Part shown: positions 1 through 64,000 of the stretch, piece after piece
How positions within the stretch are numbered: position 1 is the first letter of the stretch
How the letters are laid out: each line of letters starts with the position of its first letter
Notes under the pieces: model-generated
Seen by the model: the letters and a program-made list of their open reading frames with translations, nothing else
Told to the model about the DNA's origin: nothing
Databases searched by the model: none
Origin: Phycisphaeraceae bacterium
Lineage (GTDB): Bacteria; Planctomycetota; Phycisphaerae; Phycisphaerales; Phycisphaeraceae
Direction of reading: 5' to 3'
Length of the DNA: 64,000 nucleotides
Assembly (NCBI GenBank): GCA_028284155.1
Contig: JANQSF010000054.1
Coordinates: forward strand, 1 to 64,000
Program-made: the position numbers and the translations under genes

Positions 1-1
1 G

Positions 2-211
2 ATCCTCACGACCAACCTGCCGTTCGCCGACCCCCGGGGGTGGCCGCAGGTCTTCGCCAACGACGAACGCATGACCGGCGCGTTGCTGGACCGCCTGACC
101 CACCACGTGCACATCGTGGCCATCGAGGGCGACAGCTTCCGCCTCAAGACCAGCACCGACAAGGCTCGCCCAAAGAACGACAAGCAGAACCCAACCCCGA
201 AAAGGAGGTGA
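2..211 (+). CDS. istB: IS21 transposition helper ATPase IstB (3' end only)
   Basis: The reading frame opens at the window edge and encodes the last 69 residues of an IstB-type AAA+ ATPase, which helps the IstA transposase choose and activate target DNA. The tail [20 protein letters not shown], followed by a short lysine-rich end, is characteristic of IstB. The Walker motifs lie upstream of the window. The stop at 209-211 is followed directly by the IS end, the normal order istA-istB-end. There is no sign of decay in the visible part. Confidence 0.88.
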
Positions 212-278
212 CCCCCAGCCCGACAAGTCATGATTCGATTATCGGACGCCCACCCCCATGGGGGTGGTGGGCATGGAC

Positions 279-303
279 AACACCTGAACAGGTGTTATTC
301 TTT
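279..303 (+). terminator. possible terminator after istB
   Basis: Seven-base arms AACACCT and AGGTGTT close a four-base loop (279-296), followed by the T-rich run ATTCTTT. A perfect 18-base palindrome (50% of it C/G runs) lies just upstream at 250-267. Together they would end istB transcription inside the IS. The T run is imperfect. Confidence 0.4.
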
Positions 304-369
304 CACCCAAGGTGGTACCCAATCTCTTGCGCGAAACGGTACCCTTTTAGTTGCGCATCTCCAATAGCA

Positions 370-653
370 GAGGAACAAGCGGGGACGACGAGTCGGGGCG
401 CCGGATTCTGTTTGAGTCTTAGCTTGGTCGGACATGCGACCCCACGAAAACGGTGGGGCAGATTGTATCAAAGCGTGGCCCCACATACACGGGTTCAGAT
501 CCGGACTGCGAACAGACGGCGTATCGCTAGTCGCCCACCCAATCCTGCCCCTTCGAACTACCGTGCCTGTAGTGGTTCGTCGATCGTACGGATGTTCACC
601 AATTGCCCACTCGACCGCACGAGTTGACGTTCCGCGAGAGCGGCGCGACAGCT
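370..653. other. gap between the IS end and the terminase gene
   Basis: I see no convincing gene here. Several frames are open but have no homology I recognise, poor codon use and no ribosome binding site. It is probably ancestral sequence of the integrated element downstream of the terminase gene, interrupted by the IS. Confidence 0.4.
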
Positions 654-1403
654 CTATGACTCATCTTCAGTGTCACATGGATCGCGGTTGATACCCAGCA
701 TTCGTTCAGCCTGCCGTATCAGGTCGGCTGCCTGCTCGTTTCGGGTTCGGCGGTCTTCAATCTCAATCGAGTGTTGTTGATTGCCATAAACCGCCGGCTT
801 GAGGGCTTTCGCCAAGAACATGAGCAATCCCGGCTGGTGCCGCTTCACCGTCAATGGAATGGGCTGGCCGTCGTCATCAAGAACAGTACTGCCGTCCGCG
901 TCATTCAGATACATCACTTTACCCTGATAGATGACCGGCTCCTCATAGCCCTCTATAGCGCGATGCCACAATTCCAGTTCAATGCGATCGGCTGCGTCCT
1001 CGCGTGCATCCTGAAAACGTGAGCAGTACTCGGGATCGTTGTTCAGCCAGTTGTAGTGCGTTCTGCGGCCAATCCCCGCCGCGGCAGCCGCATAACTTAC
1101 AACCGCGCATTCGCGGTAAGCTGACAGGAACCTATCCTGCCGCGCCCGAGTCTCGGGTCCGATGCGCTCGTCCGAGCGCGCCCGTGACCTGGCGCGACGC
1201 TGACGCACTTTTGCCGCGGTGTCACCGGCATCGAAAGCCTCGCGGTAGCCTGTGCTACGCTTGAGCCAACCATAGTGTTGCGAGCGACTTATGCCCGTCG
1301 AACGGCTCGCGCACGTTACGGATCCGTACCGACGGTGGGCATGAAGAAACCGTCGTTGGTCAGAGCTCATTCGGTGTGCCGTCGTGTGCCATGTAGCGCT
1401 CAT
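654..1403 (-). CDS. phage terminase small subunit-like DNA-binding protein
   Basis: A 249-residue protein with two similar helix-turn-helix-like segments, near residues 30-55 (YGSVTCASRSTGISRSQHY) and 95-120 (AYRECAVVSYAAAAAGIGRR). The second leads into a long helix (residues 125-150) and the phrase RAIEGYEEPVIYQGK. The stretch LLMFLAKALKPAVYG near residue 195 is typical of small terminase or phBC6A51-type proteins, which recognise the packaging site and deliver DNA to the large terminase. The ATG at 1403 has a good upstream TGAGGT. It reads away from the tRNA fragment at 1742-1790. No large terminase is visible; it would lie to the left, where the IS21 element has inserted. The family assignment rests on remembered sequence pattern. 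Confidence 0.7.
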   Translation of the reverse strand: MSATWHTTAHRMSSDQRRFLHAHRRYGSVTCASRSTGISRSQHYGWLKRSTGYREAFDAGDTAAKVRQRRARSRARSDERIGPETRARQDRFLSAYRECAVVSYAAAAAGIGRRTHYNWLNNDPEYCSRFQDAREDAADRIELELWHRAIEGYEEPVIYQGKVMYLNDADGSTVLDDDGQPIPLTVKRHQPGLLMFLAKALKPAVYGNQQHSIEIEDRRTRNEQAADLIRQAERMLGINRDPCDTEDES

Positions 1404-1468
1404 AATCAGTTGACCTCATCAAGTCGTTCTCGTCGCCCGCGCGCCCTGCTGGCAACTCACGAGGAACG

Positions 1469-1741
1469 TCATACGTCGTGATCCACCGCGGCGTTGTCCA
1501 ACCGCCCCTGAATCAGAACTATCACTTCAATCGCCGCTCGCAAGGAGGCCGGCAATCTGGACCTCTCGTCTTGAGAAAGCGTTGACCAGACGGTGGTCAT
1601 GACGCGAATCGCTGAAAGGTCAAATGCGGTACCGTTGCTGTCCGCATCGCCAGCCGAGATACCATTTGCTGCGCATTTGCTGCGCGCGGACGCGGTGTCG
1701 CCCGTAAGTACTTGCTGTGAAAGGCTTGACTGATGGTCTTC

Positions 1742-1747
<6 letters not shown>
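1469..1747 (-). CDS. hypothetical protein of the integrated element
   Basis: A possible 92-residue protein read from a GTG inside the tRNA fragment. The C-terminal half (IRVMTTVWSTLSQDERSRLP onward) has sensible amphipathic composition. The N-terminal half is low in complexity and may not be translated. An internal ATG would give a 43-residue product. Neither start has a clear ribosome binding site. It lies upstream of the terminase-like gene in the same orientation. I do not recognise a family. Confidence 0.35.
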
Positions 1748-1793
<46 letters not shown>

Positions 1794-1798
1794 GTCCA

Positions 1799-1830
1799 GA
1801 CCTCGCACTTTCACGTGCGGGGTCTTTTTT
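1799..1830 (+). terminator. strong intrinsic terminator
   Basis: A ten-pair stem (1799-1808 with 1815-1824, one G-T pair) closes a six-base loop and is followed by six T residues. It follows the tRNA fragment by eight bases, so it is probably the original terminator of the tRNA-Gly gene. It insulates the downstream esterase gene from the element. Confidence 0.9.
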
Positions 1831-1954
1831 GTTCGCTCGCGGGTAGGTCCACTTACACTGCAAAATGGGTATTGACCTCGTGGCTTCGGCTCTCATCTCA
1901 GCGATGGTCGGTAAAACACAGTCGAAACACGGTAACGAGTCGAGGCAATCAAGC

Positions 1955-3880
1955 ATGCAAGTGACATGGCCACTCGCTATGGCAACGGCGCTGGTGCTGG
2001 CATGCACCGGCGCGACCGGGCTGGCAAACGACGCATCGCAGGCCGACGGCGGCACGCTTGCCGAAACGCTTACCCCGCTTAAGGGCGGGAAGGCGCCGAA
2101 CTCATACGAGTCCATGTGGCGCGGGTTTGATCCGCGCGCGGAACCGTTGGAGATCGAGACACTCCATGAGTGGCAGGAAGACGGCGTTTTGTTGCGCCTC
2201 GTCCGGTTCCGCATCGGCGTGTTCAAAGGGCGCAAGGCCAAACTCGCGGCTGTTTATGGCTTCCCGAAAGGCGGCTCGAATCTGCCCGGATTGGTGCAGA
2301 TCCACGGCGGCGGGCAGTACGCGGATTACAAGGCCTGCCTGCTCAACGCCAAGCGCGGGTACGCGACCGTTTCGATCGCCTGGGCGGGGCGCATCTCAGC
2401 CCCGGATTACATCGTGAACCCCGCCGTTGTCAAGCTCTTCTGGGACGGCAAGACCGACGACCCGAACTACAGGGTCACGACTGATTGGGGCGCGGTCGAC
2501 GGCTATCACGCGCCCGGCCGAAACCCGGGCAACGTGTTCCCCAGCGCCAAGACCGCGCCGTGGACGCTCGACCCGGTCGAGTCGCCGCGCAACAGCGGTT
2601 GGTTTCTGTGCGCCGTCGCGGCCCGCCGGGCGTTGACCTTTCTCGAAAGACAGCCCGAGGTCGACGAAGACCGACTCGGTGTGTACGGCCACTCGATGGG
2701 CGGCAAACTCACCGTCCTGACCGCGCCGGACCCGCGTGTCAAGGCGGCGGCGCCTTCCTGCGGCGGTATCAGCGATCGTTACAACAGGAGCCCACTGTTC
2801 CGTCAAACGCTGGGCGACGATGTCAGCCTGAAACAGATCACCTGCCCGATCATCTTTCTAAGCCCAGCCAACGACTTTCATGGGCGGATCGGCGACCTGC
2901 CGAAATCGATCGCTGACATTAAGAGCAAACAATGGCGTGTCACGTGTTCACCGCACCACAACCACCAGGACACGCCGCCATATGAAGTCGCCACGCTGCT
3001 CTGGTTTGACCATCACTTGAAGAACCGCTTCGTCACACCCAAGACTCCCGCGACTCAATTGACTCTGAGGACCGACGACGGCGTCCCGACGTTGAGCGTT
3101 CAGGCCGACAGTTCGATGCCGATTCTTTCGGTTGATGTCTACTACACACAGCACGGCAAGCCGGACGAACAACCCTCAGACATGACGAACACGCGGCACC
3201 GATTCTGGCATTTCGCCAAACCAACCCACGCGAACGGCCTTTGGACGGCGCGACTGCCGAGACTCCACACCGACAAGCCGCTCTGGGTATACGCTAACGT
3301 CACATACAAACTCGCGGAGTCCGTGACCGGCGCGGGCTATTACTACGGTACGTACAACGCCACGTCGCTTAACCTCTCGTCTCTGCTCACGATGGTTTCA
3401 CCCGGGCAACTGCGTTCAGCCGGCGTGAACACCGAGGCGACACCTACCACATTGATCGAAGGCTTTGAGGACGATTGGCAGAAGGAGTGGTTTACCTACA
3501 GGCCTGAGGTTTGGTCACGCAGCACAAACAAACTGTATGACGACCGTTACCAGGCGCCACCCGGCGCGACCCTCCACCTGGAAGTTCGCGCCGAACAGAA
3601 GAACAAACTGGTCGTTCGGCTTGATGGGTTCGTGGCCGAATGCCGGTTAAATGGTGGCAATGAATGGCAGACCGTTGAACTGTCACTCAACGACTTTCAA
3701 GACATCAACGGGAACACGTTGACAGACTGGCGCAGAGTCAAGCAACTGACGCTCAGCGCTTCTGAACGGCTTCGGCCGAACCGCGGCGACAACCGAAAAC
3801 CGCGAGTCGTCGGGGGCGTTTGGCGAGGCGCGCCGCCACAATTCCGGAATCTGCGGTGGGTGACGAACGGGATTGAGTAA
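1955..3880 (+). CDS. secreted alpha/beta-hydrolase (dienelactone hydrolase / acetyl xylan esterase-like)
   Basis: A 641-residue exported protein. I chose the ATG at 1955 because GAGG lies at 1942-1945 and a clear signal peptide follows (MQVTWPLAMATALVLACTGA). An upstream in-frame ATG at 1865 adds 30 residues with no export signal. The catalytic domain spans about residues 70-390: oxyanion region QIHGGGQ, nucleophile elbow GHSMGG, acid within PANDFHG and histidine within PHHNHQD. This architecture fits large secreted esterases of planctomycetes acting on acylated sugars. The C-terminal 250 residues are beta-rich and may bind carbohydrate; I do not recognise the domain. It precedes a symporter and a sialidase-like protein on the same strand. 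The substrate is inferred only from this setting. Confidence 0.8.
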   Translation: MQVTWPLAMATALVLACTGATGLANDASQADGGTLAETLTPLKGGKAPNSYESMWRGFDPRAEPLEIETLHEWQEDGVLLRLVRFRIGVFKGRKAKLAAVYGFPKGGSNLPGLVQIHGGGQYADYKACLLNAKRGYATVSIAWAGRISAPDYIVNPAVVKLFWDGKTDDPNYRVTTDWGAVDGYHAPGRNPGNVFPSAKTAPWTLDPVESPRNSGWFLCAVAARRALTFLERQPEVDEDRLGVYGHSMGGKLTVLTAPDPRVKAAAPSCGGISDRYNRSPLFRQTLGDDVSLKQITCPIIFLSPANDFHGRIGDLPKSIADIKSKQWRVTCSPHHNHQDTPPYEVATLLWFDHHLKNRFVTPKTPATQLTLRTDDGVPTLSVQADSSMPILSVDVYYTQHGKPDEQPSDMTNTRHRFWHFAKPTHANGLWTARLPRLHTDKPLWVYANVTYKLAESVTGAGYYYGTYNATSLNLSSLLTMVSPGQLRSAGVNTEATPTTLIEGFEDDWQKEWFTYRPEVWSRSTNKLYDDRYQAPPGATLHLEVRAEQKNKLVVRLDGFVAECRLNGGNEWQTVELSLNDFQDINGNTLTDWRRVKQLTLSASERLRPNRGDNRKPRVVGGVWRGAPPQFRNLRWVTNGIE

Positions 3881-4017
3881 GGCTTGGAACGGCCCTGTCG
3901 CCAAGCGTGTAGTCGCATTACCTTTACGTCAAGCCCCCAACTCAACCGCGCATTCGCGTTGACGTGCGGCTTCCGCTAAAAGGGTTTGTTGGTCCTTGAC
4001 TCACGCGCGGCGGTCGC

Positions 4018-5526
4018 ATGCCAACCCTTGATGTCGCCATTCTCATTCTCTATGTGACGGGCGTGGTCGCGTTCGGCTGCTGGTTCGCCCGTCGCAGTCA
4101 GACGACCGAAGAGTTCACCGCCGCGGGCGGCCGGCTGCCGGGTTGGGCGGTTGGCCTGTCGCTGTTCGGCACGTACCTGTCGAGCAACACGTTCATCGGC
4201 AACCCGGGCAAGGCGTTCTCGTCCAACTGGAGTTTCTTCGTTTTCAGCCTGACCATTCCCTTCGGCGCGTGGGCCGCGGCGAAGTGGTTTCTGCCCTACT
4301 ACCGATCGACCGGCCACATCTCAGCCTACTCGCACCTGGAAGAACGGTTCGGACGATGGGCAAGGCTTTACGCGGTGGTCTGCTACCTGCTCACCCAGGT
4401 CAGCCGAACGGGCACGATCATGGTCGGCGTGGCGATCGGCATGCACGCGGTCACGGGTTGGGATGTCCGCACGATTATCATTGTGACCGGTGTGCTCGTG
4501 ACGGTTTACACGCTGGTCGGCGGCATCGAGGCCGTCATCTGGACCGACGTCGCGCAAAGCCTCGTACTCAGCGTCGGCGCTGTGGTCGTGCTGGGCGTGC
4601 TCTGGTTCAATGACCCGGGCGGTGGGCAGTTCATCAACGAGGCCGTGCAGGCGGACAAGTTCTCTCTGGGCAGTTTCGCGATCGACCTGACGCAGCCCAC
4701 TTTTTGGGTCATCCTGTTATTCGGTCTGTTCATCAACCTGACGAACTTCGGGATCGATCAGAACTACATCCAGCGATACCACGCCGCGCGCTCCATGGCC
4801 GAAGCACGTCGTTCGCTTTGGCTTGGGGCGATAACGTACATCCCGGTCTCAGCGTTGTTCTTTCTGATCGGCACGATGCTGTGGGGCTTCTATCACGCCC
4901 CGCAACACACAAGCGAGTTTGCAGAGTTGGAAGCGTTGCGTTCTGCGACGAACAGACCGGCCGGCGACAACGCCCTGCCGCACTTCATGGCCAATCACCT
5001 GCCACCCGGCGTCGGCGGCCTGATGGTCGCCGCATTGTTCGCCGCGGCGATGAGCACGATCGATACCAGCCTGAACAGCTCAGCGACGATCACACTGAAA
5101 GACCTGCTGTCGCGCAAGGCCGCGGACGGGTCGCCACGTTCGGAGATGCGCGTCCTGCGCCTGGCCACGTTGTTCTGGGGTTTTGTCGGCACGGCGGTCG
5201 CCTTCGCGTTGACTTACGACAAAAAGAACATCCTCGATGTGTGGTGGCAACTGTCGGGCATCTTTGCCGGCGGCATGTTGGGCCTGTTCCTGCTCGGTCA
5301 GGTCGCGCGACGAACGACCGCGTCGGCCGGCCTCGTCAGCGTGCTGATCGGCGTGGTCATCATCGCGTGGATGTCGTTCGCCAAAGCCGAGTGGATGCCC
5401 GACGCTCTGCGTTCACCGTTGGACAACCTGTTGACCGTCGTCGTCGGCACGCTCAGCATCCTGCTGATCGGGCTGATCGTTTCCAAATTCACCAGCCGAC
5501 GCGATGACCCGCCGTCTCGCGCATAA
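4018..5526 (+). CDS. sodium:solute symporter (SSS family)
   Basis: A 502-residue polytopic membrane protein with about 13 hydrophobic segments. The first segment followed by RRSQTTEEFTAAGGRLPGW and the phrase YLSSNTFIGNPGKAFS are hallmarks of the sodium:solute symporter family. Another is AALFAAAMSTIDTSLNSSAT near residue 345, the sodium-site helix. These carriers couple sodium entry to uptake of sugars, sialic acids, proline and other solutes; the sequence alone does not give the substrate. Its position between an esterase and a sialidase-like protein suggests uptake of a sugar acid or similar product. It starts about 140 bases after the esterase and could be cotranscribed. Confidence 0.9.
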   Translation: MPTLDVAILILYVTGVVAFGCWFARRSQTTEEFTAAGGRLPGWAVGLSLFGTYLSSNTFIGNPGKAFSSNWSFFVFSLTIPFGAWAAAKWFLPYYRSTGHISAYSHLEERFGRWARLYAVVCYLLTQVSRTGTIMVGVAIGMHAVTGWDVRTIIIVTGVLVTVYTLVGGIEAVIWTDVAQSLVLSVGAVVVLGVLWFNDPGGGQFINEAVQADKFSLGSFAIDLTQPTFWVILLFGLFINLTNFGIDQNYIQRYHAARSMAEARRSLWLGAITYIPVSALFFLIGTMLWGFYHAPQHTSEFAELEALRSATNRPAGDNALPHFMANHLPPGVGGLMVAALFAAAMSTIDTSLNSSATITLKDLLSRKAADGSPRSEMRVLRLATLFWGFVGTAVAFALTYDKKNILDVWWQLSGIFAGGMLGLFLLGQVARRTTASAGLVSVLIGVVIIAWMSFAKAEWMPDALRSPLDNLLTVVVGTLSILLIGLIVSKFTSRRDDPPSRA

Positions 5527-5567
5527 CGAGCGATTACAATGGCGTGCATCAATCGGAGTGACCCGTC

Positions 5568-8546
5568 ATGTCGGGATTCCGCACGCGCATCAACACGGGA
5601 CGCTTGACTATGAGACTGACGCTTTGTGTATGGGCATTGTGCTTCCTCGTAACGCCCGCCGTGGCTGAACTCGAGCCCCTGAAGTACAACAACCCCGGTC
5701 TCGTCGTCGACCTGGGCGTCGGGCTTTGGGCCTGGCCGATGCCGATGGACTACGATGGCGACGGCGACCTCGACCTGGTCGTCTCCTGTCCCGACAAGCC
5801 GTCGAACGGGCTGTACTATTTCGAAAACCCAACGCAAGATCCGAAGCAGAAGTTCCCGGTTTTCAAGCCCGGTGTTCGCCTCGGGCCGACCAACCACAAC
5901 GTGCAGGTCAGCTTCGTCGATGGCAAGCCGCGCGTGCTTCGAGAGAACTACGAGTATCCCAACTTCAAGACATTGGGTGTCGCGCGCGGCGGCAAAAGGA
6001 TATACCCTGCAGCCCGCTTCCACGCGGGCAAGACACGCGCCCGCATGTGGCGCTACGTCGATTGGGAAGGCGACGGCGATCAGGACCTGATCGTCGGCAT
6101 CGGCGACTGGACCGACTACGAGTGGGACCAGGCGTACGACGCACAGGGCCGATGGCGGAACGGCCCGCTGCACGGCTGGGTCTACCTGATCGAGAACGTC
6201 GATGGCATGTACACGGACAAGCCGCGCAAGTTGCAGGCGGGCGGCTCATCCATCGACGTGTACGGTTGGCCGAGCCCCAACTTCGCCGACTTCGACGGCG
6301 ACGGCGATCTCGACCTGCTCTGCGGCGAATTCCTGGACGGCTTCACGTACTTCGAGAACATCGGCACGCGCGCCAAGCCGAAGTATGCAAGCGGTTTCAA
6401 GCTGAAAGGCGAAGGCGGCCAACCGCTGGTCATGCACCTTCAAATGATCACGCCGACGGCGATCGACTGGGACGGCGACGGCGACATGGACCTGGTCGTC
6501 GGCGACGAAGACGGCCGGGTCGCGCTGGTTGAAAACGTCTCACCGCGCAAGGCCAAGACGCCGGTCTTCAAACACCCCGTCTACTTCCAGCAACAGGCCG
6601 ACACGCTCAAGTTCGGCGCGCTGGTCACGCCGTACGCGCACGATTGGGACGGCGACGGCGACGAGGACCTGGTCTGCGGCAACACGGCCGGCAACATCGC
6701 GGTGTTTACCAACCTCGACGGGAAAGGCACGAAGTGGAGCGCACCCAAACTGCTCGAAGCCGACGGTCGCGTCTTCCGCGTCATGGCCGGCCCGAGCGGC
6801 TCGATCCAGGGGCCGGCCGAGGCCAAGTGGGGCTACACGACGCTCTCCGTGGCCGACTGGGACGGCGACGGCCGCGACGACATCCTCTACAACTCGATTT
6901 GGCCGCGCATTCAGTTGCTGCGCAATACCGAGCGCGGGTTCGTCGAACAACCGCTGCCGTTCTGGACCAGCGAATCGCCGCCCAAGTGGTACTGGTGGCA
7001 AACCCAAGCGCCGAATCTGCAAACACAGTGGCGCACCACGCCGCTGGCGACCGACTTCGACGGCGACGGAAAACTCGACCTGGTCATCCTCGACCAGGAA
7101 GGCTACCTGACCTGCCACAGCCGAGCGCGCAAGCAAACGCGGATATTCATCGACGAAGACAACCGCCCCATCCGGCTGAACAACCGCAGCGCCGGCCGAA
7201 GCGGACGATACAAACTCGACGTGGTCGATTGGGACGGCGACGGCCGACTCGACGTGCTGGTCAACTCGGAAAACGCCGCGTGGTATCGCAACTGTGAAGA
7301 CCGCAATGGATTGATTGTCCTGAAGAAAGTCGGCAACCTCGCCAAGCGCAACGTCGCGGGGCACACGTCAAGCCCGACGGCCTGCGACTTCGACAAGGAC
7401 GGCAAGCCGGACCTGGTCGTGGGCGCGGAGAACGGCCGAATCTACTTCATCAAGCACGACGACTGCATTCAATACTCGGGCAAACAGATCGAAGCACGCC
7501 CCGCCAGGAAGCCGGCCCCGCCGCGATTCCCTGGCCTCGTCGATGAATCGTTCGTGTTCACCAAGTCGCCGTTTCCGCAGTGTCACGCGTCGACCATCGT
7601 GCAGACGCCGCGCGGGCTGGTCGCCGCGTGGTTTGGCGGCACGCGTGAGAAGAACCCGGACGTCGGCATCTGGGTCAGCTACCACGACGGCTCGGGTTGG
7701 TCCACACCGCGGCAGTGGGCCAACGGCATTCAGCACAAAGGCCTGCGCTACCCGTGCTGGAACCCCGTGCTCTATCAACCACCGGGCGACGGGCCGACGA
7801 TGCTGTTCTTCAAGGTCGGCCCCAACCCGCGTGAATGGTGGGGCGAGGTGATGGTCAGCTACGACTTCGGCAGGACGTTTCGACACCGACGTCGCCTGCC
7901 CAGCGGCATTGACGGACCCGTGCGCAGCAAGCCGATGCTCATGCCCGACGGCAGCCTGCTCTGCCCGTCGTCGACCGAGCACGACAACGACTGGCGGTTC
8001 CACTTCGCCCGCCTGACCGATCTGGATCACCCCGAGTTGGGCGCGGCCTGGGAGCGATACGAGCCGAAGGAGCAGCCGTTCCAGGTCATTCAACCCTCGC
8101 TGATTCAAACCAAAGACGGCGCGATCCACGCGCTGATGCGATCCAAGAACAAGCGCATCATCCAGTCGACATCAAAAGACGGCGGACGAACGTGGAGCGA
8201 TCTGAAGCCCACCGTCCTGCCCAACAACAACTCGGGCATCGAAGCGTTGACGCTTAAAGACGGCCGACATCTGTTGCTTTACAACCATATCGTCGGCGAG
8301 CGCTCAAGCGGCTGGGGCCGGCGCAACACGCTGCATCTGGCGGTCAGTGACGACGGCAAGGTGTGGAAAGCGGCCGCCATCATCGAACAGGCAGACAAGG
8401 GCGAGTTTTCCTACCCCGCGATGATTCAAACAAGCGACGGGCTGGTTCACATGACCTATACGTGGAACCGTCAAAGGATCAAGCACGTCACGATCGACCC
8501 AGCCCAAATCAAGGCAGGGAAAGTGCTCGGCCCAGAGCCGTGGTAA
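5568..8546 (+). CDS. FG-GAP/VCBS propeller fused to sialidase-like (BNR) domain
   Basis: A 992-residue secreted protein. GGAG at 5555-5558 supports the ATG at 5568; a second ATG at 5610 starts directly at the signal peptide MRLTLCVWALCFLVTPAVAE and is also possible. The first ~620 residues carry nine calcium-loop repeats of the form DWDGDGDxDLVVG, typical of FG-GAP/VCBS beta-propellers. The last ~320 residues form a sialidase-like propeller with an Asp-box (SKDGGRTWSDLKP) and the signatures RYPCWNPVLY and NNNSGIEALTLKDGRHLLLY. Known members of that family cleave or bind sialic acids or related sugars. The fusion suggests a surface protein that binds and trims glycans. The catalytic triad was not proven by alignment. 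Confidence 0.85.
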   Translation: MSGFRTRINTGRLTMRLTLCVWALCFLVTPAVAELEPLKYNNPGLVVDLGVGLWAWPMPMDYDGDGDLDLVVSCPDKPSNGLYYFENPTQDPKQKFPVFKPGVRLGPTNHNVQVSFVDGKPRVLRENYEYPNFKTLGVARGGKRIYPAARFHAGKTRARMWRYVDWEGDGDQDLIVGIGDWTDYEWDQAYDAQGRWRNGPLHGWVYLIENVDGMYTDKPRKLQAGGSSIDVYGWPSPNFADFDGDGDLDLLCGEFLDGFTYFENIGTRAKPKYASGFKLKGEGGQPLVMHLQMITPTAIDWDGDGDMDLVVGDEDGRVALVENVSPRKAKTPVFKHPVYFQQQADTLKFGALVTPYAHDWDGDGDEDLVCGNTAGNIAVFTNLDGKGTKWSAPKLLEADGRVFRVMAGPSGSIQGPAEAKWGYTTLSVADWDGDGRDDILYNSIWPRIQLLRNTERGFVEQPLPFWTSESPPKWYWWQTQAPNLQTQWRTTPLATDFDGDGKLDLVILDQEGYLTCHSRARKQTRIFIDEDNRPIRLNNRSAGRSGRYKLDVVDWDGDGRLDVLVNSENAAWYRNCEDRNGLIVLKKVGNLAKRNVAGHTSSPTACDFDKDGKPDLVVGAENGRIYFIKHDDCIQYSGKQIEARPARKPAPPRFPGLVDESFVFTKSPFPQCHASTIVQTPRGLVAAWFGGTREKNPDVGIWVSYHDGSGWSTPRQWANGIQHKGLRYPCWNPVLYQPPGDGPTMLFFKVGPNPREWWGEVMVSYDFGRTFRHRRRLPSGIDGPVRSKPMLMPDGSLLCPSSTEHDNDWRFHFARLTDLDHPELGAAWERYEPKEQPFQVIQPSLIQTKDGAIHALMRSKNKRIIQSTSKDGGRTWSDLKPTVLPNNNSGIEALTLKDGRHLLLYNHIVGERSSGWGRRNTLHLAVSDDGKVWKAAAIIEQADKGEFSYPAMIQTSDGLVHMTYTWNRQRIKHVTIDPAQIKAGKVLGPEPW

Positions 8547-8594
8547 GCGCCGGCGCGCGAGCATTCGACCATCCAACACGCTCACCGCAGGCGA

Positions 8595-9989
8595 TCAAGC
8601 GATCATCTCGTGAATCAACTTGCCGCCGAACTGACTGAGTTGTTTGTACCGGCCGGCGTGGAAAAAAGTCAGTTTGTTGTCATCAAGACCGAGCAGATGC
8701 AACAGCGTCACGTGCAAGTCGCGGATGGGGTGTACGTTTTCGACGGCCGATGAGCCCAGTTCGTCGGTCGCCCCGACGATGCCCGGCTTCACGCCGCCGC
8801 CAGCCAACAACATGGTCATCGCACGGTTGTTGTGACCACGGCCGAGCGAATAAACGCCGCCGCGTTTGTTGTTGTCCGGCGTTCGGCCGAACTCGCCCGT
8901 CCAGATGACCAGCGTGTCGTCGAGCATGCCCCGCTGTTTCAGGTCGCGGATCAGCGCGGCCATCGGTTTGTCAACGCTCTTGATCCGTGCGGAGTGACCA
9001 CGCTCAAGGTAATCGTGGCTGTCCCACCCGCCGCTGAAGATCTGTACAAACCGCACACCCCGCTCGACCAGCCGACGGGCCATGAGGCACTGTCGGCCGA
9101 ACTGCCCGGTCTCCGACTCGTTCACACCGTACATGTCAAGCGTGGCCGGCTTCTCGTTTGACAGATCAACTACGCCGGGCACCTCCGCCTGCATGCGGAA
9201 GGCCAACTCGTAGCTCGACATCCGCGCTTGCAACGCCTGTGACTTGCCGCCCAAAGATTTCAGATGGTCGGCATTGAGTCGCGCAAGTTCGTCCAGCGCG
9301 CGGCGCTGGTGTTGCCGCGACTTGTACGCCGGCGGCGCGAGGTCGAGGATCGGCGAACCCTCAGGTCGCAGTCGCGTGCCCTGATAATGAGGCGGCAGGA
9401 AACCGCTTCCCCAATTCGTCGGCCCGCCCTGCGGCAACGCCAACTCGGTCATCACGACATAGCCCGGCAGGTTCTGGTTGACCGTCCCCAGGCCATACGA
9501 CGCCCACGCGCCGACGGCCGGGTCGCCGCCGAGTCGGCTGCCCGTGTTCATGTGGAACAACGCTTCGGGGTGGTTCAACGACTCAGCCTGACATCCGCGG
9601 AAGTTGCAGAGTTCGTTGGCGATGTACGGGTCGGCCAGGTGTTTCCACTGGTCGCACATCTCGATACCCGCGTCGCCGACCTTGCGAAAACCGAACGGGC
9701 TGCCGACGAAAAACTTGAAGCCCGTTTCGAGGCCGTACGGCAGCTTCGACTCCTTCTTGTGCATCCGCGTCAGCGCGGGCTTGGGGTCGAACGTGTCCAT
9801 GTGGCCCGGGCCGCCTTCCATGAACAGCATGATGACGTTCTTCGCCCGCGCGCGGTGCATCGGCGGCTTGGGCGTCAGCGGCGCGCGAGCGGCGCGGTCC
9901 TCCGCGCGAAGCATCGAAGAGAACGCGACACTGCCAAGTGAAGCGCCCAGGCCGAACAACGCACGTCGTCTTGAGTGATCAATGCTCAT
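8595..9989 (-). CDS. DUF1501 family secreted protein
   Basis: A 464-residue protein with an N-terminal Tat-like leader (HSRRRALFGLGASLGSVAFS) and the DUF1501 core beginning KNVIMLFMEGGPGHMDTFDP. Later blocks include WDSHDYLERGHSARIKSVD and VIWTGEFGRTPDNNKRGG. The family has a sulfatase/alkaline-phosphatase-like fold and is greatly expanded in planctomycetes, almost always next to a DUF1549/DUF1553 protein. Its reaction is unknown. Here it is the last gene of a minus-strand operon, 27 bases after that partner, so export and partnership in the periplasm are likely. Full length and intact. Confidence 0.93.
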   Translation of the reverse strand: MSIDHSRRRALFGLGASLGSVAFSSMLRAEDRAARAPLTPKPPMHRARAKNVIMLFMEGGPGHMDTFDPKPALTRMHKKESKLPYGLETGFKFFVGSPFGFRKVGDAGIEMCDQWKHLADPYIANELCNFRGCQAESLNHPEALFHMNTGSRLGGDPAVGAWASYGLGTVNQNLPGYVVMTELALPQGGPTNWGSGFLPPHYQGTRLRPEGSPILDLAPPAYKSRQHQRRALDELARLNADHLKSLGGKSQALQARMSSYELAFRMQAEVPGVVDLSNEKPATLDMYGVNESETGQFGRQCLMARRLVERGVRFVQIFSGGWDSHDYLERGHSARIKSVDKPMAALIRDLKQRGMLDDTLVIWTGEFGRTPDNNKRGGVYSLGRGHNNRAMTMLLAGGGVKPGIVGATDELGSSAVENVHPIRDLHVTLLHLLGLDDNKLTFFHAGRYKQLSQFGGKLIHEMIA

Positions 9990-10016
9990 GTGTGACTCTC
10001 GAATCGATGGCCCACG

Positions 10017-12920
10017 CTATTGAACGTACATGAACTCGTTCGTATTAAACAACAGAAGACACAGGTCAGCCAACGCGCGCGTCCTGGGCGATACGTCGGT
10101 CGGCTTGTTGTCAGCCTGATACTTCTCAAAGATCGGCAGGATTTCCTCGTACTCGAACGGTCGGCCTGAAAACTCTTCGACCAGCGAACGGGTGATCTTC
10201 GTGGGGTAGACCGTCGGCGTCGGCTTCACTCGGCTGTGATATGCCTGCATGTCACCCACGTATGTTGTCAGCCGCTTGCGTTCAGACGTTGTCGCGCCAC
10301 GACCAAGCACGAGCTGAAACGCGCGGTCGACCTGTTCGGGCAGCGTCTTGCTCTCTCGCTGCAACCGCAAGGCCAGCGCGATCGAGCGGTCGGTCATCGT
10401 CTCGCTGTTCAACAGCGTAAAGACCTGCGGGGTCACGGACGCCGACTCGCGCAGTTCGCACGACTCGTTCGGGTTGGGTTGATTGAACAGCTCAGTGAAC
10501 GGGTCGGCCTGTCCGCGGACGTGGTACGCGTAGATCGTTCGGCGGTTGCGCTCGTGCGGCGTGCGCGACGGTTGATACGCGGGCGCCAGGGAGAACTGGA
10601 TCATCCGCGGCTGTAACGCAACTTCCATGTTGATCTCCGGCATGACGGGCACACCACCGTCGGCGTGGACCAACTCGCCCGTGATCGCCAGCACGCCATC
10701 GCGGAGCTCCTCGGCGCTGAGCCTGCGGGACCGGTAGTACGACAGCAATTGATTGTTTGGATCAATGCGATTCACAAGCGCGGCATCCGCGGGTGCGCTT
10801 CGGCGGCGGTACGCATCCGACATCATGATCAAGCGATGCATCCGCTTGATCCGCCAACCGTTTTCGACGAAGTCCGTCGCGAGGTAGTCGAGCAAAGCAG
10901 GGTGCGTCGGCTTGCCGCCCTTGGCGCCGAAGTTGTTCGCGTTCGCGGCGATGCCGACGCCGAAGTGGTACTGCCAGATGCGGTTGACAATGGCACGCGT
11001 CGTCAGGCTGTTGCCGTCATCGGCGATCCATTCTGCCAGCGCGAGTCGTCGGCCGGCGACTGCCGGTGTGACGAGGAACGGGTCGTCCGCGGCCGCATTG
11101 ACGGGCAAGCCGATGCCGCTGAGCACGCCGGGCTGAACGACGTCGCCGCGCGCGGTCAACGCGCCGCCGCTGAGGATGTGTTGCTGCGGCACAGGCTGTG
11201 GCTTCGCGTTGCGGCGGATGCGCAGCTTTCGCGCACCGTTCCATGCCAGGCTGAACGACGGCGCGTTGTAAACGCTCTGCGCCATCGGCTCGTACCGCTC
11301 CAGCCGGCGCCGCCAGATCCACTCGTCCTGCTCACGAACTTTGAGTTGCCCCTGCTCGATGTGATTCAGACCGACGTGTCGCGGTGGCTTTTGCTCGTCG
11401 GGCAGGTTTCGGCGTTGCTGCTGATTCTTGTATAGCAGATTGTGAGCCTTGAACCACGCAAGGGCCGCGGCCTCTCGCTTTTCGACAAGCTTGTTCTTTT
11501 CCGCCACGGCGAAGTCGAGCATGCGTTGCAGGTGTGCGCGGCCCGTGTCGAACCGCTCCTGACTCTCGCTCGACGTGAACGGCACAGGCCGTTCCGCCAT
11601 ATGCGTCGTCGCGAATGCCGCGTAGATGCGGTAGTAGTCACGCGTCGGGATCGGGTCGAACTTGTGGTCGTGGCATTTGCAGCAACGCAATGTCTGCGCG
11701 AGGAAGGTCTGCCCCGTGATGTTCACCAAATCGTCCAGGTAAATCTGGCGGGCCTCTTCCTTCTTGACCATCGCGTTGTCCCACGGCCCAAGCCGAAGGA
11801 AACCGGTCGCGACGATCCACTCCGCTTCCTGCTCGTTGTAGTCGCCGTCGAGCTGGGCTTTGTGCACGGCCTTCCAGTTACCGTCGACACGTTCCAGCAC
11901 GGACAGGTCAGCCAATTCGTCCCCAGCCAGTTGCTCGACGATGAACCGCTTGTACGGCTTGTCCTGATTGAACGCGCGGATGACGTAGTCGCGGTATCGC
12001 CACATGTTCGACCGCTCGAAGTCGTTCGACATCCCACCGGTGTCCGCGTACCGCGTGACGTCCAGCCAATGCCGTGCCCAACGCTCGCCGTAACGGGGGC
12101 TGGCCAGGAGTCGGTCCACCAATTCAGCCCATGCCTTCTCGGCATCGCGCGACCACGCCGCCTCGAACTGTTGGATCTCCTGCGGCGTCGGTGGCAGACC
12201 CGTCAAATCAAGTGCCGCGCGACGAAGCAAGACGCGCGGCGACGCCTGCCCCGCCGGCTTGACCTGCCTGTCAACAAGCCGACGATTGACGAAGTAATCA
12301 ATCGCGTCGCCCGGCTTGACGTGCTGCGGCAACAGTTTGGCCTTCGGCTGAACCGGCTCGAACGCCCACAGGTCCGCCGGCTCATATCGTCGATACGTCC
12401 ACTCCTGCGACGTGCCACCACTGGTCGTCACAATCCGCCCGTCCTCGTTTTCGATGACCGACCATTCGGCCTCCTGAATGCGCTTCCGCGCGGCCTCGTT
12501 CGGCCAAGGCGCGCCAGCCGCAATCCACTTGCGGATGATCTCGACCTCAGCCTTGCTCAGCCGATCGTTTTCCTTCGGCGGCATCTCCAGGTCCGGGTCG
12601 CCCCAGGTCACCGCGCGATACAGTGCGCTCTGCTCCGGCTTGCCCGCGACGAGCGTCGCCTCACCCGAGTCGCCGCCCTTGAGCATGTCCGCGCGGGTCA
12701 GGAGATTCAGCCCGCCGCGCACCTTCTTGGCGTCCCCGCCGTGACACGCAAAACACTTGGCTTTCAACAACGGCAGGACACGCAGTGTGAACAAACGGTC
12801 AGCCGACGATTGATGGAGCGCACGCTTGTCGTCGGCCGCGAGCCCCGACGGCGCGCAGCAACACAGTCCCAGTGCGGCGACCAGCGTCAGCATTCGGCCG
12901 TGTGTAAATCGTCCTGCCAT
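10017..12920 (-). CDS. planctomycete cytochrome C / DUF1549 / DUF1553 protein
   Basis: A 967-residue secreted protein. I chose the ATG at 12920 because the signal peptide (MLTLVAALGLCCCA) follows and it leaves a 25-base gap; the longer frame from 13004 would overlap the upstream gene. Domain order: Planctomycete cytochrome C domain with haem motif CFACH near residue 60, DUF1549 (DLTGLPPTPQEI, RYGERWARHWLDVTRYAD), a second CxxCH (CCKCHDHKFDPIP), then DUF1553 (LAEWIADDGNSLTTRAIVNR, YYRSRRLSAEELRD). These proteins are thought to carry c-type haem and to act with DUF1501 partners in breaking down complex carbohydrate; the chemistry is unknown. It is the middle gene of three. Confidence 0.93.
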   Translation of the reverse strand: MAGRFTHGRMLTLVAALGLCCCAPSGLAADDKRALHQSSADRLFTLRVLPLLKAKCFACHGGDAKKVRGGLNLLTRADMLKGGDSGEATLVAGKPEQSALYRAVTWGDPDLEMPPKENDRLSKAEVEIIRKWIAAGAPWPNEAARKRIQEAEWSVIENEDGRIVTTSGGTSQEWTYRRYEPADLWAFEPVQPKAKLLPQHVKPGDAIDYFVNRRLVDRQVKPAGQASPRVLLRRAALDLTGLPPTPQEIQQFEAAWSRDAEKAWAELVDRLLASPRYGERWARHWLDVTRYADTGGMSNDFERSNMWRYRDYVIRAFNQDKPYKRFIVEQLAGDELADLSVLERVDGNWKAVHKAQLDGDYNEQEAEWIVATGFLRLGPWDNAMVKKEEARQIYLDDLVNITGQTFLAQTLRCCKCHDHKFDPIPTRDYYRIYAAFATTHMAERPVPFTSSESQERFDTGRAHLQRMLDFAVAEKNKLVEKREAAALAWFKAHNLLYKNQQQRRNLPDEQKPPRHVGLNHIEQGQLKVREQDEWIWRRRLERYEPMAQSVYNAPSFSLAWNGARKLRIRRNAKPQPVPQQHILSGGALTARGDVVQPGVLSGIGLPVNAAADDPFLVTPAVAGRRLALAEWIADDGNSLTTRAIVNRIWQYHFGVGIAANANNFGAKGGKPTHPALLDYLATDFVENGWRIKRMHRLIMMSDAYRRRSAPADAALVNRIDPNNQLLSYYRSRRLSAEELRDGVLAITGELVHADGGVPVMPEINMEVALQPRMIQFSLAPAYQPSRTPHERNRRTIYAYHVRGQADPFTELFNQPNPNESCELRESASVTPQVFTLLNSETMTDRSIALALRLQRESKTLPEQVDRAFQLVLGRGATTSERKRLTTYVGDMQAYHSRVKPTPTVYPTKITRSLVEEFSGRPFEYEEILPIFEKYQADNKPTDVSPRTRALADLCLLLFNTNEFMYVQ

Positions 12921-12945
12921 ATCGCTTTGGCTCTCGTGTCGTAGT

Positions 12946-14202
12946 TCACTTGCCCTGGATGCAGAACAAATGCCGCTCGCCGCGGATGAAAAGCCGACCG
13001 TCAACCGGCACGGGCGAGGCGATCACGCGCTCGCCCATGTCGTTTTCCGCGAGCAATTCAAAGCCTTTGTTGATATCGGCCACGAGGACGACGCCGTCCT
13101 CCCGTGCGGCGTAAATCTTGCCGTCCGCGACGCTGGGCGATGAATAGAACTTGGCGCGGTGGCGTGGGAATTTGCCCTGTGACAGCGTTTTGCCCGTTTT
13201 CGGATCGACGCTGATGATCTCGCCACCGTCGCGGACGAGATACACCGTGCCACCCGACGCGGCCGGCGACGGGACGAAGCTGCCCGTGTCTTCGCGCGTC
13301 CACAAGCGGTGCGTCGAAGTCACCTCACCCGTGCCATCGAGCTTAATGCCGGCCATTCGGCTGCCTCGGCCGTACGGGATGACGGCGATGCCGTCGACCA
13401 CGACCGGCGAGGCGACCTGCACCCAGTTACGCGTCTTGTTCGGGTTGAACCCGCCGCACTCATAGAGCATCTTGCCGTCAGCCGGGTCGTGAATGGTCAG
13501 ATGCTCGGCGCCCCAAACGAGGATCGCATCCTTGTCCTTATGTTGAATGAGAATCGGCGTCGCGTAGCTGTGGTCGCCCTCGACCGGCGTCTTGTAGTTG
13601 CGCGGGACACGCCACGCGAGTTGCCCGGACCGTTTGTCGAATGCGACCAGGTACGACTCGCCAGAGTGCATCACGGCGATCACGACGTGCTTCTTCGTCA
13701 GCACCGGCGACGTGCCGATGTCCCAATACAGCGTGTCGCCGCCGAAGCTTCGTTGCAGATTAGTCTTCCACAGCAGCTTGCCAGACTTCAGGTCGATCGA
13801 AGCGAGGTTGCCGCTGCGGAAGTACGTGAACACCAACTCGCCGTCCGTCGTCGGCGACGGGTTGCTGCTCGACCCGTTGCGGTGCTTGCCCGGCCGACCC
13901 TTGTCCACCGTCGTCGTCCACAACGACTTGCCGTCCAGGTCGAACGCGAGCACGGCGTCGAGACCATCCAACGGCGCGGTGACAATCACCTTGCCGTCGA
14001 TCACGATCGGCGTCGAACAACCCTTGCCCGGTAGTTCGACCTTCCACGTGACGTTCTTTTTGGGGCCGAACGCGGCGGGGTACTTGCCGGACACCGCACC
14101 GCCGTTGTCGTTCGGGCCGCGCCAACGCGGCCAATTGGCCTCGGCGTGGGCGAGTTGTGCGACGAGGAATACGGCGATCAGTGGGATGCATGTTCGTGAC
14201 AT
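12946..14202 (-). CDS. secreted PQQ-type beta-propeller (BamB-like)
   Basis: A 418-residue exported propeller. AAAGG eight bases upstream supports the ATG at 14202 and a signal peptide follows (MSRTCIPLIAVFLVAQLAHA). The mature start NWPRWRGPNDNG is typical of the planctomycete family. Blades repeat motifs such as VLAFDLDGKSLW, LVAFDKRSGQLAW and ISVDPKTGKTL, and the protein closes with VDGRLFIRGERHLFCI. I see no methanol-dehydrogenase active site, so it is more likely a binding or scaffold propeller than a quinoprotein enzyme. It is first in an operon with the DUF1549/DUF1553 and DUF1501 genes. A paralogue with the same ending is encoded at 21983-23344. Confidence 0.9.
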   Translation of the reverse strand: MSRTCIPLIAVFLVAQLAHAEANWPRWRGPNDNGGAVSGKYPAAFGPKKNVTWKVELPGKGCSTPIVIDGKVIVTAPLDGLDAVLAFDLDGKSLWTTTVDKGRPGKHRNGSSSNPSPTTDGELVFTYFRSGNLASIDLKSGKLLWKTNLQRSFGGDTLYWDIGTSPVLTKKHVVIAVMHSGESYLVAFDKRSGQLAWRVPRNYKTPVEGDHSYATPILIQHKDKDAILVWGAEHLTIHDPADGKMLYECGGFNPNKTRNWVQVASPVVVDGIAVIPYGRGSRMAGIKLDGTGEVTSTHRLWTREDTGSFVPSPAASGGTVYLVRDGGEIISVDPKTGKTLSQGKFPRHRAKFYSSPSVADGKIYAAREDGVVLVADINKGFELLAENDMGERVIASPVPVDGRLFIRGERHLFCIQGK

Positions 14203-14243
14203 CGATAGACCTTTCGCGAGCGTAAACAATAGGTCAGTTCCAT

Positions 14244-14322
14244 CATTTAGCCGCGTCGCTCGCGACGCGCTTTGGGCGACCTTACGCGCCCCGGCGCGCG
14301 TCGCGAGCTACCCGGCTAAATG
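14244..14322. repeat. palindromic repeat, TTTAGCCGCGTCGC family
   Basis: Arms of 27 bases at 14244-14270 and 14296-14322 are inverted copies with two or three mismatches, each carrying TTTAGCCG and CTCGCGACGCGC. A related element lies at 35818-35913 and a half-copy at 41786-41808. It sits between the stop of the esterase gene (14348) and the start of the PQQ gene (14202), which are transcribed in the same direction. Confidence 0.85.
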
Positions 14323-14347
14323 GGTCCATACATGATACCGCGCGGTA

Positions 14348-15691
14348 TTACGGCAGCATGACCTCGACCTCCGCGTCGAACATGAGACGCGAGTCGCCCC
14401 GTTCTTCGAGCGTCTTGGCAATGGTGGCGGCCGTGCGTTCCACCTTGCCCTCAAACAGGATCTTGTCGCCCATTGCGATCGTGACGGGCTTGTCGAGATC
14501 GACCAGCGCATCGCTGAGGCGGACAATGACCCGCTTGACGTCATTGCTCTCCAGCGTGACGCGTTGCCCCTCAACGGTCGCGACGATCTCCGTCCCCTTC
14601 TTGGCTGAACCTTCGGGCAAGGCCAGCCAATAGAATCGGTCGTGCGTCACGTCGTCCTGCCGCCAGATAACGCGTTTGGGCGTCGGGTTGCGCGTGTGCT
14701 TCGCCATCCATTCAAGCGCGACGGCGTCACGCCGCTGCATCCAGTGGCCGAGTCCTTTGTGGATACTCACTTCATGCACATAGCCGGCCGGGTCGTCCTT
14801 TTGCAGCGCGGCCAACTTCTCGCCCCACTGCACAGCCACCTTGTTGCGGTTGTAGCCGGCGTCATTCTCGCCGATGTGGATCGTGAACGGCGTGTTGCGC
14901 AGGCCTTGCGGCAACGACTCATTCGGGTGGCCGGCCATCATCGACGCGGCGGCCCAACGGTCGGCCATGCGCGGCGCGAGCTGGTACACGCCGTCGCCGC
15001 CGGCCGAGTAACCCATGAGGTACACGCGGTCGGGGTTGACGCCTTCCAACACGACGAGGTTGGTGATCAGCCGATCGAACAGCGGGTCGATGTGACCCTG
15101 ATGCCACAGGTTCCACGTGTCTGTCGGCGCACGCGGCGCGACATAGACGCCCTCGGCCGGCTTGTAGAGCCGTTTCTGGTTCTCCCACTGCGAGTCGTTC
15201 ACCTGCTTCGGCGCACCGCCGCCACCGTGCATCGAGATGAACAAGCTGCGTCCAGCCGACGGTTTATCGCCGTACACAGCGTACCAGAGCGGCATCGCTT
15301 TATCGCCGTGACGCAACACGAGTTGCTTCATCTCATCGGCGCGCGTCGCGCGGATGCGCTGAACGTAGTCGTTCCACAACAGGTCGCGGACACGCATAAC
15401 CTGTGGGCGCGTCAGGGGCTGATCGCCGAACGCTTGGTCGTCGATCGTGCCGCGCGAGTCCGCCGGCGCTTTGAGCCAGTCGGTGAGTTGTGCGACCGCG
15501 TCGGGTTTTGTTTTCGGCTTGGGGTCAGCCGGGGTCGGCAACAAGGAACGATCGCCCGATCGGCGCTGGTTGGTCCGTGGCGCGTCGTCGCTGCAACCGG
15601 CATTCAACAGAAACATGAATACGAGCAAACAGCCGGCCATGGTTGGAGTAAGAGCAGACGCTCGCTTTGATTGATGATTGTCGTGTTTCAT
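14348..15691 (-). CDS. lipoprotein esterase (PHB depolymerase / dienelactone hydrolase-like)
   Basis: A 447-residue lipoprotein. The ATG at 15691 has AGGAC seven bases upstream and is followed by a leader ending in the lipobox LLNAGC. The hydrolase domain spans about residues 120-350: FISMHGGGGAP (oxyanion hole), nucleophile elbow GYSAGG, acid probably near GENDAG, and histidine in GLGHWM. This resembles esterases that release hydroxyalkanoates or aromatic acids from polymers. The C-terminal ~100 residues are a small beta domain (VTLESNDVKRVIVRLSD). A perfect palindrome ATACCGCGCGGTAT (14335-14348) touches the stop codon. No clear operon partner; proS lies upstream beyond a repeat. Confidence 0.8.
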   Translation of the reverse strand: MKHDNHQSKRASALTPTMAGCLLVFMFLLNAGCSDDAPRTNQRRSGDRSLLPTPADPKPKTKPDAVAQLTDWLKAPADSRGTIDDQAFGDQPLTRPQVMRVRDLLWNDYVQRIRATRADEMKQLVLRHGDKAMPLWYAVYGDKPSAGRSLFISMHGGGGAPKQVNDSQWENQKRLYKPAEGVYVAPRAPTDTWNLWHQGHIDPLFDRLITNLVVLEGVNPDRVYLMGYSAGGDGVYQLAPRMADRWAAASMMAGHPNESLPQGLRNTPFTIHIGENDAGYNRNKVAVQWGEKLAALQKDDPAGYVHEVSIHKGLGHWMQRRDAVALEWMAKHTRNPTPKRVIWRQDDVTHDRFYWLALPEGSAKKGTEIVATVEGQRVTLESNDVKRVIVRLSDALVDLDKPVTIAMGDKILFEGKVERTAATIAKTLEERGDSRLMFDAEVEVMLP

Positions 15692-15712
15692 CGCAAGTCC
15701 TGTTGACAAGTG

Positions 15713-15794
15713 TCGTGTGCCACTGGCGGCTTGCCCGCCAGTGTCTAATCCGCTCAATCAAGGCACTGACGGGCAAGCCGCCAGTGGCACACGA
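15713..15794. repeat. nested palindrome, GTGCCACTGGCGG family
   Basis: Two 31-base arms (15713-15743 and 15764-15794) are inverted copies with a single mismatch. Each arm is itself a hairpin, CACTGGCGG-cttg-CCGCCAGTG. A second copy lies at 33062-33139. It fills the gap between proS and the downstream lipoprotein gene and could act as a terminator-like or transcript-end structure. Confidence 0.92.
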
Positions 15795-15822
15795 TCTTGC
15801 GTTGCGGTGACATCACCTCACT

Positions 15823-17736
15823 TCAAAGCGTCTTGAGCAGCTCGGCGATGCGTGTCGCGGCCTGATCGACCGACACCATTTCGGCATCGCTCGCGCTGCG
15901 TGGCTTGATCTCGACGTTGCCGTCCTTGAGGCCTTTGTCGCCGACAACGACGCGGACGGGGATGCCGATCAGGTCGGCGTCTTTGAACTTGACGCCGGGG
16001 CGTTCCTCGCGGTCGTCGATCAGCACGTCGATACCCTGCGCCTCCAGGTCACGCGCCAAATCGCACGCGGCGTCTTTGACCTGATCGGCGAACTTGATGG
16101 GGGTGATGATGACCTGGTACGGGGCGATGGCGGCAGGCCAAATGATGCCGTTGTCGTCATTACCTTCAGGCCGTTCGATCGCGCCCGCCAGGATGCGGTT
16201 CGTACCGATGCCGTAGCAGCCCATGATCACACTGCGGCGTTCGTTGCTGTCGTCGAGCACTTTCAGGTCGAGCGCGTCGGTGTACTTGCAGCCGAGCTTG
16301 AAGACGTGGCCGACCTCGATGCCCTTGGTCTCTTCGAGCACGCCGCCGTCGCCCTTGGGCGACGGGTCGCCGGCGACGGCGTTGCGGATGTCGGCGACGA
16401 TGAGCCGTTGCTTGGCGTCGTCGCTGATCGAGTCCAACACGTCGCGCTGCCAGTTGAAGTGCTTGACGTGGTGATCGGCTTCGTTGGCGCCGGCCACCCA
16501 GAAGCCGCCCTGCGCGGCGTCGGGGTCGACCAGCAGGTACGTGTCATCGCGCGTCGGCGCGGCGTGCGGGCCGATGAATCCGAGCGCCCACTTGTCGTCG
16601 CGGGCAAGCTGTTCGGGCGCGGGCTGGAGTTGTGCGTCTTCGCCGAACGCCTTGTCCATCTGGTCGCGCAGCTTGGCCAGGTTGACCTCGTGGTCGCCGC
16701 GCACGATGGCCAACACGTACCACGGGTCTTTCGCTTCCGTCGGATCGCTCGCGTCCGAGTCACGCGTCGCGACGTAAAGCATCGACTTGAGCATGCTCTG
16801 CGGCTTGAGCTTTGAACCAACCTTCTTCTTGAAGAAGTCGCAGACGTCTTCGATCGTGGCGCAGTGCGGGGTGTGGACTTTTTCAAGGTCGCCGGTGGGG
16901 TCCATCGACGCTGACGCTTCGTCGCTTCGCGCCTTCGCGCCTCCGTGGCTTGCCGGCGCGCTTCCCTTCGGGGCGCGGCTAAACGGGGCGAACGCAGGGT
17001 GTGTGGGGCGGTCGCCGGTTTCGCACTTCTCCACATTCGCCGCGTAGTTGCCCTTGTCGCTCTTGAGAATCGTGTCTTCGCCCGTCGGCGAGGGGACCAT
17101 GAACTCGTGCGACGCGCTGCCGCCGATCGGGCCGGACTCGGCCTCGACGATCTCGTACGGCACGCCGCAGCTTTCGAAGATACGGCAGTAGGCGTCGTAC
17201 ATCGCCTGGTAGGACTTGTCCAGACCTTCGACGTCGATGTCGAATGAGTACGCGTCCTTCATCTGGAACTCGCGCGAGCGCAGGACGCCGAACCGGGGGC
17301 GGTACTCGTCGCGGAACTTGGTCTGGATCTGGTAGACGGTCAGCGGCAGTTGCTTGTAGCTGTCGACGAAGTTCTTGACGAGGTCGGTCGTGACCTCCTC
17401 GTGCGTCGGACCCAGCGCGACCTCTCGCCCGTGGCGGTCGGTCAGGACGAAGAGGTTGTCGCCGTAGTCGGCCCGTCGGCCGGTCTGCTCCCACAGCTCG
17501 ATGGGTTGGAGTGTGGGCATGAACACCTCGACCGCACCGGCCGCGTCCATCTCCCGGCGGACGACGGCCATAACCTTCTGCAACGCCCGCAGGCCGAGCG
17601 GCAGGTACGAGTAATGCCCCGCGCCGAGTTGTCGGATCATGCCCGCGCGCAGCATGAGCCGGTGCGACGGGACGGTCGCGTCGGCCGGCGCTTCGCGGAG
17701 GGTGGGGATGAGCGTCTTGGACCAGTAGGTGGGCAT
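15823..17736 (-). CDS. proS: prolyl-tRNA synthetase
   Basis: A 637-residue class II aminoacyl-tRNA synthetase that charges tRNA-Pro. It is the bacterial form with an editing domain inserted between motifs 2 and 3. The start WSKTLIPTLREAPADA, motif 2 region FRDEYRPRFGVLRSREFQMK, motif 3 CYGIGTNRILAGAIE and the C-terminal anticodon-binding domain (IDVLIDDREERPGVKFKDAD) are intact. It is longer than usual because about 25-30 residues (SRAPKGSAPASHGGAKARSD and neighbours) interrupt the approach to the editing domain, between NVEKCETGD and DLEKVHTPH. That stretch corresponds to a repeat-like DNA insertion (16917-16988). The insert keeps frame and lies in a loop, so function is probably retained. 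Confidence 0.97.
   Translation of the reverse strand: MPTYWSKTLIPTLREAPADATVPSHRLMLRAGMIRQLGAGHYSYLPLGLRALQKVMAVVRREMDAAGAVEVFMPTLQPIELWEQTGRRADYGDNLFVLTDRHGREVALGPTHEEVTTDLVKNFVDSYKQLPLTVYQIQTKFRDEYRPRFGVLRSREFQMKDAYSFDIDVEGLDKSYQAMYDAYCRIFESCGVPYEIVEAESGPIGGSASHEFMVPSPTGEDTILKSDKGNYAANVEKCETGDRPTHPAFAPFSRAPKGSAPASHGGAKARSDEASASMDPTGDLEKVHTPHCATIEDVCDFFKKKVGSKLKPQSMLKSMLYVATRDSDASDPTEAKDPWYVLAIVRGDHEVNLAKLRDQMDKAFGEDAQLQPAPEQLARDDKWALGFIGPHAAPTRDDTYLLVDPDAAQGGFWVAGANEADHHVKHFNWQRDVLDSISDDAKQRLIVADIRNAVAGDPSPKGDGGVLEETKGIEVGHVFKLGCKYTDALDLKVLDDSNERRSVIMGCYGIGTNRILAGAIERPEGNDDNGIIWPAAIAPYQVIITPIKFADQVKDAACDLARDLEAQGIDVLIDDREERPGVKFKDADLIGIPVRVVVGDKGLKDGNVEIKPRSASDAEMVSVDQAATRIAELLKTL
16917..16988. 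repeat. repeat-derived in-frame insert within proS
   Basis: Near-tandem words (CTTCGCGCCTTCGCGCCTCC) are followed by a small hairpin and GGCTAAAC. The words resemble the arm of the element in purL at 54790-54913. They encode a basic, serine/alanine-rich loop absent from ordinary ProS. Confidence 0.6.
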
Positions 17737-17838
17737 GGGCGGGCCTTGCTGGGCGGAGGATAAAGAGGCGTCATCTTATCGGGCAGGGTGGACGATGTGT
17801 CGGGGATGGGCGAGGGTGGAGAATCTGAGGATGAGCCG

Positions 17839-17855
17839 CACTAAGCCGCAAGTGG
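17839..17855 (+). repeat. short palindromic repeat (CTAAGCCGCAAG family), diverged copy
   Basis: CACTAAGCCGCAAGTGG matches the family core in the opposite orientation to the other five copies. It lies between proS and a small lipoprotein gene. Confidence 0.55.
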
Positions 17856-17902
17856 TGGGGCGCGATAAGCCACGAACGGCCCGGTTGTGTAGAATGCGAG
17901 CC

Positions 17903-18124
17903 ATGTTCAAGCGCCTGGTCATCATTGTCGCTTTGTTCGCCGCGGCCTCGCTCGTCTCACTGACGGGTTGCGAGAAGGCCCTGTTCAAGCCGCAGGAAAC
18001 GCGGACGCAGTACGACCGATATCAGATCCTGCGCGGCCGACAGCGTTCGATGTCGCGCATCAACGAGTTCGGCGGCGACGAGCCGGCACTCAGCGAGCGG
18101 CTGCGTCCGCTCGAAACGCCGTAA
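17903..18124 (+). CDS. small lipoprotein of unknown function
   Basis: A 73-residue product starting MFKRLVIIVALFAAASLVSL, followed by the lipobox TGC. The mature part is short, charged and predicted to be disordered (RTQYDRYQILRGRQRSMSRI). I chose the ATG at 17903; one at 17894 adds three residues, and longer frames lack an export signal. It is divergent from proS and precedes an amidase-like gene on the same strand. I recognise no family. Confidence 0.7.
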   Translation: MFKRLVIIVALFAAASLVSLTGCEKALFKPQETRTQYDRYQILRGRQRSMSRINEFGGDEPALSERLRPLETP

Positions 18125-18250
18125 GCATTTGTCGGCCGATAAACATCCAATTCAAAAGCCAGACCGCAACACCGCCCGATCTAAACGGAGATAGGTGGGC
18201 GTTGGTCTGCGCCGCCAACCAGAACGATCTCAAGTTCGAGGGCCTCGTCG

Positions 18251-18916
18251 TTGCTCAGCCGCCGGTCGATCATCGTGCTGTCAAGCCTGCTGCTGTCGAT
18301 GAGCCTGGCCAGCGGTGTGCTTCTCATCCTCGAGCCTCGGCCGCGGCCGCCGATGGCCGGCGTGAGCCTGTCTCACGTCCAGCCGACGACCGACCCGGCC
18401 GACCTGCTATTCCAGACGTCGTCAGCCCCGACACCGCAACGCTGGACGACCATCCGTGTCCACTTCAGCGGCCAAACGTTCGGCACGGCACAGGCCATGA
18501 ATGAACTGCACGAGCGCAAGGGCCTGGGGGGTCTGGCGTACCACTTCGTCATTGGCAATGGTCAGGGCGACGACGACGGGCAGGTCACGGTCGGATTCCG
18601 CTGGACACACCAGCTCGACGGCCTGGTCCCGACAAGCGTGCTCATCCAGCAAACCAACGCCGGCCACGAGCCGGTGACTCGGCCGGTGATCGACGTTTGC
18701 CTGATCGGCGACGGCGAGCAGTCCGGCCCGACCGACGCCCAGTTGCGCGAGCTGGTTTGGCTCGTCCAGCAGTTGCAGGGCCGGCTGGAGATCGACAAAG
18801 ACCACGTCGCGCTGGCCACGGTCGACCTGACCGGCCACGCCGCGTCCACCTCCCGCCTGTTCCCGCTCGGCCTGTTCCGAGAACAACTCCTAGCCGACGC
18901 GACCGGACCACGCTGA
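18251..18916 (+). CDS. N-acetylmuramoyl-L-alanine amidase-like (Amidase_2/PGRP) protein, degenerate
   Basis: A 221-residue protein from a TTG start with GAGGG eight bases upstream. An N-terminal membrane anchor (SIIVLSSLLLSMSLASGVLL) is followed by an Amidase_2-like domain: TIRVHFSG, then AMNELHERKGLGGLAYHFVI and a later TGHAAS. In active amidases zinc is held by His (first strand), a late His and a Cys or Asp. The first His and TGH can be seen, but the Cys of the usual TxCPG is not (sequence STSRLFPLG). It may be a weakened enzyme or a peptidoglycan-binding protein. A nearby ATG at 18299 would remove half of the anchor. Confidence 0.7.
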   Translation: MLSRRSIIVLSSLLLSMSLASGVLLILEPRPRPPMAGVSLSHVQPTTDPADLLFQTSSAPTPQRWTTIRVHFSGQTFGTAQAMNELHERKGLGGLAYHFVIGNGQGDDDGQVTVGFRWTHQLDGLVPTSVLIQQTNAGHEPVTRPVIDVCLIGDGEQSGPTDAQLRELVWLVQQLQGRLEIDKDHVALATVDLTGHAASTSRLFPLGLFREQLLADATGPR

Positions 18917-19178
18917 ACGACGACCGGCCTGGTATCGGACCCTTTCTCCCCCATTTCGGCCCGTCAACCCTCATAAACCCTGGTCAAGTCGGTGAAGCGC
19001 CGACCCGATGTTCCCCTCATGCCCTCGTGGGCGTTTGTCGGTTTTTTAACGATCTGGTAAAGTCTGATGACCTCCGTTCGTATAGCGGAATTATCCATAC
19101 GGTCATCGACAACCCGGTTTGGTTGAAGTGGGCGGTGAACGCGCCGTCGCTTTGGCGATAGCGAGGCCGCGACAGAAC

Positions 19179-20048
19179 ATGGCGCGCGTCCATGACATCT
19201 CCGGATACGAAGTACTCGACACGCTCGGGTACGGTGCGCGCAGCACCATCTTTCTTGTAAAGGACAAGAAGGGCGGGATTTACGCGCTCAAGCGGGTCGT
19301 CAAGAACGAGCCCAAAGATGAGCGGTTTATTGAGCAGGCCGTCTCCGAGCATGAGATCGCCCAGCAGTTCGATCACCCCGTCCTTCGTAAGAGCTACAAG
19401 GCCATCCGGTCCCGCGCGGTCATCCGGGTCAACGAAGTGCTGGTTCTGATGGAGTTTGTCGACGGCGCGACGTTGGAGCAGGATCGACCGAAAACCGTCT
19501 TGCACCTCTGCCAGGTCATGGCCCGTGTGGCGTCCGGCCTGCACGCGATGCACGAGTCCGGCTTCGTCCACGCCGACCTCAAACCGAACAACATCATGAT
19601 CACTGAGCGGGACGAGGTGAAGATCATCGACTTCGGCCAAAGTTGCAAGGCCGGCTCGGTCAAGGACCGCATCCAAGGTACGCCCGACTACATCGCGCCG
19701 GAGCAGGTCAAGCGGAAGCGCATCACGCCGCTGACCGATGTCTTCAATCTTGGCGCGACCATGTACTGGCTGCTGACCAATCAGTTTGTCCCAACCATGA
19801 TCCCCAAGGGCGAAGCGGGCATCACCATGCGCGAGACCGAACCGGTCAAGTCGCCCCGCCAACTCAACCCCGACGTGCCACCGGCCTTGTCAAGCCTCGT
19901 CATGAACTGTGTCGAAAACGATCCGGACAGACGCCCCAAGGGCATGGTCGACCTGCACCGCCGACTCGAGATGGCTGTCTCGCAACTCAAGCGCGCCAAA
20001 GACCCCGGCCGTGTCATTATCGAGAACGACACGCGACAGGTGGGTTGA
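19179..20048 (+). CDS. serine/threonine protein kinase, non-RD type
   Basis: A 289-residue soluble kinase consisting of little more than the catalytic domain. Visible motifs: glycine loop GYGARSTIF (residues 17-25), lysine in YALKRV (Lys38), catalytic loop HADLKPNNIMI, metal-binding DFGQS, and APEQV with TDVFNLGATMYWLL. The usual HRD arginine is alanine (HAD), which places it among non-RD kinases that need no activation-loop phosphorylation. I chose the ATG at 19179; a TTG 60 bases upstream is possible. No sensor domain or membrane segment is attached, unusual for planctomycete kinases. It stands alone after an AT-richer upstream stretch, so its partner is unknown. Confidence 0.9.
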   Translation: MARVHDISGYEVLDTLGYGARSTIFLVKDKKGGIYALKRVVKNEPKDERFIEQAVSEHEIAQQFDHPVLRKSYKAIRSRAVIRVNEVLVLMEFVDGATLEQDRPKTVLHLCQVMARVASGLHAMHESGFVHADLKPNNIMITERDEVKIIDFGQSCKAGSVKDRIQGTPDYIAPEQVKRKRITPLTDVFNLGATMYWLLTNQFVPTMIPKGEAGITMRETEPVKSPRQLNPDVPPALSSLVMNCVENDPDRRPKGMVDLHRRLEMAVSQLKRAKDPGRVIIENDTRQVG

Positions 20049-20474
20049 GTTCCGATTAGACGACAACAACACTTTGATGCGCGACGAATACGCGCCACCG
20101 CAATACGTCGTCACGTTGCGTGACGCGTCATTCGGCTGCTTTTCTGTATAAACAACCCATTTCCGTGCTGTCGCGCGTCGACATCGATGCGCTGCAGTTC
20201 ATCGCATCAATCAAGCAATCATCTTCGTTAATGCCTTGTTTACAGGCCATCTTTGTGATAGACTATGATTGTGATGCAACGTTGCTCGTGACGGTTGATT
20301 AGGCATGAATTGATTGCACGATCGATCGTCCGGTGAGAGCGACGTTGCCGAGTCCGACCTCTACCCGTTCGGGTGATTTCGGACACGCATGGTGTAGGGT
20401 TGGTCGCGTCGCCCTTACAAGGCAGCGCGGCCGACAGAATGATTCAGCCTCCTCTCATTTCAGCGAGGTCAGTG
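20049..20474. other. non-coding gap upstream of the PEP-CTERM gene
   Basis: I see no gene in this 426-base stretch. It is AT-richer than its surroundings between about 20130 and 20310. A six-pair hairpin (CGTCAC/GTGACG, 20109-20125) lies near the kinase end but lacks a T run. The AT-rich part is a reasonable place for the promoter of the downstream gene. Confidence 0.45.
20237..20267 (+). promoter_or_regulatory. possible sigma-70-like promoter
   Basis: TTTACA followed after 19 bases by TATGAT, within the AT-rich stretch upstream of the PEP-CTERM gene. The spacing is slightly long and the leader to 20475 would be about 200 bases, so this is tentative. Confidence 0.25.
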
Positions 20475-21875
20475 ATGAGAATGCTCAACAGCGTGGTGTG
20501 CGCTCTGGTCTTGTTCTGCGTCGCCGCTTCGGCTCAGGCGCTGCCGTTCACCAACGGTGGGTTTGACGACTACGTCGGTGCCCCGTCTCCCAATGCGTCG
20601 AACCTCAATGACCAGACGCCGGTCTCGTGGATCGGCAGCAACAACAACGCCGACCTGGACACGACGCAGGGGCAGATCGCCGCGCCCCATTCCGGGTCGC
20701 ACTTCTTCGAATTCAAGACCAACAACCCGTCGTACATCTACCAGACGTTCGACACCGTCCCCGGCGGCAACTACGACCTCGGTTTCGTCACGGCCCGGCC
20801 GCAAACCAATAACAACAACAACGAGTTCTTCGTCGATATCTTCAGCGCGCCTGGCGACCCCGGCGGCGCGGCAAACTCGGGCGACCTGTTGGACGAGCAC
20901 ATCCAGAACGGCCAAGTGCCGGGCGGCGGCGTGTGGACGCCATTCAGTTTCCCGTTCCAAGCCACATCAGCCCAAACCACGCTGCGCTTCCTGGACAACG
21001 GCACGACGGCCGTCGACCCGGCGATCGACACGGTGATGGTCAACTTCCTGGGCGGCGGCACGCCCCTGCCACCGTCGGCCGGCCCGCCACCGCTGGGACA
21101 CTGGCGGCTCGACGACGCGGCGGGTTCGCCGACCGCACTCGATTCGTCCGGCCGGGGTCACGACGCGGCAGTTGGTAGCGAGACGACGCTTGGCGTGCCC
21201 GGCATTTCCCTCGGGGCGGCCGACATCAGCGGCGCGAACAACAGTGGCGGTGTCGAAGGGCTCGACGCCAACATGGGCGGCGACTTTGTGACAGGCGCCG
21301 GCGCACGGACCATCTCGGCCTGGTTCAACGCCGACACGTTCACCGGCGGCCAACGCGGCATTTTCGGCAACGGCCACAACAGCGGCAACCGGACGCGATT
21401 CGATATCAACACCGAGTCGCCCGGCGGCAACAACTCGATCTTCTTCCGGTATCAGGGCGGCAACATCGGCTGGTCCGGCATCACCGAGTTCGGCGATGAA
21501 CTTCAGGAAGACCAGTGGTATCACCTGACCGTCGTCGTGCCCGATAATGCCCTGCCGACCGATGTGATGGTGTACATCGACGCCGTCCTGCTCACGCCCG
21601 ACAGCGGGAACATGAACAACGCCGGATCGCCACTGAACACCGGAGGCAACTTCCGCATCGGCGACACGGCCGGCCTGTTCGACGGCTCGATCGACGACGT
21701 GCAGTACTACGGCGAAGCGCTCAACGCCGAACAGATCACGCTGCTGTTCAACAATCCCGGCCTCTCCCTTGACCAGATCGGTGTAAACACCATCCCCGAA
21801 CCGGCAACCGCCACGCTCGCTCTGCTCGCGACCGGGTTGGTTGCGCTGAGGCGTCGTCGGCGCGGCGCAGGCTGA
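20475..21875 (+). CDS. LamG-domain protein with PEP-CTERM sorting signal
   Basis: A 466-residue exported protein. GAGG at 20465-20468 supports the ATG at 20475, followed by the signal peptide MRMLNSVVCALVLFCVAASA. An N-terminal beta domain (about residues 25-190) precedes a LamG/concanavalin-like domain (HWRLDDAAGSPTALDSSGRG to IDDVQYYGEALNAEQITLLF), a fold that commonly binds sugars. The C-terminus IPEPATATLALLATGLVALR followed by arginines is a PEP-CTERM signal, recognised by an exosortase that processes proteins for surface display. No exosortase gene lies in this window. A terminator follows directly. Confidence 0.9.
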   Translation: MRMLNSVVCALVLFCVAASAQALPFTNGGFDDYVGAPSPNASNLNDQTPVSWIGSNNNADLDTTQGQIAAPHSGSHFFEFKTNNPSYIYQTFDTVPGGNYDLGFVTARPQTNNNNNEFFVDIFSAPGDPGGAANSGDLLDEHIQNGQVPGGGVWTPFSFPFQATSAQTTLRFLDNGTTAVDPAIDTVMVNFLGGGTPLPPSAGPPPLGHWRLDDAAGSPTALDSSGRGHDAAVGSETTLGVPGISLGAADISGANNSGGVEGLDANMGGDFVTGAGARTISAWFNADTFTGGQRGIFGNGHNSGNRTRFDINTESPGGNNSIFFRYQGGNIGWSGITEFGDELQEDQWYHLTVVVPDNALPTDVMVYIDAVLLTPDSGNMNNAGSPLNTGGNFRIGDTAGLFDGSIDDVQYYGEALNAEQITLLFNNPGLSLDQIGVNTIPEPATATLALLATGLVALRRRRRGAG

Positions 21876-21902
21876 TCCACCAATCACCAACCGAACGTTC
21901 AT

Positions 21903-21932
21903 CGGCCGCGCCCCGACAGGCGCGGCCGTTTT
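21903..21932 (+). terminator. intrinsic terminator after the PEP-CTERM gene
   Basis: A perfect ten-pair stem CGGCCGCGCC/GGCGCGGCCG with a six-base loop is followed by TTTTC. It separates the PEP-CTERM gene from the PQQ propeller gene. Confidence 0.9.
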
Positions 21933-21982
21933 CATTGCATTACGTGGAGAACTGATCGCGGCCGTCGGCCGTACCACCTCAC

Positions 21983-23344
21983 ATGCGTGAGGCGAACGAG
22001 ACTTGGCCGACGCCGGCCTGCGCGGACGATCAACGAAAACGGCGCACGTCATTCTGGCACGCTGCGTTCTTCGTGTTGATGCTGGCCGGATTCGCTATCA
22101 CTTACACGTCGAACGTGCAGGCCGAGAATTGGCCGATGTGGCGCGGCCCGCGTGGCGACGGATCGAGCGTTGAAACGCGTGTCCCTACGAATTGGTCGCC
22201 AACCGACAACATCGCGTGGAAGACCGAGATACCCGGTAAGGGGCACGCGTCGCCCATCGTGTGGGGTGACCGAATCTTCCTTGTCTCCGCGCGCGGGCGA
22301 GATCGGCTGCTGATCTGCATCGATCGACGCACCGGCGACATCCGTTGGCAGCAGGTCGTCCTGACCGCGCCACTGGAAACGACCCATCGGCTAAACAGCT
22401 ACGCATCATCCACGCCCGCGACTGATGGCGAGCGCGTCTATGTCAGCTTTCAAGACGGCGACATGATGCACGTCGCCGCGTGGAACTTTGAAGGCCGACT
22501 CATCTGGCAATCACGTCCCGGCCGCTTCTACAGCCAGGACGGCTACTGCGCCAGCCCGGTCGTGTGGCGTGACCGCGTGTTCATCAACGGCGACCAGGAC
22601 GGCCCGTGTTTCCTCGTCGCGCTCGACCGCAAGACGGGTCGAAGACTCTGGAAGGCCGTGCGTCAGAACGACCGGCGCAGTTACTGCACGCCGATCGTGC
22701 GTCGGCTGCCCGGCAGCAACGGCGGAGGGCGACGACATTCGACCGAACATGCTCGCGACCAACTCATCTTCGCCGGGACGCACAGCGTCTCCAGCTACGA
22801 CCCGATGACCAGCGCGCGTCACTGGTTCGTCCGTGGGCCGACCAAGCAGTTCGTCGCGTCGCTGGTCGAAAGCCGTGGGCTGGTCCTCGTCACAGCCGGC
22901 TTCCCAGAACGACACCTGATGGCGATCGACCCGACCGGCCGCGGCGACGTGACCGACTCGCACGTCGTCTGGCACCGCCACAAGTCACGCGACGCCGCGT
23001 ACGTGCCCAGCCCCGCGGTCGTGGGCGACTACCTGGTCGTCGCGACCGACTTCGGCTGGGTCTCCTGCTTTGACGTGACGACGGGCAAGCAACTCTGGCG
23101 AGAGAAACTCGAACGGCATTACAGCGCCTCGGCCGTGTCCGCCAACGGACTGGTTTACATCACAGCCGATCACGGCCTGGGCGGAGACGACAAGGGCGTG
23201 ACGACCGTCATCCGGCCCGGCCGGGAACTCGACATCGTCGCCCGCAACGTGCTCGGCGAAGCCGTCTACGCGTCGCCGGCGATTAGCCAAGGGCAACTGT
23301 TCATCCGCGGGGAACGACATCTGTTTTGCATCGGTACGCCGTGA
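21983..23344 (+). CDS. secreted PQQ-type beta-propeller
   Basis: A 453-residue propeller, paralogous to the product of 12946-14202. A long n-region (MREANETWPTPACADDQRKR) precedes the hydrophobic core FFVLMLAGFAITYTSNVQA, then the family start NWPMWRGPRGDGS. Blades show LLICIDRRTGDIRW, FLVALDRKTGRRLW and SCFDVTTGKQLW, and the protein ends SQGQLFIRGERHLFCIG. No catalytic residues of quinoprotein dehydrogenases were seen, so a binding role is more likely. It lies 39 bases before a permease gene and could share its transcript. Confidence 0.88.
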   Translation: MREANETWPTPACADDQRKRRTSFWHAAFFVLMLAGFAITYTSNVQAENWPMWRGPRGDGSSVETRVPTNWSPTDNIAWKTEIPGKGHASPIVWGDRIFLVSARGRDRLLICIDRRTGDIRWQQVVLTAPLETTHRLNSYASSTPATDGERVYVSFQDGDMMHVAAWNFEGRLIWQSRPGRFYSQDGYCASPVVWRDRVFINGDQDGPCFLVALDRKTGRRLWKAVRQNDRRSYCTPIVRRLPGSNGGGRRHSTEHARDQLIFAGTHSVSSYDPMTSARHWFVRGPTKQFVASLVESRGLVLVTAGFPERHLMAIDPTGRGDVTDSHVVWHRHKSRDAAYVPSPAVVGDYLVVATDFGWVSCFDVTTGKQLWREKLERHYSASAVSANGLVYITADHGLGGDDKGVTTVIRPGRELDIVARNVLGEAVYASPAISQGQLFIRGERHLFCIGTP

Positions 23345-23382
23345 CGCGATCGTAAGCGACCCGCTCAACAAACGACGACGAC

Positions 23383-24651
23383 ATGGAGCGCCAGACCACG
23401 AACAAGGTGACGACCTCGAACGACGTGAGGCGTCTGCTTGGGTTGTTCACGCCGTTCTTTGTGGTTGCGGCAGTCTTGCTTCTGATCGCCGCCCTCGTAG
23501 CCGTGGGCGTGCTGCCCGAGTCGTTGAGTTCGGCTCAAAACGTCGGAGACCTGCTGCGGCAAACGTCTGTCTTCGCGTGCGCAGCGATGGGGCTGTTCGT
23601 CGTCATGCGGCAGGGCGCACTCGACCTGTCGGTCGGATCGGTGGTCGTCCTTTCCAGCGTCGTCACCGCCGCTAGCCTGACCGCCGAATCGGACCAGGCG
23701 ACGGTCGTGATCGAACACGGCGCGCAGGATGCCGTCACGTTGATGACCGACCTGTATCCGCTGGCGTGGCCGATCCTCGCCTTGACGCTGGGCGCGTTTT
23801 GCGGCTTGACCTGCGGGCTCATCAACGGCGTGATAGTCGGTGCACTGCGGCTGAACGCCTTCGTCGCGACGTTTGCGACGGCGTTGCTGTACGGGGCGGT
23901 CGCGCTGCCGCTGGCCAACAACCGGGTCGTTTACCCGCCGCACACCTGGTTGAATGATCTGTTGGTCGAACCGGCTTACGACGCGAGCGGCTGGTTTCTG
24001 CCCGTCTGGCTTTGGGCCGTCGGTGGTGTGGCGGTGGCGACCCTGTGTGTCGTGACCGCACCACGCTCGAAGGCATCCGCGATTCTGAAGATCGCGTGTC
24101 GCGTCATAACGACGCTTGTCGTTTTGGGCGGCGCGGTGCAACTCTGGCAACTGGGCTTGCGACAACCTGCGCTATTCATCCTCATCGCCGTGAGCGTCGT
24201 GATGGTCACGGCAATCAGCTTGCAACGGCTCGGCCACACATCGAGCGTGCCACGAGCCAGCCGAATAGCGGGCAGCGAGCGACGTGTGTGTCCGACCGTA
24301 ACGTCCTTCGCCGCCGCCGGCTTGCTCTGGGGCATTGCCGGCCTGCTGTCATTCACCATCGAAGGCGGCGCGAGCCCGCACGTCGAACCCGAGTCCACCG
24401 CTTGGATCATCGTCGCGACGATGGCCGGTGGCGCGGGCCTGTGCGCACGTCGCGGCTCGATTGCGGGCGTCGTGTGTGGCGCAATTGCGTTGTCGCTTGT
24501 CATCAACGCCGTCACACACCCAATCGACACACCCTGGGCTACCGGCGCCACGGTCGGCACGGCGCTGGTCATTCTGTTGCTGATCGATCGCTTGACCGCG
24601 GGTCGTTGGTCAGCCGACGTTCCAGAAAGTTCAGCGCCACGTCCTGAATAA
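23383..24651 (+). CDS. RbsC-like ABC transporter permease
   Basis: A 422-residue protein with about ten hydrophobic segments. The motif QGALDLSVGSVVVLSSVV and the segment GLINGVIVGALRLNAFVATF match permeases of ribose/galactose-type ABC importers (BPD_transp_2 family). It is longer than RbsC (about 320 residues), with extra membrane segments between residues 200 and 290. No ATPase or sugar-binding protein lies nearby, so it must pair with subunits encoded elsewhere or be a relic. Its last 83 bases overlap the convergent hydrolase gene. The substrate is unknown. Confidence 0.78.
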   Translation: MERQTTNKVTTSNDVRRLLGLFTPFFVVAAVLLLIAALVAVGVLPESLSSAQNVGDLLRQTSVFACAAMGLFVVMRQGALDLSVGSVVVLSSVVTAASLTAESDQATVVIEHGAQDAVTLMTDLYPLAWPILALTLGAFCGLTCGLINGVIVGALRLNAFVATFATALLYGAVALPLANNRVVYPPHTWLNDLLVEPAYDASGWFLPVWLWAVGGVAVATLCVVTAPRSKASAILKIACRVITTLVVLGGAVQLWQLGLRQPALFILIAVSVVMVTAISLQRLGHTSSVPRASRIAGSERRVCPTVTSFAAAGLLWGIAGLLSFTIEGGASPHVEPESTAWIIVATMAGGAGLCARRGSIAGVVCGAIALSLVINAVTHPIDTPWATGATVGTALVILLLIDRLTAGRWSADVPESSAPRPE

Positions 24652-25585
24652 ACGGGATATACAGCACGGACGTGTGGTGGCCGGTCGGGATGACCATGGT
24701 CTCCGGACGACCCATCGCCCGACGTAGTTGCCAGCCCGTCTTGAACGGCACGACCGTGTCGAACGCGGCCAGCACCAGCAACACCTTGCGCGGGTCAACA
24801 TACTGCGCATACTTCAACGGGTCGTGCTGGAAGCCTTTGCGCATCTCGTTGTGAATCTCGTCAAGCGTGGCGCCGTGCTCGTCCATCATTTCCTGGCGTC
24901 GCCTGCGCAGGTTCTTTTCGGTGGAGTGCGTGAGGATGTACGGGATGTCGCCGCCGCCCAGGCCGAGCACGGCGGCCTTGACGCGCGGGTCGAGCGCCGT
25001 CACCAGCGCGCCCTTGATCGCGCCCGCGCTGACGCCGAATACCGCCACACGATCCGCGTCGACGCTCGGCCGACCCGTCAGCCAATCCAACGCCCGCTTG
25101 TGGTCGAGCACGATCTGCTTGAACACGCCGTTCATCTCCTCGACACTCTGTGCGTCCTTGTACTTTTCCTGCCGGTGGACGATCGCCGCCACGTAGCCGG
25201 CCCGCGCGAAATGCTCGGCGAAGAAGTTGGCCACCACGTTCTCGCCGCCCCAGATCGGCAGCACCAGGACCAACGGACGACCCGCGCCCGCCGCTCCCCG
25301 TGGTTCGAGCAGGTCGATGGTCAGTTCGTGTTCGTCATCCAGATCGGTTGTAATCGGCATCACAGCGCGACGCACGACATAGTCGTCGGCTGTGCGAAGT
25401 TGCGACAACTCAGCCTCTCCGGCATCGGACGACTCGACCGCGAACGACGTAGCCACGTCTGCGTCGATCGTCCGCGGCGACCGGCCGTCGCTGTCGACCG
25501 GCATGTACAGACAGCCCGGCAAGGCCGACAGCGCTATCAGCGACAGACCTGTCGCGATCCAAGTCCATTGTCGAGTTCTCTTCAT
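24569..25585 (-). CDS. alpha/beta-hydrolase lipoprotein
   Basis: A 338-residue lipoprotein. The ATG at 25585 has AAAGG upstream, followed by a leader with lipobox LSALPGC. The hydrolase fold covers about residues 75-325: LVLVLPIWGGENV, nucleophile elbow GVSAGA, acid in AAFDTVVPFK and histidine in PTGHHTS. The insertion STEKNLRRRRQEMMDEHG forms a charged cap. The family includes dienelactone hydrolases and acyl esterases; the substrate is not predictable. The 3' end overlaps the convergent permease gene by 83 bases, with both C-terminal tails coding. Confidence 0.82.
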   Translation of the reverse strand: MKRTRQWTWIATGLSLIALSALPGCLYMPVDSDGRSPRTIDADVATSFAVESSDAGEAELSQLRTADDYVVRRAVMPITTDLDDEHELTIDLLEPRGAAGAGRPLVLVLPIWGGENVVANFFAEHFARAGYVAAIVHRQEKYKDAQSVEEMNGVFKQIVLDHKRALDWLTGRPSVDADRVAVFGVSAGAIKGALVTALDPRVKAAVLGLGGGDIPYILTHSTEKNLRRRRQEMMDEHGATLDEIHNEMRKGFQHDPLKYAQYVDPRKVLLVLAAFDTVVPFKTGWQLRRAMGRPETMVIPTGHHTSVLYIPFIQDVALNFLERRLTNDPRSSDRSATE

Positions 25586-25665
25586 GTTCTGTCGCCTTTG
25601 AGTCACGGCCGGGATGCGTCACCAAGTCAAAACACAACTGAGACCGGCGGCGGCGTTCGCCGGAT

Positions 25666-25693
25666 GGTGGGCCGCGCCAAGCCTTGGCCCACC
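25666..25693. repeat. hairpin GGTGGGCC/GGCCCACC
   Basis: Perfect eight-base arms with a twelve-base loop, between the divergent hydrolase and patatin genes. It could be a minor REP-like unit or an operator-sized palindrome. I found no second copy in the window. Confidence 0.55.
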
Positions 25694-25767
25694 CTACCTC
25701 TAAGGCGCAAACGAACACGCCCCGTTATCATTGGCGGCCAACACGACCAAGTTGAGTGTCACCGGCC

Positions 25768-26889
25768 ATGTCTCTGTTAGAACGGCTTACCACTCCCGGC
25801 CCAAAACGGATGCTCGCGTTGGACGGCGGCGGCATCCGCGGGGCGTTGACGATCGGGTTCCTCGACCGCCTGCAGACTTTACTGCGCGAACGGACGGGCC
25901 GACCCGACCTGCTGCTGCGCGACTACTTCGACCTGATCGGCGGGACGAGCACGGGCGCGATCCTGGCCGTCGGCCTCGCCCTTGGCCACGACCCGGCCGA
26001 CTTGAGAGAGCGATATATCGCGCTGGGCAGGGAAGTCTTCCGCAAACGGCCCTGGTGGCGGTGGCGGTCTGCCTTCTACGACGCTCAGCCGTTGATCGCG
26101 CACCTTCGGGCTGTCTTCGAGGACCGGACGCTGGGCGACCCGTCGATCCCGACCGGCCTGTGCATCGTCGCCAAGCGGGCAGACACGAACAGCACCTGGC
26201 CGATGCTCAACCACCCGGCCGGCCGATTCTTCGACGCCAACAAGTCGATCCCCCTGATCGACGCCGTCCGCGCCAGCACGGCCGCCCCGACCGTCTTCAT
26301 CCCGCAGTCGATCCGCATCGACCCGGACTCCGACGGCATGTTCATCGATGGCGGTGTCAGCGCCGCGGTCAACCCGGCGCTGCTCATGTTCCTCGTCGCC
26401 ACGCTGCGAGGTTACCCGTTCCGCTGGCCGCGCGGCGAAAACAGCCTCATGCTCGTCTCGATCGGCACAGGCACGTGGCACCGCCGCCGACACCCCGCGC
26501 ACTTGAGCCGGCGATGGATCCCGCAGTGGTTGGGCGACCTGCCGCGCTGGATGGCCGACGACGCCAATTGGCAAGCCCAGCTCATCCTCCAGGCCATGTC
26601 CAACAGCCCCACCGCCTGGCCGATCGACCGCGAGATCGGCGACCTCGACGGCGACCTGCTCACCGACGAGCCGGCGTTGACCTACCTGCGCTACAACGTC
26701 GAACTCGAACAGAAACGGCTTGCCGACCTGGGTTGGCCAGGGCTGACCGAACGCCAACTCGACCGCCTACGCGACATGACCGCCGCTGAGTCCGTTGAGA
26801 CATTGGCCGACATCGGCGCAGCCGCGGCGGAGCGACAGGTCGAGGCGGGGCATTTACGCCGGGCGTTTGATGTTGGGGCGGATGCGTGA
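25768..26889 (+). CDS. patatin-like phospholipase
   Basis: A 373-residue protein with the full patatin catalytic signature near the N-terminus: oxyanion loop DGGGIRG, nucleophile GTSTG and, near residue 190, the catalytic aspartate in FIDGG. Members hydrolyse acyl chains from phospholipids. I chose the ATG at 25768; an in-frame GTG at 25756 is possible and neither has a clear ribosome binding site. No signal peptide, so it is cytoplasmic or delivered to the membrane. CBASS effectors of the CapV type have a similar start, but no nucleotide cyclase or other defence gene is adjacent, so I read it as a stand-alone lipase. Confidence 0.88.
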   Translation: MSLLERLTTPGPKRMLALDGGGIRGALTIGFLDRLQTLLRERTGRPDLLLRDYFDLIGGTSTGAILAVGLALGHDPADLRERYIALGREVFRKRPWWRWRSAFYDAQPLIAHLRAVFEDRTLGDPSIPTGLCIVAKRADTNSTWPMLNHPAGRFFDANKSIPLIDAVRASTAAPTVFIPQSIRIDPDSDGMFIDGGVSAAVNPALLMFLVATLRGYPFRWPRGENSLMLVSIGTGTWHRRRHPAHLSRRWIPQWLGDLPRWMADDANWQAQLILQAMSNSPTAWPIDREIGDLDGDLLTDEPALTYLRYNVELEQKRLADLGWPGLTERQLDRLRDMTAAESVETLADIGAAAAERQVEAGHLRRAFDVGADA

Positions 26890-26910
26890 CTGCGCGACGT
26901 TGCAAATCAT

Positions 26911-26984
26911 GGGAGAAAGGGAGAGGTCGAAGCCGCAAAGCTCCCTTTCTCCCTTTCTCCCCGCCTCCCCTGCTTCCCCCCGCC
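26911..26984. repeat. tandem-word palindrome (GGGAGAAAGGGAGA)
   Basis: A perfect 14-base inverted pair at 26911-26924 and 26948-26961 is extended on the right by more pyrimidine words (CCGCCTCCCCTGCTTCCCCC). The right end abuts the stop codon of the minus-strand haem protein gene at 26985. It lies between convergent genes. Confidence 0.85.
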
Positions 26985-28295
26985 CTACGGCGTCGTCCGC
27001 GCACCGCCGCCCCCGCCGTCCCGCGCCGCTGCCGGGGGCGGCGGCAACTTGACCTGCACCGGGCTGGCCAGGTACGCGATCAGGTCGCGCAGTTCGTCTT
27101 CCTTCATCCGGTCGAGCAAGCCCTCGGGCATCATCGACATCTCACGCACGCCGCGGTCGACGATCTCAGTCTTCGGTACCAGCACCTCGCCGTTGGCCGT
27201 GCGCACGGTCACCGCGTTGGCGTTCTCGGCCGCGATCAGGCCGATGACCTGTTGGCCGTCTTCCGTCTCGATCACCGTCGTGAAGTAGTCGCGCCCGACC
27301 GTCGCCTGCGGGTCGACGATGTTGAGCAGGATGTAATCGAGGTTGGCCCGGCCGGACCCGGTCAGGTCGGGCCCGACCTTGCCGCCGTCGTCGAACAGCA
27401 CGTGACACTGAGCGCAGGTCTTCTTGTAGAGCGCCCGGCCGTGCGACAGGTCGGGTTGGCGTTCGACCTGTTGACTGAGCAGCTTTTTCAGTGCGTCGAT
27501 ACGGGCCTGCTTTTGCGCGGGCGTGGCGCGTGTGATCGTCCAAAGTTTGGCGACCTGTTGCTGCAGGGCGTCGTCTTTGAGCAAGCGGAGTTTGCGGATC
27601 GTCTCGGTCGGCACGTCGTCGATCGGCACGCGTTTGTCCGCCACGGCCGCGACGAGGACGCGGGCGTACTTGACGCGCGACGCCAGCGTGTTGAGCGCCG
27701 CCTGTTTGTGTTCATTGGACAGGCCGTCGTAAGTCTTCAAAAGCACGCCGGGCGTCGCGTCGTGGTCGTACGCGGCGAGCGCGCGCAGTGCGTCGAGCCG
27801 CAGCGGCGTCGGTTGCGACACGAGCGCGTGCAGCACCGGCGCAAGGCCCTTGGCCTTCTTCTGCAAAAGCGATTGCAACGCCTGCCGACGAGCGTCGAGC
27901 GGAGCTTTGTCGTCCTGCAACGTCTTGCGCAGTGACGCCAGCGCCGCCGGGTCGCCGAACACCAGCGCGAGTTTGCGGGCCTGCTCGCGCACCTGCTCGT
28001 TGTTACTCACAGCCAACTTCTTGTAAACGCCCGGCCACTTGGCCGGCATCGCGACACTGCGCCGGCCTTTGAGGCCGTCGTTGATCCCCTTGAGCAGGTC
28101 GAGTTGGAATGACGCGTCGTCGACCTGCCCCAAAAGATCAACCAGCGCGACGACGCCCTCGGGTGCGTCCTCCGCCGCTTGCGGCTTAGCGCCGGCGTCT
28201 TGCCCGCGCGCGACCACACCCCAGGCGCACAGCATGCAGTACACACAGATGACCAACTTCACAATCGATAGGTGACGCATTCGCATTCGTCGCAT
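26985..28295 (-). CDS. HEAT-repeat protein with PVC-type haem-binding domain
   Basis: A 436-residue secreted protein. The basic N-terminus and hydrophobic core (LVICVYCMLCAWGVVA) form a signal peptide. Residues about 40-270 are helical repeats of HEAT type (LRLDALRALAAYDHDATPGV). The C-terminal 135 residues are the haem-binding domain of Pirellula/Verrucomicrobium type: CAQCH, VGPDLTGSGRANLDYILLNI, then DGQQVIGLIA and MMPEGLLDRMKEDELRDLIA. This module is usually fused behind a membrane-bound dehydrogenase propeller. Here the propeller is a separate gene directly upstream, so the two probably form one electron-transfer complex. A CTAAGCCGCAAG repeat encodes residues just after the signal peptide. 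The start is weakly supported; ATGs at 28286 and 28280 are alternatives. Confidence 0.88.
   Translation of the reverse strand: MRRMRMRHLSIVKLVICVYCMLCAWGVVARGQDAGAKPQAAEDAPEGVVALVDLLGQVDDASFQLDLLKGINDGLKGRRSVAMPAKWPGVYKKLAVSNNEQVREQARKLALVFGDPAALASLRKTLQDDKAPLDARRQALQSLLQKKAKGLAPVLHALVSQPTPLRLDALRALAAYDHDATPGVLLKTYDGLSNEHKQAALNTLASRVKYARVLVAAVADKRVPIDDVPTETIRKLRLLKDDALQQQVAKLWTITRATPAQKQARIDALKKLLSQQVERQPDLSHGRALYKKTCAQCHVLFDDGGKVGPDLTGSGRANLDYILLNIVDPQATVGRDYFTTVIETEDGQQVIGLIAAENANAVTVRTANGEVLVPKTEIVDRGVREMSMMPEGLLDRMKEDELRDLIAYLASPVQVKLPPPPAAARDGGGGGARTTP
28173..28193. repeat. short palindromic repeat (CTAAGCCGCAAG family), in coding sequence
   Basis: CCGCTTGCGGCTTAGCGC on the plus strand. 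It is read in frame by the haem protein gene and encodes part of AGAKPQAAED just after the predicted signal peptide. Confidence 0.75.
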
Positions 28296-28377
28296 CGTTA
28301 ATGGTATTCGTTGGATTCAGGTTGGACCGGGTGGCCCTGCGGGCCGACCGCTAAACGGGGCGCGTCGGATTCACACC

Positions 28378-28403
28378 CCTTCGTGCCTCCGTGTCTCCGT
28401 GCC
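28378..28403. repeat. single tandem-word arm (GGCACGGAGACACGG)
   Basis: On the minus strand the words GGCACGGAGACACGGAGGCA begin at the last base of the TAG stop codon of the dehydrogenase/DUF6807 gene. The same words form the arms of the purL element at 54790-54913. No inverted partner is seen nearby. Confidence 0.75.
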
Positions 28404-31123
28404 TACTTACTGAACGCCTTCCATGTCCGTTCGATCAACGCCTTGTCCAACTGCCCCGTGTAAACGACCAGACGGTACGTCGCCCGCGCGGTTTGACCTT
28501 TCTTGATCGACCACGCGCCGGCCCGGCTGCGCGCAGGGCCGACGCCCAACTGGCCATCGACGCGCCACGGTGTCGGGTGGCCGGCGTTCTTGGGGTGATC
28601 CATGATGACGATCCGGCCCCAGTCGTCCTTGTCACGCCCGTCGATCGGCAGGCCGACATCGACCCACGCCGAGCGTTGCCCCTCGGTCGAACCGTTCGTC
28701 TTGCCCTCGGCGTTCGTCGCTGTGCCGCCGGTCGCGCGCGACCACGGCATGCGCAGGAACAGGCCGCCGTACGGGTGCGCGCCGAATGTCACGTCGGTGT
28801 GCGCCTTCGCCTCCCACTTCAGGTCGAGCGTGTAGTGCGTGCGGTGGTCGACCAACTCCCACTGCTGTGTTTCGGTCATTTGCGCGTTGCCGTCTTTGTC
28901 GAGCAGGTCGTATTCGTACGACCACTTGGCCTTGTTGCCCTCCTGCCGCGCTCGGCCGACTTTCGTGCGTTTGAAGTGCTTGTTGTTCGGGTACGGGCTG
29001 TGGAAGTAATCCCGGCCGTTGACCTTAAGGTAGCCGACGTACAAACCCGTCTGATGCTTGTGGTGGCCGGGGCTGAATTGCGTTAGTTCGCCCTTGCCGT
29101 CCGGTGCGACGATCGGGTGGATGTAAGGCCTTGTCTGCGCCGTGTGATTCGCGACGAGCAGCGGCTTCTGCCGGTCCGTGCGGTAAATGACCGTCTTGTC
29201 GTTGTCTGCTTGGAGGAACACGACCGGCTTCGGCGGGTCGTTGATCGCCGCGAGTCGGCGGGCGATGTGCTGACGCAGGACGGGGATCTTCGACTTGGCC
29301 GCCAGTTGCAGAAACCGCGCGCGGTCAACGTTGACCAGCGGCTCGATGCCGAGCCAGATCATCGTCGGGAGGTTCGGGTCATTCGCGTCTTCGGCGTGCT
29401 GCACGAGCGCCTCGGCGATCGGCCAACGCTGGTCGAGCGGGAGACGTTGCAGGCCGGACGCAAGTGCGAGACGGACGAGGGGGGACTCATCTTCCTTCGC
29501 GCTCTTCGTCAAAATGGGAAGAACGCCATCATCAAGATTTCCATCGTCGACAATCATCCGGACTGCCCAATGCCGAGCATGCTCGCTCTTGTCCTTCGCA
29601 AGTACGCCGCTATTGAGGATATCGTCGGTCATTCCCAAGGCGAACAGCGTCCAGTATTCATTAAGTGCGATAGCTTTGGATTGCTGGCCCAGGTCGAGAC
29701 TCCAGGCATTGATCGCGTCACGTTCTCTTCGGCCCTCCTTCGTCGTAGAGGAGAACAGGGCGTTCTTACCCGCCGCGGAGCGTTCTTGTAGCAATCGCTG
29801 CGCACGCCGCTTGTGCCACTGATTGCGACCGGAATGAATGGTGTTGAGTAGCGAGACGTTGCTCGCTTTTGCAAGATTGTCCTTGAAGGGCTTTACCTCC
29901 CCATAAGTGATCTTATAAATCCGCCCGCTCGTCCGGTGCGCGTCGTGGCCGTGGCATTCGCCGTCTTCGACCCAGTCGATCATGTAGACGCCGCCGTCGG
30001 GGCCGGTCTTCATCTCCAGGGGGAACGACCAGTAGTCGTTGGTGCGCAGGAAGTCGGGCTCGTGTTTGGCGACGTAGCCGGAGCCGTGGCGTTCGAGTGT
30101 ATCCATGTTCACGCGGTGGCCGTGCAGGTTGCCCATGAAGATTTTGCCGCGGTAGGCCTTGGGCCAGTTGTCGCCCTGGTAGATCATGCAGCCCGCGTGC
30201 GCGTGGCCGCCGCCGGCCGCGTCGTGCGCGCCCTTGGCGCCGCGCGACGACGTCCAGCTCCCGCCGGCCCAATGGATGTGGTCGGCGCAGCTCGGCAGCA
30301 GCTTGTACGCGTGCGGGTTCAGGTCCTGCCCGAACATCCGCTCGTACCGCGCCCCCGGAATGACGTGAAACAAGTGCTTGATCACGCAGTTGGTGATGAA
30401 CATCTGCCCGTGTTCGTCGAAGTCGAGGCCCCACGGGTTGGTCGTGCCGTGCGCGACGATCTCGAACCGGCCGTCCACCGGGTGATACCGCCAGACGCCG
30501 TTGGCGAACTTGACGCGCTTGTCCGCCGGCGTGCCGGGCTTGCCGGGCGTGGACGGCGCGGTGATGCCGTTGAGGCCGTACATCCACCCGTCCGGCCCCC
30601 ACGTCAGGCCGTTGACAACGTTGTGCACGCCGCGCGTCGTCCAACCGTCTAACAATGTGACAGGCTCACCGTCCGGCACGTCGTCGCCGTTCTTATCCGG
30701 GATGAACTGCACGTACGGCGCGTTGCAGATGAAGACGCCTCCGAAGCCGACGAGCACGCTGGTGAGATACTCGCCCTTGTCCCAGAAGACCGTCCGCTTG
30801 TCGAACTTCCCGTCGTTGTCGGTGTCTTCGAAGATGAGGATGCGGTCTTTGCCCGGCGACGTGGGCTTGGGGTACGAGTAGCACTCGGCCACCCACAGCC
30901 GACCGCGGTCGTCGATGTCGAAGCTGATCGGCTGCTGCACGTCCGGCTCGCCGGCGAAGAGCGTGACCTTGAACTTGCTGGTGTCGACCCCTTCGGGGGC
31001 TTTCCCAAACGTCATGGCTGCTGGTGCCTTGTCCGGCGGGATCGGCGCGGGCGTCGGTTCGAGGGCGACGGCCATGGATGTCAACATGGCGAAGCAGCAG
31101 AGAATAGCGAAGGTCAAACGCAT
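28403..31123 (-). CDS. PVC-type membrane-bound dehydrogenase propeller fused to DUF6807
   Basis: A 906-residue secreted protein. GGAG upstream and a clean signal peptide (MRLTFAILCCFAMLTSMAVA) support the ATG at 31123. Residues about 40-440 form a sugar-dehydrogenase-like propeller (FKVTLFAGEPDVQQPISFDI, RGVHNVVNGLTWGPDGWMYG, GPDGGVYMIDWVEDGECHG). A helical repeat region (to about 640) follows, then a C-terminal DUF6807 domain (HHKHQTGLYVGYLKVNGRDY). In most relatives a haem domain follows the propeller; here that domain is encoded by the next gene. The ligand or reaction of DUF6807 is not established. Periplasmic oxidation of a sugar derivative is a reasonable guess. A repeat arm touches the stop codon. 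Confidence 0.87.
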   Translation of the reverse strand: MRLTFAILCCFAMLTSMAVALEPTPAPIPPDKAPAAMTFGKAPEGVDTSKFKVTLFAGEPDVQQPISFDIDDRGRLWVAECYSYPKPTSPGKDRILIFEDTDNDGKFDKRTVFWDKGEYLTSVLVGFGGVFICNAPYVQFIPDKNGDDVPDGEPVTLLDGWTTRGVHNVVNGLTWGPDGWMYGLNGITAPSTPGKPGTPADKRVKFANGVWRYHPVDGRFEIVAHGTTNPWGLDFDEHGQMFITNCVIKHLFHVIPGARYERMFGQDLNPHAYKLLPSCADHIHWAGGSWTSSRGAKGAHDAAGGGHAHAGCMIYQGDNWPKAYRGKIFMGNLHGHRVNMDTLERHGSGYVAKHEPDFLRTNDYWSFPLEMKTGPDGGVYMIDWVEDGECHGHDAHRTSGRIYKITYGEVKPFKDNLAKASNVSLLNTIHSGRNQWHKRRAQRLLQERSAAGKNALFSSTTKEGRRERDAINAWSLDLGQQSKAIALNEYWTLFALGMTDDILNSGVLAKDKSEHARHWAVRMIVDDGNLDDGVLPILTKSAKEDESPLVRLALASGLQRLPLDQRWPIAEALVQHAEDANDPNLPTMIWLGIEPLVNVDRARFLQLAAKSKIPVLRQHIARRLAAINDPPKPVVFLQADNDKTVIYRTDRQKPLLVANHTAQTRPYIHPIVAPDGKGELTQFSPGHHKHQTGLYVGYLKVNGRDYFHSPYPNNKHFKRTKVGRARQEGNKAKWSYEYDLLDKDGNAQMTETQQWELVDHRTHYTLDLKWEAKAHTDVTFGAHPYGGLFLRMPWSRATGGTATNAEGKTNGSTEGQRSAWVDVGLPIDGRDKDDWGRIVIMDHPKNAGHPTPWRVDGQLGVGPARSRAGAWSIKKGQTARATYRLVVYTGQLDKALIERTWKAFSK

Positions 31124-31222
31124 CGTTCGGGCACTCCTGCGGCAAGCGAAGCAGTATCGTAACACACCGATTGCAGACGCCGCGCGAACCGATCGCCCCC
31201 CGGCGGGTACTTCTATAGTGAG

Positions 31223-31858
31223 ATGACTTCGTTGGCGATCCACCTGCCACTGCCCGATGACGCCCCACCCCGCGCGGGCTCAGCCGCGGCCGACGTGCGC
31301 CCGAACCGACGGACGGACGACGCTTCGCTGCTGGCTGACCTGCGGCGGCGCGATCGGAGGGCGCTGGCGTCGGTGGCTGATCGCTTCGGCCCAACGCTCA
31401 CGCGCGTCGCCTACCTGCACTTGGGCGATGCCCACGCGGCTGAGGACGCCGCGCAGGACGCGTTGCTCGCCGCGTGGGACGCGGCGCGTCGGACCAGCGA
31501 GACAACCGTGCTTCGGCCGTGGCTGCTGGGCATCCTGCTGAACGTCTGCCGCAAACACCACCGCACGATGACGCGCCGCCGACGCCGCGAACAGGTCGCG
31601 CACGACCTGAACGCGGGGTGCCGCCCTGACGCATCATTAACGCCGCAACTCGATCGGCGAGAGCAGTTGGCCCTCGCCCTGCGTGAACTGGATGAACCCA
31701 TGCGTGCCGTCGTCATCCTGCGCTTCGCCCAAGACATGAGCGTCGCCGAGACCGCGCAGGCCCTGGGGTTGCTCGAAGGCACGGTCAAGAGCCGATGCCA
31801 CACCGCGCTGCGACGCATGCGACAATCGCTGTGCAACACCGACCCGACCGCCCCATGA
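31223..31858 (+). CDS. ECF-type RNA polymerase sigma factor
   Basis: A 211-residue sigma-70 family protein with region 2 (LHLGDAHAAEDAAQDALLAA, then RPWLLGILLNVCRKHHR) and region 4 (LDEPMRAVVILRFAQDMSVA, LGLLEGTVKSRCHTALRRMR). It directs RNA polymerase to a dedicated regulon, normally in response to an envelope signal. The 30-residue N-terminus is proline/alanine rich and may be disordered. It is divergent from the dehydrogenase gene, 99 bases away, and its stop overlaps the next start as ATGA, so the two are translationally coupled. That neighbour is likely its membrane partner. Confidence 0.93.
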   Translation: MTSLAIHLPLPDDAPPRAGSAAADVRPNRRTDDASLLADLRRRDRRALASVADRFGPTLTRVAYLHLGDAHAAEDAAQDALLAAWDAARRTSETTVLRPWLLGILLNVCRKHHRTMTRRRRREQVAHDLNAGCRPDASLTPQLDRREQLALALRELDEPMRAVVILRFAQDMSVAETAQALGLLEGTVKSRCHTALRRMRQSLCNTDPTAP

Positions 31859-32346
31859 ACGACACGTACGACGACAACCTGTTCGAGCAATCGCTGCGCT
31901 CGTCGCTGGACGACCTGGCGGACGGAGCGCCGTCGAACGTCGATGGCGGACGCGTCGTCGCGGCGTTGCGGCGTCGGACCGCCCGGCGTGTCGTGCTGGG
32001 ATCGTCTTCGGCCTTGATGTCGGCCATTGTGTTGTGCATCGCCGCCTGGCCGATCCTGCTGCATCTACGTCAGCCGCCACGACCCAGCCGGGTTGTTCGC
32101 GTCGCGGTGGTGCGTGAGCCATCGATCCTGCATGATTCGCCCGCGAAGGTCGCGTCCACGCTGCAGGACATCGGCATCGTCGGGTCGCTCTCGCTGAACG
32201 TTCCCGATGTGCCACAGCCGCCGCTGCCCGAGCCGGTCGCGTTCGACGCAAGCCTGAAACTCGATTGGCAGCAAGGTCTGCTCGACAACCCACTGCTGGT
32301 CGGCGTGATCTCGATGGAAACGAGGAACGACTACCAATCGCCCTGA
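31855..32346 (+). CDS. single-pass membrane protein, probable partner of the ECF sigma factor
   Basis: A 163-residue protein with an acidic cytoplasmic N-terminus (NDTYDDNLFEQSLRSSLDDL), one membrane segment (SSALMSAIVLCIAAWPILLH, about residues 43-62) and a periplasmic tail. This is the layout of many anti-sigma factors, and the start overlaps the sigma gene by ATGA. No zinc-binding HxxxCxxC motif is present, so if it is an anti-sigma factor it is a diverged one. The role is inferred from topology and coupling. Confidence 0.7.
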   Translation: MNDTYDDNLFEQSLRSSLDDLADGAPSNVDGGRVVAALRRRTARRVVLGSSSALMSAIVLCIAAWPILLHLRQPPRPSRVVRVAVVREPSILHDSPAKVASTLQDIGIVGSLSLNVPDVPQPPLPEPVAFDASLKLDWQQGLLDNPLLVGVISMETRNDYQSP

Positions 32347-32416
32347 CCCTGACCTGACTCTCCTTGTCGCGGAGCGGAAAGCTTCGCACACCTGACAACC
32401 CCAATTGGAGCCCGAC

Positions 32417-33007
32417 ATGAAAACCGCCTCCGCCGCGTGGCTTGCGCTATCGCTCTACCTTGCCGTAAACTCAGCCGGCGCACAAGAGCCGTCCCGCGCG
32501 ACGCGGGTCGCCGTCGTTGACGTCGTGTACGCGTTCGACCAACTCGACGAGAAGGCGAGCATGGAAGCCGAGCTGGCTGAGCTTGGACGATCGTTCGAGA
32601 GTGAACGCGAACGCCGGTCCAAGCGGCTACAGGTGCTTCGCGCCGATCTGGACGTACTCAAGACCGACAGCCCCGCTTACCGCAAGACGCTGGCTGAGAT
32701 CGAACGGCTGGTCATCGAGCTGCGCGTCCTGACCACGCACCAGGCCGGCCGACTCCAACGCGAGCGGGCAAATCGCACGGAGCAACTCTACCGCCGGCTG
32801 CTCGCCGGTATCGCACAGGTGGCCGACGAGCGCGGTATCGACGTCGTGCTGTTCAAAGAACGTGAGCCGGACTTTCGGAAGGCGACCTCCGAACAGATCG
32901 CAACGCTGATCCAGGTCCGCAAGGTCCTCTGGCACCGTGACTCACTCGACCTGACCGACGCGGTGGTGACGCGCGTGAATGTGGCGTACCGGAATGGACG
33001 CAAGTGA
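32417..33007 (+). CDS. OmpH/Skp-family periplasmic chaperone-like protein
   Basis: A 196-residue exported protein starting at an ATG with GGAG six bases upstream, with signal peptide ending NSAGAQ. The mature start RVAVVDVVYAFDQLDEKASM and the long coiled coil (about residues 50-125, rich in Glu/Arg) are typical of OmpH/Skp. Skp holds unfolded outer-membrane proteins. The length is close to the family's usual 160-190 residues. It follows the sigma/membrane pair by 70 bases and may be part of the same envelope-stress operon. Confidence 0.78.
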   Translation: MKTASAAWLALSLYLAVNSAGAQEPSRATRVAVVDVVYAFDQLDEKASMEAELAELGRSFESERERRSKRLQVLRADLDVLKTDSPAYRKTLAEIERLVIELRVLTTHQAGRLQRERANRTEQLYRRLLAGIAQVADERGIDVVLFKEREPDFRKATSEQIATLIQVRKVLWHRDSLDLTDAVVTRVNVAYRNGRK

Positions 33008-33061
33008 AGGCGATACATGCAAATGGGTAGCCTTTCAGAGGATGTTCCTTGCATCAGGAGC

Positions 33062-33139
33062 GGGTGCCACTGGCGGCTTGTCCGCCAGTGCATTGGCGGT
33101 ACGACAACAGCACTGGCGGACAACCCGCCAGTGGCACCC
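33062..33139. repeat. nested palindrome, GTGCCACTGGCGG family (second copy)
   Basis: Arms of 29 bases at 33062-33090 and 33111-33139 are inverted with one mismatch and match the element at 15713-15794. Each arm folds by itself. It lies between the ends of two convergent genes, where it could stop transcription in both directions. Confidence 0.92.
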
Positions 33140-33190
33140 AGTTCGACGCTGGATTTGACCTAACAGCGATCGAAATGCAAGACGCTCTGT

Positions 33191-35797
33191 CTACTGAAGG
33201 AACCGTCCGACCGGTGCGTCTTTGTCGATCTTGCGGGCGGCCTCGGCGGCGGCGCGGGCCTTGTCCGCGTCACCGACTCGACTGTACAGCGCTGCCAGTC
33301 GGACGTGGTGGATCGCGCGATCGGGCTCGAGCAGGGTCAGACCGGTGATGTGGCGCAGGGCGGTGTCGGTGTCCTTGTTTTGAAGTGCGATGGCTGCGGC
33401 GAGCTCGCGATAAGTGCCGTTGTAAGGCTCACGGTGCAGGGCGCGCTGGATCGCCTTGCCGGCCTGCTCGTACCGCTTCTGCGATCGGTACAGCTTGGCG
33501 AGTTGGAGCGACCACTTGCCGCTGTGGATCTCGATGTCGTCGAGCGCTTCGAGCGCGTCGGCTGCGGCCTTGGCGTCGTCTTCCTGCACCGCCAAGGTCA
33601 ACAGTTGACGGTGCGTCCACGGGTCTACCCGGCGGGCCTTCTGATACGTAAGTACGGCGGCGTGCGCGGCCTTGCGTTGCGCGGCGTCCGTCAAATCCCC
33701 GTCGCTCATGGCCCGCGCGGCCGCGAGCTTGAGCAGGTCGGGGTGACCGGCGTGCTGCTTGAGCAACTCGGCCAACGCCGCGCCGGGATTCGCCCCCGCC
33801 GCTTTCAGCGCTTCGGCGATGTCCTTGTCCCCGTCGCGTTTGGCCATGCCCCAGGACTCGACCTGCTTCTGGGCCCACCCCCGGAAGTCTTTCATGAATA
33901 CGTCGGCTTCGAGCTTCGTGACCTGCTTGATCGACGACTCAGCCCCAACGCCCTGCTTGTGCAGGGCGAGCATCGCGATGATCGCGTCCTGCCCCCACCG
34001 CTGCTGGATGTACTCAACCATCCAGTGCGCCTGCGCGTACGCGAGCGGGCGATCCCTCGGCGTCTTTGGACGCACGAAACCCCAGTTGATGTTCTTGAGC
34101 GTGAACAGTTTGTCCTCGTTGAGCGCCCATGCTAACAGTTGATAAGTGTCATAGTCGCGGCCGCCCGGCTCCTGTGACACGGCACACGCCTCGGTGAACC
34201 AGTGTGGGATGCGGTATTTCGTCTGGTCGAGCGTGACCGTGTGGGTGTATTCGTGCAGCAAGACACGCCGCCAGTCGTAAGCGCCGCGCTGCCGCGGCCC
34301 GTCGCGCGGCGGGGTCATCGCGATCACGTCGCCGGTGCATGCGGCGATCGTCCAGATGTCGGGCATGCCCGTAATGCGCACGGCGAAGCGGCGTTCGTCC
34401 GGCATAATCTCAATCGACGTTTTCCGCGCCGGCACGTGGCCGAAATTGCCGGTCACGATCTTGCCCATGCCGTCCAATTCGAGCGCCATGTCGCGGGCCA
34501 GCACGGCGTCGATGCCTTCGCGGAACTTGATGATGAACCGCTCGGTCTCGATCGTCTCGTAGCCGAGCAGTTCTTCGATGAGCTTGAGCTGGTTGTTGGC
34601 CGCGAGGTTGAACGGGTCGAGCCGGGCGGCGTTGAGCAGCGCGACCCGCGCGGCCTCGTCCTTGCCGGCCTGCATCAGCAACAGGCCGAGCGCGACGTGG
34701 GCGTTGGGCCAATTCGGGTTGCGCGCGATTGCCTTGCGCAGCATCGCCTCGGCCTCGCCGTACTGACGCGCGGACGAGAGGTAGTGACCGACCGTGTAGT
34801 AGCCCACGGCCGTACGCGGCGCGAGCTTGTGCAGCTCGTCAAGCTTCGCCTGCGTCGCGTCGACGTCGTACTTCAACGCAGCGGCCGCGGCCTCAAGTGC
34901 GACGACCTCGCGGTGCGTCGGGTAGGTCTTCTTCGCCTTGGCCAGCGTCTCGGCGGCGCTCTCGGCGTCTTTCTGTTGGAGGTACGACCGCGCATCGAGC
35001 AGGTCGGCCAACAGGTGTTCCGGGTTGATCTTGCGCAGCTCGGCGGACACCTGCGATGCACGGTCGAAGTTGTACGACATCACCGCCAATTGACCGAGCA
35101 GGTACCACACATCCGATGCGTTAGGGTTCAACGTCAGGGCATCGGACAACGCCTTGATCGCCTCGGTCGGGTTGTCCTTGTCGATCAGCAGCTCGGCCTC
35201 GGCGAGGCTGGCCGGCCAATGCAGACGGTCGAGTTCCGTGCGCGCCTTGCCGAACAGACGCATGGCCGTGTGAAAATCCTGCGACGGTCGGCCTTCGAGG
35301 TTGGCCAGCAGGATTAGCCCGCGCGTCGCCGCGACGAGTTCCGCCGGATCGTTGATCGTGTTTTGTTGCAGCTTGTCACGCCACTTGCCAAGTACAAGCA
35401 CGGCCTGGCTCTCTCGGCCGAGGTCGCCCAATGCTTTGGCGCGCAGCCAGTCTGCCTGCGCCGATTCGACTTCGCCCAGCAGCGTGAGTGTCCGCTGCGG
35501 CTCGCCGCGACGCAGCGCCGCCTCAGCCCGAAACAATGCCGGCGTCTTGTCGTTTTTTAACGACGCGTGATCCAACTCGTACTTCGCCAACGCGATCGCA
35601 GCCGACTCAGCCAGTGTCGGTTGCTCGACCTGATCCCACTGCCCGTGGAAGATCGACATCGCCCGACGCTGCACCTTCGTCGTCAGCGGGTCATTCAACA
35701 CGCGCTGCGCCAGCGGCGACAGCGGCGGTTTGAGCGGGCGCTGCGGAGCCGGTTGCGCGTGCGCCGCCGCGCTGACAAACAAGAGAAAGACGACCAT
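33191..35797 (-). CDS. TPR-repeat protein with peptidase MA-like metalloprotease domain
   Basis: An 868-residue exported protein. I chose the ATG at 35797 because the signal peptide MVVFLLFVSAAAHAQ starts there; the upstream extension runs through a repeat element. Residues about 40-450 and 690-868 are TPR repeats (NPNASDVWYLLGQLAVMSYN, NPNWPNAHVALGLLLMQAGK). Between them lies a gluzincin domain with HEYTH and, about 20 residues later, the expected glutamate region WFTEACAV, as in peptidase MA-like proteins. It probably cleaves or assembles envelope proteins in the periplasm. Full length, with no neighbour in its operon. Confidence 0.85.
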   Translation of the reverse strand: MVVFLLFVSAAAHAQPAPQRPLKPPLSPLAQRVLNDPLTTKVQRRAMSIFHGQWDQVEQPTLAESAAIALAKYELDHASLKNDKTPALFRAEAALRRGEPQRTLTLLGEVESAQADWLRAKALGDLGRESQAVLVLGKWRDKLQQNTINDPAELVAATRGLILLANLEGRPSQDFHTAMRLFGKARTELDRLHWPASLAEAELLIDKDNPTEAIKALSDALTLNPNASDVWYLLGQLAVMSYNFDRASQVSAELRKINPEHLLADLLDARSYLQQKDAESAAETLAKAKKTYPTHREVVALEAAAAALKYDVDATQAKLDELHKLAPRTAVGYYTVGHYLSSARQYGEAEAMLRKAIARNPNWPNAHVALGLLLMQAGKDEAARVALLNAARLDPFNLAANNQLKLIEELLGYETIETERFIIKFREGIDAVLARDMALELDGMGKIVTGNFGHVPARKTSIEIMPDERRFAVRITGMPDIWTIAACTGDVIAMTPPRDGPRQRGAYDWRRVLLHEYTHTVTLDQTKYRIPHWFTEACAVSQEPGGRDYDTYQLLAWALNEDKLFTLKNINWGFVRPKTPRDRPLAYAQAHWMVEYIQQRWGQDAIIAMLALHKQGVGAESSIKQVTKLEADVFMKDFRGWAQKQVESWGMAKRDGDKDIAEALKAAGANPGAALAELLKQHAGHPDLLKLAAARAMSDGDLTDAAQRKAAHAAVLTYQKARRVDPWTHRQLLTLAVQEDDAKAAADALEALDDIEIHSGKWSLQLAKLYRSQKRYEQAGKAIQRALHREPYNGTYRELAAAIALQNKDTDTALRHITGLTLLEPDRAIHHVRLAALYSRVGDADKARAAAEAARKIDKDAPVGRFLQ

Positions 35798-35817
35798 GCA
35801 CGCGATGCCGCGCCATA

Positions 35818-35913
35818 TAGCCGCGTCGCTTTCGACGCGCGTCGGTCGTGCTGAAACGCCGACGTCACCCGATCTGTCGCTGCGCGACGAGCGCGTCGCG
35901 AGCGACGCGGCTA
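35818..35913. repeat. palindromic repeat, TTTAGCCGCGTCGC family
   Basis: Arms beginning TAGCCGCGTCGCT at 35818-35844 and ending AGCGACGCGGCTA at 35886-35913 are imperfect inverted copies. The family is shared with 14244-14322. It lies in the divergent promoter region of the TPR protease and aminotransferase genes. Confidence 0.85.
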
Positions 35914-35990
35914 AACAGCGTCGGGAATCTGACGTGCGCGGATTGTGGTCAATCGTTATCATCGTTCACGCAAGTTTAGGAGCGACGGAC

Positions 35991-37142
35991 ATGCCCATGC
36001 TAACCGACGCCGAGTTGCGGCGGCAGTTCCCGATCCTCGACCGCATGGCCTTCCTGAACCACGCCGGGGTCGGGCCTTGCAGCGGCCCCGCGGCCGAGGC
36101 GTTAGCGACGTACGGCAGGCAAAGTGCCGAAGCGGCATACATTGGACACGGCTGGTACAAACGCGTGATCGAGGTCAAGCAGGCGGCCGCCCGGCTGATC
36201 AACGCACGCGGGCATCACGAGATCGCATTCGTCGGTAATACGTCGGCCGGCCTGGCGCAGGTCGCGCGTGGACTCGACTGGCGACGTGGTGACGAGGTCG
36301 TCATCACCGGCGTCGAGTACCCCGCCAACCGCTACCCGTGGATCGACCTCGAGCGGTTCGGCGTGCGCGTCCGCGAGGTCGAGCAGGAAAGTGACGGCCG
36401 CATCCACGTCGAAGACGTGATCAACGAGATCCGCGACCGCACGCGCGTCGTTTCGATCTCACACGTGCAGTGGGCGTCCGGGCACCGCATCGACCTCAAG
36501 GCGATCAGTGACGAGGCGCACGCGGCTGGCGCGTACCTGTGTGTCGACGCGATCCAGTCGGTCGGCGTCCTGCCTGTCGACGTGCAGGCGATGGGGATCG
36601 ACTTCCTCGCGGCCGACGGTCACAAGTGGCTGGTCGCGCCGGAGGGCTGCGGCATTTTCTATTGCCACGAAGACCACGCGCAAAACCTGCACCCCGCGAC
36701 GGTCGGCTGGATGAACATGGTCGACGCCACCAACTGGGGTGACTATCGGTTCGAGTTTCAGTCCGACGCGCGGCGGTTCGAACCGGGTAGCTACAACCTG
36801 CCGGGCATCTTCGCGCTGGGGGCGAGTATCGACCTGTTGTTGGAAGTCGGCATCGACGCGGTGTGGGAGCGGGTCGAAGCACTTACCAGCCGACTGTGCG
36901 ACGGGCTGGCGTCCAAGGGCTACCGCGTCTTCAGCCCGCGCGACGACCCGAATGAACGCAGCGGCATTGTCGTGTTTGAGCCGCCCTCAAGCGTGACAGT
37001 GCCGCTGACCAAGATCGTGACCGACCTGCAAACGCAGGGCATAGTGATCGTGATCCGCGAAGGTCGGCTGCGGGCGAGTCCGCACTTCTACAACAGCGAG
37101 TCGCAGATCGACGTGTTGGTTGAGGCGCTGCCAGAGGGGTGA
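35991..37142 (+). CDS. class V aminotransferase / cysteine desulfurase-like enzyme
   Basis: A 383-residue PLP enzyme starting at an ATG with AGGAG eight bases upstream. The fold-type I motifs are clear: FLNHAGVGPCSGPAAEALAT at the N-terminus, SHVQWASGHRIDLKAISDEA, the aspartate region LCVDAIQSVGVLPVDV and the Schiff-base lysine in ADGHKWLVAPEGCG. Members of this group include cysteine desulfurases, isopenicillin-N epimerase-like enzymes and selenocysteine lyases; the exact substrate cannot be told. No SUF or ISC genes are adjacent. The stop codon is immediately followed by a tandem-word repeat arm. Confidence 0.87.
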   Translation: MPMLTDAELRRQFPILDRMAFLNHAGVGPCSGPAAEALATYGRQSAEAAYIGHGWYKRVIEVKQAAARLINARGHHEIAFVGNTSAGLAQVARGLDWRRGDEVVITGVEYPANRYPWIDLERFGVRVREVEQESDGRIHVEDVINEIRDRTRVVSISHVQWASGHRIDLKAISDEAHAAGAYLCVDAIQSVGVLPVDVQAMGIDFLAADGHKWLVAPEGCGIFYCHEDHAQNLHPATVGWMNMVDATNWGDYRFEFQSDARRFEPGSYNLPGIFALGASIDLLLEVGIDAVWERVEALTSRLCDGLASKGYRVFSPRDDPNERSGIVVFEPPSSVTVPLTKIVTDLQTQGIVIVIREGRLRASPHFYNSESQIDVLVEALPEG

Positions 37143-37237
37143 ATTCAAAATGCAAAGTGAAGAAAGACTCGCGCCCGGACGGTCTTCTGTGTCCGGTCAC
37201 AACACTTTTTGCCTTTTGCATTTTGAGTTTTGCATTC
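37141..37237. repeat. tandem-word palindrome (CAAAATGCAAA)
   Basis: The left arm (37141-37162) and right arm (37213-37237) share the inverted core TCAAAATGCAAA. The left arm begins within the TGA stop codon of the aminotransferase gene. The same words build the element at 42290-42395. Confidence 0.8.
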
Positions 37238-37272
37238 CCCCCCACGTTACCGTAAAGTGGGCCGCAACAATA

Positions 37273-37353
37273 AACCCGTGACCGGCGACCGTGCCCCGAT
37301 TGTGGAGTCTGCGTTACGGGAAGTGCAGCACGGCCGCCGGTCTCGGGTTTTTT
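37273..37353 (+). ncRNA. structured hairpin with T tract; terminator or small RNA
   Basis: A long stem of five, seven and six pairs (37273-37277/37345-37349, 37280-37286/37336-37342, 37289-37294/37328-37333) is separated by two symmetrical two-base internal loops. A further CCCG/CGGG pairing lies inside and six T residues end it. This is much larger than an ordinary terminator. It lies between convergent genes. It may simply stop aminotransferase transcription, but the regular internal loops leave open an independent small RNA. It does not match the SRP, 6S or tmRNA signatures I know. Confidence 0.4.
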
Positions 37354-37374
37354 CGTCGTCACTTCCGTCGGGCG

Positions 37375-38265
37375 TCAGCCCCTTGGCGCGACCTTCCAGG
37401 GTTTGACCTCGATCAGCCAGCCGCCCTCTTTGGGCAACTCCGTGCTGAATCGCTTCTTATCAATCGGAGCGTCGAACTGGGCTCGCAGCAGTTTGATCTC
37501 GGATGAACTGCCGTCACCTTCGTTCGTCGTCGCCCGCTGGGGGGTCAAAGTTTCAGCGTCGTACCAGAGGTCGATGCTGACCGGGCCGGCGTTGCGTCCG
37601 GCTCTCTTTGATACGAGTCGCAGGTGGATCTGGTTCTGGGCGGCGGCACCTTTTGCAGCCGGCTTGTCGCCTTCATTGGCGTCTTTCTTTGCCTCGGCAT
37701 CTTTGGCCGGCGGGATGAGCGTCACGTCGAACCGGGCCAGCAGTTTCTGCTTGTCAAACTTCACAGGGATCGGAAACGGCCCCTCGCCCACGGCCAACGG
37801 GTCCTTGTGCCGCTCGGCCGCGTTGGGCGGGACAATCTGTCGTTTGATGATCTGCTTCTTGTCGTCGTGACGTTCGACCAGCCAAACGCCGTCGAAGATC
37901 CAGTGCTGGTCCTTCTTTTCCGCCCGCTTGTTCACAATCAAGTGGGTGAAGTGGATGTGGAACTGCCCCGGCGGGCCGGCCACGTAGTCGATCTTGCCGA
38001 CGCGGACCTGCTTGTCGCCGAGCACGCCCTGATACCGCGTGTAGACCAGGCGAGCTGACAAGGACTTGGTGGCTTTGACGACCGCCTCGATGCGGTCAAG
38101 CAACGCGTCGGTCCCGGGGTCGCCGTGTTTCAGACGCGGCGCTTCCACGCCCGCCGCGACCGCCGGCTTCTCCTGCGCCCATACCAGCGGGGCTGTGAAG
38201 AGCAGCACGGCAACAAACGGCATTGCAAGGCGTGCAGGCCTGGTGTGCGATTGAGCGTCGTTCAT
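37375..38265 (-). CDS. secreted LolA-like outer-membrane lipoprotein carrier homologue
   Basis: A 296-residue exported protein; AAGGA eight bases before the ATG at 38265 and a signal peptide ending PLVWAQ support the start. The mature part follows a LolA/LolB-type pattern: LLDRIEAVVKATKSLSARLV, then GKIDYVAGPPGQFHIHF, FDGVWLVERH and SIDLWYDAETLTPQRATTNE. Such proteins carry lipoproteins or bind lipids in the periplasm; a charged insertion (KDAEAKKDANEGDKPAAKGA) is unusual. No lol operon is adjacent. The role is inferred from fold similarity. Confidence 0.7.
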   Translation of the reverse strand: MNDAQSHTRPARLAMPFVAVLLFTAPLVWAQEKPAVAAGVEAPRLKHGDPGTDALLDRIEAVVKATKSLSARLVYTRYQGVLGDKQVRVGKIDYVAGPPGQFHIHFTHLIVNKRAEKKDQHWIFDGVWLVERHDDKKQIIKRQIVPPNAAERHKDPLAVGEGPFPIPVKFDKQKLLARFDVTLIPPAKDAEAKKDANEGDKPAAKGAAAQNQIHLRLVSKRAGRNAGPVSIDLWYDAETLTPQRATTNEGDGSSSEIKLLRAQFDAPIDKKRFSTELPKEGGWLIEVKPWKVAPRG

Positions 38266-38347
38266 GGTGTGGTCCTTCACGAGGATGGCCGTGTGGAGTC
38301 TAGCGCGTCAGATAGGTCATCGGTTTAATCCCGGCCCTGGGTACACG

Positions 38348-38869
38348 TCAGGTCTGCTCAACGCTGTCCTGCCCGATCAATCGCGCCGCCTCATCGACAG
38401 CCACGCCCTGTCGCTTGATCAGGCTGAATTCGCCCACGGCCGCGAACGCGTTGACGGCAATCGCGACGGCCGCGGCCATCAGATGTACCTCGCCCGGCCA
38501 AAGCCGGTTCATCATCGTCGGGTCGGCCCCCGCGCCGGCGAACATGGCGGCCATCGTCAACACCACCGCCAACATCGAAACCCCAAACGCCCGCCGCTTG
38601 CGGCTTAGCGCCGGCCCCACAAACCGCTCCAGCCCGCAGCCCGCCTTATCCGTCGCCGCCTGCAACCACTTGCTCGTGGCCATGAAGTACGTGAACACGG
38701 TCATGTGCGTCATCGTCGCCAGCAGCCCCGCGCCGATGCCCAGAAGCATGTGCGTGTCGTACACGCCGGTCGCCTCACCGGACGCGTCGACCGCGAACCA
38801 GCCGAAGCCGAACGCCGTGCACAGCACGACCAGATTGGCGGCCGTCAGGCCGAGGAAAAGGGGGATCAT
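38348..38869 (-). CDS. four-helix membrane protein of unknown function
   Basis: A 173-residue protein with about four membrane helices (LFLGLTAANLVVLCTAFGFG, MLLGIGAGLLATMTHMTVFT, a third beginning VSMLAVVLTMAAM, and MAAAVAIAVNAFAAVG). The loop ALSRKRRAFG is encoded by a copy of the CTAAGCCGCAAG repeat, read in frame. The start codon is directly flanked by a tandem-word palindrome, leaving no normal leader. I do not recognise a family. It is the next gene after the GH2-like fragment and may share its transcript. Confidence 0.75.
   Translation of the reverse strand: MIPLFLGLTAANLVVLCTAFGFGWFAVDASGEATGVYDTHMLLGIGAGLLATMTHMTVFTYFMATSKWLQAATDKAGCGLERFVGPALSRKRRAFGVSMLAVVLTMAAMFAGAGADPTMMNRLWPGEVHLMAAAVAIAVNAFAAVGEFSLIKRQGVAVDEAARLIGQDSVEQT
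38592..38612. repeat. short palindromic repeat (CTAAGCCGCAAG family), in coding sequence
   Basis: CGCCGCTTGCGGCTTAGCGC on the plus strand, read in frame by the membrane protein gene as ALSRKRR in a cytoplasmic loop. Confidence 0.75.
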
Positions 38870-38999
38870 GGCATTGCCGATTGACGTTTTGCGATTGCCG
38901 AACGAGTTCGCGCAAGGCGGCGCAATGACACTTTACGCGCCGCGGGTGACGCCCGGCCCTCACTTCAATCGCAAATCAGCCATCGACGATCGGCAATGG
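38870..38999. repeat. tandem-word palindrome (ATTGCCGAT / TTTGCGATTG)
   Basis: The left arm (38870-38898) and right arm (38966-38999) are imperfect inverted copies sharing CATTGCCGAT and TTTGCGATTG. The element fills the space between a start codon (38867-38869) and the TGA stop of the next gene (39000-39002) exactly, touching both. Confidence 0.85.
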
Positions 39000-39770
39000 T
39001 CAAGCGGCCGGCAGCTCGCGAAAGATCTGCCGCGACGGGTCGAGACTGCTGAGGCAGTAAGCGAGCCGTTCGCGGATGCCGCCCAGATGCCCCACGTACC
39101 ACCCAGCCAGCGACGGGTGACGCGCCAACCGGTCGACCTCGTCGGCGATGTCGTGCTCGAACCGGCCTTCGGGGTGGATCGGCACGGTCTGCACGATCAG
39201 CAGGCCGGCGCGGTCGGCCGCGTCGTACAGCACGTCCGGCCCCCAATGGCCGCGGATGAGCACCAGCGCGTCGCCTCCGATCGGCAGTAGGCCGCGCTCG
39301 TCTTTTGCGTCGATCGACGTGACGCGCTCGATCGGGCATTCTCGGCCGTTGACCATGAGTGTGCGCTCGTCACGTTGCACCGTGCGTCGGACGGAGGCCA
39401 GCCCGATCGTCGCGCAGCGCTCGCCGAGAAATCGACCATCGACGATGACACGCACCTTCACGTCATAGAGCGCCTGCTCACCCATGCTCGCCGGCCACCA
39501 GAGCTTCGGCCGAACCAGGTCGAACCGCACGGTCGCCGCGTCGCCGTGTCGCTTGAGCGGCAAACGGTCTTCGTCGTGAAACCCGTCGACCGAGTCGACC
39601 TCGACAATGGCTTCGAGCTTGCGCGGCGCGTGGCGGGACTTGTCCGGCGGCAGCGGCTGATCGAACGCCAGATGGACTTCGATCACCGCCTGGTCTTCAT
39701 CGACGTAACGCACCAAAGGGCGTACCGCGTTGAGTCGGATCGGTTGAGTCGTCGTGGCTTTCGCACGCAT
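39000..39770 (-). CDS. GH2-like protein, immunoglobulin-like and partial barrel domains
   Basis: A 256-residue protein; AAAGGCGG upstream supports the ATG at 39770. The sequence RPKLWWPASMGEQALYDVKV and the return FLGERCATIGLASVRR are characteristic of the second beta-sandwich of glycoside hydrolase family 2. The next segment (MVNGRECPIERVTSIDAKDE) resembles the start of its TIM barrel. Family enzymes usually have 600-1000 residues, so this is a truncated or minimal version lacking both catalytic glutamates as far as I can see. There is no signal peptide. A repeat element touches the stop codon, so insertion-linked truncation is possible. Confidence 0.6.
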   Translation of the reverse strand: MRAKATTTQPIRLNAVRPLVRYVDEDQAVIEVHLAFDQPLPPDKSRHAPRKLEAIVEVDSVDGFHDEDRLPLKRHGDAATVRFDLVRPKLWWPASMGEQALYDVKVRVIVDGRFLGERCATIGLASVRRTVQRDERTLMVNGRECPIERVTSIDAKDERGLLPIGGDALVLIRGHWGPDVLYDAADRAGLLIVQTVPIHPEGRFEHDIADEVDRLARHPSLAGWYVGHLGGIRERLAYCLSSLDPSRQIFRELPAA

Positions 39771-40154
39771 GTCACGCCGCCTTTCCGAAGGGGTGGCCGC
39801 AGGGGCCAACCGGTTGAGCCGCGCTGCCGCTATCTCAAGGATAACATCGGCCACAGTCGCGGGCGGGGCATGAGTATTACGTAGCAAGTCACGCCACGGT
39901 GCGTCGTGCAGCCTGTGCAGAAAACAACGGCGGTCGTGTGAATCTGCGGGAACTGGGCAAGGCGGGGCGGGTCCCGTTCACACTGCAACAGCCGCCTTCG
40001 CATGACATAGGTCGAACTCACGCGGATTCTCTCACTCAGTATCTCCACATTCCTCATCACCGCGACGTTCCGTGGCGATCTTGGCGACGTTGCAACTTCG
40101 GCGCGCGCTACTCTGCGTCGTGGTTAGTGATCTACGTTGCATCGGGGACACATC

Positions 40155-40880
40155 ATGCTGATTCCCTATTCCGTCGACGTGCCGATGGAACGTTGGCCGA
40201 TTGCCAACCTGGCCGTCATCTCCATTACGATTGCCGTGTCGATTTGGGTGTTCGACAAGCCACCAGAAACAGTAAGCGACTTGGATGCCTTGATCGCGCT
40301 GCACGGATGGGAGACTCAGCCCGATTACTCAAAGACTTCGTTCGTATTGGCACGTGAGGGGACGCACTTCAAGCAGTGGTTCGGCCATATGTTGGCGCAC
40401 GGCGACTTTGGACATCTGTTGGGCAACATGTTCTTCTTGTTCGTTTTCGGCAACGCCGTCAACGTCAAGCTCGGAAACGTCGTGTACCCGATCTTCTACG
40501 TCATTGCGGGGCTGATGGCCGCCGTCTCCTGGAAGTTGTTTGGGGACGGGGCGGCGGCGGTCGGCGCTTCGGGGGCAATCTGTGGCGTCACCGGCGCATT
40601 CCTTATCCTGTTTCCGCTGAATGACACGCGGGTGGCCTATTTCACGATCTGGCGTTGGGGCGTTGTTACGGTTTCGTCAATGTGGGTCCTGCTGCTTTAC
40701 CTCGCCTATGACATCTATGGCATGATCAGCGGTGCGCCGCGTGTGGCGTTCGTCGCTCACATTGGCGGGACCGTGACCGGGGTGACTTTGGCAACAGCAT
40801 TCGTACTGAAAGGCTTTATCCAGTCCGAGAGCTACGAAAAGAACATGCTTGAGTTGTTCGGGTGGCGAGGCCGAGGCTGA
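40155..40880 (+). CDS. rhomboid-family intramembrane serine protease
   Basis: A 241-residue protein with about six or seven membrane segments. The N-terminal helix is followed by FGHMLAHGDFGHLLGNMFFL, which contains the conserved His-Asn face. The catalytic serine lies in AAVGASGAICGVTGAF and the catalytic histidine in VAFVAHIGGTVTG. It cleaves transmembrane segments of substrate proteins inside the membrane. The ATG at 40155 is preferred over one at 40137. It is convergent with sdhB, with 19 bases between stops. Confidence 0.92.
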   Translation: MLIPYSVDVPMERWPIANLAVISITIAVSIWVFDKPPETVSDLDALIALHGWETQPDYSKTSFVLAREGTHFKQWFGHMLAHGDFGHLLGNMFFLFVFGNAVNVKLGNVVYPIFYVIAGLMAAVSWKLFGDGAAAVGASGAICGVTGAFLILFPLNDTRVAYFTIWRWGVVTVSSMWVLLLYLAYDIYGMISGAPRVAFVAHIGGTVTGVTLATAFVLKGFIQSESYEKNMLELFGWRGRG

Positions 40881-40899
40881 CATACGGCGTGTGCGAACG

Positions 40900-41709
40900 C
40901 TACTTCCCAGTAAAAAACGACTTGATCGCGTGCACCGTCGTCTGCCGACCCACCGATGCGATCGCTTCGGTCAGCGGCAGTTCCTTGGGGCAAACCTTGA
41001 CGCAGTTCTGCGCGTTGCCGCAGTCGGCGATGCCGCCGGGCGCTTCCATCGCTTCGAGTCGGTCGTCTTTCAACTCGGCGCCGGTCTCGTGCATGTTGAA
41101 GTACAACGCCTGCCCGATGACCTGCGCACCGACGAAGTCGTTATCGAACGTGAACTGCGGGCAAGCTTCAAGACAGCAGCCACAGGTCATGCAGCGCGAC
41201 AGCGCGTAACGCATGTCCTGGCTCGCCTGGTCTTCCTTCGGCCCGCTGCCCAGGCTGGTCGTGCCGTCGATCGGCACCCAGCCCTTGATGGCTTTCAGGT
41301 TGTTGAACATCCGCGACCGGTCAACGAACAGGTCACGCAAGACGGGGAACTTGCTCATCGGCTCGAGCACGATCGGCTCGTCGGTTGTGCCCGTGCCGTC
41401 CGACACCAGTTCGTGCAACAGCGTCGAGCAGCTCTGCCGGGCGACGCCGTTGATCACCATCGTGCACGCGCCGCACACCTCTTCGAGGCAGTTGCAGTCC
41501 CACGCGACCGGCGCGACGCGTCGACCGTCAGCCGTGACCGGCTTCGACGCGATCTGTTGCAGGCAGGAGATAATGTTCGCGTTGGCGACGAACGGCACAT
41601 CGAACGGCTGCCAGTACGGGTCGGTATCCGGTCTGTCCTGCCGCTTGACCTTGATCCGCACGGTCGAGGGCGTCTTGGTTGAAGATGTTGTCGATTGCGA
41701 TGCGTTCAT
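40900..41709 (-). CDS. sdhB: succinate dehydrogenase / fumarate reductase iron-sulfur subunit
   Basis: A 269-residue electron-transfer subunit. The [2Fe-2S] ligands lie in DCNCLEEVCGACTM with a further Cys in ARQSC; the [4Fe-4S] and [3Fe-4S] ligands lie in CMTCGCCLEACP and CGNAQNCVKVCPKELPL. It passes electrons from SdhA to the quinone in the cytochrome b subunit at the cytoplasmic membrane. AGGG upstream supports the ATG at 41709; another at 41733 is possible. In most genomes sdhB directly follows sdhA. Here a small membrane-protein gene and a repeat element lie between them. Confidence 0.95.
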   Translation of the reverse strand: MNASQSTTSSTKTPSTVRIKVKRQDRPDTDPYWQPFDVPFVANANIISCLQQIASKPVTADGRRVAPVAWDCNCLEEVCGACTMVINGVARQSCSTLLHELVSDGTGTTDEPIVLEPMSKFPVLRDLFVDRSRMFNNLKAIKGWVPIDGTTSLGSGPKEDQASQDMRYALSRCMTCGCCLEACPQFTFDNDFVGAQVIGQALYFNMHETGAELKDDRLEAMEAPGGIADCGNAQNCVKVCPKELPLTEAIASVGRQTTVHAIKSFFTGK

Positions 41710-41785
41710 AACGGGCCCTATCGGTTGGATCACATCTTAGCCATTCACCGTGACATGTCGGGTCGGTTTTAGCCCATCCTGATCG

Positions 41786-41808
41786 CGTCGCAGACGACGT
41801 GGCTAAAT
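41786..41808. repeat. half-copy of the TTTAGCCGCGTCGC repeat family
   Basis: GCGTCGCAGACGACGTGGCTAAAT resembles one arm of the elements at 14244 and 35818, with changes. It covers the end of the small membrane-protein gene and the gap before sdhB. Confidence 0.45.
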
Positions 41809-42261
41809 CGGTGCGGGCGGCCAATCGACCTCGAACGGCAGGTCGGTCCGCTGTCGCGCCCAGCCGAGAAACGTCCGCGCCTCGGATTCATCAGCCAGGA
41901 ATGCCGCGTCCAACTCGGCGACGACGACGCCTTCGGCGTCATACAAGGTCAGAATCGGCTCCGGGGTGTTCCGCCATTGAGCGCGGGCGACCTGCGTCAC
42001 ATCGATCACGCGACGATCACCCGGCGATTCGATGATCAACCGGCCCGGCTCGACTGCCAACTGCCGCCCACGCGACCGCCTCACGTCCGCTACGACCGAC
42101 GCGATGGTGACCCACGCCGTCACGACCATCAGCCCGCCGGCCACGAAACGCATGGCCACACTCGACCACTGGATGACCATCCACCCGGCGAAAATCGACG
42201 CGAACAGCAGGCCGCCGATGGTTTTGTTCCATTGGTAGCGGGCCATCCGATTGGGAGGCAT
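41803..42261 (-). CDS. small two-helix membrane protein between sdhA and sdhB
   Basis: A 152-residue protein with two close membrane helices (TIGGLLFASIFAGWMVIQWS and MRFVAGGLMVVTAWVTIASV). A soluble C-terminal domain follows (LAVEPGRLIIESPGDRRVID), resembling PH-like or DUF-type membrane proteins. No clear ribosome binding site; ATGs at 42261 and 42246 are both possible. It interrupts the sdh locus in the same orientation, so it may be cotranscribed, but nothing links it to the respiratory complex. A tandem-word palindrome lies immediately upstream. Confidence 0.7.
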   Translation of the reverse strand: MPPNRMARYQWNKTIGGLLFASIFAGWMVIQWSSVAMRFVAGGLMVVTAWVTIASVVADVRRSRGRQLAVEPGRLIIESPGDRRVIDVTQVARAQWRNTPEPILTLYDAEGVVVAELDAAFLADESEARTFLGWARQRTDLPFEVDWPPAPI

Positions 42262-42289
42262 CCAGAGGTTGCGTTCGTTCGTTGTGGTC

Positions 42290-42395
42290 GAATTCAAGAT
42301 GCAAAATGCAAATTGAAGAATGACTTGATGCTGAGGCGTCAACTAGAGCCCCGGTACAAAACCATTTTGCGTTTTGCATTTTGCATTTTGCATTC
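42290..42395. repeat. tandem-word palindrome (GCAAAATGCAAAATGC)
   Basis: Left arm at 42290-42318 and right arm at 42365-42395, built of repeated CAAAATG / TTTTGCAT words in inverted order, with a 46-base spacer. It ends three bases from the TGA stop codon of sdhA. Confidence 0.85.
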
Positions 42396-42398
42396 TCA

Positions 42399-44471
42399 TC
42401 ACCTCGCCGACGACTTCTTTCGACGAGTACTCTTCTTCTTGCTCGACTTCTTCCTAGCGACCTTCTTTGCCGCCTTTTTCTTCGCGGCCTTCTTCTTGCC
42501 GCCCTGCTCGTCATCCGTCTCCTTCTTGCCGTACGAACGGATGCGCGGCTGAACCAATGGGGTCGGCACGTCTTCCCACATGACCGTGTGCTCGTCCGCC
42601 TCCGGGTCGTATTCGGTCACGGCCGTGGCCAGGAAACTGGCGTCGTCGCGGTCGGGGTAGTCCAGGTGGTAGTGGCAGCCGCGCGACTCCTTCCGCTCGA
42701 TGCCGGCCAGCAGCATCGCCTCGGCGTACAGGATCATGTCCCACAACGCACGGGCGAAGCTCAGATTCTGGTTCGTCCACAGGCCCGTGTCGGTCAGGCG
42801 GACCCGGCTGTACTGCTCCTTGATGTCGCGCACCTGCTCCAGCGCATCGATCATGCCCTGCTCGGTGCGGACGACCGTACACGCGTCGGTCATCACCTCG
42901 CCCAGATGCCGGTGCAGCTCGTACGGATTGACCTCGCCCTGGTTCTGCACCAGGTGGTCGATCTTCGCCTGCTCGTCTGCGACCGCCGCGTTGAACACGT
43001 CGGCCGCCATGTCGGCCGCGTGATTCGTCACCACATTCTTGACGTAGTTCACCACACTCAGGCCGCAATAAAGCCCGTCAAAAATGCAGCTCAGCAGCGC
43101 GTTCGCGCCAAGCCGGGTCGCGCCGTGGTACTGGTAATTGACCTCGCCAAAAGCGTACAGGCCCTTGATGTTGGTCATCATGTTCCACGGCGAGCCGTTG
43201 ACCATGCCGGGGTGTGGCCCCTTGCTCGGGTCGCTTTCCTTGGTCTCGCGTGGCGGGACGATGTCGGTCAGGAACTTCGGCTGGTCGTAGTCGCTCTCGT
43301 AGACGGTGTACAGCCCGCCCATCGAGTAGTGCACAGCCGGGAAGATCTTCATCGGCACGTGACGCGGGTCGTCGCCGGTGAACTTCTCGTAGATCTCGAG
43401 GATGGCGGCGAGTTTTTCCTTCGTGTCGGCCGGCAGGTGCGTGATATCGAGATAGGCCATCCGCCCGCCACCCACGCCGAAACCCTTCTGCACGGCGAAG
43501 AAGATGCCCCGCGTCGCGACGTCGCGCGAGACGAGATTGCCGTGTCGCGGCGTCGGGCCGTAGTTGGGGTACGCCTCTTCGAGGATGTAGTAACGCTCGT
43601 GCTCGGGGATGTCGTTGGGGTGTCGCCCGGCGTCGGGGTGCGGCTTCCACTCGCCCGATTCGTCCTTAACGGCCGGCACCCAGACACGCCCGCCTTCGCC
43701 GCGCGCCGACTCGGACATGAGGCGGCACTTGTCCTCACCGGGGATCGCGGTCGGGTGGACCTGGATCATTTCCGGGTTGCCCAGCCAGGCGCCGGCCTGG
43801 TAACAGCGTGCCGCGGCCGCGCCCGTGCAGATAACGCTCATCGTCGTCTTGCCGAACACGACACCGTTGCCGCCCGTGGCGATGACGACCGCGTCAGCCC
43901 GAAACGCCTTGACCTCCATCGTCCGCATGTCCTGCGCGACGATGCCCTTGCACTCGCCGTCTTCGTCGAGGACAGGCCAAAGGAATTCCCAGAATTCGTA
44001 CTTGTTGACCTTGCCCGCCGCTTCGTACCGGCGGGTCTGTTCGTCCAGCGCGTAGAGCAGTTGCTGCCCGGTCGACGCGCCGGCGAAGTGCGTCCTGCGG
44101 AAAACGCTGCCACCGAAATATCGGCGGTCGAGGAAGCCCTCAGCCGTGCGGTTAAATGGCACGCCCATTCGGTCCATCAGGTCGATGACCTTGGGCGCCC
44201 AGTAGGCCATCTCATAAACGGGCGGCTGATGGTTGATGAAGTCGCCGCCCAGCAGTGTCTCGTCGAAGTGATTCCACTCCGAGAAGCCTTCCTGCTTGAC
44301 CGGCTCGGTCGCCGCGTTGATCCCGCCCTGCGCGCAGACGCTGTGCGACCGCTTGACCGGGACCATCGAGAACAGGTCGACCGGCGTGCCGGCCTCGGCG
44401 ATGCGCACCGCCGCCGCAAGGCCGGCCAGGCCTCCACCGACGACAATCACTCGCGGTTGTTCACTCGCCAT
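42399..44471 (-). CDS. sdhA: succinate dehydrogenase / fumarate reductase flavoprotein subunit
   Basis: A 690-residue flavoprotein that oxidises succinate. The ATG at 44471 begins directly before the FAD-binding VIVVGGGLAGLAAAVRIAEA. The FAD-attaching histidine lies in KRSHSVCAQGGINAAT and active-site residues in HPTAIPGEDKC and MSESARGEGGRVWVP. The C-terminus carries an unusual tail of about 40 residues made mostly of Lys, Arg, Ala and Ser (KKKAAKKKAAKKVARKKSSK and more), like histone H1-type tails. It is separated from sdhB by a small membrane-protein gene and a repeat element. Confidence 0.95.
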   Translation of the reverse strand: MASEQPRVIVVGGGLAGLAAAVRIAEAGTPVDLFSMVPVKRSHSVCAQGGINAATEPVKQEGFSEWNHFDETLLGGDFINHQPPVYEMAYWAPKVIDLMDRMGVPFNRTAEGFLDRRYFGGSVFRRTHFAGASTGQQLLYALDEQTRRYEAAGKVNKYEFWEFLWPVLDEDGECKGIVAQDMRTMEVKAFRADAVVIATGGNGVVFGKTTMSVICTGAAAARCYQAGAWLGNPEMIQVHPTAIPGEDKCRLMSESARGEGGRVWVPAVKDESGEWKPHPDAGRHPNDIPEHERYYILEEAYPNYGPTPRHGNLVSRDVATRGIFFAVQKGFGVGGGRMAYLDITHLPADTKEKLAAILEIYEKFTGDDPRHVPMKIFPAVHYSMGGLYTVYESDYDQPKFLTDIVPPRETKESDPSKGPHPGMVNGSPWNMMTNIKGLYAFGEVNYQYHGATRLGANALLSCIFDGLYCGLSVVNYVKNVVTNHAADMAADVFNAAVADEQAKIDHLVQNQGEVNPYELHRHLGEVMTDACTVVRTEQGMIDALEQVRDIKEQYSRVRLTDTGLWTNQNLSFARALWDMILYAEAMLLAGIERKESRGCHYHLDYPDRDDASFLATAVTEYDPEADEHTVMWEDVPTPLVQPRIRSYGKKETDDEQGGKKKAAKKKAAKKVARKKSSKKKSTRRKKSSAR

Positions 44472-44484
44472 GCGTTTCGTCTCT

Positions 44485-44504
44485 CGCCGCTTGCGGCTTA
44501 GCGC
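44485..44504. repeat. short palindromic repeat (CTAAGCCGCAAG family)
   Basis: CGCCGCTTGCGGCTTAGCGC lies between the sdhC stop and the sdhA start. It may form a small hairpin in the polycistronic RNA. Confidence 0.75.
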
Positions 44505-44562
44505 GGTGGCGCTACGGATCGTCTGTCCGAGGCGTCCGGGCCGACACGGCCCGGCTCGCGCT

Positions 44563-45381
44563 TTACTCATTCGAACTATCAGGCGCGTCGCCACGCCACG
44601 TCGGGACGACCTTGTCAAGCGCCTTCTGCTGCCGCTCCGTCATGTCACTGTCCAGGTCGTACTTCAACGCGCCGACCATTGCGGCCAGGAAAAACGCCGT
44701 CAGCGCGACGCCCAATCCGGCGCACATGAACCCCCAGCGTCGCTGCGCGCCTTTGCTGATCGTTACGCCCCACGTGATCGCGGCTGTCCACAGGCCGTTG
44801 GCCCAGTGGAACACCACACTCAACACGCCGACCGCGTAAAAGACAACGACCAGCCAGGAATACTGCAGGGCATAGGCCGTCAGCGGCAACGCCATGGCCT
44901 CGCCGCCGTGCGTCCAGCCGGTCTCGGCATCGACTCTTGCGTAAAACGGCGTAAACCAGCCGAACATGCTCCACCGCCAACGCAGCGTTGCGATGTGGAC
45001 GAAGATGAAGACCAACGCGACCCAGGCCGTGACCCGTTGCAACGTGTACCGCCAATTGTCCAGGTTGCGGTACTTCATGACGTTCGGCACGATGCCGGTC
45101 ATGTAGAGCACGCCAAGCCCGGCGTGGAACGCGATCGCACCCCACAACGCGATCTCAACGAACAACAACGCCGGCGTCGCGTGGATGAAGTCGACTTCGT
45201 GCTGGAACGTCGATTCACCCGTTTCGTCCTGCCCCCACATCATTTGCGCATTCGTGAACAGGTGCATGATTACGAACACACCCACCGGCACGATCCCGCT
45301 CAGCGAATGAAGCCGACGCAACAGGAAGTGATGCCGGTCCATGAAGCCGATGTCGGGTGACTTGGGTTCAGGCTGCGACAC
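44563..45381 (-). CDS. sdhC: succinate dehydrogenase / fumarate reductase cytochrome b subunit
   Basis: A 272-residue membrane anchor with about five helices. A GTG at 45381 has AGGAC nine bases upstream and gives a start close to the family (SQPEPKSPDIGFMDRHHFLL); an ATG at 45342 is an alternative. Conserved haem-binding histidines are visible in helices 1 (FVIMHLFTNA), 2 (AIAFHAGLGVLYM), 3 (FIFVHIATLRWRW) and 5 (VVFHWANGLWTAAITWG). It anchors SdhAB and reduces quinone through b-type haem. It is the first gene of the locus, 92 bases before sdhA. Confidence 0.93.
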   Translation of the reverse strand: MSQPEPKSPDIGFMDRHHFLLRRLHSLSGIVPVGVFVIMHLFTNAQMMWGQDETGESTFQHEVDFIHATPALLFVEIALWGAIAFHAGLGVLYMTGIVPNVMKYRNLDNWRYTLQRVTAWVALVFIFVHIATLRWRWSMFGWFTPFYARVDAETGWTHGGEAMALPLTAYALQYSWLVVVFYAVGVLSVVFHWANGLWTAAITWGVTISKGAQRRWGFMCAGLGVALTAFFLAAMVGALKYDLDSDMTERQQKALDKVVPTWRGDAPDSSNE

Positions 45382-45464
45382 GATGGCGGGTCCTGCATGC
45401 GAGGGGACGTAGACGCGGATACACATTAGTCATTCGAGGGGGGGCGTCAATGGGGATTGGAAAT

Positions 45465-45707
45465 CAGGAATGCAGGGGAACAGGAGAGCAAGAAAACAGG
45501 AAAGCAGGAAATCAAGCAAGAGGCGCGTCCGTGATGGGGCGTGCATCGCCATAGCAGTCGTCGCCCGCGACGTGTTGCCCCTCCCCGTCAGATCAAAGCC
45601 TTGACTTCTCCTTGTGCGAATCGTGCGAACTCGTCGCGCACCAACCCGTCACAGACGATCGGCCTCCTTCATTTCCTGTTCTCCTGCTTTCTTGTTTTCC
45701 TACTTTC
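45465..45707. repeat. tandem-word palindrome (GAAAGCAGGAAA)
   Basis: The left arm (about 45465-45523) and right arm (45671-45707) are built from GAACAGGA / AGCAAGAAAAC / AGCAGGAAA words in inverted order, with a spacer of about 147 bases. The right end stops three bases from the TAG of the DUF1844 gene. The alignment is loose and the borders approximate. Confidence 0.65.
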
Positions 45708-45710
45708 GCG

Positions 45711-46154
45711 CTAGCGCTGCCGCATTGCCTGCACGGTCGCGATGTAGCGCTGCCGCAACTCGTATACCGTCGAAGAAAGCATCTCCTGCTCCGCGTCTTC
45801 CAGGTTACCCTTCGTTTTCGTCTCGATCACGCCGAGCATGTCGATGTGGTGGCGGGCCAGGTCCATCGACTGGATCCGCTGCCCCGACCGCGGGTCGGGG
45901 ATCGCCCCCATAAAGAGCAACGCCTGCGTCGCCATCTGCGACACCAGCGTCTCGAAACTCGCTTCGGGGAGTTGTCTGCCCCCCGCCGCCCCGGAAGCAC
46001 GGCCCGCCGCCGAGCCTGACGAGGCCGCGTCACCGCCGCCCGACGACTCGGCCGCCGCCTTCTGCGAAGCCAGCCGCTCCTTCTCACGCTGCGCCTCAGC
46101 CTTCCAGTCGCTGTCCACCTGAATCTTTGGCCCGCCGTCTTGTTCGTCGCTCAT
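45711..46154 (-). CDS. DUF1844 family protein
   Basis: A 147-residue soluble protein; GGAG eight bases upstream supports the ATG at 46154. The first 60 residues are low in complexity (AAAESSGGGDAASSGSAAGR). The C-terminal domain, beginning ASFETLVSQMATQALLFMGA and continuing MDLARHHIDMLGVIETKTKG, is the conserved DUF1844 module. The family is short, helical and of unknown function, common in planctomycetes and acidobacteria. It follows the ThpR gene in the same orientation. Confidence 0.85.
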   Translation of the reverse strand: MSDEQDGGPKIQVDSDWKAEAQREKERLASQKAAAESSGGGDAASSGSAAGRASGAAGGRQLPEASFETLVSQMATQALLFMGAIPDPRSGQRIQSMDLARHHIDMLGVIETKTKGNLEDAEQEMLSSTVYELRQRYIATVQAMRQR

Positions 46155-46206
46155 CACGTTGCTCCAAGTCAAAGGTCCGTCGGCCAGTATAAGCACGACC
46201 CCACCC

Positions 46207-46226
46207 CGCCGCTTGCGGCTTAGCAC
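46207..46226. repeat. short palindromic repeat (CTAAGCCGCAAG family)
   Basis: CGCCGCTTGCGGCTTAGCAC lies in the 88-base gap between the ThpR gene and the DUF1844 gene. Confidence 0.7.
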
Positions 46227-46242
46227 GGTATGAACACCCCAA

Positions 46243-46833
46243 TCACTCGCACCCCACCAACGTCACCGACTCATGCAAGCTATACCGCGGCCCTTCGGCC
46301 GACAACTCGCTCAGCATGACGTCAACCCGCCCGACCCGCACTGCCCCAAAAGCCGCATCTGCCTTTGAATCAAGCCAATCGAACACGACCTGCGGCGGAC
46401 GGGCCTTGATCCGTGCGATCGTCAGGTGGCTCGACCAAGGTCGGCCGTCGCCGCCGAAACCCAGCGCCTCAATCTCCGGCTCAAGCCGATCGACAATTCG
46501 ACATAGCGGCGCGTCGTCGCTCGTACCGACCCACATGACACGCGGCCGACGCGCACTCGGGAACACACCCAACCCGTTCAGTTTCAGGTCAAAAGGCTCG
46601 ACGCCGGCGCACGCCTGACGCACCGCGTTCACCACATCCGGCAGGACCGACGCCAACGTCCCGCCCAGAAACCGCAAAGTGATGTGCAGATTGCCCGCCG
46701 GTGTCGTCCGAACAGGCCAACCCACCGCCGACAGGTCGTTCATCAGGTCACGTAGCGCCGGCGTCGGCTTGACACGCACCGCGACGAATGCGCGACACAT
46801 CGCCGCTTGCGGCTTGGCGCTGCCCCCCGCCAT
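46243..46833 (-). CDS. thpR: RNA 2',3'-cyclic phosphodiesterase (ThpR/LigT)
   Basis: A 2H phosphoesterase of up to 196 residues. The two catalytic motifs are HITLRF (N-terminal half) and HLTIAR (C-terminal half), at the expected separation. The enzyme opens 2',3'-cyclic phosphates on RNA ends. The ATG at 46833 overlaps the TGA of the upstream phosphatase gene, suggesting coupling, but the first 11 residues (MAGGSAKPQAA) are encoded by a CTAAGCCGCAAG repeat. The family-like start MCRAFVAVRV begins at an ATG at 46800. Either start is possible. Confidence 0.88.
   Translation of the reverse strand: MAGGSAKPQAAMCRAFVAVRVKPTPALRDLMNDLSAVGWPVRTTPAGNLHITLRFLGGTLASVLPDVVNAVRQACAGVEPFDLKLNGLGVFPSARRPRVMWVGTSDDAPLCRIVDRLEPEIEALGFGGDGRPWSSHLTIARIKARPPQVVFDWLDSKADAAFGAVRVGRVDVMLSELSAEGPRYSLHESVTLVGCE
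46801..46820. repeat. short palindromic repeat (CTAAGCCGCAAG family) at a gene start
   Basis: CGCCGCTTGCGGCTTGGCGC lies directly before the inner ATG of thpR. It either extends the N-terminus or occupies the ribosome binding region. Confidence 0.7.
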
Positions 46834-48098
46834 CACGCCCCCGCCCGCTTCACCACCAGCGCCGTCAGGTCGTCCGCCTGCGGCTCGCCCGCAGCAAACG
46901 TATCTACTTCCTTGACCATCGCATCGACCACCGTTTGCGCGGACGCGTCACGCAGTTCATGAACGATCTGGCCGATCCGCTCCTTGCCCAACTGCTCGCC
47001 CTGCGGGTCGGCCGCCTCATAAAAGCCATCGGTCAACAACACCCAGAAGTCGCCGGGCTCGAGCGTCAAGACCTCCGGCGGGTCCAGCGGCACACCATCC
47101 ATAATGCCCCACGGCACCGTGTTCGCCCCCCGCCACTCGCACTCGCCCGTTGATCGGTGGTAGTGCAATAACGGCCCCTGGCCCGCGGCCTGGTACTCAA
47201 CCCGGTGCGCTTTGGCATCGAGCACACCCAGCAAAGCCGTGACAAACCGATTGGCCGGCAGGTCGTCGCAGAGTTGGTCGTTGATGTGCGTGAAAAGGTC
47301 GTCCAGTTGCTGCGAGATACGCAGCCCGACACGCAACATCGCCCGGACCGAGGTGACGCTCAACGCCGGCCCGATGCCATGCCCCGTCGCATCAGCCAGC
47401 AGCATCAACGCCCGCTGCTCGCCGAACTCGACCACGTCGTAGATATCGCCCCCGGTCTGGTCGGCCGGGCGGGCGAAGCTGGCCATCTCGTACCCCGACA
47501 GATCGGGCAGCGTGTCGGGCAACACACCCATCTGGATGTTGCGCGCGATATCAAGATCGCCCTCCAGCTTGAGCTTGACCAGCCGTTCGTTATTCAGGCG
47601 GACGCGTTGGATCGCCGCCGCCGCCTGCGAGGCCAACAGCGTCGCCATCCGCTCGTCATCTTCGTCGAACCGGCCCTTTTCGGCGTTGAGCAATTGCACG
47701 ACGCCGACCAGTTCGTTGTCCAAGCCGACCAACGGCACGGTGATCAGACAGTTCGTTCGATAGCCCGTGGCTTTGTCAATGTCTTGATTGAAGCGTTCGT
47801 CCACGTAGCAGTCGGGTACGTTGACGATCTTCCGCTCACGCGCGCACTCACCGGCGATGCCCAGGTCGATACTGAACCGGATTTCATCGACGCCCGTCGC
47901 GACCGCGGAAGTCAGCTCGCGGTTCGGCGCGTCGTACAGAAACACCGTGCCGCGGTCAGCCCGCAAGACGTGCCGGCCGGCGTCGATGATCTCCGTCAAC
48001 AGGTCGTTCAGCTCAAACGGCTGGGCGAGCTTGCGCGCGACGTCCAGCAGTTGCAGCAGGTCGCGCGGGTCAAGTTGGCTTGGGACGGAATCGCTCAT
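46833..48098 (-). CDS. GAF domain-containing PP2C-type phosphatase (RsbU/SpoIIE-like)
   Basis: A 421-residue regulator. A GAF domain (about residues 25-175: RGTVFLYDAPNRELTSAVAT, CLITVPLVGLDNELVGVVQL) is joined by a helix to a SpoIIE-type phosphatase domain. That domain shows the metal-binding sequence PADQTGGDIYDVV, LLADATGHGIGPAL and a late LTDGFYEAADPQGE. Such proteins dephosphorylate anti-anti-sigma factors in partner-switching pathways in response to a ligand or redox state sensed by GAF. No STAS or HPK-type anti-sigma gene is adjacent. It is the first of a three-gene minus-strand cluster, overlapping thpR. Confidence 0.92.
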   Translation of the reverse strand: MSDSVPSQLDPRDLLQLLDVARKLAQPFELNDLLTEIIDAGRHVLRADRGTVFLYDAPNRELTSAVATGVDEIRFSIDLGIAGECARERKIVNVPDCYVDERFNQDIDKATGYRTNCLITVPLVGLDNELVGVVQLLNAEKGRFDEDDERMATLLASQAAAAIQRVRLNNERLVKLKLEGDLDIARNIQMGVLPDTLPDLSGYEMASFARPADQTGGDIYDVVEFGEQRALMLLADATGHGIGPALSVTSVRAMLRVGLRISQQLDDLFTHINDQLCDDLPANRFVTALLGVLDAKAHRVEYQAAGQGPLLHYHRSTGECEWRGANTVPWGIMDGVPLDPPEVLTLEPGDFWVLLTDGFYEAADPQGEQLGKERIGQIVHELRDASAQTVVDAMVKEVDTFAAGEPQADDLTALVVKRAGA

Positions 48099-48284
48099 GA
48101 AAGGCCTTTGAACCCTTGCAGTATCGACATCTGCACCGGCCCGTCAACAGTCGCCAACCGCACAATTCAGGACAAATCAGGCCATCTGGCCGGTGATCTG
48201 CCAATCCTGCAACAATCTTCGGACACCGCGCGTTTAGACTGGAGTGGCAGGACGCCGACCGCCTGGCCTCATGGGAGACTTCAC

Positions 48285-49343
48285 TTGGCCGCCACCCGCT
48301 TGATCATCTGCTGTGTCTTACTGGTCGCCCCGGCCGCGGCCGGTCAATCCGCCAACAACACGACACACGTCGAAACCGAACCGATCAGGACCGACCTCGG
48401 CCCGGGCGGCAAGATCGAGACGATGGCGATGGACGCGCAGGGCCGACTCCTGCTGGGTATCTCGTGGTCAGCCGAACCAGCGCGCGACGGTCAACCCAAA
48501 CGCCAACCCAAACGCGGCGGTCGCCCGAGCTTTCAGGACGCCGACCCGGCCCAGTTCGCCGACCCGAAAGGCAAACGTCACTACGCACTCAAGGTTGTCG
48601 ATACCAAGACGCGCAAGGTCGTCGCCACCTGGCCGATGAAATACCTGCCGCCGAAGATGATCCACGGCAACGCCGACGGTAGCGTCTACGTCGGCGGCAA
48701 GGGCAAGCTCGCCCTGTTTGACAAGACCGGTAAGCCCGTCAAGAAACTCGACCTCGAACCGATCCTCGGTTACGCCAACGCGTATGTCAGCGGCATGACC
48801 GCCAGCGACAAGCACGTCTTCCTCGCGTTCGGCAAGGGCTGGAGCCTGCGCTCGACCGAGGACATCTATCGCTTTGATAGAGACCTGTCGAAGCCGAAAA
48901 AGATCATCTCGAAGCAGTTCGGCTGCTGCGCGCACCTCGACCTCGAGGTGGAAGGCGACGTCCTGCTCATCGCGGAAAACTCGCGCCACCGCGTCAACCG
49001 CTACACGTTCGACGGCGAGCTGCTGCAACGCTGGGGCAAACGCGACCGCACGGGCGTCGAGGGGTTCACGGCCTGCTGTAACCCGGTCAACTTCGACTTC
49101 GGCCCCGACGGCCTGCTCTACACCGCCGAGTCCGGCGTCGGACGGATCAAGAAGTACGCCGGCGACGGGACATTCCTCGGCGTCGTGGGCTACGTCGATA
49201 CGACCAAGTTCGATCGCGGCAGCCGACTCGCATCGATGTCGTGCTACATCCCGATCGAGGTGTCGCGTGACGGCAAGACGATGTATGTGATGGATGTCCG
49301 TGCTAACTTCATCCGCGTGCTGTCCCCGAAGCCTCTGAAGTGA
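48285..49343 (+). CDS. secreted NHL-type beta-propeller with CCNP motif
   Basis: A 352-residue exported propeller. No ATG fits; a TTG at 48285 has GGGAG seven bases upstream and opens on a signal peptide (RLIICCVLLVAPAAAGQ). NHL-like blades repeat VLLIAENSRHRVNRYTFDGE and LLYTAESGVGRIKKY. Three conspicuous cysteine motifs stand out: QFGCCAHLDLE, FTACCNPVNF and the single Cys in SMSCYIP. The same CCNP sequence recurs in the product of 51611-52567, so the two are related. Paired cysteines in a propeller suggest metal binding or disulfides. The function is unknown. It is followed nine bases later by the next gene, so an operon is likely. Confidence 0.78.
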   Translation: MAATRLIICCVLLVAPAAAGQSANNTTHVETEPIRTDLGPGGKIETMAMDAQGRLLLGISWSAEPARDGQPKRQPKRGGRPSFQDADPAQFADPKGKRHYALKVVDTKTRKVVATWPMKYLPPKMIHGNADGSVYVGGKGKLALFDKTGKPVKKLDLEPILGYANAYVSGMTASDKHVFLAFGKGWSLRSTEDIYRFDRDLSKPKKIISKQFGCCAHLDLEVEGDVLLIAENSRHRVNRYTFDGELLQRWGKRDRTGVEGFTACCNPVNFDFGPDGLLYTAESGVGRIKKYAGDGTFLGVVGYVDTTKFDRGSRLASMSCYIPIEVSRDGKTMYVMDVRANFIRVLSPKPLK

Positions 49344-49352
49344 GTACACCGC

Positions 49353-51437
49353 GTGGCTGATTCAATCGGATTGAAACGCAGAGTGCGTAGAGGAACGCAG
49401 AGAGGGAGACCATTCGTAGTCTTATTCTCTGCGTTCCTCTACGCACTCTGCGTTTCACTTCCGACCGGTCGCGCGGACGAACCGCAGCCGCGGACCCCTC
49501 GTCCACTCAACATCATCGTCATGGACCCGCTCGCCGCGCCGCTTGCCTGCGCGTGCGTCGCGGGCGTCGGGCAACGCGACTATCCTGCTTTGGCGGCATA
49601 CCTCGAACAACGCCTCAACCGCAAGGTCAAGCTCACCTTCGACGAAAGTCTCGACCTCGCCCTGCCGCGCGCGGGCAAGAACGTGGACCTGGTCATCGGC
49701 AAGCGTTCGATCGTCCTGTTCGACGCCAAACGAAAGGGCTTGCAGGTCCGCGCGATCGCCGCGCTGACCGATCGGGCCGGCCGAACCGGCGTGCGCGGCG
49801 CGGTGATGGTGCGCAACAGCGACCCCGCTCAATCGCTGCGCGATTTGGCGGGCCGAACGCTCGTGCTCGCGCCGGGCGAAGACGACGAGTCGCACGCGGC
49901 CGTCAAGGCCCTGCTCGCGCGGTTCGACCTGACGGACAAGGTCAAACTGCGAACAGGCGGTGCGATCGATTCCGGCCCGGTAGCGGTCTTTGACGACGAA
50001 GCCGACGCGGCCGCGACCAGCGATTTCATGCCGCCGTTACTCGAAGGCTGCGGCAAGGTTGATCCTGGCTCGCTGCGCGTGATCGCGCACACCGACACCC
50101 GGCCGTTCGTGCAGGTGTTCGCGACGGCCCGCGTCTCGAAGCACGAGCAGGCCAAACTCAACGAAGCCCTCTGCGGCGTCGCGCGTGACGTGAGATTGCT
50201 CCACAAGCTCGAATCGTTGCGCGGTTTCGTCCCAGTCCAACCCGACTGGCCGGACTGGCGTGGCCCGCAGCGCGACGGCCTGAGCAACAACGTCCCGCGG
50301 GCATTCCCGATAAACGTCAAGCGCCTCTGGACCGCGCAGGTCACCGGCCCTGCGATGGCCGGCGTCGCCGTGAGCGGCCGATACCTGGTCGCGCCGGACA
50401 AGTCGGCCGACCTCAAGTACGACATCTTCCGCTGCTTCGACGCGCACAGCGGCAAGCCGCTGTGGACGCTGCGCTACAAGGCTGACAAGGATGTCGACTA
50501 CACGAACGCGCCGCGCGCGTCGCCCGTGATCGCGGACGGCCTTGTCTACCTCCAAGGCGCTCTAGGCGACCTGCACTGCGTCGAGCTCGCGACAGGCAAG
50601 GTCGTTTGGAAGACGAACATAGTCACGGCGTTCGGCGGCAAGCTGTTGACCTGGGGCAGCAGCGCACCGCCGATGGTCGTCGGCGACCGGCTGATCACCA
50701 ACCCCGGCGCGCCGAAGGCGACGATGGCGGCGTTCAATCGCCACACTGGGAAACTCGCATGGCAGTCGTCCGGCCACGCGACGAGTTACGGCGCCTACAT
50801 GCTCGCCCAACCGTCGCCCGGCATGAATACTCGACGACAGGTCGTCGGATTCGACGTCAACGGTCTGAACGGTTGGGACGTGCATACGGGCAAGCACCTG
50901 TGGGTTGTGACTTCGCGTGATGTGGACTTCAACGTCTGCACGCCCGCCATCCTCGGCGACACCGTGCTGGCCGCGGGCGAAAACAACGGCACGCGGCTCT
51001 ATCAGTTTGATAGCAAAGGCATGCTGCAACCCAAGCCGATCGCCGTCAACGACGACATGGCACCCGACACGTGCTCGCCCGTCGTTTACAACGGCCGCGT
51101 GTTCGCCACGGCCTACGGCGAGCTGTTCTGCCTCGACCTGCGCAACGGGCTTAAGACCGTTTGGCGGCAAGAGGACGATCGTTTTCACGACCACTGCAAC
51201 ATCATCGCGGGCAACGGTCGACTGATGGTCTCGACGATGGGTGGCGAGTTGATCCTGATCGACGCGGACGCCGACACGTACCGTGAGGCCGGCAGTCTCA
51301 AGCCGTTTACGGCCAAAGGTGACGAGGACATTGAGACGATGTCGCACCCGGTGATCGTGGGCGATCGGCTGTATTGGCGGTCGAAACACGAATTGATTTG
51401 CCTTGGAATCGGTGGAACCACAGATGAGCACAGATAA
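49353..51437 (+). CDS. PhnD-like substrate-binding domain fused to PQQ-type propeller
   Basis: A 694-residue exported protein from a GTG at 49353. Residues about 50-290 resemble PhnD/phosphonate-type ABC binding proteins (IIVMDPLAAPLACACVAGVG, LRDLAGRTLVLAPGEDDESH, PGSLRVIAHTDTRPFVQVFA). From residue 297 a PQQ-type propeller begins with the planctomycete signature WPDWRGPQRDGLSNN. Its blades include YDIFRCFDAHSGKPLWTLR and FCLDLRNGLKTVWRQ. I know no standard family with this order. The signal peptide region (LKRRVRRGTQRGRPFVVLFS to SAFLYALCVS) is encoded entirely by a perfect 30-base palindrome, and the stop codon lies in another repeat arm. Ligand binding and scaffolding are the likely roles. 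Confidence 0.8.
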   Translation: MADSIGLKRRVRRGTQRGRPFVVLFSAFLYALCVSLPTGRADEPQPRTPRPLNIIVMDPLAAPLACACVAGVGQRDYPALAAYLEQRLNRKVKLTFDESLDLALPRAGKNVDLVIGKRSIVLFDAKRKGLQVRAIAALTDRAGRTGVRGAVMVRNSDPAQSLRDLAGRTLVLAPGEDDESHAAVKALLARFDLTDKVKLRTGGAIDSGPVAVFDDEADAAATSDFMPPLLEGCGKVDPGSLRVIAHTDTRPFVQVFATARVSKHEQAKLNEALCGVARDVRLLHKLESLRGFVPVQPDWPDWRGPQRDGLSNNVPRAFPINVKRLWTAQVTGPAMAGVAVSGRYLVAPDKSADLKYDIFRCFDAHSGKPLWTLRYKADKDVDYTNAPRASPVIADGLVYLQGALGDLHCVELATGKVVWKTNIVTAFGGKLLTWGSSAPPMVVGDRLITNPGAPKATMAAFNRHTGKLAWQSSGHATSYGAYMLAQPSPGMNTRRQVVGFDVNGLNGWDVHTGKHLWVVTSRDVDFNVCTPAILGDTVLAAGENNGTRLYQFDSKGMLQPKPIAVNDDMAPDTCSPVVYNGRVFATAYGELFCLDLRNGLKTVWRQEDDRFHDHCNIIAGNGRLMVSTMGGELILIDADADTYREAGSLKPFTAKGDEDIETMSHPVIVGDRLYWRSKHELICLGIGGTTDEHR
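49373..49456. repeat. perfect 30-base palindrome encoding a signal peptide
   Basis: Arms at 49373-49402 and 49427-49456 are perfect inverted copies built of CGCAGAG / CGTAGAGGAA words, with a 24-base spacer. On the plus strand the left arm encodes basic residues (KRRVRRGTQR) and the right arm the hydrophobic SAFLYALCVS. The minus strand can encode the same pair. Confidence 0.95.
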
Positions 51438-51448
51438 ACGCAGATTGA
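51416..51448. repeat. single tandem-word arm (CACAGATGAGCACAGATAAA)
   Basis: ACAGAT/CAGAT words run from 51416 to 51448. They encode the last residues (TTDEHR) of the preceding gene and contain its TAA stop (51435-51437). Very similar words recur in unrelated bacterial genomes as far as I recall. No inverted partner was found nearby. Confidence 0.8.
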
Positions 51449-51472
51449 TGTAAAGCGGATGTTGGGCTTCGT

Positions 51473-51568
51473 GCCACGGCCGTGTCGGCCGTGTGGCGCA
51501 TCAAGGGTGTCCCGCACGAGACGGGACTTCCATCGACGCATGAATGCGTGCGGACCGGGACGGTCCGC
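51473..51568. repeat. four consecutive hairpins in the leader of a propeller gene
   Basis: Four small hairpins follow each other: 51473-51497 (GCCAC/GTGGC with inner pairing), 51509-51527 (GTCCCG/CGGGAC), 51536-51549 (ACGCAT/ATGCGT) and 51550-51568 (GCGGACC/GGTCCGC). The array ends about 30 bases before the ribosome binding site of the gene at 51611. It may be a cluster of REP-like units or an RNA leader. Confidence 0.65.
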
Positions 51569-51610
51569 GTATGTGGGTACAATGACACGCACCTCCTTCG
51601 GAGCATGACC

Positions 51611-52567
51611 ATGACGGCACGACACACGACGACGCGGCGTGACTTCCTGACCCACAGTGCGCAGGGCGCGGCGGCGATCGGCTTGGCGTCGGTCGCGGGC
51701 ACGACGTTAGCCGACGACGCGCCCGCGTTCCGCAAGACGGTCGAGATCGACACACGGGCGCGGGCCGTGCGCGGGTTGGCCGTCACGCGCGGCGATCACA
51801 TCCTGGTCGCGGCGGACAAGTCGGTGTTGTCGTTCAGCGGCTCGGGCAAGCGTGTCGGCGAGGTTGACCTGCGTCGGCCGACGCGTTGTGTCGCGGCCGA
51901 CGTGGACGGGAACTGGTATGTCGGACTGAAAGACCGCGTCGTCGTGGTCGGCGACCTGAACGGGCCGATCGTCGATTGGCCCGCCGTCGGGCGCGACGCG
52001 TCGCTGGTGAGCCTGGCCGTGTCGCCGACGGGCGACGTGTTCGCCGCCGACGCGGGGAATCAGGTCGTTTGGCGGTTCAGCCGAACAGGGAAGTTGCTCG
52101 GCCGAATCGCGCGTGACAAGTCGGCGTTCAAGTCGACGCGCGCGTTCTTCCCGGTGAGCGTGTCGTCGGACGAGCTTGTCCACGTCGGCGACCCCGGTCG
52201 CCGGCAGGTCGCGGTTTACACAGCGGAGGGTAAACGGGTCAATGCTTGGGGCGAGGCGTCACGGAAGGTCGGTGGGTTCGCGGGCTGCTGCAATCCGGTG
52301 GCGTTGGCGTCGAAGTCGGACGAGAAGGCAAGCGGTTTCGTTACCGCTGAACGCGGGCAGGTGCGCGTCAAGCAATACGACGCGAAAGGCCGGTTTGTCG
52401 CGCTGGTTGCCGGGCCGGAGCATTTCGAGGACAACGCCAAAGCGTCGGCCGGCGACGAGGGGCAGGCGGGGTGCGCCACAGGCGGGCTGGACGTGGCGGC
52501 CGACTCGCGCGGCGGCGTGGTCGTGCTGGACCGCGCGACGCGGCGGGTGAGTGTGTGGCGGGTTTGA
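51611..52567 (+). CDS. Tat-exported NHL-type propeller with CCNP motif
   Basis: A 318-residue protein. GGAG at 51600-51603 favours the ATG at 51611 over the one at 51605. A twin-arginine signal (TTRRDFLTHSAQGAAAIGLA) indicates export in a folded, possibly cofactor-loaded state. Propeller blades follow (VSLAVSPTGDVFAADAGNQV, VWRFSRTGKLLGRI). The motif GFAGCCNPVALA matches FTACCNPVNF in the product of 48285-49343, and AGCATGGLDVAADSRGGVVV adds a further Cys. Tat export plus conserved cysteines suggest a metal or iron-sulfur centre, but none is proven. A terminator follows. Confidence 0.8.
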   Translation: MTARHTTTRRDFLTHSAQGAAAIGLASVAGTTLADDAPAFRKTVEIDTRARAVRGLAVTRGDHILVAADKSVLSFSGSGKRVGEVDLRRPTRCVAADVDGNWYVGLKDRVVVVGDLNGPIVDWPAVGRDASLVSLAVSPTGDVFAADAGNQVVWRFSRTGKLLGRIARDKSAFKSTRAFFPVSVSSDELVHVGDPGRRQVAVYTAEGKRVNAWGEASRKVGGFAGCCNPVALASKSDEKASGFVTAERGQVRVKQYDAKGRFVALVAGPEHFEDNAKASAGDEGQAGCATGGLDVAADSRGGVVVLDRATRRVSVWRV

Positions 52568-52646
52568 ATGATTGAGCCCTACTTTCGAGGCCGCTGAAGC
52601 GGCCCCGCCTTTGGGATTGAAGTCGCCCAATTGATGATTGAATCAC

Positions 52647-52677
52647 AAACGCCCCGATCACGCGGTCGGGGCGTTTT
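52647..52677 (+). terminator. intrinsic terminator just upstream of purL
   Basis: A ten-pair stem (AACGCCCCGA with TCGGGGCGTT) closes an eight-base loop and continues into TTTT. It ends transcription of the propeller gene. Its last T is only 15 bases from the purL start codon, so it also forms the purL leader unless purL has a promoter upstream of it, which raises the possibility of attenuation. Confidence 0.88.
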
Positions 52678-52691
52678 GCTATCGTGCGGGT

Positions 52692-55600
52692 ATGACCGCG
52701 ATGACGACCCCACCGCCTGTCGACGCCGCGCCCGCGCGGCGTGTTCACCGTATTGAAGTCTGGCCCGTCGAGGGCGAGCCGGACGCCCATGCGCGCCAGC
52801 ACATCGACGCCGCGCGGCGTGCGTTCGGTCATGCCGTGTCATTGCGCGCGGCGCGGGTCTTTCTGATCGAGGCGGCGCTGTCCGATACGCAGGTCGAACA
52901 AATCGCGCGTGAGTTGTTGGCTGACCCGGTCAATCAGCGGCCCGTCATCGGCGTCGGTGACGCGCCCGAGCACGGGCAGACGGTCGAGACGCACTTCAAG
53001 CCGGGCGTGATGGACCCGGTCGCGCAGTCGACGCGCGCGGCGATCGGCGAGATGCTGCCGGCGCTCGACGTGGCCGAGGTCGAAGTCCGCACCGGACATC
53101 GCTACGACATCCTCGGAACAGACGCACTCCCGGAAGTGGCCAAACGGTTCGCTGAACAGTACCTGGCCAACCCGGTGATTCAGGACGTTTCGACCCGGCC
53201 GGTGCACCCCGAGTCTTTCCCGCACACGCAGGCGTACACGCTCGACCTGCGGCACGTGGCGGTGCGCGAGTTGGACGACGTCGCGCTGGAAAAACTGTCG
53301 CACGAAGGCGACCTGGCACTCGACCTGACCGAGATGCGGGCGGTGCGCGACTACTACCGGCGGCTCGGCCGAGAGGCGACGGACATCGAACTGGAGACGA
53401 TCGCGCAGACGTGGAGCGAGCACTGCGTGCACAAGACGCTCAAGGCGACGGTGCGGTACTTCGGGGGGCAGGAGACAGGAGACAGGGAACAGGGGGCAGG
53501 AGACAGGAGCACAGGGCGGCAGCCCAGTGCCACGCCCAATCAACGCGCACTGCACCCGTCGCCCAACATCGACTCGCCTGACTACTTCCGCGGCCGCCCG
53601 GGTCACACGGTCAACGACGACGGTTCGGTCACGATCGAGAACATCCTCAAGAGCACAATCGCGGCGGCGACGCACCAACTGACGCAGGGCGACGATGCGC
53701 CGTGCCGCGACTTCTGCATCAGTGTGTTCACGGACAACGCGGGCGTCGTCCGCTTCGACGAAGAGGACGCCGTCTGTATCAAGGTCGAAACGCACAACCG
53801 CCCCAGCGCCATCGAGCCGTACGGCGGCGCGGCGACGGGCATCGGCGGCTGCATCCGCGACATCATGGGCACGGGCCTCGCGGCGCTGCCCGTGGCGAAT
53901 ACGGACGTGTTCTGTGTCGCGCCGCCGGAGGGGATTGCCGATTTGCGATCGCCGATTGCCGATGTCTCGCGGTCGTACGATGCCAATGACGCGCCACAAC
54001 AAGACAAATCGAAAATCGACAATCGGCAATCGGCAATCCCCGAAGGCGTGATCCCCCCGCGCCAAATCCTCGAACAGGTCGTGGCCGGCGTGCGTGACTA
54101 CGGCAACCGGATGGGCATCCCGACGGTGAACGGCGCGGTGTGGTTTCACGAGGACTACGTCGCGAACCCGCTGGTCTATTGCGGGTGTATTGGGATCATG
54201 CCGTTGGACAAGTGTTTCGGCGACCCGCAGCCGGGCGACCGGATCATCGCGCTGGGCGGCGCGACGGGGCGTGACGGCATCCACGGTGCGACGTTTTCGA
54301 GTCTGACGACTCAGCACACGTCGGCCCAGCGTTTTTCGCACGCGGTGCAGATCGGCAACCCGATCACGCAAAAGACGGTGCTCGACGTGATCATGCAGGC
54401 GCGCGGCGGCGCGGGCGACGAACCGCTATACCACGCGATCACCGACTGCGGCGCGGGCGGCTTCTCCAGCGCGGTCGGCGAGATGGGTGAGAAGGTCGGC
54501 GCACGCGTCACGCTCGAAACCGCGCCGCTGAAATACGACGGGTTGACGTACACGGAGGTCTGGATCAGCGAGGCGCAGGAGCGCATGGTGTTGGCCGTGC
54601 CGCCGGACAAGGCCGACCGCTTGCGCGAACTGTGCGACGCCGAGGACGTGTCGTTCTGCGACCTGGGCGAGTTCGGGCAGACGGATGCAGACGGACAACC
54701 CGAATTGATCCTGACGTACGAAGGGACCGAGGTCGGTCGGCTGTCGATGGGTTTTCTGCACGACGGCGTGCCGATGCCGGTGAGGGAGGCAAGGCGGGGG
54801 GAGAGGCACGGAGGCACGGAGGCACGGAGGCACGAAGGGGTTTTGCAGTCGCGTGCAGATGTCGGTAGCGAAACCCTCCGTGTCTCCGTGCCTTCGGGCC
54901 TTCGTGCCTTGCTAGCCCACCCCAACATCGCCAGCAAGCACTGGATCATCCGTCAATACGACCACGAGGTGCAGGCGGGCAGCGTGGTCAAGCCGCTGCT
55001 TGGACCGGGCCAGGACGGGCCGGGCGACGCGGCGGTGGTTCGGCCGAAGATGGGCAGCGACCGCGCGGTGGCGATCGGGTGCGGCCTGGCGCCGAACGTG
55101 TCGGAGAAGGCGACGCAGCGCGGCCGGGCGCGCGACGGCGACAGCTACGCGGCCGCGTTGCACGGCATCGACGAAGCGGTGCGCAACGTCGTCTGCGTCG
55201 GGGCCGACCCGGACCGCATCGCGATCCTCGACAACTTCTGTTGGCCGTCGTGCAAAGTGCCGGCCAACATGGCGTCGCTCGTCCGCGCGGCCGAGGCGTG
55301 CTACGACGGAGCGCTGGCGTACAAGACGCCGTTCGTCTCGGGCAAGGACTCGCTGAACAACCAACACACGACCAAGGACGGCCGACTCATCGCGATCCCA
55401 CCGACTCTGTTGATCACGGCGATGGGCATTGTCGACGACGCGCGGCGTTGCGTGACGATGGACGCCAAGGCCGCGGGCAACCTGTTGCTGGTCGTCGGCA
55501 AGACGACGCCGGCGATGGGCGGGTCGCACTATGTGATGATCAGCGGGAACACGGCGGTTGACCTGTCGATCCCGCGCGTCGACCTGCAAGCGGGGCCGAC

Positions 55601-55994
55601 CAACGCGCGGGCCGTGGCCGGCTTGATCGCCGACGGATTGATCGCGTCGGCGCACGACTGTTCGGACGGCGGGCTGCTGGTCGCGGCGGCGGAGATGGCG
55701 TTCGCCGGCCGCGTCGGGCTTGATCTGGACCTGTCGGGCGTGCCGTCAGACAGTGTGTTAGACACAACCGAGGCGTGTTTCGCTGAGACGCCGAGCCGAT
55801 ACCTGATCGAGGTTGCGCCGTCCCACGCGGACGCCGTGTTGCGCCGGCTTGAAGAGGCCGGCGTCGCGTGGGGCGAGGTCGGGCGGTTCGCGGACCACGA
55901 CCGGCTGACCGTACGCACGCCGCGCGACGGGCGATTACTTGACGGATCGCTTGACGACCTGCGACAGGCTTGGCTGGGGACACTTGATTGGTAA
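52692..55994 (+). CDS. purL: phosphoribosylformylglycinamidine synthase, PurS-PurL fusion type
   Basis: An 1100-residue enzyme of purine synthesis that makes FGAM from FGAR using ATP and ammonia. The first ~230 residues resemble two PurS-like units (HRIEVWPVEGEPDAHARQHI; HTQAYTLDLRHVAVRELDDV). The PurL core begins DYYRRLGREATDIELETIAQ with catalytic WSEHCVHKTLK, then ETHNRPSAIEPYGGAATGIG and later PFVSGKDSLNNQ and ASAHDCSDGGLLVAAAEMAF. No glutaminase domain is attached, so a separate PurQ is expected. Three in-frame segments absent from normal PurL are encoded by repeats at 53467-53516, 53930-54041 and 54790-54913. All keep frame. The enzyme is essential in most conditions, so it is probably active, or the inserts are tolerated as loops. 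Confidence 0.95.
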   Translation: MTAMTTPPPVDAAPARRVHRIEVWPVEGEPDAHARQHIDAARRAFGHAVSLRAARVFLIEAALSDTQVEQIARELLADPVNQRPVIGVGDAPEHGQTVETHFKPGVMDPVAQSTRAAIGEMLPALDVAEVEVRTGHRYDILGTDALPEVAKRFAEQYLANPVIQDVSTRPVHPESFPHTQAYTLDLRHVAVRELDDVALEKLSHEGDLALDLTEMRAVRDYYRRLGREATDIELETIAQTWSEHCVHKTLKATVRYFGGQETGDREQGAGDRSTGRQPSATPNQRALHPSPNIDSPDYFRGRPGHTVNDDGSVTIENILKSTIAAATHQLTQGDDAPCRDFCISVFTDNAGVVRFDEEDAVCIKVETHNRPSAIEPYGGAATGIGGCIRDIMGTGLAALPVANTDVFCVAPPEGIADLRSPIADVSRSYDANDAPQQDKSKIDNRQSAIPEGVIPPRQILEQVVAGVRDYGNRMGIPTVNGAVWFHEDYVANPLVYCGCIGIMPLDKCFGDPQPGDRIIALGGATGRDGIHGATFSSLTTQHTSAQRFSHAVQIGNPITQKTVLDVIMQARGGAGDEPLYHAITDCGAGGFSSAVGEMGEKVGARVTLETAPLKYDGLTYTEVWISEAQERMVLAVPPDKADRLRELCDAEDVSFCDLGEFGQTDADGQPELILTYEGTEVGRLSMGFLHDGVPMPVREARRGERHGGTEARRHEGVLQSRADVGSETLRVSVPSGLRALLAHPNIASKHWIIRQYDHEVQAGSVVKPLLGPGQDGPGDAAVVRPKMGSDRAVAIGCGLAPNVSEKATQRGRARDGDSYAAALHGIDEAVRNVVCVGADPDRIAILDNFCWPSCKVPANMASLVRAAEACYDGALAYKTPFVSGKDSLNNQHTTKDGRLIAIPPTLLITAMGIVDDARRCVTMDAKAAGNLLLVVGKTTPAMGGSHYVMISGNTAVDLSIPRVDLQAGPTNARAVAGLIADGLIASAHDCSDGGLLVAAAEMAFAGRVGLDLDLSGVPSDSVLDTTEACFAETPSRYLIEVAPSHADAVLRRLEEAGVAWGEVGRFADHDRLTVRTPRDGRLLDGSLDDLRQAWLGTLDW
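53467..53516. repeat. in-frame repeat arm in purL (GGAGACAGG words)
   Basis: Near-tandem GGAGACAGG/GGGAACAGG words encode GQETGDREQGAGDRSTG directly after the catalytic HCVHKTLK strand. No inverted arm follows. The length keeps the reading frame. Confidence 0.85.
53930..54041. repeat. in-frame palindromic element in purL (GATTGCCGAT words)
   Basis: The tips GGGGATTGCCGATT and AATCGGCAATCCCC are perfect inverted copies of 14 bases, with further CGATTGCCGAT words inside. The insert adds about 38 residues (from IADLRSPIADVSRSYD) and leaves PEG duplicated on both sides. The same words form the element at 38870-38999. Confidence 0.93.
54790..54913. repeat. in-frame palindromic element in purL (GGCACGGAGGCACGG words)
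   Basis: The left arm has four GGCACGGA words; the right arm has inverted CCGTGTCTCCGTGCCTTCG words; both tips read GCAAGGC/GCCTTGC. It encodes roughly RRGERHGGTEARRHEG through VSVPSGLRAL inside PurL. The same words occur singly at 28378-28403. Confidence 0.93.
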
Positions 55995-56104
55995 CACGGT
56001 GTATGAATTGGGTGGCAGCGGCAATGGGGCGAAGCAATCCAGCCCCAGACAGATGGCCAACAAGCTGGGGTACGCCGAGCCTTTGCCAAAGCTATCTGGC
56101 TGTT

Positions 56105-56245
56105 CTACGCGACGAGTCTGTGCCAGACGAATAGAATCAGCGCCGCTATCAGGACGCCGACGACTGCGCCGATCAGGACGACGCTCAGGACGCCGACACC
56201 GCGCCCCAATCTTTTGGCAAGGCGTCGAGAAGATCGCTTCAACAT
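56105..56245 (-). CDS. small single-pass membrane protein
   Basis: A 46-residue product: a basic N-terminus (MLKRSSRRLAKRLGRG) followed by one strongly hydrophobic helix (VGVLSVVLIGAVVGVLIAAL) and the short tail WHRLVA. The charge layout suggests the N-terminus stays in the cytoplasm. There is no clear ribosome binding site, so confidence is moderate. It lies in the 500-base space between purL and the glycosyltransferase gene. I recognise no family. Confidence 0.5.
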   Translation of the reverse strand: MLKRSSRRLAKRLGRGVGVLSVVLIGAVVGVLIAALILFVWHRLVA

Positions 56246-56496
56246 GGCGAAAGGTCCGGAACCCGCTCACGCGGAGTCTAACCGATCCGCGTCGTCTTCA
56301 CAAGAGTATCGGCCGCACGACAGGGACGATCCACCACGCAACGTTCGAATAGATGACGTTCGACGCAGACCCGGCATTGGATTGCCTGATAAGGGCAAGC
56401 CCAAATCGCTCCGGACGCCCCACGATTGGCCAGGCGTCAGGTCGACGGTGCTTGGGCTTTCATTGTGTTTGATGACCGATAACGGCTTTCAGACAC
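56246..56496. other. gap between the small membrane protein and the glycosyltransferase gene
   Basis: A plus-strand frame is open here, giving a polar, basic product without homology I know, but it runs 44 bases into the glycosyltransferase gene and has no good start signal. An inverted pair AAGCCCAA/TTGGGCTT with a long loop (about 56399-56458) is the only structure seen. Confidence 0.4.
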
Positions 56497-57789
56497 TCAG
56501 CCGCGCCGCGGCGCCGCCGCCTGCTCGATCAGGTCGCTAGTCAGTTGCAACGCGGCTTCAGGGTCGACCCGCCGCTTGGCGCGGACGCAGGCGTCGCGCA
56601 CCTCATCACTCTCGATCAAGGCGCTCAACGTCTGAGCAACGCGTCTGGGCTTGAAGCGCCGCGGCGTGACCCACGTGCCGACGCCCAGCCGCTTGAGGCG
56701 CATCGCGTTGTCCGGCTGATCGAAACCGAGCGGCATGACGACCTGCGGCACGCCGGCCCGCAGGCCCTGCCCGCACGTGCCGATGCCGCCGTGGTGGACG
56801 ACGGCGGCGCACCTCGGGAAGACCTGCGAAAAAGGCGCATAGGCGACATGCATCACGTGATCGGGCAGCGGGTCGGGCAGTTGCTCGGGGTAACGTGTCA
56901 GCAGCAGCGCGCGTCGGCCCATGAGTGCCGTCGCGTCGATCGCCGCGCGGAAAAACATCGGGCCGTGCATGTTTGCGCTGCCCGGCGTGAAGGCGATCGG
57001 CGCGTCGCTCGACCCACCCGCGCGCCCAGCCCCGAGGAACGACTCTAACGCGTGATTCGTCTCGTGCTGACCCGACTCGTCCCAGAGCGGGAAGCCGGTG
57101 AGCCGGGTTTGTGGTGGCCAATCGGGCTGTGGCGGGCCGAACCACTGCGGGAATAGACCGATCACGCGGCGCGGCGAGTTGACCCACGAGCGGAACGGGC
57201 GACGCACCGGCGGCAGGTCGAGTTCGCGCCGCCAACGGTTCAGCTCCGGCTCGATGTGGCGGTCGATGAACACGCGGTCGACGAACCACCAGAGCAGTCG
57301 TTTCAACGGCATCGGCAGGATGGAAAAATCGACGCCGGGCAGGTGGATCGCCATTTTTTCGAGGCTGCGCAACGCCGACGGGGCGAGGTGGATCGTCACG
57401 GCGTTGACGGAGCGTTTGTCTTCGAGCATGCGCGCGGCGAACGCGATCGAGTGACCAACGAGCACCGTGCTGTCCACGTCGTCGATCAGACTGTCGATCG
57501 TGTCGTACGCGTCGCGCATCCGTGTCGCAATCATGCGCAGGATCGACGGCAAGCCCTTGCGCGGGTGCCAGAGGTCGGGATTGCGCAGCAGCTCGTTGAA
57601 CTCCTCGGCCGTGCCCAAAGCGTGAAACGTCAACCCCGCGCGTTCGACGACGTCCTTGAACGGTTCGGACGTGACAACGGTGACATCATGACCGCGTTGC
57701 TTAAGGGCTCGGCCGACGCCGACGTACGGATGCACGTCGCCGCTGGAACCGACGGGCGTGAGGATGATGCGGAGCGGGTCGCGCGGCAT
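56497..57789 (-). CDS. GT1-family glycosyltransferase (UDP-glycosyltransferase-like)
   Basis: A 430-residue two-domain glycosyltransferase of the UGT/MGT type. The N-terminal acceptor domain starts IILTPVGSSGDVHPYVGVGR with the conserved catalytic His region. The C-terminal donor domain has AFTPGSANMHG and the nucleotide-sugar signature FPRCAAVVHHGGIGTCGQGL followed by PQVVMPLGFDQPDNAMRLK. Relatives glycosylate lipids, macrolides or rhamnolipid precursors. No signal peptide; probably cytoplasmic or membrane-associated. No biosynthetic cluster surrounds it, so the acceptor is unknown. Confidence 0.92.
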   Translation of the reverse strand: MPRDPLRIILTPVGSSGDVHPYVGVGRALKQRGHDVTVVTSEPFKDVVERAGLTFHALGTAEEFNELLRNPDLWHPRKGLPSILRMIATRMRDAYDTIDSLIDDVDSTVLVGHSIAFAARMLEDKRSVNAVTIHLAPSALRSLEKMAIHLPGVDFSILPMPLKRLLWWFVDRVFIDRHIEPELNRWRRELDLPPVRRPFRSWVNSPRRVIGLFPQWFGPPQPDWPPQTRLTGFPLWDESGQHETNHALESFLGAGRAGGSSDAPIAFTPGSANMHGPMFFRAAIDATALMGRRALLLTRYPEQLPDPLPDHVMHVAYAPFSQVFPRCAAVVHHGGIGTCGQGLRAGVPQVVMPLGFDQPDNAMRLKRLGVGTWVTPRRFKPRRVAQTLSALIESDEVRDACVRAKRRVDPEAALQLTSDLIEQAAAPRRG

Positions 57790-57819
57790 GGCGCGCGATG
57801 GTAGGCGGGGGAGAGGGCG

Positions 57820-57910
57820 GAATGAAGAATGGCGAATATCGATTTGCGAAGTCGGAGCACTCAGTCGGCCGCGCGGCCGCTGTCCGACTTCGTCATTCGC
57901 TATTCACTTC
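57820..57910. repeat. tandem-word palindrome (AATGGCGAAT / ATTCGCTATT)
   Basis: The left arm (57820-57855) and right arm (57884-57910) are imperfect inverted copies sharing GCGAA and GAAGTCGG. The inner GCGGCCGCGCGGCCG palindrome adds a second stem. The right arm contains the TGA stop codon (57904-57906) of the minus-strand gene. Confidence 0.85.
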
Positions 57911-58956
57911 TTTCCAGTCGTTGCCGCCTTGTACAACCGCAATGCATGCGCCGCGTGGTATAGGCTGCCGTCGCTGATGATGCTCGTCGGGTGTTTCTCC
58001 AAAACCTCGACCAGGCGTTTGACGCCGCGCACGACCCAGGGCTCGCGCAGTTGGTCTGGCGTCAGCGCGACGCTGAGCCATTCGAGCGTGTGGCCCGTCG
58101 CCCACACGAGGTGCTTGGGCGTCGCCGCCAGTCGTGAGCCACGGAACATGCCCACGGAGAACGACCCGTCCTTCTGTTGATACCTCTTGGCCAACGCGGC
58201 GTGCTTGTCGAGATACTGCCGCGCTTCATCCCACACCCCCTCGACCTTGCCGCCCTGTTGTCGCCACTTGTTCAACGCGTAGGCCACGCCGTACAGGTGG
58301 TGCGGGCCGCCCTCGGTCTCGCGGTTGGTGTCACGTTTGACGGCGATCTGCGCGATGTCGGCGATCGTGTACGTCTTGCCGTCCTTCGCCTCCCACTTGT
58401 CGTCGAACGACAGGTACGTCGTAAACGCGACGAGCGTCCAGCCGACCTCCTGATTGTCCTTCAGGTTCCGCTTCGACGCGGCGAGTTTGTCCTGCAGCGT
58501 GAATGTCTTGCCGTCGTCGGCCACGAGTTGCAGCTTCAACGGCACGCCCGCGTCGGCGAAGGCCATCAGAAACTGGTCCACGTGGTCCTGAATGAGGAAC
58601 GACTGACGCATGCCGAAACTGAGCCCGCGCGTCGGCAGAGCCGGCTCGCCCTTGTCGTTTCGCCAGATGCGCTTGCCGTCGTGGCGGGCCTGCGTCAGCA
58701 GGTACTCGATCGCGTTGACCTTCTTGCCCGACTCTGCGTCGGTGACGGTCATGTCCTTCTCGTACGCGATGACGGCGTGCATCACGACCCAGGGCGTGTT
58801 CGTGTCGCTGCGCAGCTCGCGGGCGTGGATCTTTTTGATCACGCCGTCCATGCGTGCGTTGAGGTCGCCGTCGGCTGCGTGCGTCGTTGCGGCGAGGAAC
58901 AAACCACCGAGGACACCGAGTGCACCGAGGAGGAAAGGGAGGGATCGGCTGGTCAT
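57904..58956 (-). CDS. secreted alpha-helical toroid-like protein of unknown function
   Basis: A 350-residue exported protein. The ATG at 58956 opens a signal peptide whose core LLGALGVLGG is encoded by a CACCGAG-type repeat. The mature protein is helical with repeated aromatic/histidine phrases (NTPWVVMHAVIAYEKDM, HHLYGVAYALNKWRQ, WATGHTLEWLSVAL, SDGSLYHAAHALRLYKA). This pattern resembles alpha/alpha toroids such as terpenoid cyclase or glycan-lyase folds. I do not recognise a named family. It lies 55 bases after the ThuA gene and is probably cotranscribed. A repeat element supplies the stop codon. Confidence 0.75.
   Translation of the reverse strand: MTSRSLPFLLGALGVLGGLFLAATTHAADGDLNARMDGVIKKIHARELRSDTNTPWVVMHAVIAYEKDMTVTDAESGKKVNAIEYLLTQARHDGKRIWRNDKGEPALPTRGLSFGMRQSFLIQDHVDQFLMAFADAGVPLKLQLVADDGKTFTLQDKLAASKRNLKDNQEVGWTLVAFTTYLSFDDKWEAKDGKTYTIADIAQIAVKRDTNRETEGGPHHLYGVAYALNKWRQQGGKVEGVWDEARQYLDKHAALAKRYQQKDGSFSVGMFRGSRLAATPKHLVWATGHTLEWLSVALTPDQLREPWVVRGVKRLVEVLEKHPTSIISDGSLYHAAHALRLYKAATTGKK
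58903..58930. repeat. tandem-word repeat (ACCGAGG) encoding a signal-peptide core
   Basis: ACCACCGAGGACACCGAGTG and a further CACCGAGG are near-tandem words. On the minus strand they encode the hydrophobic LLGALGVLGG of the secreted protein above. No inverted arm was found. Confidence 0.75.
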
Positions 58957-59011
58957 GCGTTTTGCCCGGTTGCTCAAGAGAGAACGATCACTTCCAAACT
59001 CCAGCAAGTCG

Positions 59012-59818
59012 TCACTCCGCCGCCTTCGTCGGACCGTAACCGGGCATCGGCTTGCCCTTGTCGTCCAGCTTCTTGCACGCCCACAGCACACCGCGCGTCA
59101 GCATGTCCATGTATACCGGGTCGGTCATCGTCTCGTTGTGGTGACCCAGCGTCGTGCAAAACGCGCGTGTGCCCTTGTACTCGTTCGTCCAGACACACAC
59201 CTGTTGGCCCGCGCTCGTCCCGTCCTTGCTGCCCGTCCCCAGCGCGACCGCGCTCGGCAGCAGCTTTGTGTGGTACAGCTCGCCGTTGCGCGTGACCCAG
59301 TCCTTGGGCACGGTCGCCATCACGGGGTGCTCGGACTTGTTGATCTTGACGAAGATCTTGAACTTCGCGCCGTGGCGGCGCGACTCGACGCCCAGCAGAT
59401 TGTCCCACTCTTTCGTCTTGGCATCGCGGAACGTGTGCATCGCGCAGTGGATCGCGACCACGGCCGCGCCCGCGTCGTGGTGCGCCTGCACAAACTGCTC
59501 AATCACTATGTCATTCTTGAAGTGAGCCCAGCACTCGTTGTGCACGATCACGTCGTAACCCTTGGCGAAGTCCTTGTCGTAAAACATCTCCGGTGCCTCG
59601 CCGCGCTTGATGTTCTTGAAATGCTTGACCGTCCAGACGACGTTCGCCCGAGCGCTGACGCCCTTGGTGATGATCTCGATCTGCTTGACGTAGTCGTGGC
59701 AGCAGCCGCCGGTGATGAGCATGGCCTTGAGCGGCTTGGTCTTGTCAGCCGCGCCCGAAGGGGCGACCAGCGTCAGCAGGCAGACGGCAACAATCAGTCG
59801 AACAATCGCGTTTTGCAT
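59012..59818 (-). CDS. ThuA domain-containing secreted protein
   Basis: A 268-residue exported protein with GGAG eight bases upstream of the ATG at 59818 and a signal peptide (IVRLIVAVCLLTLVAPSGA). The ThuA-like, glutamine-amidotransferase fold is indicated by KAMLITGGCCHDYVKQIEII, YDVIVHNECWAHF, AVVAIHCAMHTFRD and a late AFCTTLGHHNETM. ThuA homologues are linked to trehalose and other sugar catabolism; planctomycetes have many secreted forms with unknown chemistry. It is divergent from the DUF1549/DUF1553 gene and upstream of the toroid-like gene. Confidence 0.9.
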   Translation of the reverse strand: MQNAIVRLIVAVCLLTLVAPSGAADKTKPLKAMLITGGCCHDYVKQIEIITKGVSARANVVWTVKHFKNIKRGEAPEMFYDKDFAKGYDVIVHNECWAHFKNDIVIEQFVQAHHDAGAAVVAIHCAMHTFRDAKTKEWDNLLGVESRRHGAKFKIFVKINKSEHPVMATVPKDWVTRNGELYHTKLLPSAVALGTGSKDGTSAGQQVCVWTNEYKGTRAFCTTLGHHNETMTDPVYMDMLTRGVLWACKKLDDKGKPMPGYGPTKAAE

Positions 59819-59954
59819 GGGTCAACTCCAGCTTGTCAGGGGTGATCGACGATTATACCGTCACGCCGAGCATGCCTACATGGCCGGCTCGATTGACCAA
59901 TCCCCTCAGCCGATGTCATACAATGTCGTGAATCCACCCAACCGAACTGCCGCC

Positions 59955-62900
59955 ATGCGTCACGTCATACCCCCCACCTACGCGACCGCCGTCTGCCTCG
60001 CCCTGTTGAGCGTGTCGAGCGCCCGCGCGGTGTCGCCGCTGAGCGACGCCGATCTCAAGCTCTTCGAGTCGAAGGTTCGGCCGATCCTGGTCGAGCATTG
60101 CTACCAGTGTCACTCAGCCGACGCCAAGAAGCTGCGCGGCAATCTCTATCTCGACTCCAAAGCCGGCTGGCAGCGCGGCGGCGACTCCGGGCCGGCCGTC
60201 GTCCCCGGTGACGCCAAGAAGAGTTTGCTGCTCAAGGCGATCCGCTACAAAGACCCCGACCTGCAGATGCCGCCCAAGGGCAAGCTGCCCAAAGAAGCGA
60301 TCGCCGCCCTGGAGAACTGGGTCCTCAAAGGCGCCCCCGACCCGCGCACCGGCGAGGCCGGTTCGCCGGCCGTGCCCGCGCGACGCTCTCGCATTGACCT
60401 CGAAAAGGGAAGACAGTTCTGGTCGTTCCGCCCGGTCGCCAATCAGCCGCCTCCAACGGTCAAAGACAGCGCGTGGCCGCGCACGCCCATCGACAGATTC
60501 ATCCTCGCCAAACTTGAAGCCACTCAACTCAAACCCACCGGCGATGCTGACCGAAGGACGCTCATCCGTCGCGTCTACTTTGATCTTGTCGGCCTGCCGC
60601 CGACGCCTTCGCAGATCAAGGCCTTCCTGAACGACCCGTTGCCGACGCCGCGCGCGTTTGAAAAGGTCGTGGACGAATTGCTCGCCTCCCCACGCTTCGG
60701 CGAGCGCTGGGGGCGACATTGGCTCGACATCGCGCGCTTCGCCGAGTCGTCCGGCGGCGGGCGCGACCTGCTATTCGACAAAGCTTGGCGATACCGCGAC
60801 TACGTGATTGACTCATTCAACCGCGATCGGCCATTCGACCAGTTCATCCGCCAACAGATCGCCGGCGACTTGCTGCCTTACGACAGCCCGCAGGAACGCG
60901 CTGACAATGTCACCGCCGTCGGCTACCTCACGCTCGGCCCGACCAACTATGAGTTGCAGGACAAGGCGCTGCTCCGCATGGAGGTCGTGGACGAGCAGAT
61001 CGACACCGTCGGCCGAACGTTCCTAGCCATGACGCTCGGCTGCGCCCGGTGTCACGACCACCCGTTCGACCCCGTGCCGACGACCGACTACTACGCGTTC
61101 GCTGGCATTTTCCGCTCGACCAAGACGCTGACGCCCGGGAACGTCTCCGGCTACGAGACGCAGGAACTGCCGCTGTCGCCGACCCAGCGCACCGCGTGGC
61201 ACGGGCACAACGTCAAAGTGAAGGCGCTTGAAGACCGCATCAAAGCCGCCAAGGCCACGCTGTCCAAGCTCAACCCGAAGGCCGCAAGCTTGCAACCCGT
61301 TCTGGCCAAGTCTCGCATCGTCAGTGACCCAAGCGAATTGGACGGCGTTGTCGTGGACGATGTGTCGGCTGCGCTGACCGGCACATGGAACAAGAGCACG
61401 TTCTTTAAAGCCTATGTCGGCGCTGGCTACCAACACGCCAATGCCAACGCTTCGGCCACATTCCAGGCAAGCCTCCCGAAAGCCGGCCGATACGAAGTCC
61501 GACTGGCCTACAGCCCAGGGACGAACCGGTCGTCGAAGACACGGGTCACGGTCAAGCATGCTGACGGCACAAACGCGCGCACGATCAACCAGAAACGACC
61601 CGGCCCGATCGACGGGCTGTTCGTATCGCTTGGCACGTATCGGTTCGGGCCCGACACACCGGCGGTCGTGACGATTACGACCGACGGGGCGAATGGCGTG
61701 GTCATCGTCGACGCCGTGCAGTGGCTGCCCGTGGAAACCAAGGCCGGTGAGAACGCGGCGAGTAAACCGCTCGCCAACAACGTCAAATCACCACCGGTGC
61801 TGCCGGTCGATGCAGACAAGCCCCGCCCGCTGACACCCGACGACGTCGATAACGCCGACTTGATCCGGTTCATCGTGCCCGACCCGAAACACCTGCCCGG
61901 CGTCATTCTCGATAACTCGCAAGCGAAACTGATCGGCACATGGCAACGTTCCGTCCACACGCCGCCGTTCGTCGGCGTGAGCTACATCCACGATCAGAAG
62001 CAGGACAAGGGCAAGAAATCCGCGACATTCACGCCCGAATTGCCCTCGGCCGGCTGGTATGACGTGCTGATTGCTCACAACAGCAACGTCCGCCGCGCGG
62101 TCAACGCGCCCGTGACCGTCCGACATGCCGACGGCCAATCGAAGTTGCGTATCAACGAACAGGTCGTCGCGTCCGTCGGCCGACTCTTCAAGCCGATCGG
62201 CCGATTCCGGTTTGCAAGAGGTAACGCCGGTTCGGTGATGATCTCAACCGAAGGGACGGACGGCCTGTACGTGATTGTCGATGCCGTCTGGTTCCGTCCG
62301 GCCGACGGTCCCGACGGGTCATTCACGGCCGCCAAACTCGCGGGCGTGTTGCCGTATGACAGCCCCGCGCCGTCACCGGTCGTTCTCGCCGCCGCGACCA
62401 AAGCAGAAACCCAACAGCAGGCCGCGGCAGAACGCAAAGCGCAAGCGGCCGATCTGCAAGAGCAAATCAAGCGACTCGAAGGTGAACTGGCGACGCTCAA
62501 GAAAAACACACCGCAAGCCCCTCAACGCGTCATGGCGGTGCGCGATGAGGCCAAGCCGGAAGACTGGCACGTCAACATCCGCGGCAACATCCGCAACCTT
62601 GGGCCGAAAGTGCCGCGCGGGTTTCTGACCGTCGCGTGGCACAAACAAGAGCCGCCGAAGATCACCCAAGGCCAATCCGGTCGCCTCGAATTGGCTAACT
62701 GGATCGCCAGCCCAGACAACCCGCTCACCGCACGTGTTTTGGCCAACCGTGTCTGGCATCACCTGTTCGGCCACGGCCTCGTCCGTACGACCGACAACTT
62801 CGGCGATCCGGGCCAACGGCCGAGCCACCCCGAACTGCTCGACCACCTGGCCACCCAGTTCATCGAAGACGGCTGGTCGGTCAAGTCGCTGATCCGCCGC

Positions 62901-63512
62901 ATCGCCATATCGCGCACCTATCAACTTGATAGCCGACCCACAGCCGACGCGGCCAGCCTCGACCCGGAGAACCGACTGCTCAGTCATCGGTACCGCCGTC
63001 GCCTCGACGCCGAAGCGATCCACGACACGCTGTTGGCTGTCAGCGGCGAACTCGATCTGACCGTTGGCGGCAAGACGATGCGCAAGGTCGGATCCAGTTT
63101 CAACTACCGGTTCGACGTTGGCCGACGCGCGGTCTATCACCCGTCGTTCCGCAATACGCTGCACCCGCTGCTCGAAGTGTTCGACTTCGCCGACCCGAAC
63201 CTGGTCGTGGGCAGTCGGCCAACGAGTACGTTGCCCACACAAGCCCTGTTCATGCTCAACAGCCCGCTCGTAATGGGCCAGGCAGAGCAGGCGGCGAAAC
63301 GGTTCACGATTGACCCGCGATTCGGCCAATTGAGCGCCGCGCAACGCATTGACCTGGCCTTCGAGCAAGCCGTTGGGCGACCCGCCACGCCGCGTGAACA
63401 CGACCTGACCCGCCAGCAACTCGCAACGTTTGAGCAGCCTAACTCCCCCGAGGCGTGGGCGAGTGTCTTCCACGCACTGTTCGCGTCGGTCGATTTTCGG
63501 CATGTGAGGTAG
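59955..63512 (+). CDS. cytochrome C / DUF1549 / double golvesin-like / DUF1553 protein
   Basis: An 1185-residue secreted protein. The ATG at 59955 precedes a signal peptide (TAVCLALLSVSSARA). Domain order: cytochrome domain with CYQCH, DUF1549 (DLVGLPPTPSQI, RFGERWGRHWLDIARFAE, second haem motif CARCHDHPFDPVPT), then two golvesin/xanthan-lyase-like beta domains of about 140 residues each, one before and one after residue 640 (GTWNKSTFFKAYVGAGYQHA; GTWQRSVHTPPFVGVSYIHD). A short coiled coil (AAERKAQAADLQEQIKRLEG) and DUF1553 (LELANWIASPDNPLTARVLA) follow. The paralogue at 10017 lacks the golvesin pair. Those domains probably bind carbohydrate. A DUF1501 gene follows. Confidence 0.92.
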   Translation: MRHVIPPTYATAVCLALLSVSSARAVSPLSDADLKLFESKVRPILVEHCYQCHSADAKKLRGNLYLDSKAGWQRGGDSGPAVVPGDAKKSLLLKAIRYKDPDLQMPPKGKLPKEAIAALENWVLKGAPDPRTGEAGSPAVPARRSRIDLEKGRQFWSFRPVANQPPPTVKDSAWPRTPIDRFILAKLEATQLKPTGDADRRTLIRRVYFDLVGLPPTPSQIKAFLNDPLPTPRAFEKVVDELLASPRFGERWGRHWLDIARFAESSGGGRDLLFDKAWRYRDYVIDSFNRDRPFDQFIRQQIAGDLLPYDSPQERADNVTAVGYLTLGPTNYELQDKALLRMEVVDEQIDTVGRTFLAMTLGCARCHDHPFDPVPTTDYYAFAGIFRSTKTLTPGNVSGYETQELPLSPTQRTAWHGHNVKVKALEDRIKAAKATLSKLNPKAASLQPVLAKSRIVSDPSELDGVVVDDVSAALTGTWNKSTFFKAYVGAGYQHANANASATFQASLPKAGRYEVRLAYSPGTNRSSKTRVTVKHADGTNARTINQKRPGPIDGLFVSLGTYRFGPDTPAVVTITTDGANGVVIVDAVQWLPVETKAGENAASKPLANNVKSPPVLPVDADKPRPLTPDDVDNADLIRFIVPDPKHLPGVILDNSQAKLIGTWQRSVHTPPFVGVSYIHDQKQDKGKKSATFTPELPSAGWYDVLIAHNSNVRRAVNAPVTVRHADGQSKLRINEQVVASVGRLFKPIGRFRFARGNAGSVMISTEGTDGLYVIVDAVWFRPADGPDGSFTAAKLAGVLPYDSPAPSPVVLAAATKAETQQQAAAERKAQAADLQEQIKRLEGELATLKKNTPQAPQRVMAVRDEAKPEDWHVNIRGNIRNLGPKVPRGFLTVAWHKQEPPKITQGQSGRLELANWIASPDNPLTARVLANRVWHHLFGHGLVRTTDNFGDPGQRPSHPELLDHLATQFIEDGWSVKSLIRRIAISRTYQLDSRPTADAASLDPENRLLSHRYRRRLDAEAIHDTLLAVSGELDLTVGGKTMRKVGSSFNYRFDVGRRAVYHPSFRNTLHPLLEVFDFADPNLVVGSRPTSTLPTQALFMLNSPLVMGQAEQAAKRFTIDPRFGQLSAAQRIDLAFEQAVGRPATPREHDLTRQQLATFEQPNSPEAWASVFHALFASVDFRHVR

Positions 63513-63624
63513 GCGATCAGCAGGCCGGGCAATGACCTGCGGTCGATCCCTATAATGACGGTCGAGGCCGACAGCCGATCGAATCCAACGACCTCGGCCA
63601 GCAACGCAAATTGAGACGGTGACA

Positions 63625-64000
63625 TGAAGCACGATTCGACACAACCGACCCGCCGACAACTCCTGCGTACTTCCGCGTGTGGCTTTGGTTCGCTTGCGCT
63701 GGCAGGCTTGGCAACGGAACAGGCGATGGCCGAGTCGACGCGGCGGACGATGTCAGCGGCGCGCATCGCCGGGCGGGTCGATCCGCTGGCCGCCAAGCGG
63801 CCGCACCACACGCCGCGAGCCAAGCGGGTCATCTTCATCTGGATGCAGGGCGGGCCGAGCCAGGTCGATTCGTTCGACCCGAAGGACGCGCTGTACGAAT
63901 ACGACGGCAAGACGATCGACATCCGCAACGACCGCCGACGGGCTGTGCAGAAAGAGCGGATCATGAAGCCGCTGTGGAAGTTCAAGCAGTATGGCCAATG
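63625..64000 (+). CDS. DUF1501 family secreted protein (5' part)
   Basis: The first 125 residues of a DUF1501 protein, cut by the window edge. A Tat-like leader (TRRQLLRTSACGFGSLALAG) precedes the conserved core start RVIFIWMQGGPSQVDSFDP. It follows the DUF1549/DUF1553 gene by 112 bases on the same strand, repeating the pairing seen at 8595-12920. The rest lies outside the window. Confidence 0.92.

Follow-up and report, generated by a model that had tools for sequence, protein, structure and literature searches.

What is a perfect inverted repeat doing in the first codons of a conserved gene, and can such a repeat act as the gene's export signal? This question is raised by the window, a stretch of 64,000 nucleotides from a contig of a Phycisphaeraceae bacterium, in which a hairpin overlaps the start of an open reading frame (ORF) for a putatively exported protein.

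Results

The hairpin encodes the same pair of peptide segments on both strands

The earlier note on this DNA had described the element as a perfect palindrome. The inverted repeat is indeed perfect. It spans 49372-49457 (86 bases), and its arms are 100% complementary; however, they are 32 rather than 30 bases long, and a loop of 22 bases separates them. Taken at 39 bases, the arms still show 92% complementarity. The parts are as follows.

49372 to 49403, plus strand: 5' arm of 32 bases, with the 9-base units CGCAGAGTG, CGTAGAGGA and ACGCAGAG; perfect complement of 49426-49457
49404 to 49425, not stranded: loop; its plus strand codes for the GRPFVVLF portion of the leader
49426 to 49457, plus strand: 3' arm, the reverse complement of the 5' arm; codes for SAFLYALCVS

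The DNA fold of the hairpin reached -48.7 kcal/mol (z -14.0) and the RNA fold a z of -12.9, and in both cases none of 200 shuffled sequences folded as well. The hairpin is thus a real feature of the window. A 694-residue ORF opens with GTG at 49353, and the hairpin falls within its first codons, where it reads VADSIGLKRRVRRGTQRGRPFVVLFSAFLYALCVSLPTGRADEPQP. The translation of this plus-strand ORF (49353-51437) starts with VADSIGLKRRVRRGTQRGRPFVVLFSAFLYALCVSLPTGRA, the start codon being written as V, and continues with DEPQP. On the minus strand, an ORF at 49309-49506 includes KRRVRRGTQRIRLRMVSLSAFLYALCVS. As had been claimed, a basic segment (KRRVRRGTQR) is therefore followed by a hydrophobic one (SAFLYALCVS) on each strand. 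We scored such peptides by a rule of our own, which calls a frame signal-like if a net charge of at least +2 is followed by 12 residues with a mean Kyte-Doolittle hydropathy of at least 1.8. Both strands of the window hairpin satisfy this rule, which bears out, for this copy, the proposal that the orientation of the element does not matter. In the plus-strand leader, the net charge before the h-region is +6, and the h-region has a mean hydropathy of 2.48 over 12 residues. The sequence beside the window copy showed no clear target-site duplication, and the junctions in sister species are strongly diverged.

The hairpin probably provides the leader of the downstream gene

The gene that begins with the hairpin belongs to a conserved gene pair, and sequence of the same repeat family recurs at its other end.

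48573 to 49343, plus strand: conserved part of the upstream gene, which codes for an NHL-like propeller protein and is the partner in the conserved gene pair
49353 to 51437, plus strand: 694-residue ORF with hairpin-encoded leader, PhnD-like binding domain (PF12974) and PQQ-like propeller (PF13360)
49353 to 49475, plus strand: putative signal peptide, KRRVRRGTQRGRP / FVVLFSAFLYALCVSL / PTGRA, assigned by composition only
51416 to 51447, plus strand: single arm of the same repeat family, AACCACAGATGAGCACAGATAAACGCAGATTG, which encodes the last residues of the ORF and its stop

The leader may start at GTG 49353, TTG 49371 or GTG 49383. By composition it has the parts of a Sec signal peptide, namely a basic n-region (KRRVRRGTQRGR), a hydrophobic h-region (FVVLFSAFLYALCVSL) and small residues at -3 and -1 (G-R-A before D). 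The upstream gene stops 9 bases ahead of GTG 49353 and 28 bases ahead of the hairpin, and we found no alternative leader that fits between this stop and the mature domain. Past the hairpin, the first ATG occurs at 49521, and a start there would delete a conserved strand. Clear conservation among the orthologues sets in at RPLNIIVMDPL, 42 bases past the hairpin, and the plausible start codons of the PhnD-propeller ORF lie only within or just before the hairpin. Together, these positions make it probable, judging from sequence, that the PhnD-propeller protein is exported by means of a signal peptide whose start, n-region and h-region all come from the hairpin.

Two further genomes, G041 and G053, contain orthologues that keep the upstream neighbour, and the upstream gene described here matches these neighbours at 36% and 32%, respectively. 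The leaders of the two orthologues, MNVTSKLSCVVVLLGLIAFIGC (lipoprotein-like) in G041 and MAKHLLRGLGWWCLLICMSGWAESARA in G053, are related neither to the hairpin nor to one another; from a third orthologue, on the genome contig L030, no clean leader was recovered. The leader comparison called for in the earlier note thus favours replacement, and the hairpin-encoded leader probably took the place of a native one. At the same time, the idea that the insertion could create a secreted protein in one step goes too far: the relatives already carry export signals, and the original cleavage-site region has apparently been retained, with TGRA/DEPQP resembling the cleavage region SARA/ESQPQP of the G053 orthologue. 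The element would thus have substituted one leader for another rather than created export. At the C-terminus, the single arm adds a few residues and the stop relative to the orthologues, which lack such an extension. With the hairpin at its start and the arm at 51416-51447 at its end, the window gene has both ends made of repeat sequence.

The hairpin might instead be only an insertion in an operon gap that provides no working leader. The gene would then be leaderless, poorly translated or decaying, and its frame would be open merely because 9-base units are free of stops. The stem, with 32 bp and no mismatch, is very stable, and at a start codon it should hinder ribosomes and be a target for RNase III. 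Furthermore, nearly all other family hairpins that we examined lie outside genes, and the arms are open in many frames (32 of 72), which is unremarkable given that shuffled sequences yield 40%. Against this stand the remaining 640 and more codons, which are intact and conserved, the lack of any other start codon that would preserve the first conserved strand, and the occurrence of a basic n-region, a hydrophobic h-region and small cleavage-site residues in the correct order and length. We regard the absence of a working leader as rather unlikely, if the most serious of the alternatives. As the arms are perfect, the insertion is likely to be young, which suggests that there has been little time for selection.

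The hairpin belongs to a family with an intrinsic tendency to encode signal-like peptides

The earlier note had viewed the hairpin as an inserted element, and relatives elsewhere in the genome agree with this. The arms of the family are mostly built from 9-base units with the form C[AG]C[AC]GA[GT]NN, preceded by AACC or AAAC (e.g. CGCAGAGNN). Counted by pattern searches, the exact arm pattern has 24 matches in the source genome, a draft of 161 contigs, compared to none for a reversed-pattern control. Across 61 genomes it matched in 26, with up to 169 matches per genome, and the control gave 2 in total. Many family hairpins are present in the source genome, with loops that vary between about 20 and over 100 bases. 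That the window element is a member of this family can be stated with high confidence. Comparison with Rfam returned only weak microRNA-hairpin look-alikes far under the cut-off, and an Rfam identity was rejected.

Signal-like peptides, required here to be open to the end of the element, were encoded by 19 of 132 frames and by 12 of 22 distinct hairpins. Dinucleotide-based shuffles gave a mean of 1.2 such frames (maximum 5) and palindromic shuffles a mean of 1.4 (maximum 6); the rule is our own, and the 22 hairpins are related, so that they do not count as independent trials. The tendency to encode signal-like peptides is intrinsic to the hairpin family. Use as a leader is a different matter. 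The earlier note had proposed a search for other copies at gene starts: relatives turned out to be plentiful, but when the surroundings of 24 distinct hairpins were inspected, a convincing in-frame position at a gene start was seen for the window copy alone. Another hairpin, C64:6030 (L033 1504-1614, G000:C64), is in frame within a large ORF, where two FabA-like domains flank it.

Inverted periodic arms bracket GxxExxY and IVP genes

The source genome contains two genes of the GxxExxY family (PF13366/TIGR04256, PD-(D/E)XK nuclease-like), and both are flanked by inverted arms of the 9-base design (ACCACGGATGGCACGGATGGGCACGGATG and GAGGTTTAACGCAATGGCGCGGAGGCGCGAAGACGCGAAG with their complements). 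Inverted arms were present at 26 of 27 usable GxxExxY loci from the source genome and its order-mates. In these 27 loci, the complementarity of upstream and downstream arms had a median score of 50, whereas mismatched locus pairs reached 23 and control genes 16-28. When loci from the phylum were added (51 in total), none of 2000 permutations attained the observed complementarity sum. An automatic call of the arm period was split among 8, 9 and 10 bases: the units are mostly of 9 bases and the 8- and 10-base spacings are common, so that "9-base" describes the main form only. In several elements, the start of the GxxExxY ORF runs through an arm (e.g. VNHRGTETQRDTLTEK and MRRQTAEDAESAEA), which suggests that members of the family often have an open frame across the arm. 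At L258 and L248, two sets of arms occur per side of the GxxExxY element, an arrangement that would result from insertion of one hairpin into or beside another.

Elements with a gene for the IVP four-helix bundle (PF05635) have the same layout, with arm units of 7 or 8 bases. These IVP genes outside rRNA (L066, L067, L110-L138) were likewise found with inverted arms of 7- or 8-base period, in operon gaps and in the sense of the operon. No GxxExxY relatives were found in phages or viral contigs, and the two found on plasmids both lack arms. A search of the PDB yielded no sequence relative of GxxExxY. In the open-access literature, we found no description of GxxExxY elements and no arm sequences, and GxxExxY itself is scarcely mentioned.

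The elements occupy short gaps in core operons

By our own reading of the translated flanks rather than by annotation, the elements occupy the short gaps groES-groEL, groEL-dnaJ, atpH-atpA and pntA-pntB, as well as positions after lysS and upstream of gyrB. We searched sister species with the flanks of each element, leaving out the element itself. The gap was empty in some (groEL-dnaJ in G097 and G037; atpH-atpA in G070 and G073) and was occupied in others by a short hairpin, about 80-125 bases long (atpH-atpA in G067; after lysS in G019), while further sister species had a gene-bearing element of 420-600 bases in the corresponding gap. At L177 and L204, the short hairpin adjoins what appears to be left of a GxxExxY element's last arm. 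The groES-groEL, groEL-dnaJ and atpH-atpA gaps have been hit repeatedly, in different species and by different elements, with either GxxExxY or IVP (L069, L071, L073, L074, L077, L118, L119, L133, L066, L132). At loci with co-directional flanks, the cargo gene pointed in the operon sense in 36 of 38 GxxExxY and 16 of 16 IVP cases; strands were assigned automatically here, and single assignments may be wrong. Because its relatives fill operon gaps that are empty or hairpin-bearing in sister species, the window hairpin, which fits this pattern, can be regarded as a short form that sits in such a gap and carries no gene.

In genus g9, the gap after lysS (L191, L193, L194) contains short hairpins with another periodic unit, of the AAAGCAGG / GGAAAGC type. 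This differing unit points to further arm families without known cargo.

Location between co-directional genes, the strong RNA fold and hairpins in the corresponding gaps of other species would also suit an element kept for RNA processing or stability, which uncouples the two cistrons and for which leader coding is incidental or secondary. Its 3' arm is not followed by a T run and is hence no intrinsic terminator, the orthologous gene pairs in G041 and G053 lack the hairpin, and the sequence families and their cargo favour mobility over conserved regulation. We consider a retained RNA element improbable. Chance, or an artefact of metagenome assembly such as a fold-back chimera, is very improbable even in a draft of 161 contigs and given that library preparation can create perfect inverted repeats, as the arms are built from family units common to many other loci and genomes, and hairpins of this kind occur in orthologous operon gaps of other assemblies.

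Discussion

A probably mobile hairpin as putative leader of an exported protein

Taken together, we favour the following explanation. A family of hairpins with periodic arms of about 9-base units, whose gene-bearing relatives carry GxxExxY and lodge in operon gaps, would have placed a copy between the two genes of a conserved pair. The second of these genes would have lost its native leader, presumably through this insertion. Since the 9-base unit equals three codons and is stop-free in several frames, the element may then have been read in frame, the 5' arm giving Arg/Lys repeats and the loop and 3' arm a stretch of Phe, Leu, Val, Ala and Cys. Translation is probably coupled to the upstream gene that ends 9 bases before GTG 49353. 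Because the cargo is biased to the sense strand, movement most likely proceeds via an RNA-level element resembling an intervening sequence. As a whole, the account of a gene-less family member that inserted in a gene pair and now provides a leader appears to us a reasonably likely one. It would be a concrete case in which a functional leader was apparently replaced by mobile DNA, and for a simple reason: the 9-base unit is Arg-rich on one arm and rich in Leu, Cys and Val on the other.

More tentatively, the elements may form a widespread undescribed class of periodic-arm hairpins between co-transcribed genes (with GxxExxY at about 9 bases and with IVP at 7-8 bases), which act as RNA hairpins in the manner of rRNA intervening sequences and shed gene-less hairpins. 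Due to its three-codon period, the 9-base kind would carry, on either strand, peptides that could serve directly as signal or membrane-anchor sequences, and could thus be a recurrent source of new leaders. We think this possible, somewhat short of an even chance. What is new here are the hairpin family, which is apparently undescribed, its nuclease-bearing relatives and the operon-gap habit.

Comparison with known systems

A precedent is the enterobacterial small mobile repeat RU-2 in Yersinia YPO1552 (Delihas 2007, PMC2759123). The window element belongs to a different sequence family and phylum. RU-2 is not described as a near-perfect hairpin of periodic arms coding for a peptide on both strands, and no nuclease-bearing relatives or operon-gap habit are reported for it in PMC2759123.

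The Rickettsia palindromic elements (RPEs) are short palindromic repeats in frame within protein-coding genes (Ogata 2000, reviewed in PMC10969869), to which the window copy, in frame at a gene start, and C64:6030, in frame inside a gene, can be likened. However, RPEs often lie in genes and have a conserved peptide per family, whereas the present hairpins are mostly intergenic and both peptide and frame vary from copy to copy.

Like REP/REPIN sequences with their RAYT transposases (PMC3116915, PMC3733652), the hairpins are dispersed short palindromes that are mostly extragenic and probably moved in trans. In contrast to these, they have longer arms of 9-base units, and the bracketed gene is GxxExxY instead of a Y1 transposase. 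The foot tag GTAG/CGTC is absent from the window hairpin, whose foot reads ATTGAAACGC / GCGTTTCACT. Y1_Tnp has three matches in the genome, none of them bracketed by arms and one with a single arm about 1 kb away; a RAYT/REP origin was rejected on these grounds. In its 86 bases, its 32-base inverted arms, its many genomic relatives and the lack of a transposase gene, the window hairpin corresponds to a MITE. It also shares its ends with a gene-bearing element, as arms of the same design bracket the GxxExxY genes, which makes GxxExxY a candidate mobiliser. The window hairpin is probably mobile DNA.

The gene-bearing relatives have a parallel in the intervening sequences of 23S rRNA. In Coxiella, these have a terminal stem and one small ORF within about 430 nt and are excised by RNase III; their function and origin are called unclear, and a transposition remnant or mobile element is among the hypotheses (PMC4990558). 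The gene-bearing relatives are similar in length (about 420-600 bases), in their terminal inverted repeats of about 25-40 bases and in having one small ORF, and some carry the IVP (S23) four-helix-bundle gene itself. They differ in their periodic arms, in GxxExxY as alternative cargo and in their position between protein genes of operons rather than within 23S rRNA. A stem that encloses an IVP ORF is found in the IVP relatives, and the window copy has no ORF inside. GxxExxY and the IVP four-helix bundle known from rRNA intervening sequences, both of them orphan gene families, are thus connected by one element design, and through this link to elements in the gaps of core operons, the origin and movement of intervening-sequence-like elements become directly testable.
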